DNA of 64,000 bases from assembly GCA_944379995.1 (NCBI GenBank), contig CALWGF010000006.1, positions 62,001 through 126,000 on the forward strand. The letters run 5' to 3'. The notes below the pieces were generated by a model. That model had not been told where the DNA came from, did not search any database, and saw only the letters and a list, made by a program, of their open reading frames with translations. The position numbers were made by a program, and so were the translations under genes. Origin of the DNA: an uncultured Clostridia bacterium. GTDB lineage: Bacteria > Bacillota > Clostridia > Lachnospirales > Anaerotignaceae. Shown piece by piece: positions 1 through 64,000 of the stretch. Every line of letters begins with the position of its first letter. Position 1 is the first letter of the stretch.

Positions 1-1
1 A

Positions 2-814
2 GAAGGATTTCCTATTTATATAGCAAATGAAAGATTGATTTTTATGGCAGGGTACGACTCATATAAAGATTTTTATGATAGTATGCAAGGTCTTATTATA
101 AATAGTATTCATGAAAATGATAAAATATATGTAAATTCTTTATTAAATGTTCTTACTAAGACAGGTGACCAATATGAACTTCAATATAGAATGAAAAAAA
201 AGAGCGGAGATTATTTTTGGGTTCATGGTATAGGAAGACGAACAGTTGGCGAGAATGGCAGAGATGCCCTAATAAGCGTAATAATAGACATTTCAGAACA
301 AGTAAATAGAAACAAAATGTTGAAAAAGGAAGCTGTTACTGACCCACTTACAGGTATATATAATAGAAAAGGTGGAATAAATGTAATTAAATCTCGTATT
401 AAAGAATGTATAAGTTATATGTTTTTTATTGTGGATATAGATAATTTTAAAAAGGTAAACGATATTTATGGTCACAAACAAGGTGATGATGTTCTTTGTT
501 TTTTATCAAAACAGATGTCTAAATTTTTTCGTAAATCAGTAGATGTAGTTTGTAGACTTGGTGGAGATGAATTTGTTATTTTTATTTCGAATTGTAATGA
601 TATACAAATTATCGAAAATAAAATAAATACTATTATAAAGGCTTATTCAGATATGATACAATTAAAATATCCTTTATCTAAGTCAACAATTTCTGTTGGA
701 GGAATATATACAACTAAAAAATACTCTTTTTCTGATATATATCAGATGACTGATAAAGTTTTATATAAAATAAAAAATAACCAAAAAGGTAAATTAAATA
801 TAAGTTTTATTTAG
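2..814 (+). CDS. PAS-GGDEF diguanylate cyclase (5' partial)
   Basis: The reading frame is open to the left edge, so the N-terminus is missing. The first ~100 visible residues look like the end of a PAS/PAC sensor domain (YRMKKKSGDYFWVHG, then an ISEQ linker). A full GGDEF domain follows, with DPLTGIYNRKGG and an intact GGDEF motif, so synthesis of cyclic di-GMP from two GTP is expected. The inhibitory I-site, normally RxxD ending five residues before GGDEF, reads KSVD here, so product inhibition may be weak. No transmembrane segment is visible in this part. It ends before a shared terminator and lies beside a chemoreceptor and the flagellar operon, which suggests a role in motile-sessile control (inference). 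Confidence 0.9.
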   Translation, partial: EGFPIYIANERLIFMAGYDSYKDFYDSMQGLIINSIHENDKIYVNSLLNVLTKTGDQYELQYRMKKKSGDYFWVHGIGRRTVGENGRDALISVIIDISEQVNRNKMLKKEAVTDPLTGIYNRKGGINVIKSRIKECISYMFFIVDIDNFKKVNDIYGHKQGDDVLCFLSKQMSKFFRKSVDVVCRLGGDEFVIFISNCNDIQIIENKINTIIKAYSDMIQLKYPLSKSTISVGGIYTTKKYSFSDIYQMTDKVLYKIKNNQKGKLNISFI

Positions 815-843
815 TTTATATACAATTGAATATTAAATTAATT

Positions 844-878
844 AAAAAAGAGTTCTGTATTATACAGAACTCTTTTTT
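844..878. terminator. Intrinsic terminator after the diguanylate cyclase gene
   Basis: A stem of about 15 bp, centred on AGTTCTGTA / TACAGAACT, is flanked by A-rich and T-rich arms. It is the expected plus-strand terminator of the GGDEF gene and could also act on the minus strand. Confidence 0.85.
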
Positions 879-903
879 AATTATAATATTTTTATAAAAC
901 AAA

Positions 904-938
904 ATATGCCCTAAAAATAGTAAAATTTTAGGGCATAT
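904..938 (-). terminator. Intrinsic terminator of the chemoreceptor gene
   Basis: The inverted repeat TATGCCCTAAAA / TTTTAGGGCATA (12 bp, 9-nt loop) is followed on the minus strand by a T-rich run. It lies 9 bases past the stop codon of the minus-strand chemoreceptor. Confidence 0.8.
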
Positions 939-946
939 AAAATATA

Positions 947-2737
947 TTAATATTTACTTGAATAATCTAATTCTGATAAATCATTTCCAGAATAAATTAA
1001 TTCGGAATTATTATCATCTAAAACTTCAGTTTCAGTTGATGGTGTTCTTAATTCATTTCTTAATTTAAACTTTTTAAATAAATTATCTAAAATATTAGCT
1101 AAACCAGAAAGTTCTTGGCTAGCAGCAGCACTTTCCTCAGCAGTAGCAGAATTTGTTTGGACAACAGATGATATTTGGTCTATTCCTACTGTAATTTGAG
1201 AAATTGAAACAGATTGTTCATTTGAAGCTTCTGAAATTTTATTAATAATTGTAGCGATTTCGTTTTTCTTTGCTAAAACAGAATTTAAAGCTTCAGCAGT
1301 ATCGTTAGCTATATTTGCACCTTGTTCAACTGCTTTTATTGAATTTTCTATAAGAGTAGCAGTATTTTTTGAAGCCTCAGCACTTTTACTTGCTAAATTT
1401 CTTACTTCATCTGCAACAACAGCAAATCCTTTTCCAGCCATACCTGCACGGGCTGCTTCAACAGCTGCATTAAGAGCAAGTATATTTGTTTGGAATGCAA
1501 TATCTTCAATAGTTTTTATTATTTTGTTTATTTCATTAGAACTATTAGAAATATTAGACATAGCCACTATTAAATCTTGCATTTTTGAATTACTAAGTTC
1601 CATATCATCACTTATTTCTTTTGTTTTGATATTTGCATTAGCAGCATTTTCAGCAGTATTTGAAATATGTTGAGAAATTTCATTTATTGTAGCTGCAAGT
1701 TCCTGTATAGAGCTTGCTTGCTCTGTTGCTCCTTGGCTTAAAGCTTGAGCTCCATTAGATACTTGTTCAGCACCACTTGCTACTTGTGCTGCAGTTTCAT
1801 TAATTTTGTAAAGTGTTGAGTCAAGAGTTCTGTTTATATTTCTTATAGAAAGTATAATAGGTCTAAAATCTCCAACATATTCTTCTTCTATTGATGTAGC
1901 TATTGCAAAATTTCCATTAGCCATTTCTGTAAGAAGATATTTTTCATCATTTATAACTTTTGATAATTTATTAATAAGTTCTTGTGTTGAATGTGTTAAT
2001 ATACCTATTTCATCATTTGAATTAACAGTTTCAACAGGTGTGGATAAATCCCCAGCAACTATTGCTGTAATACGTTCTGTACAATTTTTGATAGGTGTAG
2101 AAATATTTTTTGAAAGATTTATTCCAAGAATAAAAGAAAATACAAATGCAATGACAAGTATAATTATCGCTATGATTAAAATTATATTTGTATAACTATT
2201 AATAGAATTTTGAACATCATATCCAGAAGTAGATATATTATTAATCAACGCTGTTAATGAATTATACATAGTATCATATAATGGGTCAACTTCTGATGTA
2301 AGTTTTGTTTCTAAATTTGCATTAGCTGAATTATATTGTGTAATTAATTCTGAAGATGCAGTTTTATATTTATTCCAAGTTTCTTTTGCTGTATCAAGGT
2401 ATCCTTTTTCTTGAGTTGTATTAATATTAGGTTCTATTGTATTAAATAAACCTTCTATATTTTTTATATTATTTTCAAATTCGTTTTTTGCTTCAGATTT
2501 ATTAGTAGTATTTGAATATGATATTGCATTATGTAAATTTAAGTTTACTTCTGAAAGTTCTGCAAGAAGTTTACCTGTATCACCCTGAGAAAATCCATAT
2601 GATACAATAGCATCAGAATACTTAGATTGTATAGATTTTGTAAGGAATATACAGACGACGCTTGATATACTTGCAACAATACTTACAAGAAGAAAAGAAA
2701 TAATTAGTTTTTTACCAAGTTTTAAGTGCTTTAACAT
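947..2737 (-). CDS. Methyl-accepting chemotaxis protein
   Basis: A 596-residue transmembrane chemoreceptor. It has a short cytoplasmic N-terminus with TM1 at about residues 11-33, a helical extracellular ligand domain of about 150 residues, TM2 at about 182-206 and a HAMP domain. The long cytoplasmic coiled coil contains the conserved hairpin tip ([20 protein letters not shown], then [12 protein letters not shown]) that contacts CheA and CheW. Q/E-rich heptads on both sides are the likely methylation sites for CheR and CheB. No C-terminal pentapeptide tether is present. The ligand is not predictable. The start has a strong GGAGG site on the minus strand, and a sigma28-type promoter lies about 85 bp upstream, so it should be expressed with the late flagellar genes. 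Confidence 0.93.
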
Positions 2738-2821
2738 AAGTTATACCTCCAGATGAATTTATAAGATAAAAAACAATTAATTATCAACATTTTATATGTT
2801 GATTTTAAAAGCCCTTTTATT

Positions 2822-2848
2822 ATATCGTCTAAAATAAATTTTAATTAA
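2822..2848 (-). promoter_or_regulatory. Sigma28-type promoter of the chemoreceptor gene
   Basis: On the minus strand TTAA, a 15-bp spacer and GACGATAT match the layout found before cheV, flgM and cheA in this window. A small perfect inverted repeat (ATCAACAT / ATGTTGAT, positions 2783-2803) lies in the leader between promoter and ribosome binding site. Confidence 0.65.
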
Positions 2849-3318
2849 TATAAATTATATAAATTTACATGAAAAATTTTTAAATTACTTTAACATATAT
2901 TTTTTTAGTTATATAATATAAAGATACAATATAAATTTATTATATTTATTATACATAACTTTTTTTATATCATAAAAAAATAGTGTAAACTTTTTGTAAA
3001 TAAAATTAAATTAAAAAATAAAGTGTTATTTTGGTTGAAATAGTAGATATTTGTATATTATAATTACAAAAGAAAGAATAATTAATATGAATTTATTATA
3101 AGTATTTTTTGGTAATTAAATTTTTATAACTTAATATCATAATATTATAGGTAAAAAATTAACGTACAAAGTATATATATGATGGCATATATAATCAAAT
3201 TTTTATTTAAAATAATATAAATTTTAATAAAAATTTTGTCGAATCGTAATGAATTTTTAAGATAAAAATGTATGCATGTATATATATTGATGATAATAAT
3301 TTAAAAATATCAAAATTA
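2849..3318. other. AT-rich intergenic region, no gene recognised
   Basis: About 470 bp of very AT-rich DNA between the divergent chemoreceptor gene and the flagellar operon. I see no RNA gene, no repeat family and no open frame with a ribosome binding site. Confidence 0.6.
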
Positions 3319-3347
3319 TTGAATTGTATAAAAAAAGAATGTATACT
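3319..3347 (+). promoter_or_regulatory. Sigma-A-type promoter of the fla/che operon
   Basis: TTGAAT (3319-3324), a 17-bp spacer and TATACT (3342-3347) stand about 85 bp before the flgB start. No sigma28-type CGAT motif is present, which fits an early-class promoter that makes the hook-basal body and sigma28 itself. Confidence 0.65.
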
Positions 3348-3433
3348 ATTTAACAATAAAGAATGTTGAAAATATAGAGAAAATGTTACTTTTATTGGTT
3401 ACATTTTAATATGATTTTTGGGGGGCATATAAA

Positions 3434-3814
3434 TTGAATTTTTTAGATAATAACATGTTTGACTTATCAAGAAAAGTTTTAGATTTTGTTTGGCAAAAAC
3501 AGACAGTAACAATGGACAATATTGCAAATGCTGAAACTCCTGGGTATAAGGCTAAATATGTAACTTTTGAAGATGAGTTAAAAAGCAAGCTTGATTATCA
3601 ATCTGGAAAAACAGCAAGTGATATAAGAAGTACAATAAACTCTGTTGAGGCACAAGTTCATGAGTCTAATGACGAATCTACACGAGCTGATGGTAATAAT
3701 GTAAATGTTGATGTTGAGAGTATGGAGCTTGCAAAAGCTGCCCTTCAATATGAATTTTTACTAAAATCTTATAATGATGATTTGACAAGACTTAGAACAG
3801 TTATTAAAGGGTGA
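3434..3814 (+). CDS. flgB: Flagellar basal-body rod protein FlgB
   Basis: A 126-residue proximal rod subunit, exported by the flagellar type III apparatus and assembled on the MS ring. The N-terminal rod-family motif appears as DNIANAETPGYKAKYVTFED, and the C-terminal helix (ELAKAALQYEFLLKSYNDDL) is typical. The start is TTG, 8 bases after a run of six G. A later in-frame ATG (residue 8) lacks a ribosome binding site. It is the first gene of a 23-kb operon and is followed after 15 bp by flgC. Confidence 0.95.
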   Translation: MNFLDNNMFDLSRKVLDFVWQKQTVTMDNIANAETPGYKAKYVTFEDELKSKLDYQSGKTASDIRSTINSVEAQVHESNDESTRADGNNVNVDVESMELAKAALQYEFLLKSYNDDLTRLRTVIKG

Positions 3815-3829
3815 AAGGAGAACTTTTAA

Positions 3830-4273
3830 ATGGGCTTTTTAAATGCTTTAAATATTAGTGCTTCTGGAATGACAGCACAAAGAATGAGACTTGATGTTGC
3901 AGCTGCTAATATTACTAATATTAATACAACAAGAACAGAAAATGGAGAACCATACAGAAGAAAAATGGTTGTTTTTGAATCTATTGAAGGAAATAGTTTT
4001 GAAGATGCTTTTCGTTCAAAACTTTCAAAATCAAATCAATTACCAGGTGGTGTAAGAGTAGCTGAGATAGTTGAAGACCAAAGTGATTTCCGCTCAGTGT
4101 ATAACCCTGAACACCCTGATGCTGATGAAAATGGTTATGTTCAAATGCCTAATGTTGATTTATTAAAAGAAACTGTGGATAGTATGGCAGCAAGTAGAGC
4201 TTATGAAGCAAATCTTACAGCTTTTAATACTGTAAAATCTATGGCAGTTAAAGCTCTTGAAATAGGTAAATAA
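3830..4273 (+). CDS. flgC: Flagellar basal-body rod protein FlgC
   Basis: A 147-residue rod subunit of usual length. It shows the N-terminal rod/hook signature (LNISASGMTAQRMRLDVAAA, then NITNINT) and the C-terminal helix ending in NTVKSMAVKALEIGK. It lies between flgB and fliE as in most Firmicutes, with AAAGGAG before the ATG. Confidence 0.96.
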   Translation: MGFLNALNISASGMTAQRMRLDVAAANITNINTTRTENGEPYRRKMVVFESIEGNSFEDAFRSKLSKSNQLPGGVRVAEIVEDQSDFRSVYNPEHPDADENGYVQMPNVDLLKETVDSMAASRAYEANLTAFNTVKSMAVKALEIGK

Positions 4274-4334
4274 TATATATGTATAATTATTAAAGTTTAT
4301 TGAATAAAAATTTTTAGAGGAGTGTTTTGGTTTT

Positions 4335-4637
4335 ATGTTTATTTCACCAATGAATGAGATTACTTCATTTTCTTCACTTTTTAATGAAACACAAAATGAA
4401 GTAAAAAATATAGATAATTTTGGTTTTGGAGATATTTTTAAAAGTGCTATTGAGAATGTTTCAGAAAATGAAAATAGTCTTCAACAAGCACAATATTTAT
4501 TGTCAACAGGTCAAATAGATGATGCACATACTGTTCCTATCGAATCTTCAATGGCACAACTTTCAGTTGATTTTTTAGTACAATTAAGAAATAAAGCTTT
4601 AGACTCATATAATGAATTAATGAGAATTAGTTTATAA
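4335..4637 (+). CDS. fliE: Flagellar hook-basal body protein FliE
   Basis: A 100-residue protein that joins the FliF MS ring to the rod. The C-terminal half carries the family pattern around QYLLSTGQIDDAHTVPIESS and the final QLRNKALDSYNELMRISL. The N-terminus is short and variable, as usual. AGAGGAG precedes the ATG. Confidence 0.92.
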   Translation: MFISPMNEITSFSSLFNETQNEVKNIDNFGFGDIFKSAIENVSENENSLQQAQYLLSTGQIDDAHTVPIESSMAQLSVDFLVQLRNKALDSYNELMRISL

Positions 4638-4678
4638 ATCATATTTTATAATTTAATATACTTAAAGAGGGATCTAAA

Positions 4679-6316
4679 GTGAATGAGCGAGTTATTTCGA
4701 TATTAACGAAAGTAAAAGAAACAGTAAAAAATTTAAGTGCAAAAACTAAAAAAATAATTATTTTAGGTGTAACAATTTCAATAGTTTTATCGGTAGGTGT
4801 TGCTGTTTGGCTTAATAATCGTCCATATGTAACACTTTTTTCCGGACTTAGTAATGAAGAAGCTAGCGAGATTATGGGAAAACTTCAAGAAGATGGAGTT
4901 GACTACAAATATGAATCTTTGCCAGAAGGTAGTACAATACTTGTTCCTGAGGCAGAGGGAGAACAACTTAAGGCAGAACTTGTATATGAAGGTTATCCTA
5001 AAAGTGGTTTTACATATGATGTTTTTACAGAAAATGTTAGCTTAACATCTTCTGAATCTGAAAAACAGTATTATGAACGTCTTGGATTACAAGATAGAAT
5101 GAGTGCTACAATATCAACATTTTTTCCAAATATCAAAGAAGCCACAGTTACAATAGCTTTTGGAGAAGATAGAAAATATGTACTTGATAGTGAGAATGCA
5201 TCAAAAGCCACAGCGTCTGTTGCAGTTACAACAAAAGATGGTTCTGATATAACAGAAGATGACGTTAGAGCAATGCAAAGACTTGTTTCAAGAAGTATTC
5301 CAGAGCTTGAATTTGAGAGTGTAGCTATTATATGTAATGGAAAAGATTTAAGTACAACAGAAGAACAATCTGGAACAAATGCAAATCAGCTTAAATTAGA
5401 AATGGAAGAAGCTATTGATTTGAAAATTAAAAATAAGATACTTGATATACTTATGCCTATATATGGTAAAGAACACGTAAAAGTTTCAGTAAAAAGTGAA
5501 GTTGATATAAATAAAAAACTTAGAGAATTAACAAATTATACAGCTGAAAATCCAGATGATAATACTGGTGTAAAATCTTCTGAAACTGCACATCAAGAAG
5601 TTGGAAAAGATGGAGAAGGTACAGGAGGAGTTCCGGGAACAGAAACAAATGCTGATATACCTGTATATTCTGCAATAACACAAGATGGAAGCGAAAATTA
5701 CATAGTAAGTGATGGAACTGCACAATATCTTGTTGACCAGATTAAGGAACAAGAACAAGTTGATGCAGGTGATGTAAAAGACTTAACTATTGCTGTTATA
5801 ATTGATGATGAAAATTTAGACGAAGGTGTAAGAGCTGATTTGATTTCTCTTGTTGCAAAATCAGCGGGAATAAGCACTGAAGATAGTGAAGAAAAAATAG
5901 AACTTGTAGGAATGGCATTTAAGAATAATGATGAAGTTCAAGACGAAACAACAGAAAGTAGTGTTCCAGATAAAGAACAAATAAAACGTCTTGGTATTAT
6001 TGGTGGTATAGCAATAGGTGCATTAATTATAATTTTAGCAATAGTTTTAATTGTACTTAAGATTATAAAGAAAAAGAGAAATAAGAAAAATAAAAATAGA
6101 AATGCTAATGTAATTATGCAGCAAGAGCCTATTATTTATAATGAACCAAAATCTGAAAAAGATAATTTAGATGCTGTTGCTGACTTAATTAATATTAAAA
6201 ATGAAAAAAGTATGGAACTTAAAAACAAAATAAGAGAAATAACAGAAGAAAGTCCGGAGATATCCGCTCAAACTCTTAAATCATGGCTTAGAGGAGGAGA
6301 TAAAGATGGAAAATAA
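4679..6316 (+). CDS. fliF: Flagellar MS-ring protein FliF
   Basis: A 545-residue inner-membrane ring protein that carries FliG and houses the export gate. TM1 is at about residues 26-46, followed by YscJ-type ring-building domains (RPYVTLFSGLSNEEASEIMG). TM2 is at about 437-460, after which a basic stretch leads to the C-terminal FliG-binding tail. The periplasmic loop holds a Gly/Glu/Thr-rich insertion at about residues 295-330. The start is GTG after AAAGAGGGA. The end overlaps fliG by 11 bases, which suggests translational coupling. Confidence 0.96.
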   Translation: MNERVISILTKVKETVKNLSAKTKKIIILGVTISIVLSVGVAVWLNNRPYVTLFSGLSNEEASEIMGKLQEDGVDYKYESLPEGSTILVPEAEGEQLKAELVYEGYPKSGFTYDVFTENVSLTSSESEKQYYERLGLQDRMSATISTFFPNIKEATVTIAFGEDRKYVLDSENASKATASVAVTTKDGSDITEDDVRAMQRLVSRSIPELEFESVAIICNGKDLSTTEEQSGTNANQLKLEMEEAIDLKIKNKILDILMPIYGKEHVKVSVKSEVDINKKLRELTNYTAENPDDNTGVKSSETAHQEVGKDGEGTGGVPGTETNADIPVYSAITQDGSENYIVSDGTAQYLVDQIKEQEQVDAGDVKDLTIAVIIDDENLDEGVRADLISLVAKSAGISTEDSEEKIELVGMAFKNNDEVQDETTESSVPDKEQIKRLGIIGGIAIGALIIILAIVLIVLKIIKKKRNKKNKNRNANVIMQQEPIIYNEPKSEKDNLDAVADLINIKNEKSMELKNKIREITEESPEISAQTLKSWLRGGDKDGK

Positions 6317-7313
6317 AGAACTTACTCCTGAGCAAAAAGCAGCTGCGGTTATTATATCAATGGGAACAGATAAGGCTTCTCAGATTTATAAATACTTAAC
6401 TGAGGAAGATATAGAAACACTTACTGTTGAAATAGCAAAAATGCGACATCTTTCACCAGAAGAAACAGAAGGTATACTTGATGATTTCTATAAAGAATGT
6501 ATGACTCAGAAAGTAGTAACAGAAGGTGGCTTGGAATACGCTCGTTCTGTTTTGGAAAAAGCCTTTGGACAACAAACAGCTACAGTATTGCTTGAAAAGG
6601 TAGCAAAGTCATTAAAAACAATGCCATTTGCTTTCATAAGAAAGTTAAACAGTAAGAATTTGTTTTCTATACTTCAGCATGAAAGAGCACAGACAATAGC
6701 TCTTGTGTTATCATATGCAAACCCAGACCAAGCAGCAGATGTTATTATATCTTTACCAAAAGATAAAAAAATTAAGGTTGTTGAGTATATAGCAAAAATG
6801 GAAAGTGCTTCTCCAGAAGCTATAAAAATTGTTGAAGGACAAATAGAAAAGAAATTTTCAACAGTTCTTACAACAGATTATACTCAAGCAGGTGGTGTGG
6901 ACTATATTGCTGATGTCATCAATTATATGGATAGAGGAAATGAAAAATATATATTTGATGAACTTTCAATTAAAAATGCAAAACTTACAGATGAAATCCG
7001 TAAAAGAATGTTTGTATTTGAAGATATTGTTACTATGGATAATCGTTCAATACAGAGATTTTTACGTGAATGTGACCCTAAAGATATTGTTCTTGCCCTT
7101 AAACAGGCTAATCCAGAGGTTGCTAATCTTATATTCGCAAATGTATCTACACGTATGGCAGAAACAATTAAGGCTGACTTGGAGATTACAGTAAATGTAA
7201 GAATAAGAGATGTAGAAGAAGCACAACAGAGAATAGTAAATATTATAAGGTCATTAGAAGAACAAGGACAGCTTGTTATTGTTAAAGGCGGAAAGGATGA
7301 TATAATTGCGTAA
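6306..7313 (+). CDS. fliG: Flagellar motor switch protein FliG
   Basis: A 335-residue rotor protein between FliF and FliM. It carries the middle-domain signature in the form LQHERAQTIALVLSYANPDQ and the charged C-terminal motor domain facing MotA (FEDIVTMDNRSIQRFLRE). Length is normal. It starts inside fliF and its end overlaps the TTG start of fliH. Confidence 0.97.
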   Translation: MENKELTPEQKAAAVIISMGTDKASQIYKYLTEEDIETLTVEIAKMRHLSPEETEGILDDFYKECMTQKVVTEGGLEYARSVLEKAFGQQTATVLLEKVAKSLKTMPFAFIRKLNSKNLFSILQHERAQTIALVLSYANPDQAADVIISLPKDKKIKVVEYIAKMESASPEAIKIVEGQIEKKFSTVLTTDYTQAGGVDYIADVINYMDRGNEKYIFDELSIKNAKLTDEIRKRMFVFEDIVTMDNRSIQRFLRECDPKDIVLALKQANPEVANLIFANVSTRMAETIKADLEITVNVRIRDVEEAQQRIVNIIRSLEEQGQLVIVKGGKDDIIA

Positions 7314-8163
7314 TTTAATTAAATTAAATGAACAGCAAGACCGCATTAAACAATATGAGTTTTTTGAAGAAACATCAGATTATCCAAAGTTTGATTTGGA
7401 TAAAACAAAAAATGATGAAAAAGATAAAAATGTTATAAAAGAAAATAAATTAGATGAACAAAAATCTGAAGATGTAAAATCTGAAGAAACAAAAAAATCA
7501 AAAGAAAAGAAAAAAGAAGTAAATAAGCAGCAGGAAGACTTTGATAAAATTGCTCAAACAATAATAGATGATGCTAAAAAACAAGCAGATGAAATGCTTG
7601 AAAAAGCAAGATTAGATGCAGAAAAAATAAAAGAAGAAGCCTTTGAAGAGGGACATAAGAATGGTTATGAAATAGGATTTAATGAAGGTAAAGAAGATGT
7701 TTATAAAGAACTTAGAGGTAAAGAAGAACAAAAAACATTGGAATATCTTAATGAATTAAAAGAAGTTATTAATAATTTATCTCTTGAAAAAGATAAAATA
7801 TTAGCAAATTATAAACTAAATCTTATAGATATAGCCATATCAGTAGCGGAAAAGATTGTTCAAGTAAGTCTTAAAACAAGTGGTGAAATAATTGAAAGAA
7901 TGATATTATCTGCTACTGAAAGACTTGCATCAAAAGAATGGGTTAAAATCTACATATCAAGAACTGATGCAGAACTTATGATTGAAGGCGGAATAGATAT
8001 AATTCAAGCATTATCTAATTTATCAGATAATATAAAAGTTATTCCTATGGAAAATGAAGGTCAGGGAACTTGTATAATAGAGTTTCCAGACGAAATTATA
8101 GATGCAAGTGCTAGTACTCAAGTTGAAAATATTAGAGATATTATTAGCAATTCGGCTGTATAA
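7306..8163 (+). CDS. fliH: Flagellar export-ATPase regulator FliH
   Basis: A 285-residue cytoplasmic protein. Residues 1-70 are very rich in Lys, Glu and Asp and look disordered. A long coiled coil follows, with glycine-spaced repeats (EEGHKNGYEIGFNEGKEDVY) typical of FliH. A V-ATPase-E-like C-terminal domain binds FliI. The start is TTG inside the end of fliG with AAAGGA upstream. FliH usually holds FliI inactive and docks it at FliN/FlhA. Confidence 0.92.
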   Translation: MRNLIKLNEQQDRIKQYEFFEETSDYPKFDLDKTKNDEKDKNVIKENKLDEQKSEDVKSEETKKSKEKKKEVNKQQEDFDKIAQTIIDDAKKQADEMLEKARLDAEKIKEEAFEEGHKNGYEIGFNEGKEDVYKELRGKEEQKTLEYLNELKEVINNLSLEKDKILANYKLNLIDIAISVAEKIVQVSLKTSGEIIERMILSATERLASKEWVKIYISRTDAELMIEGGIDIIQALSNLSDNIKVIPMENEGQGTCIIEFPDEIIDASASTQVENIRDIISNSAV

Positions 8164-8193
8164 ATAGGGGGAGTTTATACGATTAAAGGTGTA

Positions 8194-9483
8194 GTGGATT
8201 TAATTAAGCGTTCTGAAACAATAAGTCATATTGGAAAAATTGAAAATATTGTTGGAATGATGGTTGAGGCATCAGGTGGTAGCTGTGGTATAGGCGATAT
8301 AAGTGCAATATACAGTCAAGATGCTAAAGGTCAGGTTCTTAGTGAAGTTATAGGATTTAAAGATGACAAAGTCCTTCTTATGCCTTATGAAAGTACAAAT
8401 GGAATTAGGGCTGGAAGCTTTGTAAGAAATACAAGACAAAGGCTTAAAATACCTGTTGGAGATTTTTTGAGAGGAAGAATAATAAACGCATTAGGTCAGC
8501 CAATAGATGGACTTGGTGAGTTTGAACCTAAAGAATATTACACTGTTGATGATACATATATTAATCCTTTGGAAAGACCACCTATAAAAGAGCAAATGAG
8601 TTTTGGTGTAAAAGCCATTGATGGTATGCTTACAATAGGAAAAGGTCAAAGGGTTGGTATATTTGCTGGAAGTGGTGTTGGTAAAAGTACCCTTTTGGGT
8701 ATGATAGCAAAAAATGTTAAAGCAGATATAAATGTAATAGCTCTTGTTGGTGAACGTGGTAGGGAAGTTTTAGAGTTTGTTCAAAAAGATTTGGGTGAAG
8801 AAGGACTTGCTCGTTCAGTATTAGTTGTTGCTACTAGTGACCAATCTCCTATGCTTAGAATGAAATGTCCTATTGTAGCAACAGCCATAGCTGAATATTT
8901 CAAAAATCAAGGTAATGATGTGCTTCTTATGATGGACTCTCTTACAAGATTTGCGATGGCACAAAGGGAAATAGGTCTTGCTGTTGGAGAACCGCCAATA
9001 GCAAGAGGTTATACACCATCTATATATTCTAAATTACCAAAGCTTTTGGAAAGAAGCGGTAATTTTAAAGAGGGCTCTATAACAGGAATATATACAGTTC
9101 TTGTTGAAGGTGATGATACAAATGAACCAATAGCAGATACTGTTAGAGGTATTTTAGATGGTCATATTGTATTATCAAGGAAGCTTGCAAATTCTAACCA
9201 TTTTCCTGCAATAGATATTAATGCCAGTATTTCTCGTCTTATGTCAACAATTGTTTCAGATGAACATAAGCGTTTAGCTTCAAAATTTAGAGATATACTT
9301 AGTGTATATAATAAGAATGAAGATTTAATATCTATTGGTGCTTATAAAGCAGGAACAAATGGAAGCCTTGATTATGCTGTATCAAAAATTGATAGTATTA
9401 ATAAATTTTTGACACAAGGAATTAATGAGGCTTTTTCTTATGAAGAAATAATAAAAAAAATGGAAGAAATTTTGAAGGATTAA
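8194..9483 (+). CDS. fliI: Flagellum-specific export ATPase FliI
   Basis: A hexameric F1-beta-like ATPase that energises flagellar protein export. Walker A reads GIFAGSGVGKST and Walker B LLMMDSLTRFA, with the RGYTPSIYSKLPKLLERSG segment typical of FliI. The listed start is GTG, giving 429 residues, but it stands 22 bases after the strong GGGGGAG (8167-8173). The only codon at good spacing is ATT at 8182, which would add MKGV to the N-terminus. A weaker AAAGGTG lies just before the GTG. Confidence 0.96.
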   Translation: MDLIKRSETISHIGKIENIVGMMVEASGGSCGIGDISAIYSQDAKGQVLSEVIGFKDDKVLLMPYESTNGIRAGSFVRNTRQRLKIPVGDFLRGRIINALGQPIDGLGEFEPKEYYTVDDTYINPLERPPIKEQMSFGVKAIDGMLTIGKGQRVGIFAGSGVGKSTLLGMIAKNVKADINVIALVGERGREVLEFVQKDLGEEGLARSVLVVATSDQSPMLRMKCPIVATAIAEYFKNQGNDVLLMMDSLTRFAMAQREIGLAVGEPPIARGYTPSIYSKLPKLLERSGNFKEGSITGIYTVLVEGDDTNEPIADTVRGILDGHIVLSRKLANSNHFPAIDINASISRLMSTIVSDEHKRLASKFRDILSVYNKNEDLISIGAYKAGTNGSLDYAVSKIDSINKFLTQGINEAFSYEEIIKKMEEILKD

Positions 9484-9498
9484 ATTTAGGTGATAATT

Positions 9499-9948
9499 AT
9501 GAAAAAATTTACTTTTCGTTTGGAACCTGTTTTAAAGTACAAAAGCGATATATTAGAAGCACTTAAGAATGAGTATGCTGAAGCTGCAAAAAATGTATTT
9601 GAACAGATGGAAATTGTAAACTCTCTTAAAAATGAAGAAGAATTATTAGTTTTAAAATTCAATTCAAAAAAGATAGAGGGATTGACTATTGCTGAAGCTA
9701 CTATATATGAAAGTTTTATAATAAAACAAAACAAACAAATAAAACTTGAAACATCTAAGTTAGACCATTTAAGAAAAATAGAAGATGAAAAAAGAGAAAA
9801 AATGATTGAAGCAAAAAAAGAAATGCTTTCAATAGAAAAATTAAAAGATATTAAAGTTGAAGAATATAAGAAAGAAGTTCAAAAACAAAGTGAGCTTTTT
9901 ATTGAAGAATTTGTATCAAGTGAAAGTTTAAAGCATAAAAATAATTAA
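9499..9948 (+). CDS. fliJ: Flagellar export chaperone FliJ
   Basis: A 149-residue, almost wholly helical and charged coiled-coil protein. The N-terminal KKFTFRLEPVLKYK is the usual FliJ opening. FliJ sits in the FliI hexamer and couples it to FlhA. I chose ATG 9499 over an upstream GTG that overlaps the AGGTGA ribosome binding site. Confidence 0.9.
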   Translation: MKKFTFRLEPVLKYKSDILEALKNEYAEAAKNVFEQMEIVNSLKNEEELLVLKFNSKKIEGLTIAEATIYESFIIKQNKQIKLETSKLDHLRKIEDEKREKMIEAKKEMLSIEKLKDIKVEEYKKEVQKQSELFIEEFVSSESLKHKNN

Positions 9949-9968
9949 TATTGAAAGGAGGTGAGAAA

Positions 9969-11198
9969 ATGGCAGGAGGTTCAGTAAATTTAAGTCCTAA
10001 CGTACAAATATCAGATAGTATTTCTTCCGCAAATACTCAAATAAAAAATGAGTCTGCAACAAATAATTTTAAAGATATTATGAAAAATGAAGCAGATAAA
10101 AATAATCAGAGTGTTGATGAAACAACAAGGGAAATAAAAACTGATGAAACAACAGAAGGTTCAACAGAAAATATAACTGATGATAAAGAAAAGTTTTTAA
10201 ATGAAGTTGTAGCCTTAGCTCAAAATCAAATTATTTATAGTAATTTTATTATTAATAATGATACTATAATATCAAATGTTAATGAACAAGGTATTAATGA
10301 TGAAACAAATATTTTGCCTATACAGCAAGATAATATATTGATTGATGTAAATAAAACGACAACTCAATCAAATGTTAAACTTTTAAATGATACTGTTGAT
10401 GTAACAAGTGATAATAATGTATTTGTTGATAAAAGTGCTACAAATAAAGGCAATATTGTTTTAAATTCTAAAGATGTAATTACTGTTGAGAATAATCAAG
10501 AATTTAAAAATAATATGACAGTTGTTGAAAATAATAGTACATCTGAAAAAATATTAGATAATAATAATACATTAAAAGATATTTCTATGAATAAAAATGT
10601 TTTAAGTAATATTGATAATAATACAAATAGTAATATCGAAAAAAATGTTATTGTTGAAAAAAAATCTAATAATGAATTTGTAAAAGAAAATAATGAATTT
10701 ATATTTTCAGATATTCAACCAGAGTTGCAAACACTTCAGAAAACTTCTCAAGGCGATGTAATTCAATTTAAAGTATCAGATTCAAAATTAATTAATGCAG
10801 ATACTGTTGTTGATAACTTAGCTGATAAGATTATAATGAGAAATAATAATGAATTTGATTTGCAATTAAATCCTAAAGAGCTTGGGAAAATACATATAAA
10901 TGTTGTTTTTGAAAATGGAGAAACAAAAGTTTCTATATTATGTACAACACAACAAGCTATGGACGCATTAGCAGGAAATACTGATAAATTAGCAGCTTTA
11001 CTTGAAAATAGAACAGGCAATACAACTTTTGTTCAAGTTTCAAATGAAGAAAATCAGTTATATAATCAAAATTATCAGCAACAAGAACAAGATGGAAGAA
11101 ATAATGGAAGAAATTCTGATGCAGAAAAAAGAAACAAAAATACAAAAACAGAAAATTCTGTTGACTTTTTAGAACAAATGCGTTTAGGTCTTATTTAG
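9969..11198 (+). CDS. fliK: Flagellar hook-length control protein FliK
   Basis: A 409-residue protein. The first ~260 residues are low in complexity and rich in Asn, Thr, Glu and Ile, as in the secreted ruler part of FliK. The conserved Flg_hook domain lies at about residues 275-350 (FDLQLNPKELGKIHINVVFE), followed by a Gln/Asn-rich tail. FliK measures the hook and switches export specificity through FlhB. The ATG has a near-perfect AAAGGAGGTGA; an upstream TTG inside it is rejected. Confidence 0.92.
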   Translation: MAGGSVNLSPNVQISDSISSANTQIKNESATNNFKDIMKNEADKNNQSVDETTREIKTDETTEGSTENITDDKEKFLNEVVALAQNQIIYSNFIINNDTIISNVNEQGINDETNILPIQQDNILIDVNKTTTQSNVKLLNDTVDVTSDNNVFVDKSATNKGNIVLNSKDVITVENNQEFKNNMTVVENNSTSEKILDNNNTLKDISMNKNVLSNIDNNTNSNIEKNVIVEKKSNNEFVKENNEFIFSDIQPELQTLQKTSQGDVIQFKVSDSKLINADTVVDNLADKIIMRNNNEFDLQLNPKELGKIHINVVFENGETKVSILCTTQQAMDALAGNTDKLAALLENRTGNTTFVQVSNEENQLYNQNYQQQEQDGRNNGRNSDAEKRNKNTKTENSVDFLEQMRLGLI

Positions 11199-11221
11199 TT
11201 TTTTAATAGGGGGTGCTTTTT

Positions 11222-11752
11222 TTGGGAAATCAATATATAGATTCAGTTTCAAGAGCTTCTACTTATAACCAAACAACAAAAGCAGCAAGCCAGACTAAAT
11301 CGTCAAATACATTATCCATGGATAGTTTTCTTATTCTTATGGCACAGCAGCTTCAGAACCAAGACCCAATGAATCCTACAAGTCAGGATAATTATATGAT
11401 GCAGTTAGCTCAAATGGCAGTTGTTGAGGCTATGTCAAGTATGACACAGGTTTCTATAAGTACATATGCATCTTCAATGGTTGGAAAAGAAGTTACAGTA
11501 GCCGACTATGATTCAAAAGGAAACATAGAAACAGTTACAGGTACAGTTACAGGTATATCTTTCTATTATGGTGAACCTATTATATATATTGGGGATAAAG
11601 GATATACAATGTCTCAAATAATGTCTGTTGGAACTGTACCAGATAGTTCTGATTCTGAAGGTGATGGTTCAGATACAGGAGAAGTAAAACCAACAGACCC
11701 TGATGAAGGCGAAGGTTCAGGTACAACAGAAGAAACAAAGCCAGTAGGATAA
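11222..11752 (+). CDS. flgD: Flagellar hook-capping protein FlgD
   Basis: A 176-residue hook cap scaffold. The conserved N-terminal part includes MDSFLILMAQQLQNQDPMNP and TSQDNYMMQLAQMAVVEAMS. The C-terminal ~35 residues form an acidic Ser/Asp/Glu/Thr tail without recognisable fold. Length is short, as in other Firmicutes. The start is TTG, 8 bases after a run of five G. Confidence 0.93.
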   Translation: MGNQYIDSVSRASTYNQTTKAASQTKSSNTLSMDSFLILMAQQLQNQDPMNPTSQDNYMMQLAQMAVVEAMSSMTQVSISTYASSMVGKEVTVADYDSKGNIETVTGTVTGISFYYGEPIIYIGDKGYTMSQIMSVGTVPDSSDSEGDGSDTGEVKPTDPDEGEGSGTTEETKPVG

Positions 11753-11791
11753 AATAATTTATTTATTAAATTTAAACTGGGGGTGTAAATT

Positions 11792-12178
11792 ATTGCTAAT
11801 ATCAATGATTTAAAAATTCGTCAGTTACAAACAGAACCGTTTTTAAAAGAAAAAAATACGGTTAAAAAAGAAAATATAAAAAGTGATTTTTCTACTGTTT
11901 TAAAAGAAAAAATCGAAAAATCAAATTCATTGCAATTTTCAAAACATTCAAAACAAAGGATAGAACAAAGAGGCATTGAGATGACAGACACATTAATTGA
12001 TAAGCTTAATACAGCGGCAGATAATGCACGAGATAAAGGTGCAAAAGATGTTGTTATGATAGGCTCTGATGCCGCATTTATTGTTAATATTCCTAATAAT
12101 ATTGTTATAACAGCAATGAATGGAAATGAAATGAAAAATAGTATTTTTACAAATATTGATAGTGCTGTACTTTTATAA
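11792..12178 (+). CDS. Flagellar operon protein, TIGR02530 type, apparent AUU start
   Basis: A small conserved protein usually found between flgD and flgE in Firmicutes; role unknown. The core reads LQFSKHSKQRIEQRGIEMTD and ends INIPNNIVITAMNG-like, typical of the family. The frame is open and coding-like upstream to a TAA at 11786. There is no ATG, GTG or TTG with a ribosome binding site. GGGGGTG (11779-11785) lies 6 bases before ATT at 11792, giving 128 residues starting (M)ANINDLKIRQ. A start at TTG 11930 would cut off a plausible 46-residue N-terminal part and has no ribosome binding site. Confidence 0.85.
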   Translation: MANINDLKIRQLQTEPFLKEKNTVKKENIKSDFSTVLKEKIEKSNSLQFSKHSKQRIEQRGIEMTDTLIDKLNTAADNARDKGAKDVVMIGSDAAFIVNIPNNIVITAMNGNEMKNSIFTNIDSAVLL

Positions 12179-12184
12179 AATTAT

Positions 12185-12210
12185 AAAGCTGGACCCGAAA
12201 GGGAAGCTTT
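12185..12210 (+). other. GAAA-loop RNA hairpin before flgE
   Basis: AAAGC and GCTTT pair around CCC-GAAA-GGG with a small internal loop. A second hairpin (AAGAA, CATA, TTCTT) follows at 12223-12236. Both lie in the 88-base gap before flgE, do not end in a T-run, and may be processing or stability elements. Confidence 0.4.
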
Positions 12211-12266
12211 TGGGTATGTCTGAAGAACATATTCTTTTGTACAGTTTATGAGGAGGACTAAAAAAG

Positions 12267-13250
12267 ATGTTAAGATCAATGTTTTCAGGAGTTTCAGGAC
12301 TTCGTACACACCAGAATAAAATGGACGTTATTGGTAACAATATAGCTAACGTAAATACAGTAGGTTTTAAATCTGGTAGAGTTACTTTTAAAGATTCTAT
12401 TTATCAAAATATATACAGTTCAAGTGAAGGTAATAATGTATATGGTGGTTCTAATCCTAGCCAAGTTGGTTACGGAAGCCAAGTTTCAGCAGTTAGTGTA
12501 AACTTTGGAACAGGAAGCTATGAACCAACAGGATATGGTACAGACTGTATGATTAATGGTAGTGGATTTTTTATTGTTGGACCTAAGCTTGAAGATATGG
12601 ATACTGGATTAAATAATGCAATTGATGGAAATCAAATTTCACAAATGTATTTAACAAGAGTTGGTGAATTTACAATAGATGGTGATGGATATCTTGTAGA
12701 TGCCAATAAAAATGTTGTATATGGTTTTGTTCCAAAAAATGCAGCTATTGGTACAGATAATATGAATTTAGGAACAGCAATAGGAGAAGGTGGAAATTTA
12801 ACTTATGATAGACTTAAACCTATAAGAATTCCTATACAACCAGATGATGATACAGAGTCTCCAGAAATTAGTTATAAAGATGACGTAGAATTAATGAACT
12901 TCACAAGTATAAGTATTGATGCAAATGGTGTTATAAGTGGAAAATCATCTAATGGAAATACATATAAATTTGGTGTTGTTGGTGTAGCTAGTGTAACAAA
13001 TCCAAATGCTCTTGAAAATTCAGGAAATTCATATTACAAAGCTGTGAGTAACACAGGTGACATACAAGCTTTTGAACCAGGTAAAGGAGCAACTGGAGTA
13101 TTACAATCTGGTTGTCTTGAAATGTCAAATGTTGATTTAGCAACAGAATTTTCAAATATGATTACTACACAAAGAGGTTTCCAAGCTTGTTCAAAAATGA
13201 TAACTGTATCAGACGAAATGCTTCAAGAACTTGTAAACCTTAAGAGATAA
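12267..13250 (+). CDS. flgE: Flagellar hook protein FlgE
   Basis: A 327-residue hook/rod-family protein. The N-terminal signature is SGVSGLRTHQNKMDVIGNNI and the C-terminal helix ends ACSKMITVSDEMLQELVNLK. The middle holds the FlgE/F/G domain (MINGSGFFIVG). The position after flgD identifies it as the hook subunit. It is shorter than enterobacterial FlgE but in line with Firmicutes. GAGGAGG precedes the ATG. Confidence 0.94.
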   Translation: MLRSMFSGVSGLRTHQNKMDVIGNNIANVNTVGFKSGRVTFKDSIYQNIYSSSEGNNVYGGSNPSQVGYGSQVSAVSVNFGTGSYEPTGYGTDCMINGSGFFIVGPKLEDMDTGLNNAIDGNQISQMYLTRVGEFTIDGDGYLVDANKNVVYGFVPKNAAIGTDNMNLGTAIGEGGNLTYDRLKPIRIPIQPDDDTESPEISYKDDVELMNFTSISIDANGVISGKSSNGNTYKFGVVGVASVTNPNALENSGNSYYKAVSNTGDIQAFEPGKGATGVLQSGCLEMSNVDLATEFSNMITTQRGFQACSKMITVSDEMLQELVNLKR

Positions 13251-13264
13251 TATAATTTAATAAA

Positions 13265-13306
13265 ATATAACACAGAAAGAATATATAAATTCTTTCTGTG
13301 TTATAT
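13265..13306 (+). other. 18-bp perfect hairpin between flgE and flbD
   Basis: The arms 13265-13282 and 13289-13306 pair perfectly around a 6-nt loop; the core is ACACAGAAAGAAT / ATTCTTTCTGTGT. No T-run follows, so it is not a standard terminator. It separates the hook genes from the motor genes in the operon. Confidence 0.7.
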
Positions 13307-13357
13307 AAATGTATTCTAAGTTGTTATATATTTTAAAGGTAGTGGTGGTGGTAGTAT

Positions 13358-13573
13358 ATGATTAAATTAAAAAAACTTAATAATGAAAATTTTGTAATTA
13401 ATGAAAGTCAAATTGAATGTATTGAGTCAATACCAGATACAAAAGTTATAATGATGAATAGAGAATTCTTTTTAGTAAAAGAAACACCAGAAGAAATTAT
13501 AGAAAAAACTATTAAATTTAAGGCACGTATTTTTAGCGAGTATAAAAATATATGTGTTGATAAAAACGATTAA
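13358..13573 (+). CDS. flbD: Flagellar protein FlbD
   Basis: A 71-residue member of the small FlbD family (opening MIKLKKLNNENFVINESQIE, then VKETPEEIIEK). Its exact role is not established. It usually lies between the hook gene and motA or fliL. Here it is 18 bp before motA. Confidence 0.9.
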   Translation: MIKLKKLNNENFVINESQIECIESIPDTKVIMMNREFFLVKETPEEIIEKTIKFKARIFSEYKNICVDKND

Positions 13574-13591
13574 AAAGGGTGTGACGTTTTT

Positions 13592-14443
13592 ATGGATATT
13601 ACAACAGTAGTTGGGATTATATTAGGAACAATACTTGTTATATTTGGTATTATTTTTGATTTAGAAGATCCAGCTTTGTTTGTTTTTAAAAACTTAGGAA
13701 ACTTTATAGATCTACCAAGTATATTTATTGTATTAGGTGGTACTTTATCCGCCGTTATAGCATCATATCCTTTAAATGCTTTAAAACAGATACCAAAACA
13801 TTTTAAAATATTGATTAGTGGAAATAAATACAACCCAATGGAATATATAGATTTATTGGTTGAGTTTTCACAAGTTGCCAGAAAAAATGGACTTTTAGCA
13901 TTAGAGGAAATGGCAAATAAACAAACAGAACCATTTTTTAAACAAAGTATTATGCTTATAGTTGATGCAACAGACCCAGAAAAAGTTAAATCTATGCTTA
14001 ATAACGATTTAGATTATTTAGCAGAAAGACATTCGGACTCTGTTGGAATATATGAAAAAGCCTCAGCAGTTGCTCCGGCTTTTGGTATGATAGGAACATT
14101 GATAGGTCTTGTTAATATGCTTAAAAATATGAACCTTGAAAGTGGTTCTGGTGGAAGTTCATCACTTGGTGCTGACATGTCTGTTGCACTTATAACAACA
14201 TTTTATGGCTGTGTACTTGCAAACTTAATTTTTTCACCAATAGCTAAAAAATTAAGTATAAGAAATGATGAAGAATATCTTTGTAAACAAATTATAATAG
14301 AAGGTGTATTATCTATACAGTCTGGAGAAAATCCTAAGTTTATGAAAGAAAAACTTATATCTTATCTTTCACAGAGAGAAAGAGAATTAGCACTTAATGG
14401 TTCTGCAAATAACACTAAAGGAAACGAAAAAAATAAAGATTAA
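13592..14443 (+). CDS. motA: Flagellar motor stator protein MotA
   Basis: A 283-residue membrane protein with four predicted transmembrane helices (about residues 5-25, 36-56, 155-175 and 190-210). The cytoplasmic loop and the segment EKASAVAPAFGMIGTLIGLV are typical. It forms the proton (or sodium) channel with MotB and drives FliG. Location inside the fla operon, rather than as a separate motAB unit, is common in Clostridia. Confidence 0.96.
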   Translation: MDITTVVGIILGTILVIFGIIFDLEDPALFVFKNLGNFIDLPSIFIVLGGTLSAVIASYPLNALKQIPKHFKILISGNKYNPMEYIDLLVEFSQVARKNGLLALEEMANKQTEPFFKQSIMLIVDATDPEKVKSMLNNDLDYLAERHSDSVGIYEKASAVAPAFGMIGTLIGLVNMLKNMNLESGSGGSSSLGADMSVALITTFYGCVLANLIFSPIAKKLSIRNDEEYLCKQIIIEGVLSIQSGENPKFMKEKLISYLSQRERELALNGSANNTKGNEKNKD

Positions 14444-14472
14444 ATTTTATTTTAAAAAATGGAAGTGTATTT

Positions 14473-15243
14473 ATGGCGGGTAAAAAGAAAAAACGTAGTG
14501 AAGGTGGAGCAAATTGGATGGATACATATGGAGATATGGTAACATTGTTATTATGTTTCTTTGTATTATTGTATTCCATGTCAAGTATAGATAGTGATAA
14601 ATGGGAACTCTTAGTTAAGAGTTTTAATCCTGATGCCCAATATTTAGCAAAAAGTAATACAGATAATGAAGAAAGTGAATATGAATATTATACTGATGGA
14701 AATACATTACCAAATGAACAAATGGACGAATTTGATAAAATATATTATGAATTATCTAAATATATAACTGAGAATAATCTTCAGACAGATATTGAAATTT
14801 CAAAAGGTGATGGATTTACATTTATAACTTTTAGAGATAATGTATTTTTTGATGGTGATAGTTATGTTCTTAAAAATGATGGGAAAGTAATTCTTGATGA
14901 ATTTAGCAATGCTATAATTAATGCCGCTGATTCAATACAGGAAATTCAGATTTTAGGACATACTTCTCAAGCTAGACCAGAAGTTCCTAATGAACCTATT
15001 ACAGATAGATTTTTATCATCAAATAGAGCAACAGAGGTACTTTTGTATATTCAACAAAAAAATATTATTGAGCCATCAAAACTTGTTTCTTGTGGCTATG
15101 GTCAATTTAGACCTATAAGTTCTTTTGATACAAAAGAAGCACGTGCTAAAAATAGACGTGTTGAAATACTTATAACAAAAACAGATAGTGTTGTTAAGAG
15201 CCTTGACGAATACTATACAGAAGTTTATGGTATAACATATTAA
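14473..15243 (+). CDS. motB: Flagellar motor stator protein MotB
   Basis: A 256-residue stator subunit. The single N-terminal TM contains the ion-binding Asp in NWMDTYGDMVTLLLCFFVLL. A linker follows, then an OmpA-like peptidoglycan-binding domain (ILGHTSQARPEVPNEPIT, RVEILITKTD) at about residues 120-245. It anchors the stator in the wall. The next gene is fliM; the fliL gene usually found here is absent. Confidence 0.95.
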   Translation: MAGKKKKRSEGGANWMDTYGDMVTLLLCFFVLLYSMSSIDSDKWELLVKSFNPDAQYLAKSNTDNEESEYEYYTDGNTLPNEQMDEFDKIYYELSKYITENNLQTDIEISKGDGFTFITFRDNVFFDGDSYVLKNDGKVILDEFSNAIINAADSIQEIQILGHTSQARPEVPNEPITDRFLSSNRATEVLLYIQQKNIIEPSKLVSCGYGQFRPISSFDTKEARAKNRRVEILITKTDSVVKSLDEYYTEVYGITY

Positions 15244-15279
15244 AAAAATAATTTACATTGAGAGGGGGGAAGCTAAAAT

Positions 15280-16284
15280 ATGTCAGAGGTATTATCTCAA
15301 AGTCAGATAGATGCCCTTATTAATTCTATGAAAAGTGGCACAGCAGATAATAGCAGTACTGAAAATAAAGAAAATAAATATAAAAAATATGATTTTTATA
15401 GTCCTAAAAAATTTACAAAGGATAAACTTAAACTTTTATCTAATGTATATGAAAATTATGCTCGATTATGTTCTTCGAGAATAAATAGTCTTGTTCGTAT
15501 ATCTAGTTTTGTTAATCTATTGGGGGTTGAAGAACAAAGGTATTATGAATTTAGCAACGCCCTTAATGATAATGATACCCTTGCTCTCATAAATATAAAA
15601 TTACCTAATGGTATGGTTCAAGGGCCTATAATTTTACATTGTACAAATCAACTTATACTTTGTATGGTGGATAGAATGATAGGAGGAACAGGTGAAGATG
15701 CAAAAAATATATCTGCATCTTATGTTTGTACAGATATAGAGATATTACTTTATAAAAATATAGTAAAATATCTTGTATCAATAATGGCAGATACCTGGGT
15801 TGATTATATAGATTTGGAATTTTCATTAGACAAAATTGAAACCAATCCTGGAATGATGCAAAAAATTGGTAGAGATGAAACAACAATTATAGTTGTCTTA
15901 GAAACCGAAATAGATGGTATAACTGGCAAAATTAATATATGTTTGCCAAGTAATATTATTACAAGTATTTTTAATACATTTGAAAATAAAGCAGAAAGAA
16001 CAGAACCAGAAGACGAAAACTCAAAAGAAATATTTGATGGTATTAAAAATACGTCTATGGAAATGTATGCTGAGCTTGGAAAATCAACACTTTTACTTAA
16101 AGATTTATACACTTTACAAGTTGGAGATGTAATAAATCTAAATAAACCAAAAGATTCAGATGTATCTGTTTATATTGGTGGAGAGTTATGGTTTAAAGGT
16201 GAGCTTGGAAAATACAATAAAAATATGGCGGTTAAGATAAATGAAGTTTTAGAAAAAAAGTTAGTTTCATCAAAAGGAGAATAG
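15280..16284 (+). CDS. fliM: Flagellar motor switch protein FliM
   Basis: A 334-residue C-ring protein. The N-terminus carries the CheY-P-binding peptide (VLSQSQIDALINSM). A CheC-like middle domain (residues ~40-230) and a C-terminal SPOA domain that joins FliY/FliN follow. The conserved GG pair is present as MIGGTGEDA. A run of six G precedes the ATG by 10 bases. Confidence 0.96.
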   Translation: MSEVLSQSQIDALINSMKSGTADNSSTENKENKYKKYDFYSPKKFTKDKLKLLSNVYENYARLCSSRINSLVRISSFVNLLGVEEQRYYEFSNALNDNDTLALINIKLPNGMVQGPIILHCTNQLILCMVDRMIGGTGEDAKNISASYVCTDIEILLYKNIVKYLVSIMADTWVDYIDLEFSLDKIETNPGMMQKIGRDETTIIVVLETEIDGITGKINICLPSNIITSIFNTFENKAERTEPEDENSKEIFDGIKNTSMEMYAELGKSTLLLKDLYTLQVGDVINLNKPKDSDVSVYIGGELWFKGELGKYNKNMAVKINEVLEKKLVSSKGE

Positions 16285-16290
16285 AAAAAA

Positions 16291-17658
16291 ATGGATTCAA
16301 ATATTTTTAATTCTATGGAAATAGATGCAATTGGTGAAATATTAAACATCAGTTTAGGTGCATCAGCAACAGCAGTTTCCACGATGCTTGGAAAGAGGGT
16401 TGACATTACTACTCCCAATGTAGAAGTTATTTCCTTTGATGAATTTGAATATTCAGATTTGGAGCCTGCCATAGGTATTGAAATTACCTATATTTCCGGT
16501 TTAAGTGGAAGCAATATAATGATACTCAAAAGACAAGATGTAAAAATGATTGTTGAACTTCTTATGGGATATGAAATTCCAGAAGAAGAATTTGAGTTTA
16601 ATGAAATAAATATGAGTGCTATTTGTGAAGTTATGAACCAGATGATGGGTGCTTCATCAACAGCCCTTTCCGAATTTTTAGGAGAAGTTGTAAATATTTC
16701 TACACCAGTTTCTTTTGAAGTTAAAGACGAAGAAAGTTTTAAGAAAAAATGCTTTAATAATGAAAAAGAAATGGTTGTTGTAAATTTTAAACTTAAAATT
16801 GAAGACCTTGTTGAAAGTCGTTTTATGAACCTTATGCCTCTTAATCTTGCTAAAAAGCTTATATCTGTTTTTGGGCTTGGCTTTGGTATAGAAGGTTTAG
16901 GTGAATTATATCAAGAAGAACCAGAAGTTGTTAAAGAAGAACCAAAAGAAACTCCTGCTTCATCTGGAAAAGTTCTCTCTCAAGAAGAAATAGAGAAACT
17001 TTTAAGTGGAGGAGGTTTAGCTCAAGAAGAAAAACCAGAAGCTAAACAAGAAAATATTGTTAAAAACGAAACTAAGGATATTGGTATAAATACTGGAGAA
17101 GCAATGCAAAGAAATATGGGAGCAGAAAATTTACAAATGCAAAATGCATATAATCAAGCTCCGGCTCAAGCAGCATATAATCAAGCTGCAACTCAAGCAG
17201 CATATAGTCAAGCTCCGGCTCAAGCAGCATATAATCAAACTCCAGCTCCGGCAACATATAATCAAGGTCAAGCTCCGTATTTTGGATATGAACAAAATGC
17301 TAATATGACACCTGTTTATGTTCAACCTCAGCCAAAAATGATTAATGCACAACCTTTATCACCAAAACAATTTGATATAGCAGAAACAATAGGTGAGGAA
17401 CAGGCTGAAAACTTAGCTTTGATTATGGATGTTCCATTAGAAATATCCGTTGAAATAGGTAGAACAAGAAAAGTAGTTAAAGATATTTTAGAGTTTACAT
17501 CAGGTTCCCTTATTGTTCTTGATAAGCTTGCAGGTGACCAAGTTGATATTTATGCAAATGGTCAATGTATAGCAAAAGGTGATGTTGTAGTAGTTGATGA
17601 TAGTTTTGGAGTTAGAATTACTGAAATTATTAAACAAGATGAAATTTTAAAAAAATAA
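16291..17658 (+). CDS. fliY: Flagellar switch/CheY phosphatase FliY (FliN-type)
   Basis: A 455-residue C-ring protein. Residues 1-200 form a CheC-like phosphatase domain with two apparent active sites (EILNISLGAS and EVMNQMMGAS). The linker contains VLSQEEIEKLLSGGG at 228-241, which resembles the CheY-binding peptide normally at the N-terminus of FliM/FliY. A tandem AYNQAPAQA repeat at 286-329 and a C-terminal FliN/SPOA domain (~370-455, VPLEISVEIGRTRKVVKDIL) follow. It should lower CheY-P at the motor. It overlaps nothing and starts 6 bases after fliM. Confidence 0.95.
   Translation: MDSNIFNSMEIDAIGEILNISLGASATAVSTMLGKRVDITTPNVEVISFDEFEYSDLEPAIGIEITYISGLSGSNIMILKRQDVKMIVELLMGYEIPEEEFEFNEINMSAICEVMNQMMGASSTALSEFLGEVVNISTPVSFEVKDEESFKKKCFNNEKEMVVVNFKLKIEDLVESRFMNLMPLNLAKKLISVFGLGFGIEGLGELYQEEPEVVKEEPKETPASSGKVLSQEEIEKLLSGGGLAQEEKPEAKQENIVKNETKDIGINTGEAMQRNMGAENLQMQNAYNQAPAQAAYNQAATQAAYSQAPAQAAYNQTPAPATYNQGQAPYFGYEQNANMTPVYVQPQPKMINAQPLSPKQFDIAETIGEEQAENLALIMDVPLEISVEIGRTRKVVKDILEFTSGSLIVLDKLAGDQVDIYANGQCIAKGDVVVVDDSFGVRITEIIKQDEILKK
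17146..17277 (+). repeat. 27-bp tandem repeat inside fliY
   Basis: Four full 27-bp units and a partial fifth encode AYNQAPAQA-like nonapeptides in the FliY linker. Units start at 17146, 17173, 17200, 17227 and 17254. Units differ by a few bases; length changes by slippage would stay in frame. Confidence 0.9.
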
Positions 17659-17684
17659 AAAATAAAAAAAGGATGGTATAAGAA

Positions 17685-18044
17685 ATGGCAAAAATTATGT
17701 TGGTTGATGATGCAGCGTTTATGAGAATGATGGAGAAAGATGTTTTAGTTAAAAATGGTTATGATGATATTGTTGAAGCTTGTGATGGAGCAGAAGCAGT
17801 TCAAAAGTATACTGAATTAAAACCAGACCTTGTTATTATGGATATTACAATGCCTAATATGGACGGTTTGGAAGCACTTAAAACAATAAAAGCAAATGAC
17901 CCTAATGCAGTTGTAGTTATGTGTTCTGCTATGGGACAGGAAGCAATGGTAATAGATGCATTAAAGTCAGGAGCAAAAGACTTTATTGTTAAACCTTTTA
18001 AACCAGATAGATTTTTAAAAACAGTATCAACATTACTTGGATAA
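17685..18044 (+). CDS. cheY: Chemotaxis response regulator CheY
   Basis: A 119-residue stand-alone receiver domain. The acidic pocket (VDD, residues 7-9), phospho-acceptor Asp53 (VIMDITMPNMDG), Ser/Thr site (MCSAMG) and Lys (FIVKPFKP) are all present. Phosphorylated by CheA, it binds FliM/FliY to set rotation. Position between fliY and fliO follows the Bacillus pattern. Confidence 0.96.
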   Translation: MAKIMLVDDAAFMRMMEKDVLVKNGYDDIVEACDGAEAVQKYTELKPDLVIMDITMPNMDGLEALKTIKANDPNAVVVMCSAMGQEAMVIDALKSGAKDFIVKPFKPDRFLKTVSTLLG

Positions 18045-18062
18045 TGATGATATAAAAGGGAC

Positions 18063-18422
18063 GTGGTTAAAATTTTGGATTATATTTTAACTTTTCTTGG
18101 ATTAATTATTGCTATTGGTGTGATACTTTTATTAAGTTATATTTTTTCAAAATACATAGGACATAAAGTTATGGGATATAGCAATTCTGCCAATATTAAA
18201 ATTATTGACAGAATTGCTATTGGTCAAGATAAGAGCTTAGCAATAGTTGAGGTTGGAAAAAAATATTATTTAATAGGTATATCTTCTTCAAATATCAATA
18301 TGTTAAATGAGTTATCTTTAGATGACTTAGATAATATCCAAGGATTTAATAAAAAAGGTGAGGAAGATTTGCCTCAATTTAAGTCTGTTTTCACAGATAT
18401 ATTATCAAAAGTGAAACGTTAA
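18063..18422 (+). CDS. fliO: Flagellar biosynthesis protein FliO/FliZ
   Basis: A small membrane protein of the export apparatus with one N-terminal TM (DYILTFLGLIIAIGVILLLS) and a cytoplasmic domain (KIIDRIAIGQDKSLAIVEVG) typical of FliO. FliO helps assemble the FliP/Q/R gate. The start is uncertain: GTG 18063 lies only 2 bases after AAAGGG, whereas TTG 18075 or ATT 18072 would have longer spacing and agree better with where the membrane helix starts. Confidence 0.88.
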   Translation: MVKILDYILTFLGLIIAIGVILLLSYIFSKYIGHKVMGYSNSANIKIIDRIAIGQDKSLAIVEVGKKYYLIGISSSNINMLNELSLDDLDNIQGFNKKGEEDLPQFKSVFTDILSKVKR

Positions 18423-18444
18423 GTTTTAATTGGAGAGTAACAAT

Positions 18445-19101
18445 ATGAGTGATGCAATTGTTAATATAAATGGAAGTAATGTTCAAACATTAGAATTATT
18501 TTTTATTCTTACAGTTATGATGCTTTTGCCGTCAATCATAATTATGATGACATCATTTACAAGAATTATAATTGTATTGTCATTTACAAGAACGGCACTT
18601 GGAACACAACAAACACCACCTAATATGGTTTTAATAGGTATTGCATTATTTTTATCTCTCTTTATAATGTCGCCTGTAATAGATGAAATTAATGAACAGG
18701 CATATGTGCCTTATAAAAATGAGCAGATAACCCAAGAAGAGGCATTAGATAGGGCGGAAAAGCCTTTAAGAAATTTTATGCTTAGACAGACAGAAACGGA
18801 TTCTCTTAATATGTATCTTGATTTTGCTAATGAAGAAATGCCAGAAAATATTGATGATTTACCAATGCGTGTTGTAATACCTGCATTTATGACAAGCGAA
18901 TTAAAAAGAGGTTTTACAATAGGATTTTTACTATTTATTCCGTTTTTACTTATTGACATGATTGTGTCAAGTACATTGATGTCTATGGGTATGATAATGT
19001 TACCACCAGCAACAATATCGCTTCCGTTTAAACTATTACTATTTGTTACAGTTGACGGTTGGCAGTTGCTATTCTCTACTCTTGTAAAAGGATTTAGTTA
19101 A
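18445..19101 (+). CDS. fliP: Flagellar export gate protein FliP
   Basis: A 218-residue multi-pass membrane protein. The family signature SFTRIIIVLSFTRTALGTQQ is present, and a later conserved segment (PAFMTSELKRGFTIGFLLF). FliP5-FliQ4-FliR1 forms the export channel. No long cleavable signal peptide is seen. I chose ATG 18445 with TTGGAGAG before it over an upstream TTG within that site. Confidence 0.96.
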   Translation: MSDAIVNINGSNVQTLELFFILTVMMLLPSIIIMMTSFTRIIIVLSFTRTALGTQQTPPNMVLIGIALFLSLFIMSPVIDEINEQAYVPYKNEQITQEEALDRAEKPLRNFMLRQTETDSLNMYLDFANEEMPENIDDLPMRVVIPAFMTSELKRGFTIGFLLFIPFLLIDMIVSSTLMSMGMIMLPPATISLPFKLLLFVTVDGWQLLFSTLVKGFS

Positions 19102-19119
19102 TTTTAGGGGGGAGAAACA

Positions 19120-19380
19120 TTGGATAATATGCAGGTGCTTGATATTATGCGTTCAGCACTTTTAATAGGAGTTAAACTTAGTGCCCCAACATTATTAATG
19201 AGTATGGCTGTTGGAATACTTATATCTATTATTCAAGCTGCAACACAAATTCATGAACAAACAATTACATTTGTACCAAAGCTTATAGTTATAGCTATAG
19301 TATTACTTGTTGGTGGTTCATGGATGTTAACTGTTTTGCAAGACTTTACAAGAGAATTATTTGTTATTATGCAGGGGTAA
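19120..19380 (+). CDS. fliQ: Flagellar export gate protein FliQ
   Basis: An 86-residue protein with two transmembrane helices, normal length. Family features include LIGVKLSAPTLLMSMAVGIL and QAATQIHEQTITFVPKL. The start is TTG, 7 bases after a run of six G. Confidence 0.95.
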   Translation: MDNMQVLDIMRSALLIGVKLSAPTLLMSMAVGILISIIQAATQIHEQTITFVPKLIVIAIVLLVGGSWMLTVLQDFTRELFVIMQG

Positions 19381-19404
19381 ATAATTTATAGAGGGCGCAT
19401 TTAT

Positions 19405-20169
19405 ATGTTTGAAATGAATAATATTTTGTTATTTTCACTTATAGCTATGCGTATAAGCGGTTTTATATTATTTAATCCTATACTTGGAAGACGTAATATA
19501 CCTGCTATTGTAAAAGCTGGAATTATACTTGTTCTCAGTTATATAGTCATTGCTCAAGATACAAGTGATATTGTAGAAGCAGAAAATACAATTGTTTATG
19601 CAGTATTACTTTTAAAAGAGTTTGGCGTAGGTTTAGTTATAGGAACGATAACAAATTTATTTTTATATATAATTATTTTATCCGGTGAGGTTATGGATTT
19701 ACAACTTGGGCTTTCTATGTCAAAAATATATGATGCTCAAAGTAATATTTCACTCTCACTTACATCAACTTTTTTTAATATTTTATTTATGCTTTTATTT
19801 TTTAGTTCAAATGCACATTTAGCGTTAATTAGGTTAATATTAAATTCTGGAGAAATAGTACCTTATGGCGGTGTTGTATTTGATAAAGTTATAAGTTCAG
19901 CTATAATTACAATATTTTGTGATTGTACTGTATTGGCATTAAAATTTGCAATGCCTATACTTGCTGCTGAAATTATTACAGAAATAGGTGTTGGAATAAT
20001 GATGAAAGCTATTCCACAAATAGATGTGTTTTCTGTAAATATACAGGCTAAAGTTATTTTGGGGCTTATATTGCTTTTAATATTATTTACGCCTATGTCT
20101 GATTTTATTGAAAATCTAGTTGAAATGATGTTTCAGTATATACAAGAAGCAATATCTCTTATGGCATAA
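19405..20169 (+). CDS. fliR: Flagellar export gate protein FliR
   Basis: A 254-residue, multi-pass membrane protein of usual length. It shows the FliR pattern RISGFILFNPILGRRNIPAI and AMPILAAEIITEIGVGIMMK. It forms the tip of the export gate with FliP and FliQ and lies 15 bp before flhB. Confidence 0.95.
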   Translation: MFEMNNILLFSLIAMRISGFILFNPILGRRNIPAIVKAGIILVLSYIVIAQDTSDIVEAENTIVYAVLLLKEFGVGLVIGTITNLFLYIIILSGEVMDLQLGLSMSKIYDAQSNISLSLTSTFFNILFMLLFFSSNAHLALIRLILNSGEIVPYGGVVFDKVISSAIITIFCDCTVLALKFAMPILAAEIITEIGVGIMMKAIPQIDVFSVNIQAKVILGLILLLILFTPMSDFIENLVEMMFQYIQEAISLMA

Positions 20170-20184
20170 AAGGGGGGATAGTTT

Positions 20185-21243
20185 GTGGCCGGAGAATCAA
20201 AGACCGAAAAGGCCACGGACAAAAAGCGACGCGATGAGCGAAAAAAGGGAAATATATTTTTAAGTAAAGATATTATTACACTTGTATCCCTTTTAGGTAT
20301 GTTTTTTGTTATGAAATTATATTTCTCGCAAATGTATGCGGGAATAAAAAAATATTTAATAGATTACATAAATTATACCGTTATAAAAAATGACATTACA
20401 AATGATGCTGTATTAAATATGAGTATTGATTTTGTTATGACATTTATAAGAATTGCAATGCCTTTACTGATAACTTCTTGTTTACTTGCTATAATAGCAA
20501 CCGTATTTCAAACTAAACTTTTGTTTTCAGTAGAGAGTCTTAAGCCGAATTTTGGTAGATTAAATCCTATACAAGGTATAAAAAGACTTTTTTCAGTTAG
20601 AAGTATAGTTGAAGTTTTTAAAGGTATTATAAAGATAACTATACTTTTAGTTATTTTATATAATTTTGTTGAAAAGCATTTAACTAATTTTTCAAAACTT
20701 ATGTCTATTGATTTAATAGCATCATGTACTTTTATACTGGATTTAATTATTGATATGGTGATTAATATTGGGATTGCATTTGCAGCTGTTTCTATATTAG
20801 ATTATTTTTATCAATGGTGGGAATATGAACGCCAATTAAAAATGTCTAAAGAAGAAATAAAAGAAGAATATAAACAGCTTGAAGGTGACCCTAAAGTTAA
20901 AGGAAAGATTAAAGAAAATCAAAGAAAAATGGCAATGTCAAGAATGATGCAAGCTGTTCCTACGGCTGACGTTGTTGTAAAAAACCCTACACATTTTGCC
21001 GTTGCTCTTAAATATGATATGAATAAAGGTGGTGCTCCTATTGTTGTTGCAAAAGGACAAGATGAAGTTGCTTTAAGAATAATTAAAGTAGCCGAAGAAA
21101 ATGGAGTTTATGTTGTTGAAAACAGACCTTTAGCAAGAGCACTTTATTCATCTGTTGAGTTAAATCAAGAAATATCCGCAGACTATTATGGTGCAATAGC
21201 GGAAATATTGGTTTATGTTTATAAACTTAAGAAGAAATTATAA
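20185..21243 (+). CDS. flhB: Flagellar export switch protein FlhB
   Basis: A 352-residue protein with four TM helices and a cytoplasmic C-terminal domain. The N-terminus (AGESKTEKATDKKRRDERKK) is typical. The autocleavage motif NPTH is intact in VVVKNPTHFAVALKYD, so it should self-cleave and switch from rod/hook to filament export together with FliK. The start is GTG after a run of six G. Confidence 0.97.
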   Translation: MAGESKTEKATDKKRRDERKKGNIFLSKDIITLVSLLGMFFVMKLYFSQMYAGIKKYLIDYINYTVIKNDITNDAVLNMSIDFVMTFIRIAMPLLITSCLLAIIATVFQTKLLFSVESLKPNFGRLNPIQGIKRLFSVRSIVEVFKGIIKITILLVILYNFVEKHLTNFSKLMSIDLIASCTFILDLIIDMVINIGIAFAAVSILDYFYQWWEYERQLKMSKEEIKEEYKQLEGDPKVKGKIKENQRKMAMSRMMQAVPTADVVVKNPTHFAVALKYDMNKGGAPIVVAKGQDEVALRIIKVAEENGVYVVENRPLARALYSSVELNQEISADYYGAIAEILVYVYKLKKKL

Positions 21244-21267
21244 TTTTTTAAAAATGGAGAATTGGGA

Positions 21268-23334
21268 ATGAAGAGTATATTTAATAATGCAATTTCATTA
21301 TTTGTTATAGTAATTGTTCTTTTAATAATCATACCTTTGAATCCTTTTGTAATAGACATATTTTTTATACTTAATATATCATTATCATTAATTATATTAT
21401 TGATAACAATGGATATTAAGGAAGCTCTTGAATTTTCTATTTTTCCATCTTTGCTTTTGATAACAACTTTATTTAGACTTGGATTAAATATATCTTCAAC
21501 AAGACTTATACTTACTCGTCAGGGTGAAGCTGGAGCTGTAATATCAGCTGTTGGTAACTTTGTTCTTCAAGGAAACATTGTTGTTGGTGTTATCATATTC
21601 CTTATAATTGTATTAGTACAGTTTATTGTTATATCAAAAGGTGCAGAGAGGGTTGCAGAGGTTGCAGCAAGATTTACACTTGATGCTATGCCGGGAAAAC
21701 AGATGGCTATTGATGCTGATTTAAGTTCCGGTTTAATAAATGAGGAAGAAGCAAGAATGCGTCGTTATAAAATACAAAAAGAATCTGATTTTTACGGCGC
21801 AATGGATGGTGCTACAAAAATAGTAAAAGGCGATGCAATAATGTCTATCATTATAACATGTATTAACTTTATTGCAGGAACAATAATAGGTGTTGTTCAA
21901 TCAGATATGCCTTTTAGTGAGGTTTTAAAAGTTTATTCAATAGCAACTATTGGTGATGGTCTTGTTTCACAGATACCTGCACTTTTAATTTCTACTGCAA
22001 CAGGTATGATTGTTACAAGAGCTGTATCAGATGGAAGTTTGAATAAAGATGTTGCTGGTCAGTTTTTAGCACAACCTAGAGCTATATTAATAGCAGGTGG
22101 TATATTAGGTATTGCAGCAGTCTTACCAGGAATGCCACATATTCAGCTTATTATAATATCAGCAGCTTTAATTTCATTAGGATATACAATATCTAAGAAT
22201 ATGAAATTAGCAGCAGAAGGTGCTGAATATATTGAAGAAACACCAGTACAAGAAGAAACAGCAGAAGATAATGGATATAAAGATATAAATAGTGTTTATT
22301 CTCTTTTAAATGTTGAACCGATAGAAATGGAATTTGGATACAGTCTTATACCATTGGCAGATGAGTCTAGTGGAGGAAAACTTATAAATAGAATTATAAT
22401 ATTCAGAAGACAGTTTGCACAGGAAATGGGACTTGTTATACCATCTATACGATTAAGAGACAGTTCTAGTCTTAATACAAATCAATATGTTATAAAAATA
22501 AAAGGTGAAGAGGTTGCACAAGGTGAAATATTAATGGATTATTATTTAGCACTTGAGCCACCAAATCCAGCTGGAGATATAGACGGTATTGAAACAATAG
22601 AACCGGCCTATGGTATACCAAGTAAATGGATTACACCAGATTTAAAAGAAACAGCGGAAATATATGGCTATACAGTAATTGACCCATTATCTGTTGTTGT
22701 TACACATCTTTCTGAAGTAATAAGACAACATTCATATGAACTTTTAACAAGAAATGAAACAATGCAGCTTATTGAAAATCTTAAAAAATTATCAAGTGAA
22801 CTTGTGGAAGAAGCTTTTCCAAATATTATTTCCTATGGAGCTTTTCAAAAAATACTTGCAAGTCTTTTAAAAGAAGGTATTCCTATAAAAGACTTAAATA
22901 CAATAGTGGAATGTATTGTAGATTCTTCTTCTGATACAAGAGATATAGATACATTAATAGGAAATATTAGAGTTGAACTTAAGAGAACAATAACAAGAAA
23001 GTTCTGTGATAATGGTCAGATGAAAGTAATGACTTTAGATGGAGAAGCTGAAAGAATTATTGCATCAAATCTTATTAAGGGTGAAAGAGGAGTTTATCTT
23101 GCTTTAAGCCCAGATATAATGCAGAAATTTATAAGTAAACTTTCTGAAAATGTCAAGAAGTTTAATGAGCTTTCACAGCCTCCTATATTGCTTACAAGTC
23201 ATGTTATAAGACTTTATGTATATCGTCTTATTGAACAATTTTTCCCGAATATTTATGTTTTATCTTTTAATGAAATTGCGAATAACGTACAAATTCAAGC
23301 CGTTGGTAATATTACGTTTGATAATAAACAATGA
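21268..23334 (+). CDS. flhA: Flagellar export gate protein FlhA
   Basis: A 688-residue export gate protein. It has about eight N-terminal TM helices, the FHIPEP cytoplasmic loop (RFTLDAMPGKQMAIDADLSS) and a large cytoplasmic domain (~residues 335-688) that forms the nonameric docking ring for chaperone-substrate complexes. ATG 21268 has TGGAGA at 7 bases; a TTG two codons earlier is possible. In Bacillus flhF and flhG follow; here sigma28 follows directly. Confidence 0.96.
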   Translation: MKSIFNNAISLFVIVIVLLIIIPLNPFVIDIFFILNISLSLIILLITMDIKEALEFSIFPSLLLITTLFRLGLNISSTRLILTRQGEAGAVISAVGNFVLQGNIVVGVIIFLIIVLVQFIVISKGAERVAEVAARFTLDAMPGKQMAIDADLSSGLINEEEARMRRYKIQKESDFYGAMDGATKIVKGDAIMSIIITCINFIAGTIIGVVQSDMPFSEVLKVYSIATIGDGLVSQIPALLISTATGMIVTRAVSDGSLNKDVAGQFLAQPRAILIAGGILGIAAVLPGMPHIQLIIISAALISLGYTISKNMKLAAEGAEYIEETPVQEETAEDNGYKDINSVYSLLNVEPIEMEFGYSLIPLADESSGGKLINRIIIFRRQFAQEMGLVIPSIRLRDSSSLNTNQYVIKIKGEEVAQGEILMDYYLALEPPNPAGDIDGIETIEPAYGIPSKWITPDLKETAEIYGYTVIDPLSVVVTHLSEVIRQHSYELLTRNETMQLIENLKKLSSELVEEAFPNIISYGAFQKILASLLKEGIPIKDLNTIVECIVDSSSDTRDIDTLIGNIRVELKRTITRKFCDNGQMKVMTLDGEAERIIASNLIKGERGVYLALSPDIMQKFISKLSENVKKFNELSQPPILLTSHVIRLYVYRLIEQFFPNIYVLSFNEIANNVQIQAVGNITFDNKQ

Positions 23335-23348
23335 TTGGGGACACTTTT

Positions 23349-24155
23349 ATGATTGGTCGTGAAGAATTTGAGGGGAAAAGTAATGAAGAATTACTTGAAG
23401 AATACAGCCAAACGAAAAATCATGCTATAAAACAAGAGATAGTATTAAGATATGTATATCTTGTTAAAAGTATAGCCATTCAGTTTCGTAACATATATTC
23501 AAATTTTACACAAATTGAAGATATAGTTGATGAAGGCATTATTGCTCTTATGAAAGCTGTTGATAAATATGACCCTAGTATGAATACTAAATTTGAAACG
23601 TTTGTTTCTAAGAGGTTAAAAGGGCTTATTATTGATATTGTAAGAAAGCAAGATTGGGTACCAAGAACAGTAAGAAAAGACCTTAAAGATATAGATGAAG
23701 CAACAAAAGTACTTTATGAAAAATTAGGAAGGTATCCTAAAGACCAAGAGATGGCTGATTACTTAAATATAAGTATTGAAAAGTATTTAAAAATAGTGGG
23801 AAAATCTAATATTTATAATTTAGTTTCTTTAGACTATTTTTTAGACGAACAGGTTAGAGAAGGCGTAGTAGAAAAAAGGCTTATTAGTAGAGAGAAACTT
23901 CCAGAAGAATATCTTGAAAGTCAAGAAATGAAACAAGTTTTAAAAGAAGGGCTTTTAAGTTTGAAAAAAAATGAGCAGATAGTTTTATCTCTTTATTATA
24001 GAAAAGAACTTACAATGAGAGAAATTGCTGAAGTTATGAATTTAAGTAAACCAAGAATTTCTCAAATACATGCAAATGCACTTAGAAAATTAAGAATATA
24101 TATTGAAAAAAATTATTCAATGGAGGGGATTAATAGTGTTTCAAGGATTTTATAA
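23349..24155 (+). CDS. sigD: Flagellar sigma factor sigma28 (FliA/SigD/WhiG family)
   Basis: A 268-residue alternative sigma factor. Region 2 (IALMKAVDKYDPSMNTKFET, FVSKRLKGLIIDIVRKQDWVPR), region 3 (KDLKDIDEATKVLYEKLGRYP) and region 4 with HTH (LTMREIAEVMNLSKPRISQI) are present. It directs RNA polymerase to late flagellar promoters and is blocked by FlgM. ATG 23349 with TGGGGA upstream is preferred over the ATG that overlaps the flhA stop. Its end overlaps the next gene by 20 bases. Confidence 0.95.
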   Translation: MIGREEFEGKSNEELLEEYSQTKNHAIKQEIVLRYVYLVKSIAIQFRNIYSNFTQIEDIVDEGIIALMKAVDKYDPSMNTKFETFVSKRLKGLIIDIVRKQDWVPRTVRKDLKDIDEATKVLYEKLGRYPKDQEMADYLNISIEKYLKIVGKSNIYNLVSLDYFLDEQVREGVVEKRLISREKLPEEYLESQEMKQVLKEGLLSLKKNEQIVLSLYYRKELTMREIAEVMNLSKPRISQIHANALRKLRIYIEKNYSMEGINSVSRIL

Positions 24156-24882
24156 TCTTGCTTCAGGCATGATTACACAAAATAAAAATCTTGATGTCAT
24201 AAGTAATAATATTACTAACTCAATTACTCCGGGTTTTAAAAAGGATACAATGACTTCAAGTACATTTAAAGAAGAGCTTATGGCTAGAAGTGGTAATCTA
24301 GATAAAAGCTCTCCTCAGGATTTGAATAATGTTGCAATGTTACGTGTTTCAACAGGAACTGTTACTAATTTTGAGCAAGGTCAGTTTGAAGAAACAGGAA
24401 ATCCTTTAGATGTGGCACTTGCAACTGATGGATTTTTTCAAATACAAACACAAAATGGGTTGGTGTATACAAGAAATGGAGCATTTTCTATTGATGATGA
24501 AGGATATCTTGCTTTATTAGAAGTTGGAAGAGTTATGGGTACAAATGGTCCTATATATTTAGGAACAGATGATATAGAAATTAATAATTCAGGAACTGTA
24601 TATTTTTCTGATGATAGAATTGCTGGAAATATATCAGTAGTTGATTTTGCTGATAGAACACAACTTGAAAAGGCGGAAAATGGCATATTTACGACTAATG
24701 CTCAAGGTAATAATACTAATGCTAAAATGATACAAGGATACATTGAACAATCAAATGTTAATTCAGTAGATGAAATGGTAAGTATGATGGAAAGCCAAAG
24801 AGCTCTTCAAAGTGCTGCACAGGTTTTAAAAATATATGACCAGTTAATGAGTAAAGCTGTAAATAATATTGGACAGATTTAA
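24136..24882 (+). CDS. flgF: Flagellar rod protein, FlgF type (FlhO-like)
   Basis: A 248-residue distal rod-family protein. Opening FQGFYNLASGMITQNKNLDV, then ISNNITNSITPGF; closing helix MMESQRALQSAAQVLKIYDQ. Together with the next gene it matches the flhO-flhP pair of Bacillus. The start is GTG with GGAGGGG upstream, inside the end of the sigma28 gene, so the two are probably coupled in translation. Confidence 0.9.
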   Translation: MFQGFYNLASGMITQNKNLDVISNNITNSITPGFKKDTMTSSTFKEELMARSGNLDKSSPQDLNNVAMLRVSTGTVTNFEQGQFEETGNPLDVALATDGFFQIQTQNGLVYTRNGAFSIDDEGYLALLEVGRVMGTNGPIYLGTDDIEINNSGTVYFSDDRIAGNISVVDFADRTQLEKAENGIFTTNAQGNNTNAKMIQGYIEQSNVNSVDEMVSMMESQRALQSAAQVLKIYDQLMSKAVNNIGQI

Positions 24883-24900
24883 TTTTTGGAGGGCTAAAAT

Positions 24901-25617
24901 ATGAATTTTTCTTTCTATTCAAGTGCTGTTGGAGCACAAGCAATGCAAAATAAGCTTGATGTAGTATCAAATAATTTATCTAATTTGAATACAACAGGTT
25001 ATAAAGCAAAAAATGGATATTTCACAGATTTAATATATAAAAATATAAAAAATGTTGAAGGTGACAATGGTAATGTTATATATGGTGCAGGGACAAGACT
25101 TAAAAAAGTAGACACAAACTTTGAACAGGGAAGTTTTACATTAACAGATATGCCTTTAGATTATGCAATAAATGGAGATGGTTTTTTTGCATTATATGAC
25201 CCTGCAACACAAACAAGAACTTATACAAGAGATGGTAGTTTTCAATTATCACTTCAACAAAATGGACAATTTTATATAACAAATAGTGATGGAAAATGGG
25301 TTTTAGACCAAAATGGAAATCCTATTGTAGCAAATGATGTTGAAGCAGAACACCCAATAGGAGTTTTTGTTTTCCAACAAAAAAATGGTATGGTTAGTGT
25401 TGGAAATAATGAGTTTATGGCTATTGATAAAAATGGAACACCAATAGCTTCAAATGGTAATGATGGACTTCTTGTAAGAGGAGCTATTGAAGATTCTAAT
25501 GTTGATTTTACAAAAGAAATAGCAGATATGTTACAGATACAAAATGTATATCAAATGTCATTGAAAATGGTTCAGACAACAGATGAAATTGAAAATACAG
25601 TTAATAGTCTTAGATGA
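24901..25617 (+). CDS. flgG: Flagellar rod protein, FlgG type (FlhP-like)
   Basis: A 238-residue rod/hook-family protein. N-terminal signature QNKLDVVSNNLSNLNTTGYK, middle INGDGFFALYDP and C-terminal helix IQNVYQMSLKMVQTTDEIEN. It likely forms the distal rod with the preceding protein. ATG after TTGGAGGG. Confidence 0.92.
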   Translation: MNFSFYSSAVGAQAMQNKLDVVSNNLSNLNTTGYKAKNGYFTDLIYKNIKNVEGDNGNVIYGAGTRLKKVDTNFEQGSFTLTDMPLDYAINGDGFFALYDPATQTRTYTRDGSFQLSLQQNGQFYITNSDGKWVLDQNGNPIVANDVEAEHPIGVFVFQQKNGMVSVGNNEFMAIDKNGTPIASNGNDGLLVRGAIEDSNVDFTKEIADMLQIQNVYQMSLKMVQTTDEIENTVNSLR

Positions 25618-25635
25618 TAAGTAGGTGAAGTAAAT

Positions 25636-26262
25636 ATGTCTATTTTAAAGTACGAAGATATAAATAATTTTGAGCTTGATATTTTAAAAGAATTGGGTAG
25701 TATTGGAACAGGAAATGCAGCAACAGCACTTTCAGGTGTTCTTTCAAAAAAAGTTAAAATGTCTTTACCAGAAGTAAAAATTATGGATTTTAATAAAGCT
25801 ATATATGAGTTTGGTGGACCAGAAACAGTTGTTGCAGGAGTATTAGTTAATTTTAGTGGTGAAATAAAAGGTATGATGCTCTATATTCAAGAACTTAATT
25901 CTACCAATACTGTTTTAGAATGTCTTTTGGGTAAAAATATAGACAATTTTATGGACTTAGATGATATAGAAATATCTGCACTTATAGAAGTTGGAAATAT
26001 TATAATTTCTTCATATATGAGTGCAATATCATCTCTTACAGGAATAAAAATAAACTTATCAGTTCCAGAAGTATCTGTAAATATGCTTGGTGGTATTATG
26101 AACGTACCAATAGCAGAATATGGTTATAAAACAGATAAGCTTATGACAATAGGTGGAAAGTTTATGTATGAAGAACAAGAAATTTGTAGCAATTTAATAC
26201 TTATGCCAGAAGTAGAAAGTTTAAATTATTTAATTAAGAAGTTAGGTGTTTCATGTGAATAA
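25636..26262 (+). CDS. cheC: CheY-P phosphatase CheC
   Basis: A 208-residue CheC. Two homologous halves each carry the E...N active-site pattern (ILKELGSIGTGNAATALS, and ALIEVGNIIISSYMSAIS). It dephosphorylates CheY and binds CheD. It overlaps cheD by 8 bases. Lack of a SPOA domain separates it from FliY. Confidence 0.94.
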   Translation: MSILKYEDINNFELDILKELGSIGTGNAATALSGVLSKKVKMSLPEVKIMDFNKAIYEFGGPETVVAGVLVNFSGEIKGMMLYIQELNSTNTVLECLLGKNIDNFMDLDDIEISALIEVGNIIISSYMSAISSLTGIKINLSVPEVSVNMLGGIMNVPIAEYGYKTDKLMTIGGKFMYEEQEICSNLILMPEVESLNYLIKKLGVSCE

Positions 26263-26743
26263 AGCTTATACAGTAGGTATTGCTGATATGAAAATATGTC
26301 GTGCACCAGGAGTACTTGTTACATATGCATTAGGTTCTTGTGTCGGAATTTGTATATATGACCCTGTAATAAGACTTGCAGGGCTTATTCATATCATGCT
26401 ACCTAATATGAATAAAAATATGCAAGATAAAAATATACTTAAATATGCCGATGTAGGCATACCAGAAATGATAAGAAAAATGATAGCTTTTGGTGCTGTA
26501 CAACAAAGACTTGTTGCCAAAATAGCTGGCGGAGCAAAAATGTTTGAGTTGAGTGGCGGAAATAGTTCTATTGATAATATAGGTGCAAGAAATGTAGAAA
26601 GTGTAAAAGATGTACTTAGAAGAGAAAGAATACGAATATTAAAAGAAGATGTTGGAAGCAATTATGCAAGAACAGTATATTTTTATTCTGAAACAGGTGA
26701 AGTAATTGTAAAAACATTTGGAAAAGGAGAAATAAAATTATAA
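26255..26743 (+). CDS. cheD: Chemoreceptor glutamine deamidase CheD
   Basis: A 162-residue CheD. Catalytic Cys in YALGSCVGICIYD, His in GLIHIMLP and the conserved KIAGGAKMFELSGG are present. It deamidates receptor glutamines and is held by CheC. GTG 26255 has TAGGTG 6 bases upstream and starts inside cheC. It is the last gene of the long operon. Confidence 0.94.
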   Translation: MNKAYTVGIADMKICRAPGVLVTYALGSCVGICIYDPVIRLAGLIHIMLPNMNKNMQDKNILKYADVGIPEMIRKMIAFGAVQQRLVAKIAGGAKMFELSGGNSSIDNIGARNVESVKDVLRRERIRILKEDVGSNYARTVYFYSETGEVIVKTFGKGEIKL

Positions 26744-26754
26744 TAGTTTTATAT

Positions 26755-26780
26755 AAGTTAAAATTAAACTTGATTTTTTT
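26755..26780 (+). terminator. Weak possible terminator at the end of the fla/che operon
   Basis: A 5-bp stem (AAGTT / AACTT) is followed by a T-run. The stem is short and A/T-rich, so read-through into cheV is possible. Confidence 0.3.
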
Positions 26781-26787
26781 ATTATCC

Positions 26788-26814
26788 TTATTTTTTTTGT
26801 CGTAATGACGATAT
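26788..26814 (+). promoter_or_regulatory. Sigma28-type promoter of cheV
   Basis: TTAT (26788-26791), a 15-bp spacer beginning with seven T, and GACGATAT (26807-26814). It gives a very short leader, with the GGGGG ribosome binding site starting about 10 bases after the -10 element. Confidence 0.65.
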
Positions 26815-26836
26815 TGAAGGTGAAGGGGGTTTTGCC

Positions 26837-27760
26837 ATGAGTGATCAAATATCTAATACAGGAATTTTATTAGAATCTGGAACAAATGAAATAGAAATTA
26901 TGGAATTTACTATTGATGGAAATCTTTATGGTATAAATGTTGCTAAAGTAAGAGAAATCATTATGTCCGATAAAGTAAATCCTATGCCACATACTCACCC
27001 AGCAGTAGAAGGTGTTTTTAAGCCAAGGGATACTTTACTTACAGTTATTGATTTACCTATGTATTTAACAGGTGTACCATCTGATAAAAAAGATAGAGAT
27101 TTATTTATAATTACAAATTTTAACAATTTATTTATGGCATTTCGTGTTCATACAGTAGAAGGAATATATCGTATTTCTTGGCAATCAATTCAAAAGCCAG
27201 ATAAAATAATTACTGGTGGAGATGATGGTGTTGCAACAGGAATAGCACAGTGTGGAAAAGACTTTGTAACAATACTTGATTTCGAAAAAATAGTAGCTGA
27301 AATTTCACCAGAAACAAGTATAAAACTTGAAGAAATTGAAAAAATGGGTCATAGAGAAAGAAATAATTCTCATATTGTTATTGCTGAAGATTCAATATTA
27401 CTTTCAAAAATGCTTACTTTGGCTTTATCTAAAGCTGGATATAATAATGTTACAAAATTTAATAATGGTCAAGAAACTTGGGATTATTTTAATACATTAA
27501 AAAATGAAGAAGGTGCAGATAAAAAAGTAGACCTTGTTATAACAGATATTGAAATGCCTATGATGGATGGTCACAGACTTACAAAACTTATAAAATCTGA
27601 TGATGAATTAAAAGATATACCTGTTGTAATATTTTCTTCATTAATTAATGAAGAAATGCAGATTAAAGGAAAAGAAGTCGGCGCTGACGAACAGTTATCA
27701 AAGCCTGAAATAGGTCATTTGGTTGAAGTAATAGACCATTTATTATCTAATGGTAAATAA
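26837..27760 (+). CDS. cheV: Chemotaxis coupling protein CheV
   Basis: A 307-residue CheW-receiver fusion. Residues ~20-165 form the CheW-like coupling domain and ~180-305 a receiver with phospho-acceptor Asp (VITDIEMPMMDG) and Lys in QLSKPE. It links receptors to CheA and helps adaptation when phosphorylated. It has its own sigma28-type promoter and is followed after 33 bp by an EAL-HDOD gene. Confidence 0.94.
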   Translation: MSDQISNTGILLESGTNEIEIMEFTIDGNLYGINVAKVREIIMSDKVNPMPHTHPAVEGVFKPRDTLLTVIDLPMYLTGVPSDKKDRDLFIITNFNNLFMAFRVHTVEGIYRISWQSIQKPDKIITGGDDGVATGIAQCGKDFVTILDFEKIVAEISPETSIKLEEIEKMGHRERNNSHIVIAEDSILLSKMLTLALSKAGYNNVTKFNNGQETWDYFNTLKNEEGADKKVDLVITDIEMPMMDGHRLTKLIKSDDELKDIPVVIFSSLINEEMQIKGKEVGADEQLSKPEIGHLVEVIDHLLSNGK

Positions 27761-27793
27761 ACTTAAGTTGTCAGTGTAAAAGGAGAGGTATCA

Positions 27794-29029
27794 ATGCATA
27801 AGTTTATAGTAAGACAACCGATTAAAGATATTGTAGGTACAACTTTTGGATATGAAATATTATTTCATGTTGATGATGAACATGATAAATTAATGAAGGA
27901 GTATGCTGCAGCAGATACTATATTTTCTTTTTTGTTGCAAAATAGTGAAAAACTTTTATCAACAGGAAAAGTTTTTATTACTTTCACTATGAATTTATTA
28001 TTAAAAAATACTCCAAAGTTATTTAAGCCAGATAATTTGATAATACAGATTGATGATAGTGTTATAGTACACCCTTTGGCTGAAAATGTTATAAAGAGAT
28101 ACAGAGAAGAAGGATATAAATTTTGTATAAATGATTTTCAGTATTCACCAAGATATTTTGGATTTTTAGAACTTGTTGATTATTTAAAAATAGATGTTGG
28201 TGTTGTTACAAATGAAATAACTATGAATAATTTGTTACAATTAGGAAATGGTTTTAATAAAAAATGTATTATAACAGGAATAAATGACGAGTCTACTTAT
28301 AATAGTATAAAAGAAATTAATGCGGACTATTATCAAGGTGGTTATATTGCAGAGGCTATGTCTGTAAAAGCTAATAAGGCTGAGTTTATGCAAAGTAACT
28401 TTTTTGAATTACTTGTTGCAGTTACAAGTGATGAACCTAATTTAGACGAAGTTGAAGAAATAATTACAAGAGATGCAACACTTACATATGCATTATTAAA
28501 AATGGTTAACTCTGTTCATTTTGCATTAAGACATAGAACAGCATCTATAAAACAAGCATTAACAATACTTGGTTTAAATCAGCTTAAACAATGGGTATAT
28601 TTGCTTAGTTTTGAACAAAAAGAACCAGCAAGTACATCATCTGAAGAAATATTAAAAATTTCATTCCAAAGAGCAAATTTCTGTCATCAATTATATAAAT
28701 ATATAAAAGATTTAGGTATAACTAAATCAGATGCTTATATTTTAGGTATGTTTTCTACAATAGAGGCTCTTGTAGATGCACCAGCGGAAGAAGTTATAAA
28801 TGAAATTCCTATTGTAGATGATGTTAAAAAGGCTATTATATCACAAGAAGGAAAATGTGGAACACTTCTTAAACTTGTATTAAGTTATGAAAAAGCCGAT
28901 TGGAAAAACATAGCTTTATATGCAAATAGTCTTGATATACCTATGGACATATTAGCTCAAGTTTATTTTGATTGTATAGAACGTGTTAATGTAATTTGGG
29001 ATAATATAATGAAACAAGAAGAGCAATAA
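27794..29029 (+). CDS. Degenerate EAL-HDOD signalling protein (YuxH-like)
   Basis: A 411-residue two-domain protein. The N-terminal half is an EAL-like fold in which the EAL motif reads EIL (residues 21-23, YEILF) and the DDF motif reads NDF, so c-di-GMP hydrolysis is unlikely. The C-terminal half is an HDOD domain (ITRDATLTYALLKMVNSVHF, IKQALTILGLNQLKQWVYLL). Such proteins are thought to be signalling adaptors. It is cotranscribed with cheV and ends in a shared terminator. Confidence 0.88.
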   Translation: MHKFIVRQPIKDIVGTTFGYEILFHVDDEHDKLMKEYAAADTIFSFLLQNSEKLLSTGKVFITFTMNLLLKNTPKLFKPDNLIIQIDDSVIVHPLAENVIKRYREEGYKFCINDFQYSPRYFGFLELVDYLKIDVGVVTNEITMNNLLQLGNGFNKKCIITGINDESTYNSIKEINADYYQGGYIAEAMSVKANKAEFMQSNFFELLVAVTSDEPNLDEVEEIITRDATLTYALLKMVNSVHFALRHRTASIKQALTILGLNQLKQWVYLLSFEQKEPASTSSEEILKISFQRANFCHQLYKYIKDLGITKSDAYILGMFSTIEALVDAPAEEVINEIPIVDDVKKAIISQEGKCGTLLKLVLSYEKADWKNIALYANSLDIPMDILAQVYFDCIERVNVIWDNIMKQEEQ

Positions 29030-29035
29030 TAAATA

Positions 29036-29068
29036 AAAAATACAGGTGTATATAACCTGTATTTTTTT
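29036..29068. terminator. Bidirectional terminator
   Basis: A 12-bp stem (core TACAGGT / ACCTGTA, 7-nt loop) flanked by A- and T-runs stands between the convergent EAL-HDOD gene and the ComFB-domain gene. Confidence 0.88.
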
Positions 29069-29069
29069 A

Positions 29070-29810
29070 TTAAATATTATGTCTTGGAGACTCAATTATT
29101 TTAAGACAAGCTTTAGTAAGTTCAGTCATAAGTAATATTCTATATTTATTTTCATAGAAACTTAGAAAAGGTACAGCACTTGTATCATTTACAACAATAT
29201 ATTTTGGCGGCAGATTTGAAAGAGCAAGTGCCATAGCATCTGCTGCACATCTTTTACACTTACAAACATTAAATCTATTTATATATTCATCTATATTCTC
29301 TTTAACTAATTCTTCACATACATTTATAAATAAAAATTCTTTATCATTATCTTTTGAAGAATTTTCTTCAATATTTTTAATAGTATTATGTTCTATATCA
29401 TTTTCAGAAACTTCATTATTTATATATAAATCATCTTTTGTTTCAATATTTTCAGATACATTATCAATAGTATTTTCATATATATTTTGAGATTTTTCGG
29501 TTGTTTTATTAGCTGTATTAATTTTATTATCTATTCCATTAGTATTTGTATTATTAAATTCTTTTTCAAGACTATCTTTTATTGCATTTGATAAAGCTTC
29601 ACTTTTGGCAGCTTTTTCTAAGCTTTGTTTGATAGTAGGATTTATTTCTGGTGGAATATTTATTTCTTTAGTGTTATTATTTTCGACAGAATTGTCTATT
29701 TCTTCAGAAGAATTAGTATTTTCTGATGATGTTTCAGACTCAACAGATGCATGTTTTGGATTAGATATAAGATTAAGTACATGAGCTGTTTTACTACTTT
29801 TTTTAGCCAT
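29070..29810 (-). CDS. ComFB-domain protein with long acidic linker
   Basis: A 246-residue protein. The start MAKKSSKTAHVLNLIS is a short conserved-looking basic peptide. Residues ~20-155 are low-complexity, rich in Asn, Glu, Ser and Thr, and probably disordered. Residues ~159-246 match the ComFB family: CKCKRCAADAMALALSNLPP followed by KYIVVND and a C-terminal helix ending in SPRH. Some ComFB proteins in cyanobacteria bind c-di-GMP. It lies 18 bp downstream of parA in one transcript, so a joint role in positioning flagella or chemoreceptor arrays is possible (inference). ATG 29810 has GGAGG; an upstream start does not. Confidence 0.85.
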   Translation of the reverse strand: MAKKSSKTAHVLNLISNPKHASVESETSSENTNSSEEIDNSVENNNTKEINIPPEINPTIKQSLEKAAKSEALSNAIKDSLEKEFNNTNTNGIDNKINTANKTTEKSQNIYENTIDNVSENIETKDDLYINNEVSENDIEHNTIKNIEENSSKDNDKEFLFINVCEELVKENIDEYINRFNVCKCKRCAADAMALALSNLPPKYIVVNDTSAVPFLSFYENKYRILLMTELTKACLKIIESPRHNI

Positions 29811-29828
29811 AATTTTTACCTCCAATTA

Positions 29829-30599
29829 TTAGCTGTTAGACTCTATCTTTTTAAGTAACTCGTCTAAAAAAGAGTTATAATCAAAAGAAGGTTTTGATTT
29901 TGGAGAATATGTAATTATGCTTTCACCATGAGCAGGAGCTTCAGCAACAGAAACACCGGTTCTTATTTTTGTATCAAAAACATGTGTATATAATTGATTA
30001 GCTATATTTTCAGCCATTTCATTTACTTCTTTTGCAAGATTGAGTCTTGAATTATATTTTGTAAGAAGTATACCCATAACTTGTAAGTTTTGGTTATAAA
30101 ACTTCTTAACCGTATCGATAGTTTCTTTTATTTGACTTACACCTAAAAGACTTAATATTTCTGGAATCATTGGTATAATTAATGCATTAGCAACTACATA
30201 TGCATTTACTGTAAGTATATTCAATGCAGGAGGTGTATCTACAATTATATAGTCATAATCATTTTCAATATTTGAAATTAGATTTTTAAGTAAAAATTCA
30301 CGTCCGGAACGATTAAATTCAAGCTCTGCACCACTAAGAAGTATATTTGAAGGTATAATATCTCCAAATTCTGTATGTTGTATTACTTCTGTTAAATCTA
30401 AACGATTTTTGAAAATATCATATACAGTAGGACAATCATCAATTTCTATTCCTAAGCTAAATCCTAAATTTCCTTGTGGGTCAAGGTCTATACCTAAAAC
30501 TTTTTTGCCTCTGGCAGTAAGACCGCTTATTAAAGCACAAGAAGTTGTGGTTTTTCCAACGCCTCCTTTTTGATTTGTAATAGCAATTATATATGCCAA
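29829..30599 (-). CDS. ParA/Soj-family ATPase
   Basis: A 256-residue deviant-Walker ATPase. Walker A is KGGVGKTT (residues 11-18) with both lysines, followed by DLDPQG and VDTPPALN. The form is Soj/ParA-like rather than typical FlhG. No parB or parS is seen. Its place between cheV and fliD suggests polar or mid-cell placement of chemotaxis arrays or flagella, as for ParC or FlhG elsewhere. It could also be an unrelated partition-type ATPase. GGAGG precedes the start. Confidence 0.9.
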   Translation of the reverse strand: MAYIIAITNQKGGVGKTTTSCALISGLTARGKKVLGIDLDPQGNLGFSLGIEIDDCPTVYDIFKNRLDLTEVIQHTEFGDIIPSNILLSGAELEFNRSGREFLLKNLISNIENDYDYIIVDTPPALNILTVNAYVVANALIIPMIPEILSLLGVSQIKETIDTVKKFYNQNLQVMGILLTKYNSRLNLAKEVNEMAENIANQLYTHVFDTKIRTGVSVAEAPAHGESIITYSPKSKPSFDYNSFLDELLKKIESNS

Positions 30600-30647
30600 A
30601 GAAAATACCTCCTAACAAAAATATATAATTATTTTTAATATATTTAT

Positions 30648-30674
30648 TAATTAAACAATGATATATGTCGATAA
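30648..30674 (+). promoter_or_regulatory. Possible sigma28-type promoter of fliD
   Basis: TAAT, 15 bp, GTCGATAA (30667-30674) is a looser match to the other sites of this window. Leader length to fliD would be about 170 bases. It runs against the start of the parA promoter. Confidence 0.4.
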
Positions 30675-30677
30675 CTA

Positions 30678-30706
30678 ATTATAGATTAAATTTCATGTAA
30701 ATGCAA
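30678..30706 (-). promoter_or_regulatory. Sigma-A-type promoter of parA-comFB
   Basis: On the minus strand TTGCAT, a 17-bp spacer and TATAAT give a good vegetative promoter about 75 bp before the parA start. Confidence 0.65.
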
Positions 30707-30849
30707 ATTTTTATAAATGAAATTTTATATAAGAATAGTATAAATTATACTTATATTTAAACTACAATATGCTCTTATAACTATTTGTAAATTAAAACTA
30801 TTGTAAATGTAAAATGTTTGTGTATAAATTTAAAAAGGAGTGAATGATT

Positions 30850-33429
30850 ATGTCATCAGTAGGTAGCCTTAGTTCAAGTACAAGTAGTAGTATATTTAAT
30901 TCAAGCAATCGTATTACAGGTCTTGCCAGTGGTCTTGATACAGATGCTTTAATAGAAAGTATGACAGCGGCAACACGTGCCAAAATAGCAAAACAAAATC
31001 AGGATAAACAACTTCTTCAATGGAAAATGGACGATTATAGGTCTATAAGTTCAAAATTAATAGATTTTCAGAATAAATATTTATCATACAGTTCATCAAC
31101 TAATTTAAGAAGTCCAAGTTTCTTTGATAAAAGTATTCTTTCTGTTCTTGGAGAAAATAGTAAATATGTAAGTGTAAGTGGAACTTCAAGTAATATTGAT
31201 AATATTTCTATTGCAGCAGTAGAACAGCTTGCTAAAAATTCAAGCTATGTTTCATCAAACCCAGTTTCAAATCAAACTCTTATTGGAGATGAAGTAAAAG
31301 CTGAATCTGTATCAACAGAACTTGAAGGAACAAGTATTAAAATTTCTTACGGAAATAAAACTTATACATTATCAATTTCAGATTTAAAAACTTCAGATGA
31401 AGTTGAAGGGGATAATACAATAACAAAAGATTTAGTTGAAAAATTAAATGCTGAATTGGCTGATATAGACTATTCTGGTGGTGGAAAACTTTCTGAAAAA
31501 ATTAAATTTGAGATAGATGAGAGTAGTAATAAAATTTCCCTTAAAGAACTTGGAACAGCTGGGAATTCAATGGAAATAAAAGGTGGTAGCGAAGAACTTT
31601 TAGAAGCATTAGGATTTGAAGAAGGTTCTAAAGCAAGTGGTGGTAAAATTGAAGGTGGCGTAGTAACAGATGATGTTTTAGAAAAATATGAAGAAAGTAT
31701 TTCTTTCGGTAAAATGGTATCTGGTGCAGGAAAAACATTATCATTTACATACAATGGAACAACTAAAAAAATAGAACTTCCAGAGTCAAGTGTAGAATTA
31801 AAAGATTTTGATGGTGCAAATGATATGGAGAAGTTTGCAAATTATTTGGAAAAAGAACTTGGAAAAGCTTTTGGTTCTGGGAGAATAGATGTTGATTTTA
31901 CAGATAATAAGTTTGAATTTAGAACAGTATTAGCAGGTACAGGAACAAGTGTAGATGATGCTAAAATTGATACAAGTTCTGTTTTAAAATTTAATTATGG
32001 TGACACAAATGCAACAAAAGCTCTTGGACTTACAGATGGTGACTCTAACAGAGTTAATATGAATGCTTCTGTTGCAGAGTCAGGTTTAAAAACATATTTT
32101 GATGTTTCTAATCTTGAAAATAAAGATGGTGAAAACGGAAATAAGTATGTAATTAGAATTAAAAATGATACAACAGGAGAGATTATAACAATTGATAAAA
32201 CTGTAAGTGGAGATAAATTTGATAAAGATACTTCATTATCTGATATTATAAAAGCTATTAATGCAAGTGATGCTAATGTAGAAGTTACATATTCAGAAAT
32301 ATCAGATAAATTTACACTTACTTCAAAAGAACCTGGAGCAAGTGGTAAATTCTCAATTGTAAGTGGAAATATAAAAGAATATGATGAAGAAGGAAATCCT
32401 GTATTTCAAAGTGGAGGTAATTTAGGTACTGCTATATTTGGAGGAAATGTTAATCCTAATAAACAAGATAACAAAGATTATACATATACAAAAGGTCAAG
32501 ATGCTATTATTTGGGTAGACTATGATGGCGAAGGTGGAGCAGGTCCTGTTCAAGTAACACGTTCTTCAAATACATTTAATATTGATGGTTTAAATGTTAC
32601 TGTAAACGGTACTTTTGGTATGCAAAAAGATGACAATGGTGCAATAAAACCAGGTCAACCTGACCCGAATGCAGAAGCTGTTACATTTAGTGGTAAAGTT
32701 GATACAGAAAAAGTTACAGAAGCTGTTAAGGCTATGATTGAGGCTTTTAATGAAATTATAAAACTTTCAAATGATGAAGTTTCAGAAAAGAAAAATAGAG
32801 ATTATCCTCCTTTAACAGATGAACAAAAAGAAGAAATGACAGAAGACCAAATTAAAGCGTGGGAAGAAAAAGCAAAAGCTGGTATGCTTTTTAATGATTC
32901 TGATTTAAGAAACTTTACATCAAGTATACGTTTTATATTCTCAGGAGATTCTGAAACTATGAAACTTCTTTCAGATATGGGAATAGAAACTTCTTCAAAT
33001 TTCTCTGACCATGGTAAAATCAATTTTGATGAAACAAAATTTAAGGCAGCACTTGAAACAAATCCAGATATAATTTCTGATTTATTTACAAGAACAGGAG
33101 AAACAACAGTAGATAGTGAAGGAAATACTGTTACAAAAAGTGCAGGTTTAATGAACCAAATAAAAACTGTTTTTGATAAATATGCTTCTACAACAGGTGC
33201 TACAAAAGGTATATTTGTTCAAATGGCAGGTGCTACTGAATCACCATTATCAATGCTTGATAATTTTATACTTGACCAAATGAACGATATTGATGATGAA
33301 ATAGAAAAGTTACAAGACAAACTTGAAATGGAAACAGAAAGATATTATAAACAATTTACTTCTCTTGAAACTTTTATTTCACAAATGAATAGCCAGAGTA
33401 GTTGGTTATCATCTCAATTTTCTTATTAA
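30850..33429 (+). CDS. fliD: Flagellar filament cap protein FliD, enlarged
   Basis: An 859-residue FliD, far above the usual ~450-500. The N-terminal part (NRITGLASGLDTDALIESMT, then KQLLQWKMDDYRSISSKLID) and C-terminal coiled coil (ILDQMNDIDDEIEKLQDKLE) are clear. About 400 extra residues in the middle (~100-600) look like repeated flagellin-IN-type modules, with segments such as LLEALGFEEG and TKALGLTDG. FliD caps the filament and folds flagellin. ATG 30850 has AAGGAGTG at 7 bases. fliS follows. Confidence 0.95.
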   Translation: MSSVGSLSSSTSSSIFNSSNRITGLASGLDTDALIESMTAATRAKIAKQNQDKQLLQWKMDDYRSISSKLIDFQNKYLSYSSSTNLRSPSFFDKSILSVLGENSKYVSVSGTSSNIDNISIAAVEQLAKNSSYVSSNPVSNQTLIGDEVKAESVSTELEGTSIKISYGNKTYTLSISDLKTSDEVEGDNTITKDLVEKLNAELADIDYSGGGKLSEKIKFEIDESSNKISLKELGTAGNSMEIKGGSEELLEALGFEEGSKASGGKIEGGVVTDDVLEKYEESISFGKMVSGAGKTLSFTYNGTTKKIELPESSVELKDFDGANDMEKFANYLEKELGKAFGSGRIDVDFTDNKFEFRTVLAGTGTSVDDAKIDTSSVLKFNYGDTNATKALGLTDGDSNRVNMNASVAESGLKTYFDVSNLENKDGENGNKYVIRIKNDTTGEIITIDKTVSGDKFDKDTSLSDIIKAINASDANVEVTYSEISDKFTLTSKEPGASGKFSIVSGNIKEYDEEGNPVFQSGGNLGTAIFGGNVNPNKQDNKDYTYTKGQDAIIWVDYDGEGGAGPVQVTRSSNTFNIDGLNVTVNGTFGMQKDDNGAIKPGQPDPNAEAVTFSGKVDTEKVTEAVKAMIEAFNEIIKLSNDEVSEKKNRDYPPLTDEQKEEMTEDQIKAWEEKAKAGMLFNDSDLRNFTSSIRFIFSGDSETMKLLSDMGIETSSNFSDHGKINFDETKFKAALETNPDIISDLFTRTGETTVDSEGNTVTKSAGLMNQIKTVFDKYASTTGATKGIFVQMAGATESPLSMLDNFILDQMNDIDDEIEKLQDKLEMETERYYKQFTSLETFISQMNSQSSWLSSQFSY

Positions 33430-33455
33430 AATAGTGGAAGGAAATAGTATATATT

Positions 33456-33824
33456 ATGAATATTAATGGATACCAACAATATAAACAACAATCAATTTCA
33501 ACTATGACAAATGCAGAAATGCTTATACTTTTATATGATGAAAGTATAAAAAGACTTACAATGGCACAGTTTGCACTTGATAAAAAAGATTATGCACAGT
33601 TTGAAGAATGTATTGAAAGAACAGAAAAAATAATAAGATATTTAAGCTCTATACTTGATAGAAAGTATGATATAAGTTCTAATTTATATAGACTTTATGA
33701 TTATTTTTTATTTCAACTTGGAAGACTTCGTGCAGGTAGAGATAAAGAAATATTAATAGATTTAAAAGGAAAAATAACTGAAATTAGAGATACTTTTAAA
33801 GAGGCAGACAAAATAAGTAGTTAA
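33456..33824 (+). CDS. fliS: Flagellin chaperone FliS
   Basis: A 122-residue helical chaperone. Family pattern: GYQQYKQQSISTMTNAEMLI, then LLYDESIKRL at the N-terminus. It binds the flagellin C-terminus and delivers it to FlhA. In Bacillus-type order it follows fliD. Confidence 0.95.
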   Translation: MNINGYQQYKQQSISTMTNAEMLILLYDESIKRLTMAQFALDKKDYAQFEECIERTEKIIRYLSSILDRKYDISSNLYRLYDYFLFQLGRLRAGRDKEILIDLKGKITEIRDTFKEADKISS

Positions 33825-33858
33825 ATTTTTTAAAAACATTTAAAATGAGGTATGTTAT

Positions 33859-34251
33859 ATGCAGGATAATAATTATTTTGAACAGTTAGCATTAAAACTT
33901 GAAAAAAAATATAGTGGATATATTGAAATATATCGTTTAACAAAAGAACTTGATGATGTTCTAAAAAGAAATGATAGAGAAAGTGTAAAAATAGTTATGA
34001 GAATGCGTGTAGAAGAAATGGATAAAATAAATGCTGTAAATGAAGAAATAGAAGAACTATTCAGTTTATTACCTAAAGATAAAGTTGAGGTTATAAAGAA
34101 TTATCAAAAATATAATGAATATCCTCAAGAGGTTCAAAAAATTATTGAGCTTAAAAAACGTAATAATATGGTTTTAGAAAAAACCATAGAAATAGATAAG
34201 GTGTTAAACAATCGTATTTCAGGTAGAAAGTCATTTTATGGTGGGATTTGA
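33859..34251 (+). CDS. Small helical protein in the FliT position
   Basis: A 130-residue, charged, all-helical protein directly after fliS, where fliT usually lies. No strong motif is visible. A role as FliD chaperone is inferred from position, length and composition only. The last 21 bases overlap the end of the convergent peptidase gene. Confidence 0.75.
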   Translation: MQDNNYFEQLALKLEKKYSGYIEIYRLTKELDDVLKRNDRESVKIVMRMRVEEMDKINAVNEEIEELFSLLPKDKVEVIKNYQKYNEYPQEVQKIIELKKRNNMVLEKTIEIDKVLNNRISGRKSFYGGI

Positions 34252-34920
34252 TATTAACCACATTGGTCCATTGTTTCCACACTGATATTTAGCCTCATTT
34301 ATAATTATATCAGGACTCCATTCTTTTTGGGAGTTATCAAAACTTGCAGGGTCAGCAACAATAATATTACCTTCAAGAGATACACCACATAATATAATAA
34401 AATGGCCATTTTCTGTAAAATGGCCCTTTCCCATTAATACAACGATTAAATTTCCGTTAGAAAGAAGGTTTATTATATTATTTTTTGAATAATCATAAAT
34501 AGGAGTTACATTTAAGCCCCACTTAGTTGGGGCTTCTGATATGATTGAATGATATGAACCACTGTTTTTACAAAAATAACCATTATCATATGCCCATTGA
34601 GCCATCTCATCAGGCATAATTTTTTTTTCTGTAAGGCTTGAAATAAGCATTGATAATACTGTTGGACCACAACCATATATAGATATTGTATTATCATAAC
34701 CATAAATCTTATTTCCTCATCTATCATCTTTTTGGTTATAATAAGTAACATTTATACCACTACCTATAATAGTGGATATATTGTTAGTATTTGAAGTGTT
34801 TTCAATATTCTGCTGTACTGGTATATTAAAAGGACTATAATATGATAAAACAGTAGGATTTAATATTATTATTAATAAAATTATAAATGTGCATAAAAAT
34901 AATTTGAAAACATGTTTCAT
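34231..34920 (-). pseudogene. C39-type secreted peptidase with in-frame TGA
   Basis: One continuous minus-strand frame is broken by a single TGA at 34717-34719 (codon 68). Before it come a membrane/signal segment (residues 5-28) and NVTYYNQKDDR; after it GNKIYGYDNT and YGCGPTVLSML. In C39-type peptidases this place commonly reads RWGN, so TGA stands where TGG is expected. Catalytic Cys (GCGP), His (NGHFIILCG) and Asp (VADPAS) all lie after the stop. GGAGGCG precedes ATG 34920. TGA serves as normal stop elsewhere here (flgB, flhA, hemW). It could be a nonsense mutation, a base error or read-through. Confidence 0.8.
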
Positions 34921-35007
34921 TTTAATATATCGCCTCCTATGGTAATTATAACATAGACATAAAAAATATGTACTTTTTATTTTAATTTTAAAGAAAGGGA
35001 TTTTGTT

Positions 35008-35700
35008 ATGTATTCCGTTGTTCTCGAAAATATAAGTCATGTATATCCTGATGGGACAGAGGGGCTTAAAAATATTAATTTGAATATAAAATCAGGAGAT
35101 TTTGTTTTTTTACTTGGTAGAAGTGGTTCAGGGAAAAGTACATTGTTAAATTTATTAACTAAAGAATTTAATCCAACAAAAGGTAAAATTTATTTTGGAC
35201 AAGAAGACATAACTACCATGGAAAAAAAACGAATTCCTTTTTATAGAAGAAAAATAGGTATTATAAAAGAAGATACTATGCTTCTTGAAAATAAAACTAT
35301 ATACGACAATATTAAAATAGCACTTTTAGCAACAGAAAAAATAAATTCTAATACAGATTATAATATTATGTCGGCTTTAGGTGTTGTTGGTATGAGAAAA
35401 AAATGGGATTCATTCCCTAGTGAACTTTCTAAAGGGGAAAGGTCAAGAGTAGCTTTAGCAAGAGCTATAATAAATAATCCTTGTGTTATAGTAGCTGATG
35501 AACCTACGGCAGGTCTTGATAATGATGCGTCTTGGGATATTATGAATTTATTTGATGAAATAAATAGAAGAAAAGTAACCATAATTATGGCTACTCACGA
35601 AAAAGACCTTGTTACAATTATGAAAAAAAGAGTTGTAACTTTATATAATGGAAGTTTATTGGGCGATGTTAAAAATGGAAGGTATGGAGATTTAATATAA
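35008..35700 (+). CDS. FtsE-like ABC ATPase, no permease nearby
   Basis: A 230-residue ABC ATP-binding subunit. Walker A GRSGSGKST, signature LSKGERSRVALARA, Walker B VIVADEPTAGLD and switch His ATHEKD are present, so ATPase activity is likely. The Q-loop reads IGIIKEDTMLL where FtsE has a Gln before Asp. It resembles FtsE in length and start. No FtsX-like permease is in the window. It stands alone between the broken peptidase gene and flgM. Confidence 0.88.
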   Translation: MYSVVLENISHVYPDGTEGLKNINLNIKSGDFVFLLGRSGSGKSTLLNLLTKEFNPTKGKIYFGQEDITTMEKKRIPFYRRKIGIIKEDTMLLENKTIYDNIKIALLATEKINSNTDYNIMSALGVVGMRKKWDSFPSELSKGERSRVALARAIINNPCVIVADEPTAGLDNDASWDIMNLFDEINRRKVTIIMATHEKDLVTIMKKRVVTLYNGSLLGDVKNGRYGDLI

Positions 35701-35722
35701 TTTAATAAATAGAATTAAATTG

Positions 35723-35749
35723 TTACTTTTTTTAATAATGTGACGATAT
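35723..35749 (+). promoter_or_regulatory. Sigma28-type promoter of flgM operon
   Basis: TTAC (35723-35726), a 15-bp spacer starting with seven T, and GACGATAT (35742-35749), about 58 bp before flgM. Confidence 0.65.
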
Positions 35750-35807
35750 AAAATATATATAAATAGAAAATAATAATTAAAAATATTTTCTTGTGGGAGA
35801 TGATTAT

Positions 35808-36101
35808 ATGAAAATAACTCCAGACTCAAATTTAAAATATTGTAATAATATCAATACAAATATAAATCGTCAAACAAACTATATTGATAAATATTCAAAT
35901 GTAAAAAACTTTGATGAAATATTAATTAATAAAGGTAGAGATATTCCAGAAGATAAATTTGTAAACGAGTTAAAGAATGAAATAATGAATGATATAAAAA
36001 AACCTCATTCTGAAAAATATTTAGAAGAATTGAAATTACAAGTTCAAGAAGGAAGTTATCAAATTGGAATTGATGAGATTATAAGAAAGATTATTTTATA
36101 A
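35808..36101 (+). CDS. flgM: Anti-sigma28 factor FlgM
   Basis: A 97-residue FlgM. The C-terminal sigma-binding half (EKYLEELKLQVQEGSYQIGI, then DEIIRKII) is typical; the N-terminus is polar and probably disordered. It binds sigma28 and is exported after hook completion. ATG 35808 with GGGAG is chosen over an upstream GTG. First gene of flgM-flgN-flgK-flgL-yviE-fliW-csrA. Confidence 0.92.
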   Translation: MKITPDSNLKYCNNINTNINRQTNYIDKYSNVKNFDEILINKGRDIPEDKFVNELKNEIMNDIKKPHSEKYLEELKLQVQEGSYQIGIDEIIRKIIL

Positions 36102-36128
36102 CTCTATTTACTTATAGGAGTTGGAAAA

Positions 36129-36593
36129 ATGGAAGAATTTATAAAAATTTGCTTAGAAATATCTAATTTTATTGAAGAACTTACAGAAGTAGAAAATAAA
36201 AAATTTCAAGCGGCTTTACAAAATAATATATATATAGTAAATGAATGTATGAAGAAGGAACAGGCTTTTTTAATGAAACTTAAGGGTATTGATAAAAAGC
36301 GTGAAGCATTACAAAAAAAACTTGGATATGAAAATTTAAGCTTTACAGAAATAATTGAAAAAGCTCCTTCAAATGAAAAAGATAAATTAAAAGAAGTTTT
36401 TAATAAAGTTCAAAATAACTATAAAGTTTATAAAGAAATTTTTTCAAATGCTCAAAATGCATTAGAAGTAAATTTATATAAAATAAATAAAAAACTTGAA
36501 GAATTAAACGCTGTTGATAAGTTAAATAAAACATATAAAGAAGATGGCGAAGTTATTATGTCAAAAGAAAGTTTTACAAGTAGAAAAGTATAA
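36129..36593 (+). CDS. flgN: FlgN-family export chaperone
   Basis: A 154-residue helical, charged protein between flgM and flgK. Position and composition fit FlgN, the chaperone for FlgK and FlgL. Sequence motifs in this family are weak, so the call leans on position. Confidence 0.85.
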   Translation: MEEFIKICLEISNFIEELTEVENKKFQAALQNNIYIVNECMKKEQAFLMKLKGIDKKREALQKKLGYENLSFTEIIEKAPSNEKDKLKEVFNKVQNNYKVYKEIFSNAQNALEVNLYKINKKLEELNAVDKLNKTYKEDGEVIMSKESFTSRKV

Positions 36594-36615
36594 TATTTCT
36601 TAAGGAGGTATTTTT

Positions 36616-38367
36616 GTGATTAATTCAACGTTTGGTAGCTTTGTAATAGCAAGGCTTGGAATGAGTGCCAGTCAAAAAGCTCTTAGTGTTGTAGGGCAAA
36701 ATATATCAAATATAAGTACACCTGGATATACACGTCAAAGAGTTGACCAAGTAAGTATAAATGTTGGTGGTATAGGTGATAAATATGCAGCAAATCCTTT
36801 AACCAATATAGGTAATGGTGTTATGGTTACAGGTGTTTCTCAGTTAAGAGACCCATTTTTAGATAGACGTTTCAGAACAGAAATGGGGCAAGTTGGAGAA
36901 TATGATGTTTGGGTTTCAGGATTAGATGAATTGGCTAAATTTTTAGATGAAACATCTATGAAAGAAGATGGAGGCGGAATAAATAATCAGTTAGGAGATT
37001 TATTAAGTAAATTAAATGACCTTTCAAATAATGTTGGAAGTAATGAATATGATAATATGGTTAAATCTTCTGCAAATGTATTAGTTAAGCTTTTTAATTC
37101 ATATGCTAAACAAATAGATACTGTAAGAAATAATCTTGAAACCGATTTAAAAGATGTTGATATAGAAGCTGTAAATAATATATTAAAAAATATTCAAGAA
37201 TTAAATGTTTCTATAAAAAATAGTCAAATGCATGGTGATGATGCATTAGAACTTCAAGACCAAAGAAATACATTAATAGATGAACTTTCTACATATGTTA
37301 ATATAAATGTTAAATATGACACAGTAAAAGTTACTGATTCAACAAGTGTTGAAGAACTTAAAATAGAACTTGTAGGAAATGGACAAAAAATTGACCTTAT
37401 AAATGATGACCAAATACGTCAGTTTACAGTTTCAAAAGATAAGAACACTGGTGAGTGGTCAATAGGTTTAACAAAACTTCCTGTTGATAAAGAACTTCAA
37501 GTTGCTCTTAATAATGCTGAAAAAGCATATATTAAGGCACAGCAAGCAGCTGATGCTGACCCAACAGATGTTGATTTAAAAGATGCTGAACAAAAAGCTT
37601 TAGATGCATTGACTAAAGCTCAAGATGCTGTAACAGCAGCTGAAACAGAAGGAGCAGAAAAACCTAATATTAATGGTGAGCTTACAACAGGTTCTTTAAA
37701 AAGTTCTTTAAATTTACTTAATGGTAAAGGTGAATTTGACCCTGGTAATCTAAATGGACCAAAAGGTATAGCATATTATGAACAATCTCTTGATTTATTA
37801 GCAAATAAATTTGCTGAAGCTTTTAATAATGCAAATACATTAAACAAAACAGGTGCTGTTGCAAATAATGTTTTATTTGAAACAAATGATAAAAGTACAA
37901 AGATAACAGCAGAGAATATTAAAATTGCTGATGGTTGGGCTAATAATGATTATGGTATAACAACTTCAAAGGAAGTTAATCCTGATGATGGTACACCAAC
38001 TGTAGTAGGTGCAAATGATAATATAGTAGATATGATTGCTATGATGAAAGAGTCTATGAAATATACAACAGATGGTACAGAAACTGGAGAAAAAATATTT
38101 GAAGGTACTTTTCAGGAGTATTTTGTAAATATAGGTACTGTTTTAGGACTTGATATTTCTTCAGGTACTCAAATATTAAATAATCACACAACTCTTGCTT
38201 CTGATATAAATCAAAGTAGAGATAATGTTTCTGGAGTTTCTCTTGACGAAGAAGGTATGAATATGATTCAATTTTCACAAGCATATAATGCTTCTGCAAG
38301 ATTTATGACTGTACTAGATGAAGCTCTTGATACATTGATTAATAATATGGGTGTAGTTGGAAGATAA
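36616..38367 (+). CDS. flgK: Hook-filament junction protein FlgK
   Basis: A 583-residue first junction protein. N-terminal signature GMSASQKALSVVGQNISNIS, then TPGYTRQRVD; C-terminal NMIQFSQAYNASARFMTVLD. Residues ~296-345 form an Ala/Lys/Asp/Gln-rich predicted helix (AEKAYIKAQQAADADP and onward) that looks like an inserted helical hairpin. The start is GTG with AAGGAGG. Confidence 0.95.
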   Translation: MINSTFGSFVIARLGMSASQKALSVVGQNISNISTPGYTRQRVDQVSINVGGIGDKYAANPLTNIGNGVMVTGVSQLRDPFLDRRFRTEMGQVGEYDVWVSGLDELAKFLDETSMKEDGGGINNQLGDLLSKLNDLSNNVGSNEYDNMVKSSANVLVKLFNSYAKQIDTVRNNLETDLKDVDIEAVNNILKNIQELNVSIKNSQMHGDDALELQDQRNTLIDELSTYVNINVKYDTVKVTDSTSVEELKIELVGNGQKIDLINDDQIRQFTVSKDKNTGEWSIGLTKLPVDKELQVALNNAEKAYIKAQQAADADPTDVDLKDAEQKALDALTKAQDAVTAAETEGAEKPNINGELTTGSLKSSLNLLNGKGEFDPGNLNGPKGIAYYEQSLDLLANKFAEAFNNANTLNKTGAVANNVLFETNDKSTKITAENIKIADGWANNDYGITTSKEVNPDDGTPTVVGANDNIVDMIAMMKESMKYTTDGTETGEKIFEGTFQEYFVNIGTVLGLDISSGTQILNNHTTLASDINQSRDNVSGVSLDEEGMNMIQFSQAYNASARFMTVLDEALDTLINNMGVVGR

Positions 38368-38386
38368 AAAGTGAGGTGGTATTAAT

Positions 38387-39385
38387 ATGCGTGTAAGCAC
38401 AAGAGCAATAATGAGTGGATATAATAGAAATCTCAATAAAACTCTTAATAATCTTTATTCATCACAAAATAGAGTATTAACACAACGTAATTTTAATTCC
38501 ATAGCAGAAGACCCTTCTTCAGCAGCAAGGTCTTTTAAGCTTTGGAGAGAATATAGTCAAAATGCTGACTATATAGAAAATACAAAAACAACACAAGAAT
38601 TATTTGACAGTGTAGCATCAAGTGCACTTCAGATAAGTAAAGTTTTATCTGAACAAGTAAATGAAGATGCTCTTAAAGCTGTAAATGGTGCAACAAGTCA
38701 GGAAGCTAGAGAAACTTATGCTACAACATTAAGAGGTATGCAAGAAACTATTGTATTAAGTATGAATTCTTCATACGGTGATAGATTTTTATTTGGCGGG
38801 GCATCTACAAAAGAAGCACCTTTTGAGCTTAGTGATGATGGAAAATTATTATATCGTAATGTTGATGTTGATAATCCAGAAAATAAGGAAGTACTAGAAG
38901 GTTTCATGGAAGAAACTCTTTATATTGACTTAGGTTTTGGTATGCAAAAAACAAATGATGGTAGTATAAACAGTGAAAGTGTTTTTAATACAGCTATTTG
39001 TGGTTTAGATGTTGTTGGATATGGTCAAACAGATGATGGTATAAGTAAAAATGTTGTTACACTTTTAGGGCAGATGGCTGATGTGCTTGATGATGAAAAT
39101 TTTGATGAAGATAAGTTTAAGAAACTTTTTACTCAGTTTACAGAGTGTAAAAATGATGTTGCAGATTTTGCAGCAGAAATAGGAACAGATTGTGAGTTTT
39201 TAGAAAATACAGTAACAAAATTAGAAAGTAATCAAGATATTTTAAACACACAAATTATAAGTCTAGACCAAGTTGATATGCCAGCAGCTATAACAGATTA
39301 TATATGGCAAGAATATGCTTATAATGCAGCTTTAAAAGTTGGAAACAGTTTATTATCACAGTCATTTATTGACTTTATGAGATAA
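38387..39385 (+). CDS. flgL: Hook-filament junction protein FlgL
   Basis: A 332-residue flagellin-related second junction protein. N-terminal VLTQRNFNSIAEDPSSAARS and the short GDRFLFGGASTKEAPFEL segment fit FlgL. It follows flgK by 20 bp. Confidence 0.94.
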   Translation: MRVSTRAIMSGYNRNLNKTLNNLYSSQNRVLTQRNFNSIAEDPSSAARSFKLWREYSQNADYIENTKTTQELFDSVASSALQISKVLSEQVNEDALKAVNGATSQEARETYATTLRGMQETIVLSMNSSYGDRFLFGGASTKEAPFELSDDGKLLYRNVDVDNPENKEVLEGFMEETLYIDLGFGMQKTNDGSINSESVFNTAICGLDVVGYGQTDDGISKNVVTLLGQMADVLDDENFDEDKFKKLFTQFTECKNDVADFAAEIGTDCEFLENTVTKLESNQDILNTQIISLDQVDMPAAITDYIWQEYAYNAALKVGNSLLSQSFIDFMR

Positions 39386-39431
39386 TTTTTTGGGGCATAT
39401 TTGTTTTTATGGTAATTTAGGGGGCGATTAA

Positions 39432-40046
39432 ATGGAATCTTTATTAAAGATTACAAATATACCAATTGTATTTGAGATGAAGATAAATAAGGCTCGTCTT
39501 GAATATAAAAATGGAACTGCTGATTTGGAGATAAGTAGAAATAAAGGACAAATGAAAATAAGTAGTAGTCCTATACGTGTAAATATTGATACATTTGAGG
39601 CAAGAAATTCAGTTTCTCCTGCATCTGTATCAAGTAGTCTACAAAAGTATGCTGAAAGTGGAAAGTCAGCAGTTTATCAAGCAATGGCAACAAGTATGCA
39701 ACATGGAAAACTTATGCTTAAAGCAAAATTGGGTGAAGATGCCATAGGACAAATAATACAAGATAAAACAGATAAATATTTTGTTCCACCAAATATAGGA
39801 ATTGATTTTATACCAAGTACACAAGCAGAACTTAACTGGTCAAAACCAGATGTTACAATAGAGTATCAAATGGATAAAATGAATTTTGACTGGAGAATAT
39901 TAAAGGGTGATTTTGAATTTATTCCAGGAGATATTGAATTTAATATAACACAATATCCAGATGTTATGATAGAATATATAGGTGGTCCTATATATGTTCC
40001 ACCAAGTTCAGACCCTGAAAGCCAAAATATAGATGTAAAGGCTTAA
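39432..40046 (+). CDS. YviE-like flagellar-locus protein (DUF6470)
   Basis: A 204-residue protein of unknown role that usually lies between flgL and fliW, as yviE in Bacillus. Middle segment DTFEARNSVSPASVSSSLQK is typical. No signal peptide or TM. A run of five G precedes the ATG. Confidence 0.85.
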   Translation: MESLLKITNIPIVFEMKINKARLEYKNGTADLEISRNKGQMKISSSPIRVNIDTFEARNSVSPASVSSSLQKYAESGKSAVYQAMATSMQHGKLMLKAKLGEDAIGQIIQDKTDKYFVPPNIGIDFIPSTQAELNWSKPDVTIEYQMDKMNFDWRILKGDFEFIPGDIEFNITQYPDVMIEYIGGPIYVPPSSDPESQNIDVKA

Positions 40047-40067
40047 TTATAATTGGAGGATAATTTT

Positions 40068-40508
40068 ATGGAAATAATGACAAAATACTTTGGAAAACTT
40101 TGTTTTGATGAGAGTGAAGTTCTAAATTTTGAAAATGGATTATTTGGTTTTGAAGCATATAAAAAATTTAGTCTTATAAGATTTGATAATGAAAATGGAA
40201 ATATTCTTTGTTTGCAAAGCCTTGAAGAAAGTGAAATAGCATTTCCTGTTATAAATCCTTTTTCATTTATTCCAGATTATTCTCCTTTGTTAAATGATGA
40301 AAGTTTAAAAAAACTTAACTTGAATAATGAAAAAGAAGCTTTATTTTATAATATTTGTGTAATTAGACCTGTTCTTAAAGATAGTACAGTAAATTTAAGA
40401 TGTCCAATAGTTGTAAATCCTGAAAGTAGAAATGCTATGCAAGTAATATTGGATAATAATCAGTACTCTTTTAAGTATGAATTTGGAAATATGATAAAGG
40501 AGGGCTGA
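40068..40508 (+). CDS. fliW: Flagellar assembly factor FliW
   Basis: A 146-residue FliW. Family features: ENGLFGFEAYKKFSLI and CPIVVNPESRNAMQVIL. FliW binds flagellin and, when free, CsrA, which relieves repression of flagellin translation. ATG 40068 with TTGGAGG. The gene overlaps or abuts csrA. Confidence 0.94.
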   Translation: MEIMTKYFGKLCFDESEVLNFENGLFGFEAYKKFSLIRFDNENGNILCLQSLEESEIAFPVINPFSFIPDYSPLLNDESLKKLNLNNEKEALFYNICVIRPVLKDSTVNLRCPIVVNPESRNAMQVILDNNQYSFKYEFGNMIKEG

Positions 40509-40513
40509 TGTTT

Positions 40514-40759
40514 ATGCTTATATTACAGAGAAAAGAAGGAGAATCAATTAAAATAGGCGATGATATTGAAGTTCGAATTGCTGAAATAGGAAGTGGAATT
40601 GTCAAAATTGCAATAGATGCACCAAAAAGTATTAATATATTTAGAACAGAACTTCTTACAGCAGCAAATATAAATAAAGAAGCAGTAGTTAAGTCTTCAG
40701 ACTTTAATTTATTAAAAAAGTTTGCTAAAAATGGTATTTTATCAGAAAATGAAAAATAA
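40514..40759 (+). CDS. csrA: Translational regulator CsrA
   Basis: An 81-residue CsrA. Canonical opening MLILQRKEGESIKIGDDIEV and the RNA-binding region IDAPKSINIFRTEL are present. ATG 40514 follows AAGGAGGG by 9 bases; an ATG two codons earlier overlaps the fliW stop. It should repress flagellin translation at the leader described at 53172-53209. Confidence 0.96.
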   Translation: MLILQRKEGESIKIGDDIEVRIAEIGSGIVKIAIDAPKSINIFRTELLTAANINKEAVVKSSDFNLLKKFAKNGILSENEK

Positions 40760-40767
40760 TTTTTATA

Positions 40768-40812
40768 AAAAAATACCTATCTATTGTATTTTTCAATAGA
40801 TAGGTATTTTTT
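40768..40812. terminator. Bidirectional terminator between csrA and cheB
   Basis: A 19-bp perfect stem (core TACCTATCTATTG / CAATAGATAGGTA, 7-nt loop) with A- and T-runs serves both convergent operons. Its right arm touches the cheB stop codon. Confidence 0.92.
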
Positions 40813-41851
40813 ATTTTAATTTTTGTATAATTAAATCTGCAATATTTTCGCAAGCAGCTTGTATACATACTCCACCAATATTATAGGCTACCATAGGCAT
40901 ACCATAAACAACACAAGTTTCTTTATTTTGTCCTATTGTATAAGCTCCTTTTTTACGCATATTTAAAAGACCAGCTGCACCATCTTTACCCATACCAGTA
41001 AGTATAACACCAATAGCATTATTTCCCACAGCTTCTGCAACAGAGTTAAATAAAACATCTACTGATGGCATATGTCCACTTACTTTTTCACCATCATAAC
41101 AACTAACAGTATAAGTACTACCCATTTTTACAACTTTCATCTGTTTATCACCTGGAGCAATCAAAGCTTGTCCGGGAAGTATTTTATCTCCATTTACTGC
41201 CTCTTTTACAGATATACGACATATTTTGTTAAGTCGTTCAGCATACATTTTTGTAAATCCTGGAGGCATGTGTTGAGTTATAACTATTCCCGGAATGGTT
41301 TCTGGAAGTTCTTTTAATATTGTTAATATTGCTTCTGTACCACCTGTTGAAGCACCTATTGCAATAACTGTAGAATCAAGTGTTGATTTTGATAAAGATA
41401 AATTGCTTTTAAAAATATCTCTATTTATTTTATAAGGCGTATGTATTTTTATTTTTGAGCAAGAAGCTATAGAGATTTTTCTGCTTATTTCAGCAATAAA
41501 TAAATCTACACTATTTTTTGAATTCATATCTGGTTTTTTTACAAAATCTACTGCACCTGCTGAGAGTGCATCAAAAACACTTATATTAAGTGATGATACA
41601 AGGAGAACAGGAATTGGATTTTCCACCATAAGTTTTTTTAAAAAATCTATACCATTCATACCAGGCATTTCTACATCAAGAGTAACAACATCTGGTTTTA
41701 ATATAGGTATTTTATTTTTTGCATCATATGCATTTATTGCATAACCCACTACATCAATATTTTCATGTTTTAAAAGATTATCTATAAGAAATTTTCTAAA
41801 GAAAACAGAATCATCTACAACAAGAACCTTAATTTTTTTTGATGGGTACAT
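40811..41851 (-). CDS. cheB: Chemotaxis methylesterase CheB
   Basis: A 346-residue receiver-methylesterase. Receiver Asp59 in VTLDVEMPGMNG; esterase Ser in IGASTGGTEA, His in ITQHMPPGFT and Asp in LTGMGKDGAAGL. It demethylates and deamidates receptors. Last gene of cheA-cheW-cheR-cheB. Confidence 0.96.
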   Translation of the reverse strand: MYPSKKIKVLVVDDSVFFRKFLIDNLLKHENIDVVGYAINAYDAKNKIPILKPDVVTLDVEMPGMNGIDFLKKLMVENPIPVLLVSSLNISVFDALSAGAVDFVKKPDMNSKNSVDLFIAEISRKISIASCSKIKIHTPYKINRDIFKSNLSLSKSTLDSTVIAIGASTGGTEAILTILKELPETIPGIVITQHMPPGFTKMYAERLNKICRISVKEAVNGDKILPGQALIAPGDKQMKVVKMGSTYTVSCYDGEKVSGHMPSVDVLFNSVAEAVGNNAIGVILTGMGKDGAAGLLNMRKKGAYTIGQNKETCVVYGMPMVAYNIGGVCIQAACENIADLIIQKLK

Positions 41852-41890
41852 TTTATATCACTTCCTTAAAATATATATTTTAGCAAGTTA

Positions 41891-42706
41891 TTAAATAGGT
41901 TTTCTATATGTTGACGGCATTACATACTGAAAAGATGTAGCTGTTTTTGTAATATTTTCGGAATGACCAATAAGTAAATATCCTCCCGGATTTGTTGCAT
42001 TATAAAATCTCTGTATAAGAGCATCTTTTGTAGCTTGGTCAAAATAAATCATTACATTTCTACAAAATATAACATCAAATGGTATTTTAAAACGTATTGG
42101 ATCCATCAAATTAAATGTACGAAATATAACATTATTTTTTACTTCTTTACTTACTGAAATTTTAGAACTATTCATAGATTTTTCAAAATATAGATTTCTC
42201 CATTTTGAAGGAATATTATCAATTGATTCTATAGGATATTCACCATTCATAGCTATATTAAGAACCCTTTGGGATATATCAGTAGCAAGTACACGTGTAT
42301 CCCATTTAGATGCTTGAGAACCAAGATAATCTTTTATAAACATAGTTATTGTATATGGCTCTTCTCCTGTTGAACAACCAGCGCTCCATATGCTTAATAC
42401 TTTATTTTTTTTTGTAGATACTAAATATGGTAGTATTGTATTTGAGAAAAAATCAAAATGTGTTTTTTCTCTTAAAAAATAAGTATAGTTTGTTGTAAGC
42501 TTATTAAGCATAATATCTATATCTGTTTTACTAGCGTTAGAAGTTATATAACGTACATATTCTGAAAAATCAGTATAGCCGCTTGTCTGCAATGTAGAGG
42601 CAAGACGACTTTCTATAAGTTGTTTCTTTTTTGAAAGGTCAATACCAAAATTTTGATGTACAAAGCTTACCAGTTTTAAAAAATCTCCTTGTGATATTTT
42701 GTACAT
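41891..42706 (-). CDS. cheR: Chemotaxis methyltransferase CheR
   Basis: A 271-residue SAM-dependent methyltransferase. SAM site WSAGCSTGEEPYTITM and IFCRNVMIYFDQATKD are typical. It methylates receptor glutamates. Normal length with no TPR extension. Confidence 0.96.
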   Translation of the reverse strand: MYKISQGDFLKLVSFVHQNFGIDLSKKKQLIESRLASTLQTSGYTDFSEYVRYITSNASKTDIDIMLNKLTTNYTYFLREKTHFDFFSNTILPYLVSTKKNKVLSIWSAGCSTGEEPYTITMFIKDYLGSQASKWDTRVLATDISQRVLNIAMNGEYPIESIDNIPSKWRNLYFEKSMNSSKISVSKEVKNNVIFRTFNLMDPIRFKIPFDVIFCRNVMIYFDQATKDALIQRFYNATNPGGYLLIGHSENITKTATSFQYVMPSTYRKPI

Positions 42707-42718
42707 ACCAACAACTCC

Positions 42719-43201
42719 TTATATTTTTTTTATAGCGTTACAGTCTAATATAAGAACTGTTGAATTATCGTTTATGGTTATCATTCCATTAACTAATTCT
42801 ACGCAATTATTAACGGTTGGAGGTGATATTTTTTTTGTATCTACATCAAGAACTTGATTTACAGTATCAACCATAATACCAAGCATTGTAGAATCAATAT
42901 TTAATACTATAATACAATTTGAACCGTCTTCTCTTATATATTCCTCTTTCCCCATTTTAAGACGAATGTCTATTATAGGTATAATTTGTCCTCTTAAGTT
43001 TATAATACCTTTTATATAATAAGGTACAATAGGCAAAAATGTAATATTATGATTTATTATAATTTCTGTAACATAAGAAGCATCAATACCAAAAGTAAGT
43101 TTGTCAGAAATAAAAGTAAGAAATTTTTTTATATTATCATTTTGAACCAATTCATTAGTTTGGTCTTGATTTGAATCTGAAATATTTATATTATTAGACA
43201 T
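42719..43201 (-). CDS. cheW: Chemotaxis coupling protein CheW
   Basis: A 160-residue CheW with a ~30-residue polar N-terminal extension. Core: YYIKGIINLRGQIIPIIDIR and a closing LDCNAIKKI. It couples receptors to CheA. ATG 43201 has AAGGAG; the longer frame upstream has no site. Confidence 0.94.
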   Translation of the reverse strand: MSNNINISDSNQDQTNELVQNDNIKKFLTFISDKLTFGIDASYVTEIIINHNITFLPIVPYYIKGIINLRGQIIPIIDIRLKMGKEEYIREDGSNCIIVLNIDSTMLGIMVDTVNQVLDVDTKKISPPTVNNCVELVNGMITINDNSTVLILDCNAIKKI

Positions 43202-43220
43202 TAATTTTATCTCCTTAATA

Positions 43221-45305
43221 TTAATATATATTTTGTGCCTTAAGATAGAGATTTGCAACATCAAGAATTATACTGATATTTCCATCTCCAAGTATTGTAC
43301 AACCTGCAATTCCTGAATCTTTTATATTAAAATCATTCAAATATGTTGGTAAAGGTTTTACAACTACTTGTTGTCCACCTAAAAGCTCATCAACAAAAAG
43401 ACAATATGATTTATCTCCTGATTCCACCCATATAATTATTCCATCTTCTATATTTGTAATATCTGTTTCCAATCCATATAATTCATAAAGTCGGAACACA
43501 GGATAAAATTCGTCCATTCTTTTTATAACTTCACTATTATCTACATTATGTATTATTTCAGATGCAGATATTTTGAATGATTGACGTATATTATGTATTG
43601 GTATTGTAAATATTGAATTTCCAACAGCTATTTCCATTCCATCAACAATAGCCATTGTAAGTGGAATTTTTAATGTAGTACAAGTTCCTTCTCCAAGTTC
43701 ACTTGATATTGAAACTACACCACCAACTTGTTCTATATTCTTTTTAACAACGTCCATTCCAACACCACGTCCAGAGAATTCTGTTACTGTTTCATTTGTA
43801 GAAAATCCTGGAACTAAAGTAAGGTTTAAAATTTCTTTTTTAGTATATTCTGATTCAGGCTTTGTAAGAATACCATTTCTTGCAGCTTTACTTAATATTG
43901 CATTATGGTCCATACCTTTTCCGTCATCTGTTATAGATATTATAACTTCACTTCCTGTATGTTCTGCTTTTAAAGTAATTCTACCTTTAGGGTCTTTGCC
44001 ATTATGAATTCTTTCTTCAACAGTTTCTTCAATTCCATGGTCCATAGAATTTCTTACAATGTGCATTATAGGGTCACCTATACAGTCAACAATAGCTTTA
44101 TCAACTTCAGTATCTTCTCCTACAAGAACAAGTTCAACATCTTTATTAAGTTTTTGTCCCATATCACGAACAATTCTATTCATTTTTTGGAATACACCAG
44201 AAATAGGAACCATTCTTATTGACATTGTTATATCTTGTAATTCATCTGTAAGTTTACGAAGTTGACGAGCAGATTTAGTAAAGTTATCAAGCTTTAATCC
44301 TGCAAGTTCTGGGCAAGATGTTACCATAGATTCTGTAATAACTATTTCACCGACAATTGCCATAAGATTATCAAGTTTAGAAAGATTTACACTTATAAGG
44401 CTTTGTTTATTTTGTGAAGAATGATTTGAGCTTGATGATGTAGCTGCTGCTGAAGAAGAAGTTTGTTTTTTAACTGTTTTTTGAGTTTCAACTGTAACTT
44501 CATCTACATTATCATTACTTTCAACCTTTGGATTATTATTTTCTATTACTTCATAAGTATATATGTTGCTTTGGTTTTTTAAAAGAGCTACGGATTTATC
44601 AACATCATCTTTTGTTTTAAATCCAACAAAGAAACCATTATCGATAATTTCTTGTGCTGTTTCAGAATTTATTTCTATATCTGTTGGATAGAATGTGAAG
44701 TTTTCACATATATCTCTTACGCTTGTAATAAACATAAAAGCTCTTAAATTTTCCATTCCACAGCCTTCATCAAAAAATATTTTGATAAAATATGGTGAAT
44801 TATCAGGTAGATTTTTGCATGCATCTTTATCAGATTTTTCAGTTTCTTCTGAATTATCACTTTCTGTTGTACCACCTAAATGAACAATTATTTTATCAAT
44901 AAAATCCTTAATTTTTTGAAGTTCGTTGTCGATATTATCTGTAAGAGGTTCATCATTTTCTATTTTTTCTATTTCTGAACGCATAAAATCAATTGCGTCA
45001 AAAACAAGATTAAAAAGTTCATGATGGTCTTCTTCACTGCATACACTATCAAAAGTTTCAACACCTTTATCTCTTATTATAAAAAAGAGGTCTTCGGTTT
45101 TATGGGCTATTTTCATTAATGATGAGAATTCCATCATAGCAGATGAACCTTTTATTGTATGCATAATACGGAAAATTTCATTAACATCATCTACTGTGAA
45201 TACTTTTGATTTTTCCGCATTAAGTAAGATACTATCAAGTTGCTCTAAAAGAGAATTTGTTTCGAATAAATACATATCAAGCATGTTATCCATACTATTA
45301 TCCAT
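43221..45305 (-). CDS. cheA: Chemotaxis histidine kinase CheA
   Basis: A 694-residue kinase. P1 with His49 (RIMHTIKGSSAMMEF), a P2-like segment at ~170-255, a Ser/Thr-rich linker, P3 dimerisation, P4 ATPase (IVRNSMDHGIEE, DDGKGMD, FSGRGVGMDVVKKNI) and P5 CheW-like. It phosphorylates CheY, CheB and CheV. The start has GAGGTGG and a sigma28-type promoter upstream. The operon runs opposite to its neighbours. Confidence 0.96.
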   Translation of the reverse strand: MDNSMDNMLDMYLFETNSLLEQLDSILLNAEKSKVFTVDDVNEIFRIMHTIKGSSAMMEFSSLMKIAHKTEDLFFIIRDKGVETFDSVCSEEDHHELFNLVFDAIDFMRSEIEKIENDEPLTDNIDNELQKIKDFIDKIIVHLGGTTESDNSEETEKSDKDACKNLPDNSPYFIKIFFDEGCGMENLRAFMFITSVRDICENFTFYPTDIEINSETAQEIIDNGFFVGFKTKDDVDKSVALLKNQSNIYTYEVIENNNPKVESNDNVDEVTVETQKTVKKQTSSSAAATSSSSNHSSQNKQSLISVNLSKLDNLMAIVGEIVITESMVTSCPELAGLKLDNFTKSARQLRKLTDELQDITMSIRMVPISGVFQKMNRIVRDMGQKLNKDVELVLVGEDTEVDKAIVDCIGDPIMHIVRNSMDHGIEETVEERIHNGKDPKGRITLKAEHTGSEVIISITDDGKGMDHNAILSKAARNGILTKPESEYTKKEILNLTLVPGFSTNETVTEFSGRGVGMDVVKKNIEQVGGVVSISSELGEGTCTTLKIPLTMAIVDGMEIAVGNSIFTIPIHNIRQSFKISASEIIHNVDNSEVIKRMDEFYPVFRLYELYGLETDITNIEDGIIIWVESGDKSYCLFVDELLGGQQVVVKPLPTYLNDFNIKDSGIAGCTILGDGNISIILDVANLYLKAQNIY

Positions 45306-45353
45306 ATTGTATGCACCACCTCAATAAATTTATAAAAATAAGCTTTGTATTTT

Positions 45354-45380
45354 ATATCGTCATAAAAATAAAAAAAATAA
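45354..45380 (-). promoter_or_regulatory. Sigma28-type promoter of cheA operon
   Basis: On the minus strand TTAT, 15 bp beginning with seven T, GACGATAT. The expected start is about 42 bases before the cheA ATG. Confidence 0.65.
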
Positions 45381-45407
45381 TAGTAATTAAGATAGAAGGT
45401 GAATTTT

Positions 45408-46832
45408 GTGTCAGAAATATTAAAAGTTAATACACCCACATCAGGGTATGAAAATGCATCAAGAACGCAGCCTATATCTGTAAATAATACAAATGTACAA
45501 AATGTAGTCGATATGACAAAAGTTACAAGAAGTGATGGTAAAAGCGGAAATGCTGAAAAAGAACTTGGACTTAAATATGATTCTAATTTTGGTACATTTT
45601 TAGAAATATTAAGAAATACACCTAATATAACAGAAATACTATCTGAAATGCTTTTTCAAATGGGTGGAGATATTGATATAAATTCAAAAAGCAATTTTAT
45701 GCTCGAAATATCAAACTTATTAAATGGAATGAATTTTACTGAAGAAAGTCTTTTAAATTTTATTAAAGAACAATCGGTAGCATCAGGAAAATTTAATAAT
45801 AATTTTTTTCAAAATATACAGAATATATTGGAAAATACAAAGTCAATAGACCTTCAATTGGAAATAATGAATTTTGTAAAAACATATAATGATGTTTCAT
45901 CAAGTCAATCAACATTAAAAAATATACAGTCTTTGTTGAAAAATATATCTTCTTATATGACTAGTAATTACAAGCAACCTTTTGAAAATATTATTGATAA
46001 ATTTATTGAGCTTAACAAATTTAATACAGTTAATACAACTGATATAGCTAATACATATGGACAGCAAACAGAATTAACTAATATTTTAAAAAATGAGATT
46101 ATACCTTTTTTAGGAAATTATATAAAGAATACTAATAATATGGGTAAGGTTAGAGATTTAATAACAATATTAACATTAAATATAGTTAAGTATGAAAATG
46201 GCAATATTGATAAACTTGAAACAAGTTTTAATCGTCTTATGGATTTTAGAGATTTTAAACAAGTTTTTTCTGATATAAGTGTTGACGATTTGAAAAGAAT
46301 GATTACAATGGAAACAGGAACAGATTTTTCCAAACAATTTGTTGAACTTATTAAAAGCGGAATTAAAGGCGAAGGAGGTTGGGAAACAAAATCTGCTTTT
46401 CAAGAGATAATGCAATCTATACTTGTAAATGAAAGTGTCTATATGCCGCTTTCTCATTTTTTAGTTCCCGCAAATATTGCAGGTAGAACAATGTTCTCAG
46501 AGATATGGGTTGACCCTAATCATAAAGAAAAAAATGAAAAAGGTCAAAAAGAAAATTGTAAAAGACTTCTTATAAAATTTAATATAAAAGATATTGGCTT
46601 TTTCGATTTAGTAATAACTCAAAAACAAAGTGGTATAGATTTACAACTTTATTATCCAGAAAAATTAAAGAAAAATGAAAATTTGATAAAAAAGGATATT
46701 AGTAATATAATTGAAAAAAATGGAATGTCTTTGAAAACATTTTCTCTTAATGTATTGTTAAAACAAAAAAAATTGGAAGAGATTTTTCCACAAATTTATG
46801 AAAGGATTAATACAGTAGATGTTAAAATCTAA
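45408..46832 (+). CDS. YlqG-like flagellar-associated protein
   Basis: A 474-residue, mostly helical protein of unknown function. Asn, Ile and Leu are frequent. The last ~120 residues (RLLIKFNIKDIGFFDLVITQ) recall a FliK-type C-terminal fold. Directly upstream of the FlhB-like gene, it matches ylqG-ylqH of Bacillus. GTG 45408 with GAAGGTG is chosen over a GTG inside that site. It starts 102 bp from divergent cheA. Confidence 0.78.
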   Translation: MSEILKVNTPTSGYENASRTQPISVNNTNVQNVVDMTKVTRSDGKSGNAEKELGLKYDSNFGTFLEILRNTPNITEILSEMLFQMGGDIDINSKSNFMLEISNLLNGMNFTEESLLNFIKEQSVASGKFNNNFFQNIQNILENTKSIDLQLEIMNFVKTYNDVSSSQSTLKNIQSLLKNISSYMTSNYKQPFENIIDKFIELNKFNTVNTTDIANTYGQQTELTNILKNEIIPFLGNYIKNTNNMGKVRDLITILTLNIVKYENGNIDKLETSFNRLMDFRDFKQVFSDISVDDLKRMITMETGTDFSKQFVELIKSGIKGEGGWETKSAFQEIMQSILVNESVYMPLSHFLVPANIAGRTMFSEIWVDPNHKEKNEKGQKENCKRLLIKFNIKDIGFFDLVITQKQSGIDLQLYYPEKLKKNENLIKKDISNIIEKNGMSLKTFSLNVLLKQKKLEEIFPQIYERINTVDVKI

Positions 46833-47109
46833 TCTAAGTAAACGTGCAGTAGCACTAAAATATGATGGTGATAGTATAGCCCCTGTAATAATTGCTACCG
46901 GAATGGGAGATTTGGCTGAAAAAATTGTTGAAACAGCAATAGAAAATAATGTTCCTATTTTTGAAGATAATTCTTTGGCAACACTTTTATCAAGATTGGA
47001 ACTTGGAGAAGCAATACCAGAAGAGTTATACAAAGCAGTTGTTGATATATATGTATATTTTTTAAATTTTTCATTAAATGATAATGAAAAAGAAGGGGTT
47101 AATAAATAA
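46819..47109 (+). CDS. FlhB C-terminal-domain homologue (YlqH/FhlB)
   Basis: A 96-residue protein equal to the C-terminal cytoplasmic part of FlhB (KRAVALKYDGDSIAPVIIAT, then ENNVPIFEDNSLATLLS). The NPTH cleavage motif is absent, as is usual for this family. It overlaps the previous gene by 14 bases. It may stand in for cleaved FlhB in export. Confidence 0.9.
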   Translation: MLKSNLSKRAVALKYDGDSIAPVIIATGMGDLAEKIVETAIENNVPIFEDNSLATLLSRLELGEAIPEELYKAVVDIYVYFLNFSLNDNEKEGVNK

Positions 47110-47153
47110 AATAAAATTTAAACATATTCTTATAAAAGGAGGTTTGGTAAAAT

Positions 47154-50100
47154 ATGAAGAGGTTTATTGCACTTGCTTTATCATCAATTCTCTTTTTGGG
47201 TTCTCTTACTACAACAGTACAAACAGTACAAGCTGAGAATGGCTTTACATCTAATCATTGGGCAAGTGAATACTTGGAAAATCTTTATAATTATGGAGTA
47301 ATGAGAGGAGATTTATTTGGAAACTTTAATCCAGATAAATACATAACAAGAGCAGAATGTATTTCTATGATAAATAGAGCTCTTGGATATAATGAATTTC
47401 AAAGAGGAAAACTTCCTTTTAATGATATTAAAGGGACAGAATGGTATGCAGATGATATTGCAATAGCTTATGAAAGAGGTTATTTTTCAGGAACATCAAA
47501 AAATACTGCTGGTGCAGAAGGTAATCTAACAAGAGAACAGGCAGCAAGTCTTATTTGTAGAAATATAAAATTAGAAGAAAAAATTGGTGAAGTTATGAAC
47601 TTCATTGATAGCCGTTCATTTAGTAATTGGAGTAAAGGAGCAATCGGAGCAGGTGCCGAAAAAGGCTTTATAAATGGTTATTCTGATGGTTCTTTTAAAC
47701 CTTTTAATTATATTACAAGAGGAGAGTTTGCCAAAATGCTCTCTGATGTAATAGGTACATTGATTTCTGATAATTCATATTATGCATATGGATATCTTGA
47801 CGGAAATGTTACTATTTCTTCTTCCGGTTGTACATTAGCAAATACAATTATTAATGGTGACTTATACATTACAGCTGGTGTAGGAACAGGTTTTGTTAAT
47901 ATTGAAAATGTTACTGTAATGGGAGAAGTAATAATAAGTGGCGGTGGAGAAAGTAATAAAAGCCAAAATAGTATAAACTTTAAAAATTGTAGTATAAATA
48001 AACTTATTGTTGATGGAGATACAGATAAAGTTGTATCTGTTGATGCAATAGGAGCAACAAGAATACAAACAACAATAGTTAAAACAGATGCTTATTTTGA
48101 AGATTTTGAAGATAGAAATAAAGGTTTTATAAATATAGAAGTTTCTGGAGAGCCTGAAACAATGCTTACTCTTTCAGGAGACTTTAATAATGTTTCTTTA
48201 ATGAAACCTGAAAATTATCTTACACTTGGAAAAGGAAGTATATACAATTTGGTTGTTGATGAAGATGCTTCTGAAAGTCAGATTATTCTTGATAGGAATG
48301 CATATGTAATAAATGCAAGTTTGGAAGCACCTTGTTTAGTATCCGGTGAAGGTGATATAGGAAGTGTTTCAATAACATCTTTTGGTGTTGAAGTAACAAT
48401 GCTTCCAGATGAAATTGTTATACGTCCAGGTATTACAGCTACAATAAATGGCGAAACAATGACAAGTGTTGATGCTGAAGAATCTTCAGCAAATCCAAGA
48501 ATTATTGCTGGTTATCCTATGGAAGAAGAACTTGGACCTACTAATGCATCATTTATCTATGAAACAAATAAACCAGGAAGGGTTTATTGGGTTGTTACAC
48601 TTGAAGATGAAGATGATTTAGATGAAGATGAAATTATTAAACCAACAAATATTAAAAGTGTTATAACTTCAGGTTCATTTGATGTTAAATCATCAAATAC
48701 AGATGTTTTAAGTAAAATAACTGGACTTAAAGCTGCTACTGATTACGTAGTTTCAGCAGTTCTTCAAGATGAAAGAGGAAATATAAGTTATATAAAATCA
48801 GAAGAATTTACAACAGTTGATAATACTATACCTGAATTTTTAAGTGGATACCCTAAAGCATCTTCAAGAGATAGTACAACTATGGATATTACTGTAAATA
48901 TGTCTAAACAATGTACTGTATATTGGGCTATATTCCCTAAGGGAAGTACTGCACCAACTGCTGATGAACTTAAAAAAGATAAAATTGAGGGAGAAATAGA
49001 TAGCGGTAAAGAAAAAAGATGTTATAAAAATCAAGAGAAAGTATTTACTGCAACGGGTTTAAAAGAAGAAACATATTATGATGTTTATTTATTAGCAACT
49101 GATGGAACAAATGACTCAAAATTAACAAAAATAACAGCAGCAACAAAAGATACAACTCCACCAGAGTTTATTTCTGGATATCCAAAACAATATAAAATGA
49201 CTGACAAAACTATTGATGTTAATGTAAAAGTTAATGAAGATTGTACTGTATATTATGTTGTTTGTAAAAGAGGAACAGAATTCCCAGCACCTATTCCTCC
49301 TTCAACAACACCTCCTAGCTTAGACTCACAAGAAGGAATAGAAGCTATTATAACTGGTAATAATACTGAAATAAATGGTAAGAGTAGTGTAAAAGAAAAT
49401 ACTGAAACCACAATAAAAATAAGTAAACTTGAACCAGAAACAACATATGACCTTTATATGGTTGCACAGGATAAATCAGGTAATAATTCAAAAGGAGTTT
49501 ATAAACAAATAAAAACAACTGATATTATTCCACCTACTGCAACACAAGAGTTTTCTGCTGATGTAAATGGTGAACCAAAAGTTGAGTCAGATATAAAAAT
49601 ACTTTTTAGTGAAGAAGTACTTAACAAAAACACTATGCAACCATTGGAAAAGGAAAAACTAAAAGATAATATAGTTTTATACCATATTATTGATAGTGAA
49701 GAAGAAATTGTTGATATAGATTATACAAAGGCAGAAATTGGCATAAATGATGAAGGAAAAACATATGTTAAATTTCCTGCCGGAACTATTGCTTTGAATA
49801 GTGGTGAGAAATATCAGTTTGAACTTAATTATATAGTGGATACATCTAATAATAGAATGAAAGATGGAACTCGTCTTGATATGTTTAAAACACTTTCACC
49901 TCAAGTTCAGCTTTCAAGAACAGAATCACCACAAAATTTAGATATGACATTTTCACTTGACCCTCAGGCTATACAAACATCAGACACAACTCTTTTTGAT
50001 ATGATTTTTGAGTCAGACACAACAGTTGAGTTTAAGCTTTATGAGAAAAATGAAGCAGGTGAGTTTAAGGAAATTGAAGGGTATAATCCTTTAATATATG

Positions 50101-51647
50101 AAAATGGTGCTATGACATTGCATTATATTTTAGACAGAAAGGTAAATAATCAAGAAGATTATACTTTTGAACCTTTTAATAAACTTGAACCAAGAGAATA
50201 TGGTATAAGATTTACTAATGTAGATGGAAATGCTGAAAGAGAAAGTTGGAATAAAACAATTAAATTTAATATAAAATGTGTTATTGGTTCAAAAACTGTA
50301 CTTAGTGCTCTTGCAGGAAATCCTAAAGATGGATTTAATACAGCAATAGAAGCAGGAGCTTCACAAGTTAATTCACCAATAAAATTTGAAATGTCAGTAT
50401 CATTTACAGATACAGTGATACCACATTTTATTAATGAAGGAGATTTAAAATATCCTAAACTTGAAAAACAAGGTGATGTTGCTTCAGAATATGGTCAAAT
50501 TGGTGACACATTAATAAGACCTCTTGTTATGACAAACAAAAAATGTGATTTATACTATCTTGTAGCACCTAAAAATACTGTTAAAGACCCTACTCCGTTA
50601 CAGATTATGACAGGTGCATTAAAACCAAATGGTGGAGTTTGGGGAAAATATACAATAGATAGTGGATATGTTGAATATCCTGTACTTATAGAAGGTCTTA
50701 AACCAGAAACAGAGTATGATGTATTCTTTGTCCTTAAAGGTATTCCACCAGAACCTTCTGATATTTGGCAAAAACCATTTACAACATTAAAAGTTGCACC
50801 TCCTGTTCTTAGTCTTCAGGTAACTAATAGGGCAGAAGATAGTGCAAGTGTAAGGATTACATCTGACAAAAATGCAACCATAGATTGGATACTTCTTCCT
50901 AATACTAGTTGTGCAGGTTGGTTCAATGAAGATGGTACATTAAAAGTAGGCGAAGATTTTATTGCTCAAATTATACGTAACGGAAGTGAAAATGAAGATT
51001 ATAGACCGGTTGATTTTGGTACTATAAAAACAAAATATAATAGTACTGATGTTAAGTATACAGCTGATGTAACGGTTTCCGGACTTGAAAGAGATATTTA
51101 TTATACATTCTTTGCTATTGCAAAAGCAACTCTTGATAGTGGTCAAACAAATGTTGGTGGAGATTCAAAAATAGTTTTTGAACGTGATATAACACCAGCA
51201 GACGTTACACCTCCAAAAGCAGATGCAAAAACTGTTATAACAAACTATGCTCCTTCGCAAAAAGGTAACCCATATCATGGACAGTTATTAATTACATTTA
51301 CTGAAGAAGTTTATTACCTTCCGGGAGAAAATCAAGAAATGCAACCACTTGATGCACAATTCTTTGCTCAAAATATGGAAGTAATCGGAAGTGAGATAGA
51401 TGAAAAAGATGTTAAACTTAAAACTTATACTACAACAGCTTCTGAATATTCAAATACAAGAGCATTAAAGAGTATCACACTTACATTTAAAAATGCTCAC
51501 CATGGTGCAACTATTTACTTCCCATATGAAATTTGTGATAGAAATGGTAATGTAGCAGGTGCAATGGAAATTAAATTTGTTGATATGGAAAGTGGTGAAA
51601 CAGGAAGAAGAGATTCCCGTTGGGAAATTAGTTTTGTGACAAAATAA
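47154..51647 (+). CDS. S-layer homology (SLH) domain surface protein
   Basis: A 1497-residue exported protein. Signal peptide at residues 1-27 (ending VQA). Three SLH domains at about 30-75, 84-130 and 145-195 should bind secondary wall polymer. A beta-helix-like stretch follows (~200-290). At least three fn3-like modules start near YP motifs (IIAGYPMEEE, LSGYPKASSR, ISGYPKQYKM), with a related one near MTNKKCDLYYLV, and Big-like domains (FSEEVLNKN, FTEEVYYLPG) between and at the end. No enzymatic domain is seen. It may be a wall-anchored adhesin or structural protein. AAAGGAGG precedes the ATG. Confidence 0.9.
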   Translation: MKRFIALALSSILFLGSLTTTVQTVQAENGFTSNHWASEYLENLYNYGVMRGDLFGNFNPDKYITRAECISMINRALGYNEFQRGKLPFNDIKGTEWYADDIAIAYERGYFSGTSKNTAGAEGNLTREQAASLICRNIKLEEKIGEVMNFIDSRSFSNWSKGAIGAGAEKGFINGYSDGSFKPFNYITRGEFAKMLSDVIGTLISDNSYYAYGYLDGNVTISSSGCTLANTIINGDLYITAGVGTGFVNIENVTVMGEVIISGGGESNKSQNSINFKNCSINKLIVDGDTDKVVSVDAIGATRIQTTIVKTDAYFEDFEDRNKGFINIEVSGEPETMLTLSGDFNNVSLMKPENYLTLGKGSIYNLVVDEDASESQIILDRNAYVINASLEAPCLVSGEGDIGSVSITSFGVEVTMLPDEIVIRPGITATINGETMTSVDAEESSANPRIIAGYPMEEELGPTNASFIYETNKPGRVYWVVTLEDEDDLDEDEIIKPTNIKSVITSGSFDVKSSNTDVLSKITGLKAATDYVVSAVLQDERGNISYIKSEEFTTVDNTIPEFLSGYPKASSRDSTTMDITVNMSKQCTVYWAIFPKGSTAPTADELKKDKIEGEIDSGKEKRCYKNQEKVFTATGLKEETYYDVYLLATDGTNDSKLTKITAATKDTTPPEFISGYPKQYKMTDKTIDVNVKVNEDCTVYYVVCKRGTEFPAPIPPSTTPPSLDSQEGIEAIITGNNTEINGKSSVKENTETTIKISKLEPETTYDLYMVAQDKSGNNSKGVYKQIKTTDIIPPTATQEFSADVNGEPKVESDIKILFSEEVLNKNTMQPLEKEKLKDNIVLYHIIDSEEEIVDIDYTKAEIGINDEGKTYVKFPAGTIALNSGEKYQFELNYIVDTSNNRMKDGTRLDMFKTLSPQVQLSRTESPQNLDMTFSLDPQAIQTSDTTLFDMIFESDTTVEFKLYEKNEAGEFKEIEGYNPLIYENGAMTLHYILDRKVNNQEDYTFEPFNKLEPREYGIRFTNVDGNAERESWNKTIKFNIKCVIGSKTVLSALAGNPKDGFNTAIEAGASQVNSPIKFEMSVSFTDTVIPHFINEGDLKYPKLEKQGDVASEYGQIGDTLIRPLVMTNKKCDLYYLVAPKNTVKDPTPLQIMTGALKPNGGVWGKYTIDSGYVEYPVLIEGLKPETEYDVFFVLKGIPPEPSDIWQKPFTTLKVAPPVLSLQVTNRAEDSASVRITSDKNATIDWILLPNTSCAGWFNEDGTLKVGEDFIAQIIRNGSENEDYRPVDFGTIKTKYNSTDVKYTADVTVSGLERDIYYTFFAIAKATLDSGQTNVGGDSKIVFERDITPADVTPPKADAKTVITNYAPSQKGNPYHGQLLITFTEEVYYLPGENQEMQPLDAQFFAQNMEVIGSEIDEKDVKLKTYTTTASEYSNTRALKSITLTFKNAHHGATIYFPYEICDRNGNVAGAMEIKFVDMESGETGRRDSRWEISFVTK

Positions 51648-51657
51648 TTTAATCATT

Positions 51658-51707
51658 AAAAATTCCGGATACTATTTATATTTTATAAAAAAGTGCCGGA
51701 ATTTTTT
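51658..51707 (+). terminator. Terminator after the SLH protein gene
   Basis: An 11-bp stem (AAAAATTCCGG / CCGGAATTTTT) with a 27-nt loop lies 10 bases after the stop. Confidence 0.7.
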
Positions 51708-51734
51708 GGATAATTATTTTTAGGGTGGAGAAAT

Positions 51735-52505
51735 ATGAGGAAAAAAAATAAAAATATAAAACTAAAGTCTACAAAAAAATTTAATCGAAAAAAAATTATA
51801 ATTATAGTATTATTAGCTTTTATATTTGTGCTTTCTGCTTTTATAGGTTTTTCAGCTTTTAAAGGTGAAGAGCCTTTAGTAGCAGATAATTATACAATAG
51901 AAAATGACACTGTTGAATCTATTACTACTGTAACAGAAAGAGGAAATCTTATAGCAATAAATCCTTATCAAGAAGAAGGCAAAAATATAATTGAATATGT
52001 TTATGAAAGTGAAGAAGATTTTCAAACGGCAATAGATGATTATAAAAAATATCTTTTAGAAGAAAAAGAGTTTATGGAATTAGAAAGTGATGAGAGTGAA
52101 GAAAATTCTGTATTTGCCATAAAATCTTCAGAACCTGATAAAATTTTTAAATTATCAATAGTACAAAAAGAAAGTGATTATTCCATTACTGTTTCAAGAG
52201 AAGATGGAGAACTTCCACAGAAAGTTGATGCAGAAGAATTAGTTTTTACAAGAGATGATGCAAGAAACTATTTAAAGAATTTTATAAATAATTCAAAAGA
52301 ACTTCCGTTAGCATTTGATAGTTATACAAATATATTTGATGTTGGACGTTCTTTTATAAATGGTGAAGAATGTTATGGTATGAACATTTATCAAAAAGGT
52401 CAAAGTAATTGTAATGAATTTGTAGGTAAATATTATATCTCTCTTATGGATAAAAATATTTATAAATACAGTTCCGAAACAGGTCAATCAGTAGCTTTAA
52501 ACTGA
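51735..52505 (+). CDS. Membrane-anchored protein of unknown function
   Basis: A 256-residue protein. Residues 1-20 are very basic, 21-42 form a TM helix, and the rest is an acidic, probably extracellular domain. No family recognised. The shape (short basic tail, one TM, soluble domain) is that of a type II membrane or uncleaved exported protein. GGGTGG precedes the ATG. Confidence 0.8.
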   Translation: MRKKNKNIKLKSTKKFNRKKIIIIVLLAFIFVLSAFIGFSAFKGEEPLVADNYTIENDTVESITTVTERGNLIAINPYQEEGKNIIEYVYESEEDFQTAIDDYKKYLLEEKEFMELESDESEENSVFAIKSSEPDKIFKLSIVQKESDYSITVSREDGELPQKVDAEELVFTRDDARNYLKNFINNSKELPLAFDSYTNIFDVGRSFINGEECYGMNIYQKGQSNCNEFVGKYYISLMDKNIYKYSSETGQSVALN

Positions 52506-52535
52506 TAATATTGATATAAGGGGGGAGTAAAGTAT

Positions 52536-53024
52536 ATGTATCAATATAGAATTATGTTTGAGTTATCACAACAACAAATAAAAAAATATGTAAAAATATA
52601 TCATAGAAAAATGGATTGGCCTATTAGCCTTTTTATAGCTTTATGTGCAGTCATATTTTTAGTTTTAACATGGGTTTTTAATATAATTAATGATTTATCA
52701 CTTAAAATAATAGTATCTGTTTTTATTATAGTTATATTCTTAATTATATTTAGTATATTCAAAGCAATAAGGATTAGATACTTAATAAAAAAACCTCCTT
52801 TTGCTATTGGACCTCATATATTAATGGAAATAAGAGATGGCTATTTCAATGTTAATTGTTGTGGATTTATGAAAGGATTTCCTAAAAAATATCTTAATGG
52901 GAAAATAACCAGAAATGGTGATTATATACTTACAAATAGAAGAGATATGATTGTTATTCCTAAATCGGAAATAACTCCTAATATGGCTGATGAAATAAAA
53001 GAATATTTTAAATTAAAAAAATAA
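52536..53024 (+). CDS. YcxB-like membrane protein
   Basis: A 162-residue protein with two TM helices (~32-52 and 56-76) and a C-terminal domain (GKITRNGDYILTNRRDMIVI, then PKSEI) that resembles the YcxB-like family. Function unknown. A run of six G precedes the ATG. It lies 30 bp after the previous gene and is probably cotranscribed. Confidence 0.75.
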   Translation: MYQYRIMFELSQQQIKKYVKIYHRKMDWPISLFIALCAVIFLVLTWVFNIINDLSLKIIVSVFIIVIFLIIFSIFKAIRIRYLIKKPPFAIGPHILMEIRDGYFNVNCCGFMKGFPKKYLNGKITRNGDYILTNRRDMIVIPKSEITPNMADEIKEYFKLKK

Positions 53025-53056
53025 AAAAATTTTTTATAAAAAAATAAAAAAAACTA

Positions 53057-53083
53057 TTATCATATATTTTTTTTAACCGATTA
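53057..53083 (+). promoter_or_regulatory. Sigma28-type promoter of flagellin
   Basis: TTAT (53057-53060), 15-bp spacer with eight T, ACCGATTA (53076-53083). The -10 differs from GACGATAT of the other sites. Leader about 128 bases. Confidence 0.65.
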
Positions 53084-53171
53084 TATATTTGTAAACAGAA
53101 ATATTTATTATTCAAAAAAAGGTACCGTTTTGAATATAAATATTATATTTACTTAATACTATTTAGTTTAT

Positions 53172-53209
53172 AGAAAAGAAAGGATTCTTTTCTTAAAAAA
53201 CAAGGAGGT
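53172..53209 (+). promoter_or_regulatory. Predicted CsrA-binding leader of flagellin mRNA
   Basis: A perfect 9-bp hairpin (AGAAAAGAA / TTCTTTTCT, 53172-53180 and 53185-53193) presents AGGA in a four-base loop. A second GGA lies in the ribosome binding site AAGGAGG (53203-53209), 22 nt downstream. This is the same layout as the two CsrA sites of Bacillus hag, and csrA and fliW are in the window. Confidence 0.75.
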
Positions 53210-53217
53210 AAAATTTT

Positions 53218-55737
53218 ATGAGAATTCAACATAATATTGCAGCTTTAAATTCTTACAGACAATTAGGAACAAACAATAGTGCAATTTCAAAAAACCTTGA
53301 AAAACTTTCATCAGGTTATAAAATTAACCGTGCTGGTGATGACGCAGCAGGTCTTGCAATTTCAGAAAAAATGAGAGCACAGATTACAGGACTTGAAACA
53401 GCACAGAAAAATGCTAATGATGGTATATCACTTGTACAGACAGCAGAAGGTGCATTAACAGAAGTACATAGTATGCTTAACCGTATGGTAGAACTTGCAA
53501 CACAGTCATCAAACGGAACATACGATAACGAAGTAGACCGTGCAAACCTTCAGGCAGAAATCGAATCACTTACATCAGAAATCGACCGTATCGCAGACAG
53601 TACAAACTTCAACGGTATCAATCTTCTTGATGGTAGCTTAAGTGAAAACCCAGCTACATTTGAAATTGACCTTAAGAGTATTGATTTTGAAGGTACAGTA
53701 AAAGCGGGAGATACATTTAAACTTGAAATAGGCGGCGGTGCAGCAGCTAAAGCAGCCGGTGGAAGTACTGAAAGTATTGTACTTGAAAGTAGAGAAGCAT
53801 ATGGTGACGAAACAAGTGCAAAAGATATAGCAAAACTCTTTGATGGACAGTCAGTTACAATAAATGGAGAAAAATATACAGCTAAAGTTGGCGATAATGG
53901 TATATTAAAATTCACATCAAAAACAAGAGGCGAATTAACACAGTTACCAACAGAGGGTTCAATAGTTAAAATTAGTTCAACTAATAAAAATATAACATTT
54001 AAAAATGATAGTACTACTATTTTAAGTGTTGTAAATGGTGGTCCAGGTACTGTAGCGGGCACAGACAATGGTAGCGATGATACAGAACCAACACCAGCTA
54101 CAGCTACTACATTCAAACTTGATATTACAGGCTTAACAGGTAGTGGTGTAACTAGTGGTGATATATTTAGAATTGCTTTTACAAATGGAACTCTTGAAAG
54201 CAAAGCAGCGTCTGGTGGTGAGTCTGATGCACAAAGCATAGCAGCACTTTTCAATGGTACAACACTTACTATGAATGGTGTTGATTATGATGTTACAGTA
54301 GATGGTAGTAGCACAGAGTTAGTATTTACAGCTAAAACAGCAGGTGCACCAGAATCTAATCAAGCTCCAAGTGAGAGTGAAAGTGTTACAATTAGTATTA
54401 ATGACAAGGATTCAAGTAGTAGTACTGTAGGTGGTACTACTAGTGCAACAGTTACAGATTATGTAGCAGGTACAGACGGAACAGAAGAAGTAGTTGCAAC
54501 AGCATCAATACAGTCAAGAGCAGGAGCAGATGAAGGTATAAAAGCTAGCTTTAAAATCGACCTTGCTAGTGTTACAACAGTTAATTTACAAAGAGGTGAT
54601 AAAGCTGAACTTACTATTGGTTCTACTAAACTTGTAAGTAATGCAGCTGGTTCTACAGTAAATACTGCAAATAATTTAGCTAAGATGTTTGATGGTACAA
54701 CATTCAAAATGGGTGATGTTGAATATGATGTTACAGTAAGTGGAACTGAATTAACATTTACAGCTAAAGAAGCTGGAAAACAGACTTCAGCAACTTTACC
54801 AGATGATAATACAAATGTAACAATAGCAAAAGAGAATAGTGCTACTGGTAGTGTTACTAACCCAGGCGGTCTTAAAACAACAGGTAAAGTTGAAGGTACA
54901 GACCCAGTAGGTGATGGTGCTACAACAGGTAGTCCAGCTTCATTTGATATTGACCTTAGTGGTTTAACAACTATTAATGCAGCTCAGAATGATACATTTA
55001 AACTTACAATAGATGGTGTAGATGTTGAAAGTAATGGTGCTGGTGTTGGTGGTATATCTAATGATGCAGATAAATTAGCAGAACTTTTTAAAGGTAAAAC
55101 AATTACAATAGATGGTACAACATATGATATCACATCAAATGGATCAAAATTAACATTTACAGCACAAGAAAACGGTAAAGTAGCTGACTTAAGTGGTAAG
55201 ACTGTTTCAATTGGTAAAGGTAATACAGGTACTGGTTCAGCTACTGGTGGTACACTTGCTATATCAAATATGAACGTTGGTGAAGATGCTGCACCAGCAG
55301 GCGGTAATGGTGATAATACAGAAGGAACAACAACAAATAAATCACTTACACTCCAGATTGGTGACACAGCTGACTCATTTAACAAAATTACTGTAAGTAT
55401 AGGTTCAATGAGTGCAGAATCACTTAATATTGCTAATATTGATATTAGTACACCAAAGGGTGCAGAATTCGCTATTAAAAATATTAAAGATGCTATAAAT
55501 GTAGTATCATCACAGCGTGGTGAACTTGGTGCTATACAGAACAGACTTGAACACACAATCAACAACCTTGGTGTTACAACAGAAAACATCACATCAGCTG
55601 AAAGCCGTATAAGAGATACAGACATGGCAGAAGAAATGATGGCATATACAAAGAACAATATACTTGTACAGGCTTCTCAGGCTATGCTTGCTCAGGCAAA
55701 CACACTTCCACAGGGTGTTCTTCAGTTATTACAGTAA
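53218..55737 (+). CDS. hag: Flagellin with four internal repeat domains
   Basis: An 839-residue flagellin (usual 270-500). D0/D1 N-terminus at residues 1-140 (MRIQHNIAALNSYRQLGTNN, LSSGYKINRAGDDAAGLAIS) and C-terminus at ~710-839 (AESRIRDTDMAEEMMAYTKN, ending VLQLLQ) are canonical. The middle holds four related domains of ~130-155 residues starting at about 146, 297, 443 and 574. Codons in the conserved ends (many AAC, ATC, CGT) differ from the AT-rich middle. No Cys is seen. AAGGAGG precedes the ATG; sigma28 promoter and CsrA leader lie upstream. Confidence 0.96.
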   Translation: MRIQHNIAALNSYRQLGTNNSAISKNLEKLSSGYKINRAGDDAAGLAISEKMRAQITGLETAQKNANDGISLVQTAEGALTEVHSMLNRMVELATQSSNGTYDNEVDRANLQAEIESLTSEIDRIADSTNFNGINLLDGSLSENPATFEIDLKSIDFEGTVKAGDTFKLEIGGGAAAKAAGGSTESIVLESREAYGDETSAKDIAKLFDGQSVTINGEKYTAKVGDNGILKFTSKTRGELTQLPTEGSIVKISSTNKNITFKNDSTTILSVVNGGPGTVAGTDNGSDDTEPTPATATTFKLDITGLTGSGVTSGDIFRIAFTNGTLESKAASGGESDAQSIAALFNGTTLTMNGVDYDVTVDGSSTELVFTAKTAGAPESNQAPSESESVTISINDKDSSSSTVGGTTSATVTDYVAGTDGTEEVVATASIQSRAGADEGIKASFKIDLASVTTVNLQRGDKAELTIGSTKLVSNAAGSTVNTANNLAKMFDGTTFKMGDVEYDVTVSGTELTFTAKEAGKQTSATLPDDNTNVTIAKENSATGSVTNPGGLKTTGKVEGTDPVGDGATTGSPASFDIDLSGLTTINAAQNDTFKLTIDGVDVESNGAGVGGISNDADKLAELFKGKTITIDGTTYDITSNGSKLTFTAQENGKVADLSGKTVSIGKGNTGTGSATGGTLAISNMNVGEDAAPAGGNGDNTEGTTTNKSLTLQIGDTADSFNKITVSIGSMSAESLNIANIDISTPKGAEFAIKNIKDAINVVSSQRGELGAIQNRLEHTINNLGVTTENITSAESRIRDTDMAEEMMAYTKNNILVQASQAMLAQANTLPQGVLQLLQ
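53653..55320 (+). repeat. Four diverged tandem domains in the flagellin variable region
   Basis: Each unit opens with (A/T)-(T/S)-F-x-(I/L)-D and contains an (A/L)xLFxG(x)T(I/F)x(I/M)(N/D/G)G box and L(T/V)F(T)A closing strand. Units start near 53653, 54106, 54544 and 54937. DNA identity is low enough that this is an old duplication. Confidence 0.85.
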
Positions 55738-55753
55738 TTTCATATTACTTATT

Positions 55754-55782
55754 AAAAGAGGGTTTTTATACCCTCTTTTTTT
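55754..55782 (+). terminator. Flagellin terminator
   Basis: 9-bp stem AAAAGAGGG / CCCTCTTTT, 8-nt loop, then a T-run. Confidence 0.93.
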
Positions 55783-55816
55783 ATTTGAAAAGAGTATGTG
55801 TTTTTGATAAACTTTA

Positions 55817-55898
55817 TTTGGGAACGCTGTTCCCAAACCCTTGCAAGCCTTTAAAAAGGCTTGACCTAAACTTTTTTAAGTAAAACTATCGTTTTACT
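55817..55898. repeat. Cluster of three perfect palindromes before hemW
   Basis: In 82 bp: TTTGGGAAC-3-GTTCCCAAA (55817-55837), AAGCCTTT-2-AAAGGCTT (55845-55862), AGTAAAAC-4-GTTTTACT (55879-55898). None is followed by a long T-run and no gene overlaps. Confidence 0.85.
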
Positions 55899-55975
55899 GA
55901 TATTTAATTTTATTATTTATATAATTTTGACAAAGTTATAATATTTTTAATATATTCAAATAAGGAGTGTTTTTT

Positions 55976-57112
55976 TTGAAACATTTAAGTTTATATATAC
56001 ATATACCTTTTTGTATAAAAAAGTGTCTTTATTGTGATTTCCCTTCATATGGTGGTTGTGAAAGTATATTTGATGACTATGTAAATGCACTTATAAATGA
56101 AATTAGAGAAACAAAAGAGAGTTTTTCAGATTATAATATAAAATCCATATTTTTAGGCGGTGGAACGCCTTCTATACTTTCTCCAAAACTTACAGGGAAA
56201 ATTATGGATACTGTTTTTAATTGTTTTAATATTGATAGTAATTGTGAAATTACAACAGAGGCAAACCCTAAAACTGTTGATGAGTTTAAACTTAGAGAAT
56301 ATAAAGCTATGGATATAAACCGTATAAGTTTTGGTGTGCAGGCTTGGCAGAATAATATTTTAAAATCACTTGGCAGAGTTCATACAATAGATGATTTTAT
56401 TAAAAATATTGCTCAAGCAAGAGATATTGGATTTAAAAATATAAATGCTGATATTATGTTTGCACTTCCAAATCAGACTTTATATGATTGGGAGGAAACT
56501 TTGGAAAAAATAATAAAACTTAATCCTACCCATATTTCCGCTTATAGCCTTATTATAGAAGATGGTACTGTTTTTGGCAAAATGTATGACGAAGGTAATT
56601 TAAAGCCTTGTGACGAAGTATTAGACCGAAAAATGTACTATATGGCTAAAGAGATGTTAAGTGATAAGGGATATAATCAATATGAAATATCAAACTTTGC
56701 TAAAGAAGGCTTTGAATGTTATCATAATAAGGTTTATTGGAGATGTGATGAGTATATTGGTTATGGTATAGGTTCTCATTCATATTTTAATGGAGAAAGA
56801 TTTAATAATACATATGATATTGAAAAATATATAAGCTCTAAAGGTAAATATTCTGTTATAAAGGAAAATATCGAAAAATTAAAAACAGAAGATATGTATG
56901 CTGAATTTATGTTTATGGGGCTTAGAATGACTAAGGGTATTGAAAAACAAAGATTTTTTGAAAGATTTAATAAATCTGTTTTTGATGTGTATGGTAATGA
57001 AATAAAACATCTTAAAGAATTAAATCTTATAAATGAAACTGATACAAATATAATGCTTACTGAAAAGGGCGTTGATGTTTCTAATACTGTTTTTGAAAAA
57101 TTTATAATATGA
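55976..57112 (+). CDS. hemW: Radical SAM heme chaperone HemW
   Basis: A 378-residue radical SAM protein (HemN-like). Cluster motif CIKKCLYCDF has F after the third Cys region, the HemW form rather than HemN. GGGTPS and the N-terminal YIHIPFC are typical. It probably inserts heme into proteins rather than oxidising coproporphyrinogen. TTG 55976 has AAGGAG at 8 bases; an upstream GTG overlaps that site. It stands alone between two palindrome clusters. Confidence 0.92.
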   Translation: MKHLSLYIHIPFCIKKCLYCDFPSYGGCESIFDDYVNALINEIRETKESFSDYNIKSIFLGGGTPSILSPKLTGKIMDTVFNCFNIDSNCEITTEANPKTVDEFKLREYKAMDINRISFGVQAWQNNILKSLGRVHTIDDFIKNIAQARDIGFKNINADIMFALPNQTLYDWEETLEKIIKLNPTHISAYSLIIEDGTVFGKMYDEGNLKPCDEVLDRKMYYMAKEMLSDKGYNQYEISNFAKEGFECYHNKVYWRCDEYIGYGIGSHSYFNGERFNNTYDIEKYISSKGKYSVIKENIEKLKTEDMYAEFMFMGLRMTKGIEKQRFFERFNKSVFDVYGNEIKHLKELNLINETDTNIMLTEKGVDVSNTVFEKFII

Positions 57113-57337
57113 GGGTGTCGAAAACAACACCCTCTCGTCAAAATCAGGATTTTGACGAAAATTACTGTTGGTATAAACAGACCTTTCAGCACTTTGCTTT
57201 GCAAAGTCAGCTACGCTGCCCCACATGTCTTTGTGGGTGCGTGTTCCAGCGTCATAAATTCCTTGAAACTCGCTGTTTTCCTCAACGGAAGTCAATTCCG
57301 TTTGCGGATTAAAATAGGGAAACTCTTTGTTTCCCTA
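57111..57337. repeat. Dense palindrome cluster after hemW
   Basis: At least six perfect hairpins in 227 bp: GAGGGTGT/ACACCCTC (57111-57134), CGTCAAAATC/GATTTTGACG (57136-57157), ACTTTGC/GCAAAGT (57191-57207), CCCACA/TGTGGG (57220-57237), AACGGAA/TTCCGTT (57284-57302), TAGGGAAAC/GTTTCCCTA (57315-57337). A smaller CAGC/GCTG pair is at 57208-57218. The segment is richer in G+C than its surroundings. The first hairpin includes the hemW stop codon. Open frames here on both strands have no ribosome binding site and are taken as noise. Confidence 0.85.
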
Positions 57338-57438
57338 TACCCTTCAGCGGTATGTAAAATTAAAAAAATAAATTTATTATGAATATTTTATAGCATTTTT
57401 GCGTATATAATAATATAAAAAGAATAAAAAATTAAAAA

Positions 57439-57472
57439 ATCACTTGACATATAAGCCGTCAAGTGATATTTT
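57439..57472 (+). promoter_or_regulatory. hrcA promoter inside an inverted repeat
   Basis: TTGACA (57444-57449), 17 bp and TATTTT (57467-57472) form a vegetative promoter. The perfect inverted repeat ATCACTTGAC / GTCAAGTGAT (57439-57448 and 57458-57467) covers the -35 and reaches the -10. Confidence 0.65.
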
Positions 57473-57483
57473 AAGAGTATGAG

Positions 57484-57510
57484 TTAGCACTCAAATAAAG
57501 TGAGTGCTAA
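57484..57510 (+). promoter_or_regulatory. CIRCE operator
   Basis: Perfect TTAGCACTC-N9-GAGTGCTAA, the HrcA binding site, directly after the hrcA promoter. Confidence 0.98.
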
Positions 57511-57536
57511 CAAAGAATAAAAAAGGGGGTTTGGAT

Positions 57537-58580
57537 ATGGCTTTAAATGATAGAAAAATACAGATTTTAAAAGCTATTATAAATGACTATATAGCAACAG
57601 CCGAGCCAGTAGGTTCCAGAACCCTTGCAAAAAAATATGATTTGGGAGTTAGCTCGGCTACCATAAGAAATGAAATGAGCGACCTTGAAGATATGGGACT
57701 TATAATTCAACCTCATACTTCAGCAGGAAGAATACCTTCTGAATTAGGATATAGACTTTATGTTGATAGACTTATGAATACAAGTGAGCTTACACCTAAA
57801 GAGCAAGAGTTTCTTCATAGTGTTGTTTCTGGTAATATTACAAAAATAGAATATCTTATGGAAGAAACAGCAAAAGCTATTTCAATGCTTACAAATTATA
57901 CAACTATTATTTCAGAGCCTATTCTTAAAAGAACTGCTCTAAAACAAATAAGACTTATGCCTCTTGATGAGTCCGCTATAATGTTAATAATAGTTACAGA
58001 AGGAAATTTTGTTAAAAACCATATAATAAGAGTTAATATAGCACCAAGTGATGAAGATTTATTTTCCGTTTCGGTTAAAATAAATAATATACTTAAAGGT
58101 CATACGCTTGAAGATATAAACGAACATACAATAATGGCTTTACAAAAAGAGCTTAAAGAATATAGCGGACTTTTAAAACCTGTTCTTAAAGCAGTTCAAA
58201 AAACAATACGTTCTGCAGAAAATGTTCATCTTCATATGAGTGGTGCTAAAAATATTCTTACTTTCCCTGAATTTAGCGATATTTCCAAAGCCACAGAAAT
58301 TTTTAGGGCATTTGAAGAAAAAAACAATCTTGTAAGTCTTCTTGAAGATGCTAAAAGTAATGATATAAGAATACTTATAGGAAATGAAATAAATATAAAA
58401 GAAATGAAAGATTGTAGTGTTATCACAACAACATACAATATGGGTGAAAACACTAAGGGCAGTATAGGTATTATTGGTCCTACAAGAATGAATTATAATC
58501 AGGTTGTATCAGTACTTAACGAAATGGTTAAAAATATCGAAAATGTATTGAAAACCGTACCTGACGGTAAAAATACATAG
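57537..58580 (+). CDS. hrcA: Heat-shock repressor HrcA
   Basis: A 347-residue repressor. N-terminal winged HTH (GSRTLAKKYDLGVSSATIRN, EMSDLEDMGLI, then PHTSAGRIPSELGYRLYVD) and GAF-like domain. It binds CIRCE and needs GroEL for activity in related bacteria. ATG 57537 with a run of five G. First gene of the dnaK operon. Confidence 0.97.
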   Translation: MALNDRKIQILKAIINDYIATAEPVGSRTLAKKYDLGVSSATIRNEMSDLEDMGLIIQPHTSAGRIPSELGYRLYVDRLMNTSELTPKEQEFLHSVVSGNITKIEYLMEETAKAISMLTNYTTIISEPILKRTALKQIRLMPLDESAIMLIIVTEGNFVKNHIIRVNIAPSDEDLFSVSVKINNILKGHTLEDINEHTIMALQKELKEYSGLLKPVLKAVQKTIRSAENVHLHMSGAKNILTFPEFSDISKATEIFRAFEEKNNLVSLLEDAKSNDIRILIGNEINIKEMKDCSVITTTYNMGENTKGSIGIIGPTRMNYNQVVSVLNEMVKNIENVLKTVPDGKNT

Positions 58581-58594
58581 GGAGGGTTTTTTAG

Positions 58595-59146
58595 ATGGAA
58601 GAAAATCAGAAAGATAAAGAAATAGATGAAACAACAATTGATGAATGTGAAGAAACTATTGAAAAAATAGATGATGAAGTTATAGAAGAAATATCGGAAG
58701 AGGAAAAGAAACTTAAAGAAGCTACTGAAAAAGCTGATGAATATCTTGATAAATATCAGCGTACACTTGCTGAATTTGATAATTTCAGAAAAAGAACATC
58801 AAAAGAAAAAGCAAGTATGTATGATGATGGTATAAGAGATACTGTTTCAAAACTTCTCCCTGTTGTTGATAACTTTGAAAGAGCTATTATGTCTTGTCAA
58901 AACACAGATGATAGTTTCTATAAAGGTATTGAAATGATACTTAAACAGATTAAAGAAATATTTACATCAATGGGTGTTGAAGAAATACCTGCTGTTGGTG
59001 AAAAATTTGACCCAAATCTTCATGCGGCTATTGCTCACGAAGATAACGAAGAATATGGCGAAAATGAAATTATGATTGAAATGCTTAAAGGTTATAAACA
59101 TAAAGACAAAGTAATTCGTCATAGTATGGTAAAGGTTGCAAACTAA
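58595..59146 (+). CDS. grpE: Nucleotide exchange factor GrpE
   Basis: A 183-residue GrpE. Acidic N-terminus, long helix (residues ~35-80, YQRTLAEFDNFRKRTSKEK) and beta domain ending IRHSMVKVAN. It releases ADP from DnaK. AGGGAGG precedes the ATG. Confidence 0.97.
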   Translation: MEENQKDKEIDETTIDECEETIEKIDDEVIEEISEEEKKLKEATEKADEYLDKYQRTLAEFDNFRKRTSKEKASMYDDGIRDTVSKLLPVVDNFERAIMSCQNTDDSFYKGIEMILKQIKEIFTSMGVEEIPAVGEKFDPNLHAAIAHEDNEEYGENEIMIEMLKGYKHKDKVIRHSMVKVAN

Positions 59147-59210
59147 TATTTTAATATATATTTTAATTTTGTAAATTTTCATTTTTTTAAAATACAGTAT
59201 ATGTTTTTAG

Positions 59211-61055
<1,845 letters not shown>

Positions 61056-61066
61056 AATAAAGCGTG

Positions 61067-61139
61067 GCTTTTAAAACATTTAAAAGCGTGACCCTATAAA
61101 TAAAAAAGGGGCAGGTATATTTGCCTGTTCCCTTTTTTT
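61067..61139 (+). terminator. Hairpin plus intrinsic terminator between dnaK and dnaJ
   Basis: A 9-bp hairpin GCTTTTAAA-ACA-TTTAAAAGC (61067-61087) is followed by a terminator (61102-61139: A6GGG, CAGG/CCTG, CCCT6). It may lower dnaJ expression relative to dnaK; part of the transcripts must read through or dnaJ needs its own promoter. Confidence 0.75.
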
Positions 61140-61206
61140 AAGTAGTAATTAAAATTTATATGTATAGTAATATACATAATTCCAATTATTAAGGCTGGTG
61201 AGAATT

Positions 61207-62370
61207 TTGGCAACTAAACGTGATTATTATGAAGTCCTCGGTATTGCTAAGGGTGCGAGTGATGCAGAGATTAAAAAAGCATATAGAAAACTTGCAAAAA
61301 AATATCACCCAGATGCTAATCCGGGAAATAAAGAAGCAGAAGAAAAATTTAAAGAATTAGGCGAAGCCTATGAAGTTTTAAGTGACCCTCAGAAAAAAGC
61401 TCAGTATGACCAGTTCGGACACGCTGCATTTGAACAAGGCGGCGGTTTCGGAGGCGGTGGCGGCTTCTATGGCGGTGGAATGAATTTCGATATGGGCGAT
61501 ATATTTGATATGTTTGGTTTTGGTGGTTTCGGAGGCGGCGGAAGCCAAAGAAGAAATGGTCCAAGACGTGGTTCTGATATAAACGTTTCAATATCAATTT
61601 CATTTGAAGAAGCTGTTTTCGGAACAAAGAAAGAAATTCAGATAAGTGTTACAGATAAATGTGAAACTTGTGGCGGAAGTGGTTCTAAACCGGGAAGTCA
61701 TGCTGAAACATGTAAGAGATGTAATGGTACAGGTCAAGAAAGAGTTGTACAGCAGTCAATGTTTGGTTCAGTTACAAGTGTAAGAACATGTTCTGCTTGT
61801 GGTGGTACAGGTAAAACTATAAAAGACCCATGTACATCATGTAATGGTACAGGAAAAGTTAAAAAGACTAAGAAATTTGAAGTTAATATTCCTAAGGGTA
61901 TTGATAATGGTCAGACAATTCGTCTTGCTGGTAAAGGTAATGCTGGAGAACTTGGCGGAGAAAACGGTGACCTTCTTGTAACAGTATATGTACAACCACA
62001 TAGAATATTTAAAAGACAAGGAAATAATGTTTACAGTAATGTAGAAATAAACTTTGTTCAGGCTGCTCTTGGTGGTGAAATAAAAGTAACTACTCTTGAT
62101 GGTGAAGAAACTTATACTGTTAAAGCTGGTACACAGCCAGAAACTGTTGTAACTCTTAAAGGTAAAGGCGTTCCTTATATAAGAAATAATAAAGTAAGAG
62201 GCGACCATATTATAACATTTAAAGTTAAAATACCTACTGATATGTCAGAAAGACAAAAAGACCTTCTTCGTCAGTTCTATGGTACACCTGTTGATGGTAT
62301 GAACTTTGAGAAAAAAGACGAAGAGAAAAAAGGTTTTTGGGATAAAGTAAAGGATTCTTTTAAAGAATAA
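61207..62370 (+). CDS. dnaJ: Co-chaperone DnaJ (Hsp40)
   Basis: A 387-residue type I J-protein. J domain with HPD ([10 protein letters not shown]), Gly/Phe region, and four zinc motifs ([32 protein letters not shown]). TTG 61207 with GGTGAG; a GTG three codons earlier overlaps that site. Confidence 0.97.
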
Positions 62371-62388
62371 TATTTTTTGGAGGAAATA

Positions 62389-62643
62389 ATGGTACACGAA
62401 TATAAAACAAGAGGAACATGTTCAGCCAAAATAGATTTTGAAGTTGAAGATAATAAACTTAAAAATGTTGTTTATTATGGTGGCTGTAATGGAAATCTTA
62501 AAGGAATTTCAAGCCTTCTTGAAGGTATGAATATTGATGATGTAATATCTAAACTTGAAGGTGTTACATGTGGAATGAAAAAAACAAGTTGTCCAGACCA
62601 ACTTGCACAGGCTTTAAAGGCTTATAAAAACGGAGAAATCTAA
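62389..62643 (+). CDS. TSCPD-domain protein
   Basis: An 84-residue protein of the TIGR03905/TSCPD type. Motif TSCPDQLAQALKAY and the Cys in YGGCNGNLKG are present. Similar domains occur at the C-terminus of some ribonucleotide reductases; the free-standing form has no assigned role. ATG 62389 with TTGGAGG. Confidence 0.88.
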   Translation: MVHEYKTRGTCSAKIDFEVEDNKLKNVVYYGGCNGNLKGISSLLEGMNIDDVISKLEGVTCGMKKTSCPDQLAQALKAYKNGEI

Positions 62644-62644
62644 A

Positions 62645-62670
62645 AAAAACGCACCAAAAGGTGCGTTTTT
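62645..62670. terminator. Bidirectional terminator
   Basis: 11-bp stem AAAAACGCACC / GGTGCGTTTTT, 4-nt loop, between the TSCPD gene and the convergent membrane protein gene. Confidence 0.95.
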
Positions 62671-63399
62671 CTATTTTATTTTATAATATTCATTCCATAA
62701 ATTTTCGAATAATATTGATTGTGCTGTGTAATAATAAGGTTGAAAGAATATATCGCCTAGAGATAATGTTAAAATATTTGAGAGCAATCTCCAACCTATA
62801 AATGAAAGATCAAAAAGGAATATATCCATTTTTCTTTTCTTTGTAATATTAAAAGATAGTTTTAATGCATCAAAAGCATCTAACTCTGGATTTTTAATTA
62901 ATATAAAAGATGTCATAGAGAAAGCATAAGATAATATTATTCCAGGAATTATAAATAATATAAGACCTATTACAATAATTAGATTTAAAATAATACCTGT
63001 TATTAATGTTTTTTTGTATATTTTAAAACCATAAAATATATCTTTGAAACTTTCATTTTTATTTTTTATGTTTGTACAATAATTGAAAATTCCTACTTCA
63101 AAAGGAATTGCAAGAAAAAATAATGATATACCTAAAATTATAATAGATATTACCTGAAATCTAAAAGGTATATTTATTTCTATAATATATTTGAACATAA
63201 ATGAATTTAATATATCTGATATAAATGCTAAACTTAATATTTTTATAACAAAAAATACTAAAAATGAACTTATCCATTTTCCTTTTAAATGTTTTATAGC
63301 AATTTCTTTATAATTATTAGGTTCGGTGTTATAAAAACTAAAATCTAAATCTAAATTTTCGGGTTGTAAGTTGTTATTTATGTTATAATCATTATTCAT
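62671..63399 (-). CDS. Multi-pass membrane protein, DUF975-like
   Basis: A 242-residue protein with ~5 TM helices after a 35-residue polar, Asn-rich N-terminus. The segment PELDAFDALKLSFNITKKRK, then DIFLFDLSFIGW, is typical of DUF975 proteins. Function unknown. GGTGG precedes the ATG on the minus strand. Confidence 0.82.
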   Translation of the reverse strand: MNNDYNINNNLQPENLDLDFSFYNTEPNNYKEIAIKHLKGKWISSFLVFFVIKILSLAFISDILNSFMFKYIIEINIPFRFQVISIIILGISLFFLAIPFEVGIFNYCTNIKNKNESFKDIFYGFKIYKKTLITGIILNLIIVIGLILFIIPGIILSYAFSMTSFILIKNPELDAFDALKLSFNITKKRKMDIFLFDLSFIGWRLLSNILTLSLGDIFFQPYYYTAQSILFENLWNEYYKIK

Positions 63400-63588
63400 A
63401 AAAACACCACCTTAAAAATATGAAATATTAAGTGACATATTAAATTATATAAATATTATACCATAAAGCCATAAGTATTTATATAATTTATATCAAATTG
63501 TAAAAGTTTAAATAAATCTGTTTACATAATCGTCATTATGCGTTATTATAATTAAGCTGAAATGCTGATTTTATGGTATAAATTTGTA

Positions 63589-63617
63589 TTGACAAAACAC
63601 TGTTACTGTGATAAATT
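63589..63617 (+). promoter_or_regulatory. Promoter of rpmG-secE
   Basis: TTGACA (63589-63594), 17 bp, TAAATT (63612-63617). Confidence 0.55.
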
Positions 63618-63626
63618 TATTGATAG

Positions 63627-63647
63627 AAAGACGTAAGTCTTTTTTTT
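63627..63647 (+). terminator. Small hairpin with T-run before rpmG
   Basis: AAAGAC-GTAA-GTCTTT followed by five more T. It lies just after the proposed transcription start and could be an attenuator or a weak terminator for upstream transcripts. Confidence 0.4.
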
Positions 63648-63681
63648 ATGCAAAAATTTGTATTAATCGGAGGTGGAAGTG

Positions 63682-63831
63682 TTGAGAACAAGAATTACCT
63701 TAGCTTGCACAGAATGTAAGCAGAGAAACTACAGCACAACTAAAGACAAAAAAACTATGCCAGACAGAATGGAAATGAAAAAATATTGTAAATTCTGTAA
63801 GGCTCACACATTACACAAAGAAACTAAGTAA
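63682..63831 (+). CDS. rpmG: Ribosomal protein bL33
   Basis: A 49-residue L33 of the zinc-binding form: two CxxC pairs (CTEC and CKFC). Opening [15 protein letters not shown] 63682 with GGAGGTG at 6 bases. It normally precedes secE-nusG. Confidence 0.95.
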
Positions 63832-63863
63832 TGTGCCTACAACCTGAGAGGGAAGTGAAAACA

Positions 63864-64000
63864 ATGCAAGAACAGAACACCACAAACCCAAATGAGAAAA
63901 ACGAATTAAAAAAAGTACAGTCTAAAGCTAAAAAAAGCGATAAAAAGAAAAGTGATAAACCTTCTTTTGCTGAAACAGTTGCAGACTATAAGGCTGAATT
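63864..64000 (+). CDS. secE: Preprotein translocase subunit SecE (3' partial)
   Basis: The first 45 codons of SecE. A Lys/Ser-rich N-terminal tail leads into FAETVADYKAE, the start of the conserved amphipathic helix. The TM helix lies beyond the window. Position after rpmG supports the call. Confidence 0.88.
   Translation, partial: MQEQNTTNPNEKNELKKVQSKAKKSDKKKSDKPSFAETVADYKAE

Follow-up and report, generated by a model that had tools for sequence, protein, structure and literature searches.

Insertion sequences of the IS1182 family (NF033551), including IS1272/TnSha1, are known to hit terminator hairpins, and in the case of TnSha1/IS1272 the insertion deletes part of the hairpin and makes no duplication (PMC4923244). 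Prokaryotic MITEs (miniature inverted-repeat transposable elements) have been reviewed as elements with terminal inverted repeats related to an IS, stem-loop transcripts, intergenic placement and insertion into one another (PMC10969869). Short dispersed repeats of this sort with structured transcripts are represented by the MITE-like BOX, RUP and SPRITE repeats of Streptococcus pneumoniae, where BOX is modular with optional inner units (PMC3049150), and by the bcr1-bcr18 repeats of the Bacillus cereus group, where bcr1-3 are MITE-like and bcr10 and bcr18 have conserved structure and are transcribed (PMC3446304).

Here we analysed a stretch of 64,000 nucleotides (the window) from an uncultured Clostridia bacterium, in which a sequence-only reading had pointed out six perfect hairpins packed into 227 bp after hemW. 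Our data indicate that these hairpins are one copy of an apparently undescribed short mobile element, which is non-autonomous and MITE-like, is present in up to 88 copies per genome across several related families of gut-type bacteria, lies at gene-end hairpins with the whole hairpin duplicated, and carries a conserved, RNA-like predicted fold. The mobile-element reading is well supported, whereas the notion that the fold acts as an RNA is likely but not proved.

Hairpins and parts of the hemW copy

The six hairpins were recomputed and confirmed: 57111-57134 (8 bp), 57135-57158 (11 bp), 57191-57207 (7 bp), 57220-57237 (6 bp), 57284-57302 (7 bp) and 57315-57337 (9 bp, or 10 bp if taken as 57314-57338). 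In 1000 dinucleotide shuffles of the stretch the mean was 0.40 and the maximum 3, and none of the shuffles reached six. A few other 227-bp stretches of this AT-rich window also reach 5-6 hairpins by the same count: those at 701 and 2751 are AT-rich, and the one at 55701 belongs partly to a second repeat family. The G+C content is 44% against 25% and 31% in the flanks and 29% in the window. The predicted RNA fold of 57105-57390 has an energy of -92.2 kcal/mol with z = -8.0 (z = -7.5 for the minus strand). There is no convincing gene on either strand, as no reading frame stays open across the copies and the copy lengths differ by 1-4 nt. The sequence-only reading was therefore right about the hairpins, the G+C content and the absence of a gene, but two corrections are needed: the stems range from 6 to 11 bp and not from 6 to 10 bp, and the unit is longer than the 227 bp that were pointed out, as it runs from 57111 to about 57370-57387. 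The parts of this copy are as follows.

57110..57112, plus strand: hemW stop codon TGA; the element starts inside it and supplies its last two bases (TAA in same-genus empty sites)
57111..57380, minus strand: whole element (IS1182-type MITE with structured core), the RNA-like strand being the minus strand; the right end is uncertain, 57369 to 57387
57111..57134, no strand assigned: P1, terminal hairpin GAGGGTGT/ACACCCTC that contains the left terminal inverted repeat (GAGGGTGTCGAAAA); 3' end in RNA sense
57135..57158, no strand assigned: P2, TCGTCAAAATC/GATTTTGACGA, compensated in relatives (TCGTCGAAATC/GATTTCGACGA, TTTGTC../..GACAAA, long-loop variant TCGTCAAAGGC/GCCTTTGACGA)
57175..57180, minus strand: P3 outer strand AAACAG, which pairs with 57273-57278 CTGTTT (the helix is split here by the inserted module)
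57183..57239, plus strand: nested 57-nt module with two hairpins (57191-57207, 57220-57237)
57235..57347, minus strand: match to covariance model R1 (100.7 bits, E 4.6e-24)
57240..57278, minus strand: P3 inner part and P4 region (CGTGTTCCAGCGTCATAAATTCCTTGAAACTCGCTGTTT), with the conserved wobble position; P4 is degenerate in this copy
57284..57302, minus strand: P5, AACGGAA/TTCCGTT, strongly covarying
57303..57310, minus strand: near-invariant block AATCCGCA (plus strand TGCGGATT)
57314..57338, minus strand: P6, ATAGGGAAAC/GTTTCCCTAT, strongly covarying

Further downstream, at 57432-57510, a hairpin (TCACTTGAC..GTCAAGTGA) is followed by a CIRCE-like inverted repeat TTAGCACTC..GAGTGCTAA in front of hrcA-grpE-dnaK.

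A dispersed repeat between duplicated terminators

The stretch matches about ten places in its own genome and, by DNA comparison, 26 of 60 relatives, all in the same family. A covariance model built from 26 copies (R1) finds the element in 47 of 58 family genomes and in 14 of 17 genera, with copy numbers such as 62, 57, 56 and 26 (genomes G018, G033, G021 and G030) and 8 in this genome, where the DNA search also found a copy cut by a contig end; none was found in the two same-genus relatives. In a sample of 295 genomes of the order it also occurs in three further families (f12, f17 and f23), with 88 copies in one genome (G227). Viral contigs gave no hit for an exact core pattern. It appears to be an unannotated repeat family that occupies many intergenic regions in Anaerotignum-type and related bacteria.

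We investigated the insertion site by comparing the flanks. Two same-genus genomes have the hemW-hrcA junction without the element. Read by eye, many copies lie between two copies of one terminator hairpin, for example GAGGGTGTATACCCTC or AAACTGATATACAAAGTATATCAGTTT. A direct repeat of score 14 or more abuts both ends in 31 of 76 copies against 0 of 2255 shuffled flank pairs, and in 8 of 25 copies from other genera and families against 0 of 955; the repeats read as whole hairpins. The window copy itself, however, shows no significant target duplication but only a possible AT-rich remnant, and while its left end is clear, its right end is decayed and has no clear terminal repeat.

The termini of the element (CAGACTGTCRAAAAA) match those of IS1182-family insertion sequences in two relatives. 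The first of these, G071, belongs to the same family and has eleven IS of about 1484 bp with ends CAGACTGTCAAAAAA...TTTGACAGTCTG. In ten of them the IS is flanked by direct repeats of 20-35 nt that comprise a whole hairpin, the length following the hairpin, and one of these pairs has two differences; the eleventh (L253) reads as 17 nt because its end was misplaced. Their transposase and that of the second relative, G046 of family f12, score 375 and 417 bits to the NCBIfam IS1182 model NF033551 (cut-off 270). In G046 (locus L299) such an IS and a copy of the element sit side by side at the same terminator. In contrast, the IS1182 of another genome, G006, has different ends (GGCTGTTGCAAAA), and no IS1182 transposase was found in the genome of the window, the assembly of which is 88.8% complete. 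The element's ends match the IS ends of G071 and G046, so it is best read as a MITE of that IS type, of about 230-300 bp, that is, or was, moved in trans by an IS1182-family transposase. The duplication of complete terminators is seen in the sequence of many copies of the element and of the IS, whereas the act of transposition is inferred. Such an insertion would be harmless in a neat way: the terminator is copied so that both sides stay terminated, with a duplication whose length is set by the hairpin rather than by a fixed stagger.

A second element family of about 200-290 bp, with the end CAGACTGTCGAAAAA and a different interior, was noticed in genome G013 (loci L218, L228, L232 and L235), where the whole terminator is likewise duplicated on both sides. 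A decayed copy of a second dispersed repeat (core TTTGGGAACGCTGTTCCCAAACCCTTGCAAGCCTTTAAAAAGGCTTGACC), with relatives elsewhere in this genome and similarity to the second MITE family of G013, lies in the window at 55815-55885, after the flagellin-like gene of 839 aa with a long repetitive middle region (53218-55737). A relation of the second MITE family to R1 was seen only at 14 bits and is not claimed.

The predicted fold of the core and its possible role

The interior of the element shows very strong covariation. On 27 non-redundant copies, 94.7% of cells pair, 21 of 30 pairs show a double change, and there are 120 double-change cells against 34.5 in shuffles and at most 31 with slid partners. 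On 30 copies from other genera and families the numbers are 31 of 35 pairs and 193 against 47.4, although that alignment was fitted to R1. Departures from Watson-Crick pairing, when read on the minus strand, are G.U rather than A.C: 21 against 5 in alignment A3 (p 0.0025) and 43 against 15 in alignment A4 (p 0.0003), the latter having been fitted to R1 and thus leaning to its structure. In addition, one U.G pair is kept in 25 of 26 copies. The wobble asymmetry indicates that the folded strand is the minus strand, antisense to hemW, although G.T also beats A.C in single-stranded DNA and this test does not separate RNA from ssDNA. The near-invariant blocks AATCCGCA, GAGGAAAA, GTTTCAAGG and TTTATAC suggest a binding or tertiary role. 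No Rfam family matches the window, and only sub-threshold hits at chance level were obtained in the element and its copies. No internal sigma-70 promoter is enriched (25% against 24% of shuffles), so expression as an RNA is not shown, and the orientation to genes is nearly even (++ 26, -- 22).

The minus strand of the core is predicted to fold into a conserved three-helix domain (P6, P5, P3/P4) plus P2 and the terminal P1 hairpin. This core is kept by compensatory changes across at least four bacterial families, so selection acts on a folded single strand, which we infer to be most simply an RNA. The likeliest role is one for the element itself, either as a structured transcript that protects or limits it or as a recognition structure used in mobilisation. 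A bolder reading, which we put forward only tentatively, is that of a new, widespread class of structured RNA, with dozens of copies per genome, carried by terminator-duplicating IS1182-type MITEs, in which the RNA has a specific molecular function, for example binding the transposase, limiting transposition, or acting on host transcription or translation.

This copy is also a composite. Hairpins three and four form the 57-nt module, a second small repeat that has inserted into the P3 helix. Another optional module of about 65 nt (CACACCGC..GTGTTGACC) is inserted in the P6 loop of some copies (loci L030, L064 and L065). Of the possibilities offered by the sequence-only reading, namely an undescribed repeat element, a structured RNA or a composite of decayed elements, all three apply in part: the locus is a dispersed mobile repeat, its interior has RNA-grade covariation, and this copy is a composite because of the nested module.

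Alternative explanations and relation to described elements

One could argue that the fold acts as DNA, in that a single-stranded or cruciform form of the element is recognised during excision or integration, as REP hairpins are by RAYT transposases. The targets are hairpins, the terminal P1 is a hairpin, and the strand bias fits any single strand. However, the autonomous IS with the same ends gives no R1 match, so the core is not needed for that transposase to act, and the detailed covarying domain with conserved loops and a fixed wobble looks like RNA. A DNA-level fold is the main alternative, yet it is unlikely. Even less likely is a host regulatory RNA or riboswitch-like cis element that happens to be repeated and is not primarily mobile. 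The covariation with near-invariant unpaired blocks across families would fit this notion, and in genome G101 copies lie directly upstream of what reads as the start of 23S rRNA, that is, inside rRNA operons (loci L275, L282 and L287). On the other hand, the copy number ranges from 0 to 88 between close relatives, and there are empty sites, target duplications, IS-like ends and no consistent gene neighbourhood or orientation. It is very unlikely that the two hairpins of the 57-nt module are integral parts of the element: although copies in G021 and G030 also carry the module in P3, it is absent from the other copies of this genome, occurs twice in tandem at locus L059, is placed in P5 at L310, lies outside any R1 match at L309, L311, L312 and L315 (free-standing at L311, L312 and L315), and at L312 (genome G004) forms a tandem array of several copies of this module type without the element. 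Finally, a cluster of ordinary intrinsic terminators or decayed unrelated palindromes can be all but dismissed, even though the hairpins lie downstream of a gene and IS1182-type elements target terminators, since the same ordered hairpins recur at unrelated loci and genera and none of the six is followed by a T-run on the plus strand.

Among the open-licence papers that we searched, none describing this element or IS1182 MITEs was found, and the review of prokaryotic MITEs (PMC10969869) does not mention IS1182. The element shares with the MITEs reviewed there the IS-related terminal inverted repeats, the intergenic placement and the insertion of elements into one another, while the direct repeats here are 20-35 nt hairpins of variable length. 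The bcr repeats (PMC3446304) are known from the B. cereus group, unlike this element, which spans at least four bacterial families. The BOX repeats (PMC3049150) resemble it as short dispersed elements with optional inner units, but they belong to a different host order, and BOX and RUP do not duplicate whole terminators as far as their description says. With the IS1182 family the element shares the targeting of terminator hairpins and, in G071 and G046, the termini. Nevertheless, it has no transposase, and in contrast to the partial deletion of the hairpin by TnSha1 (PMC4923244), here the whole hairpin is duplicated.
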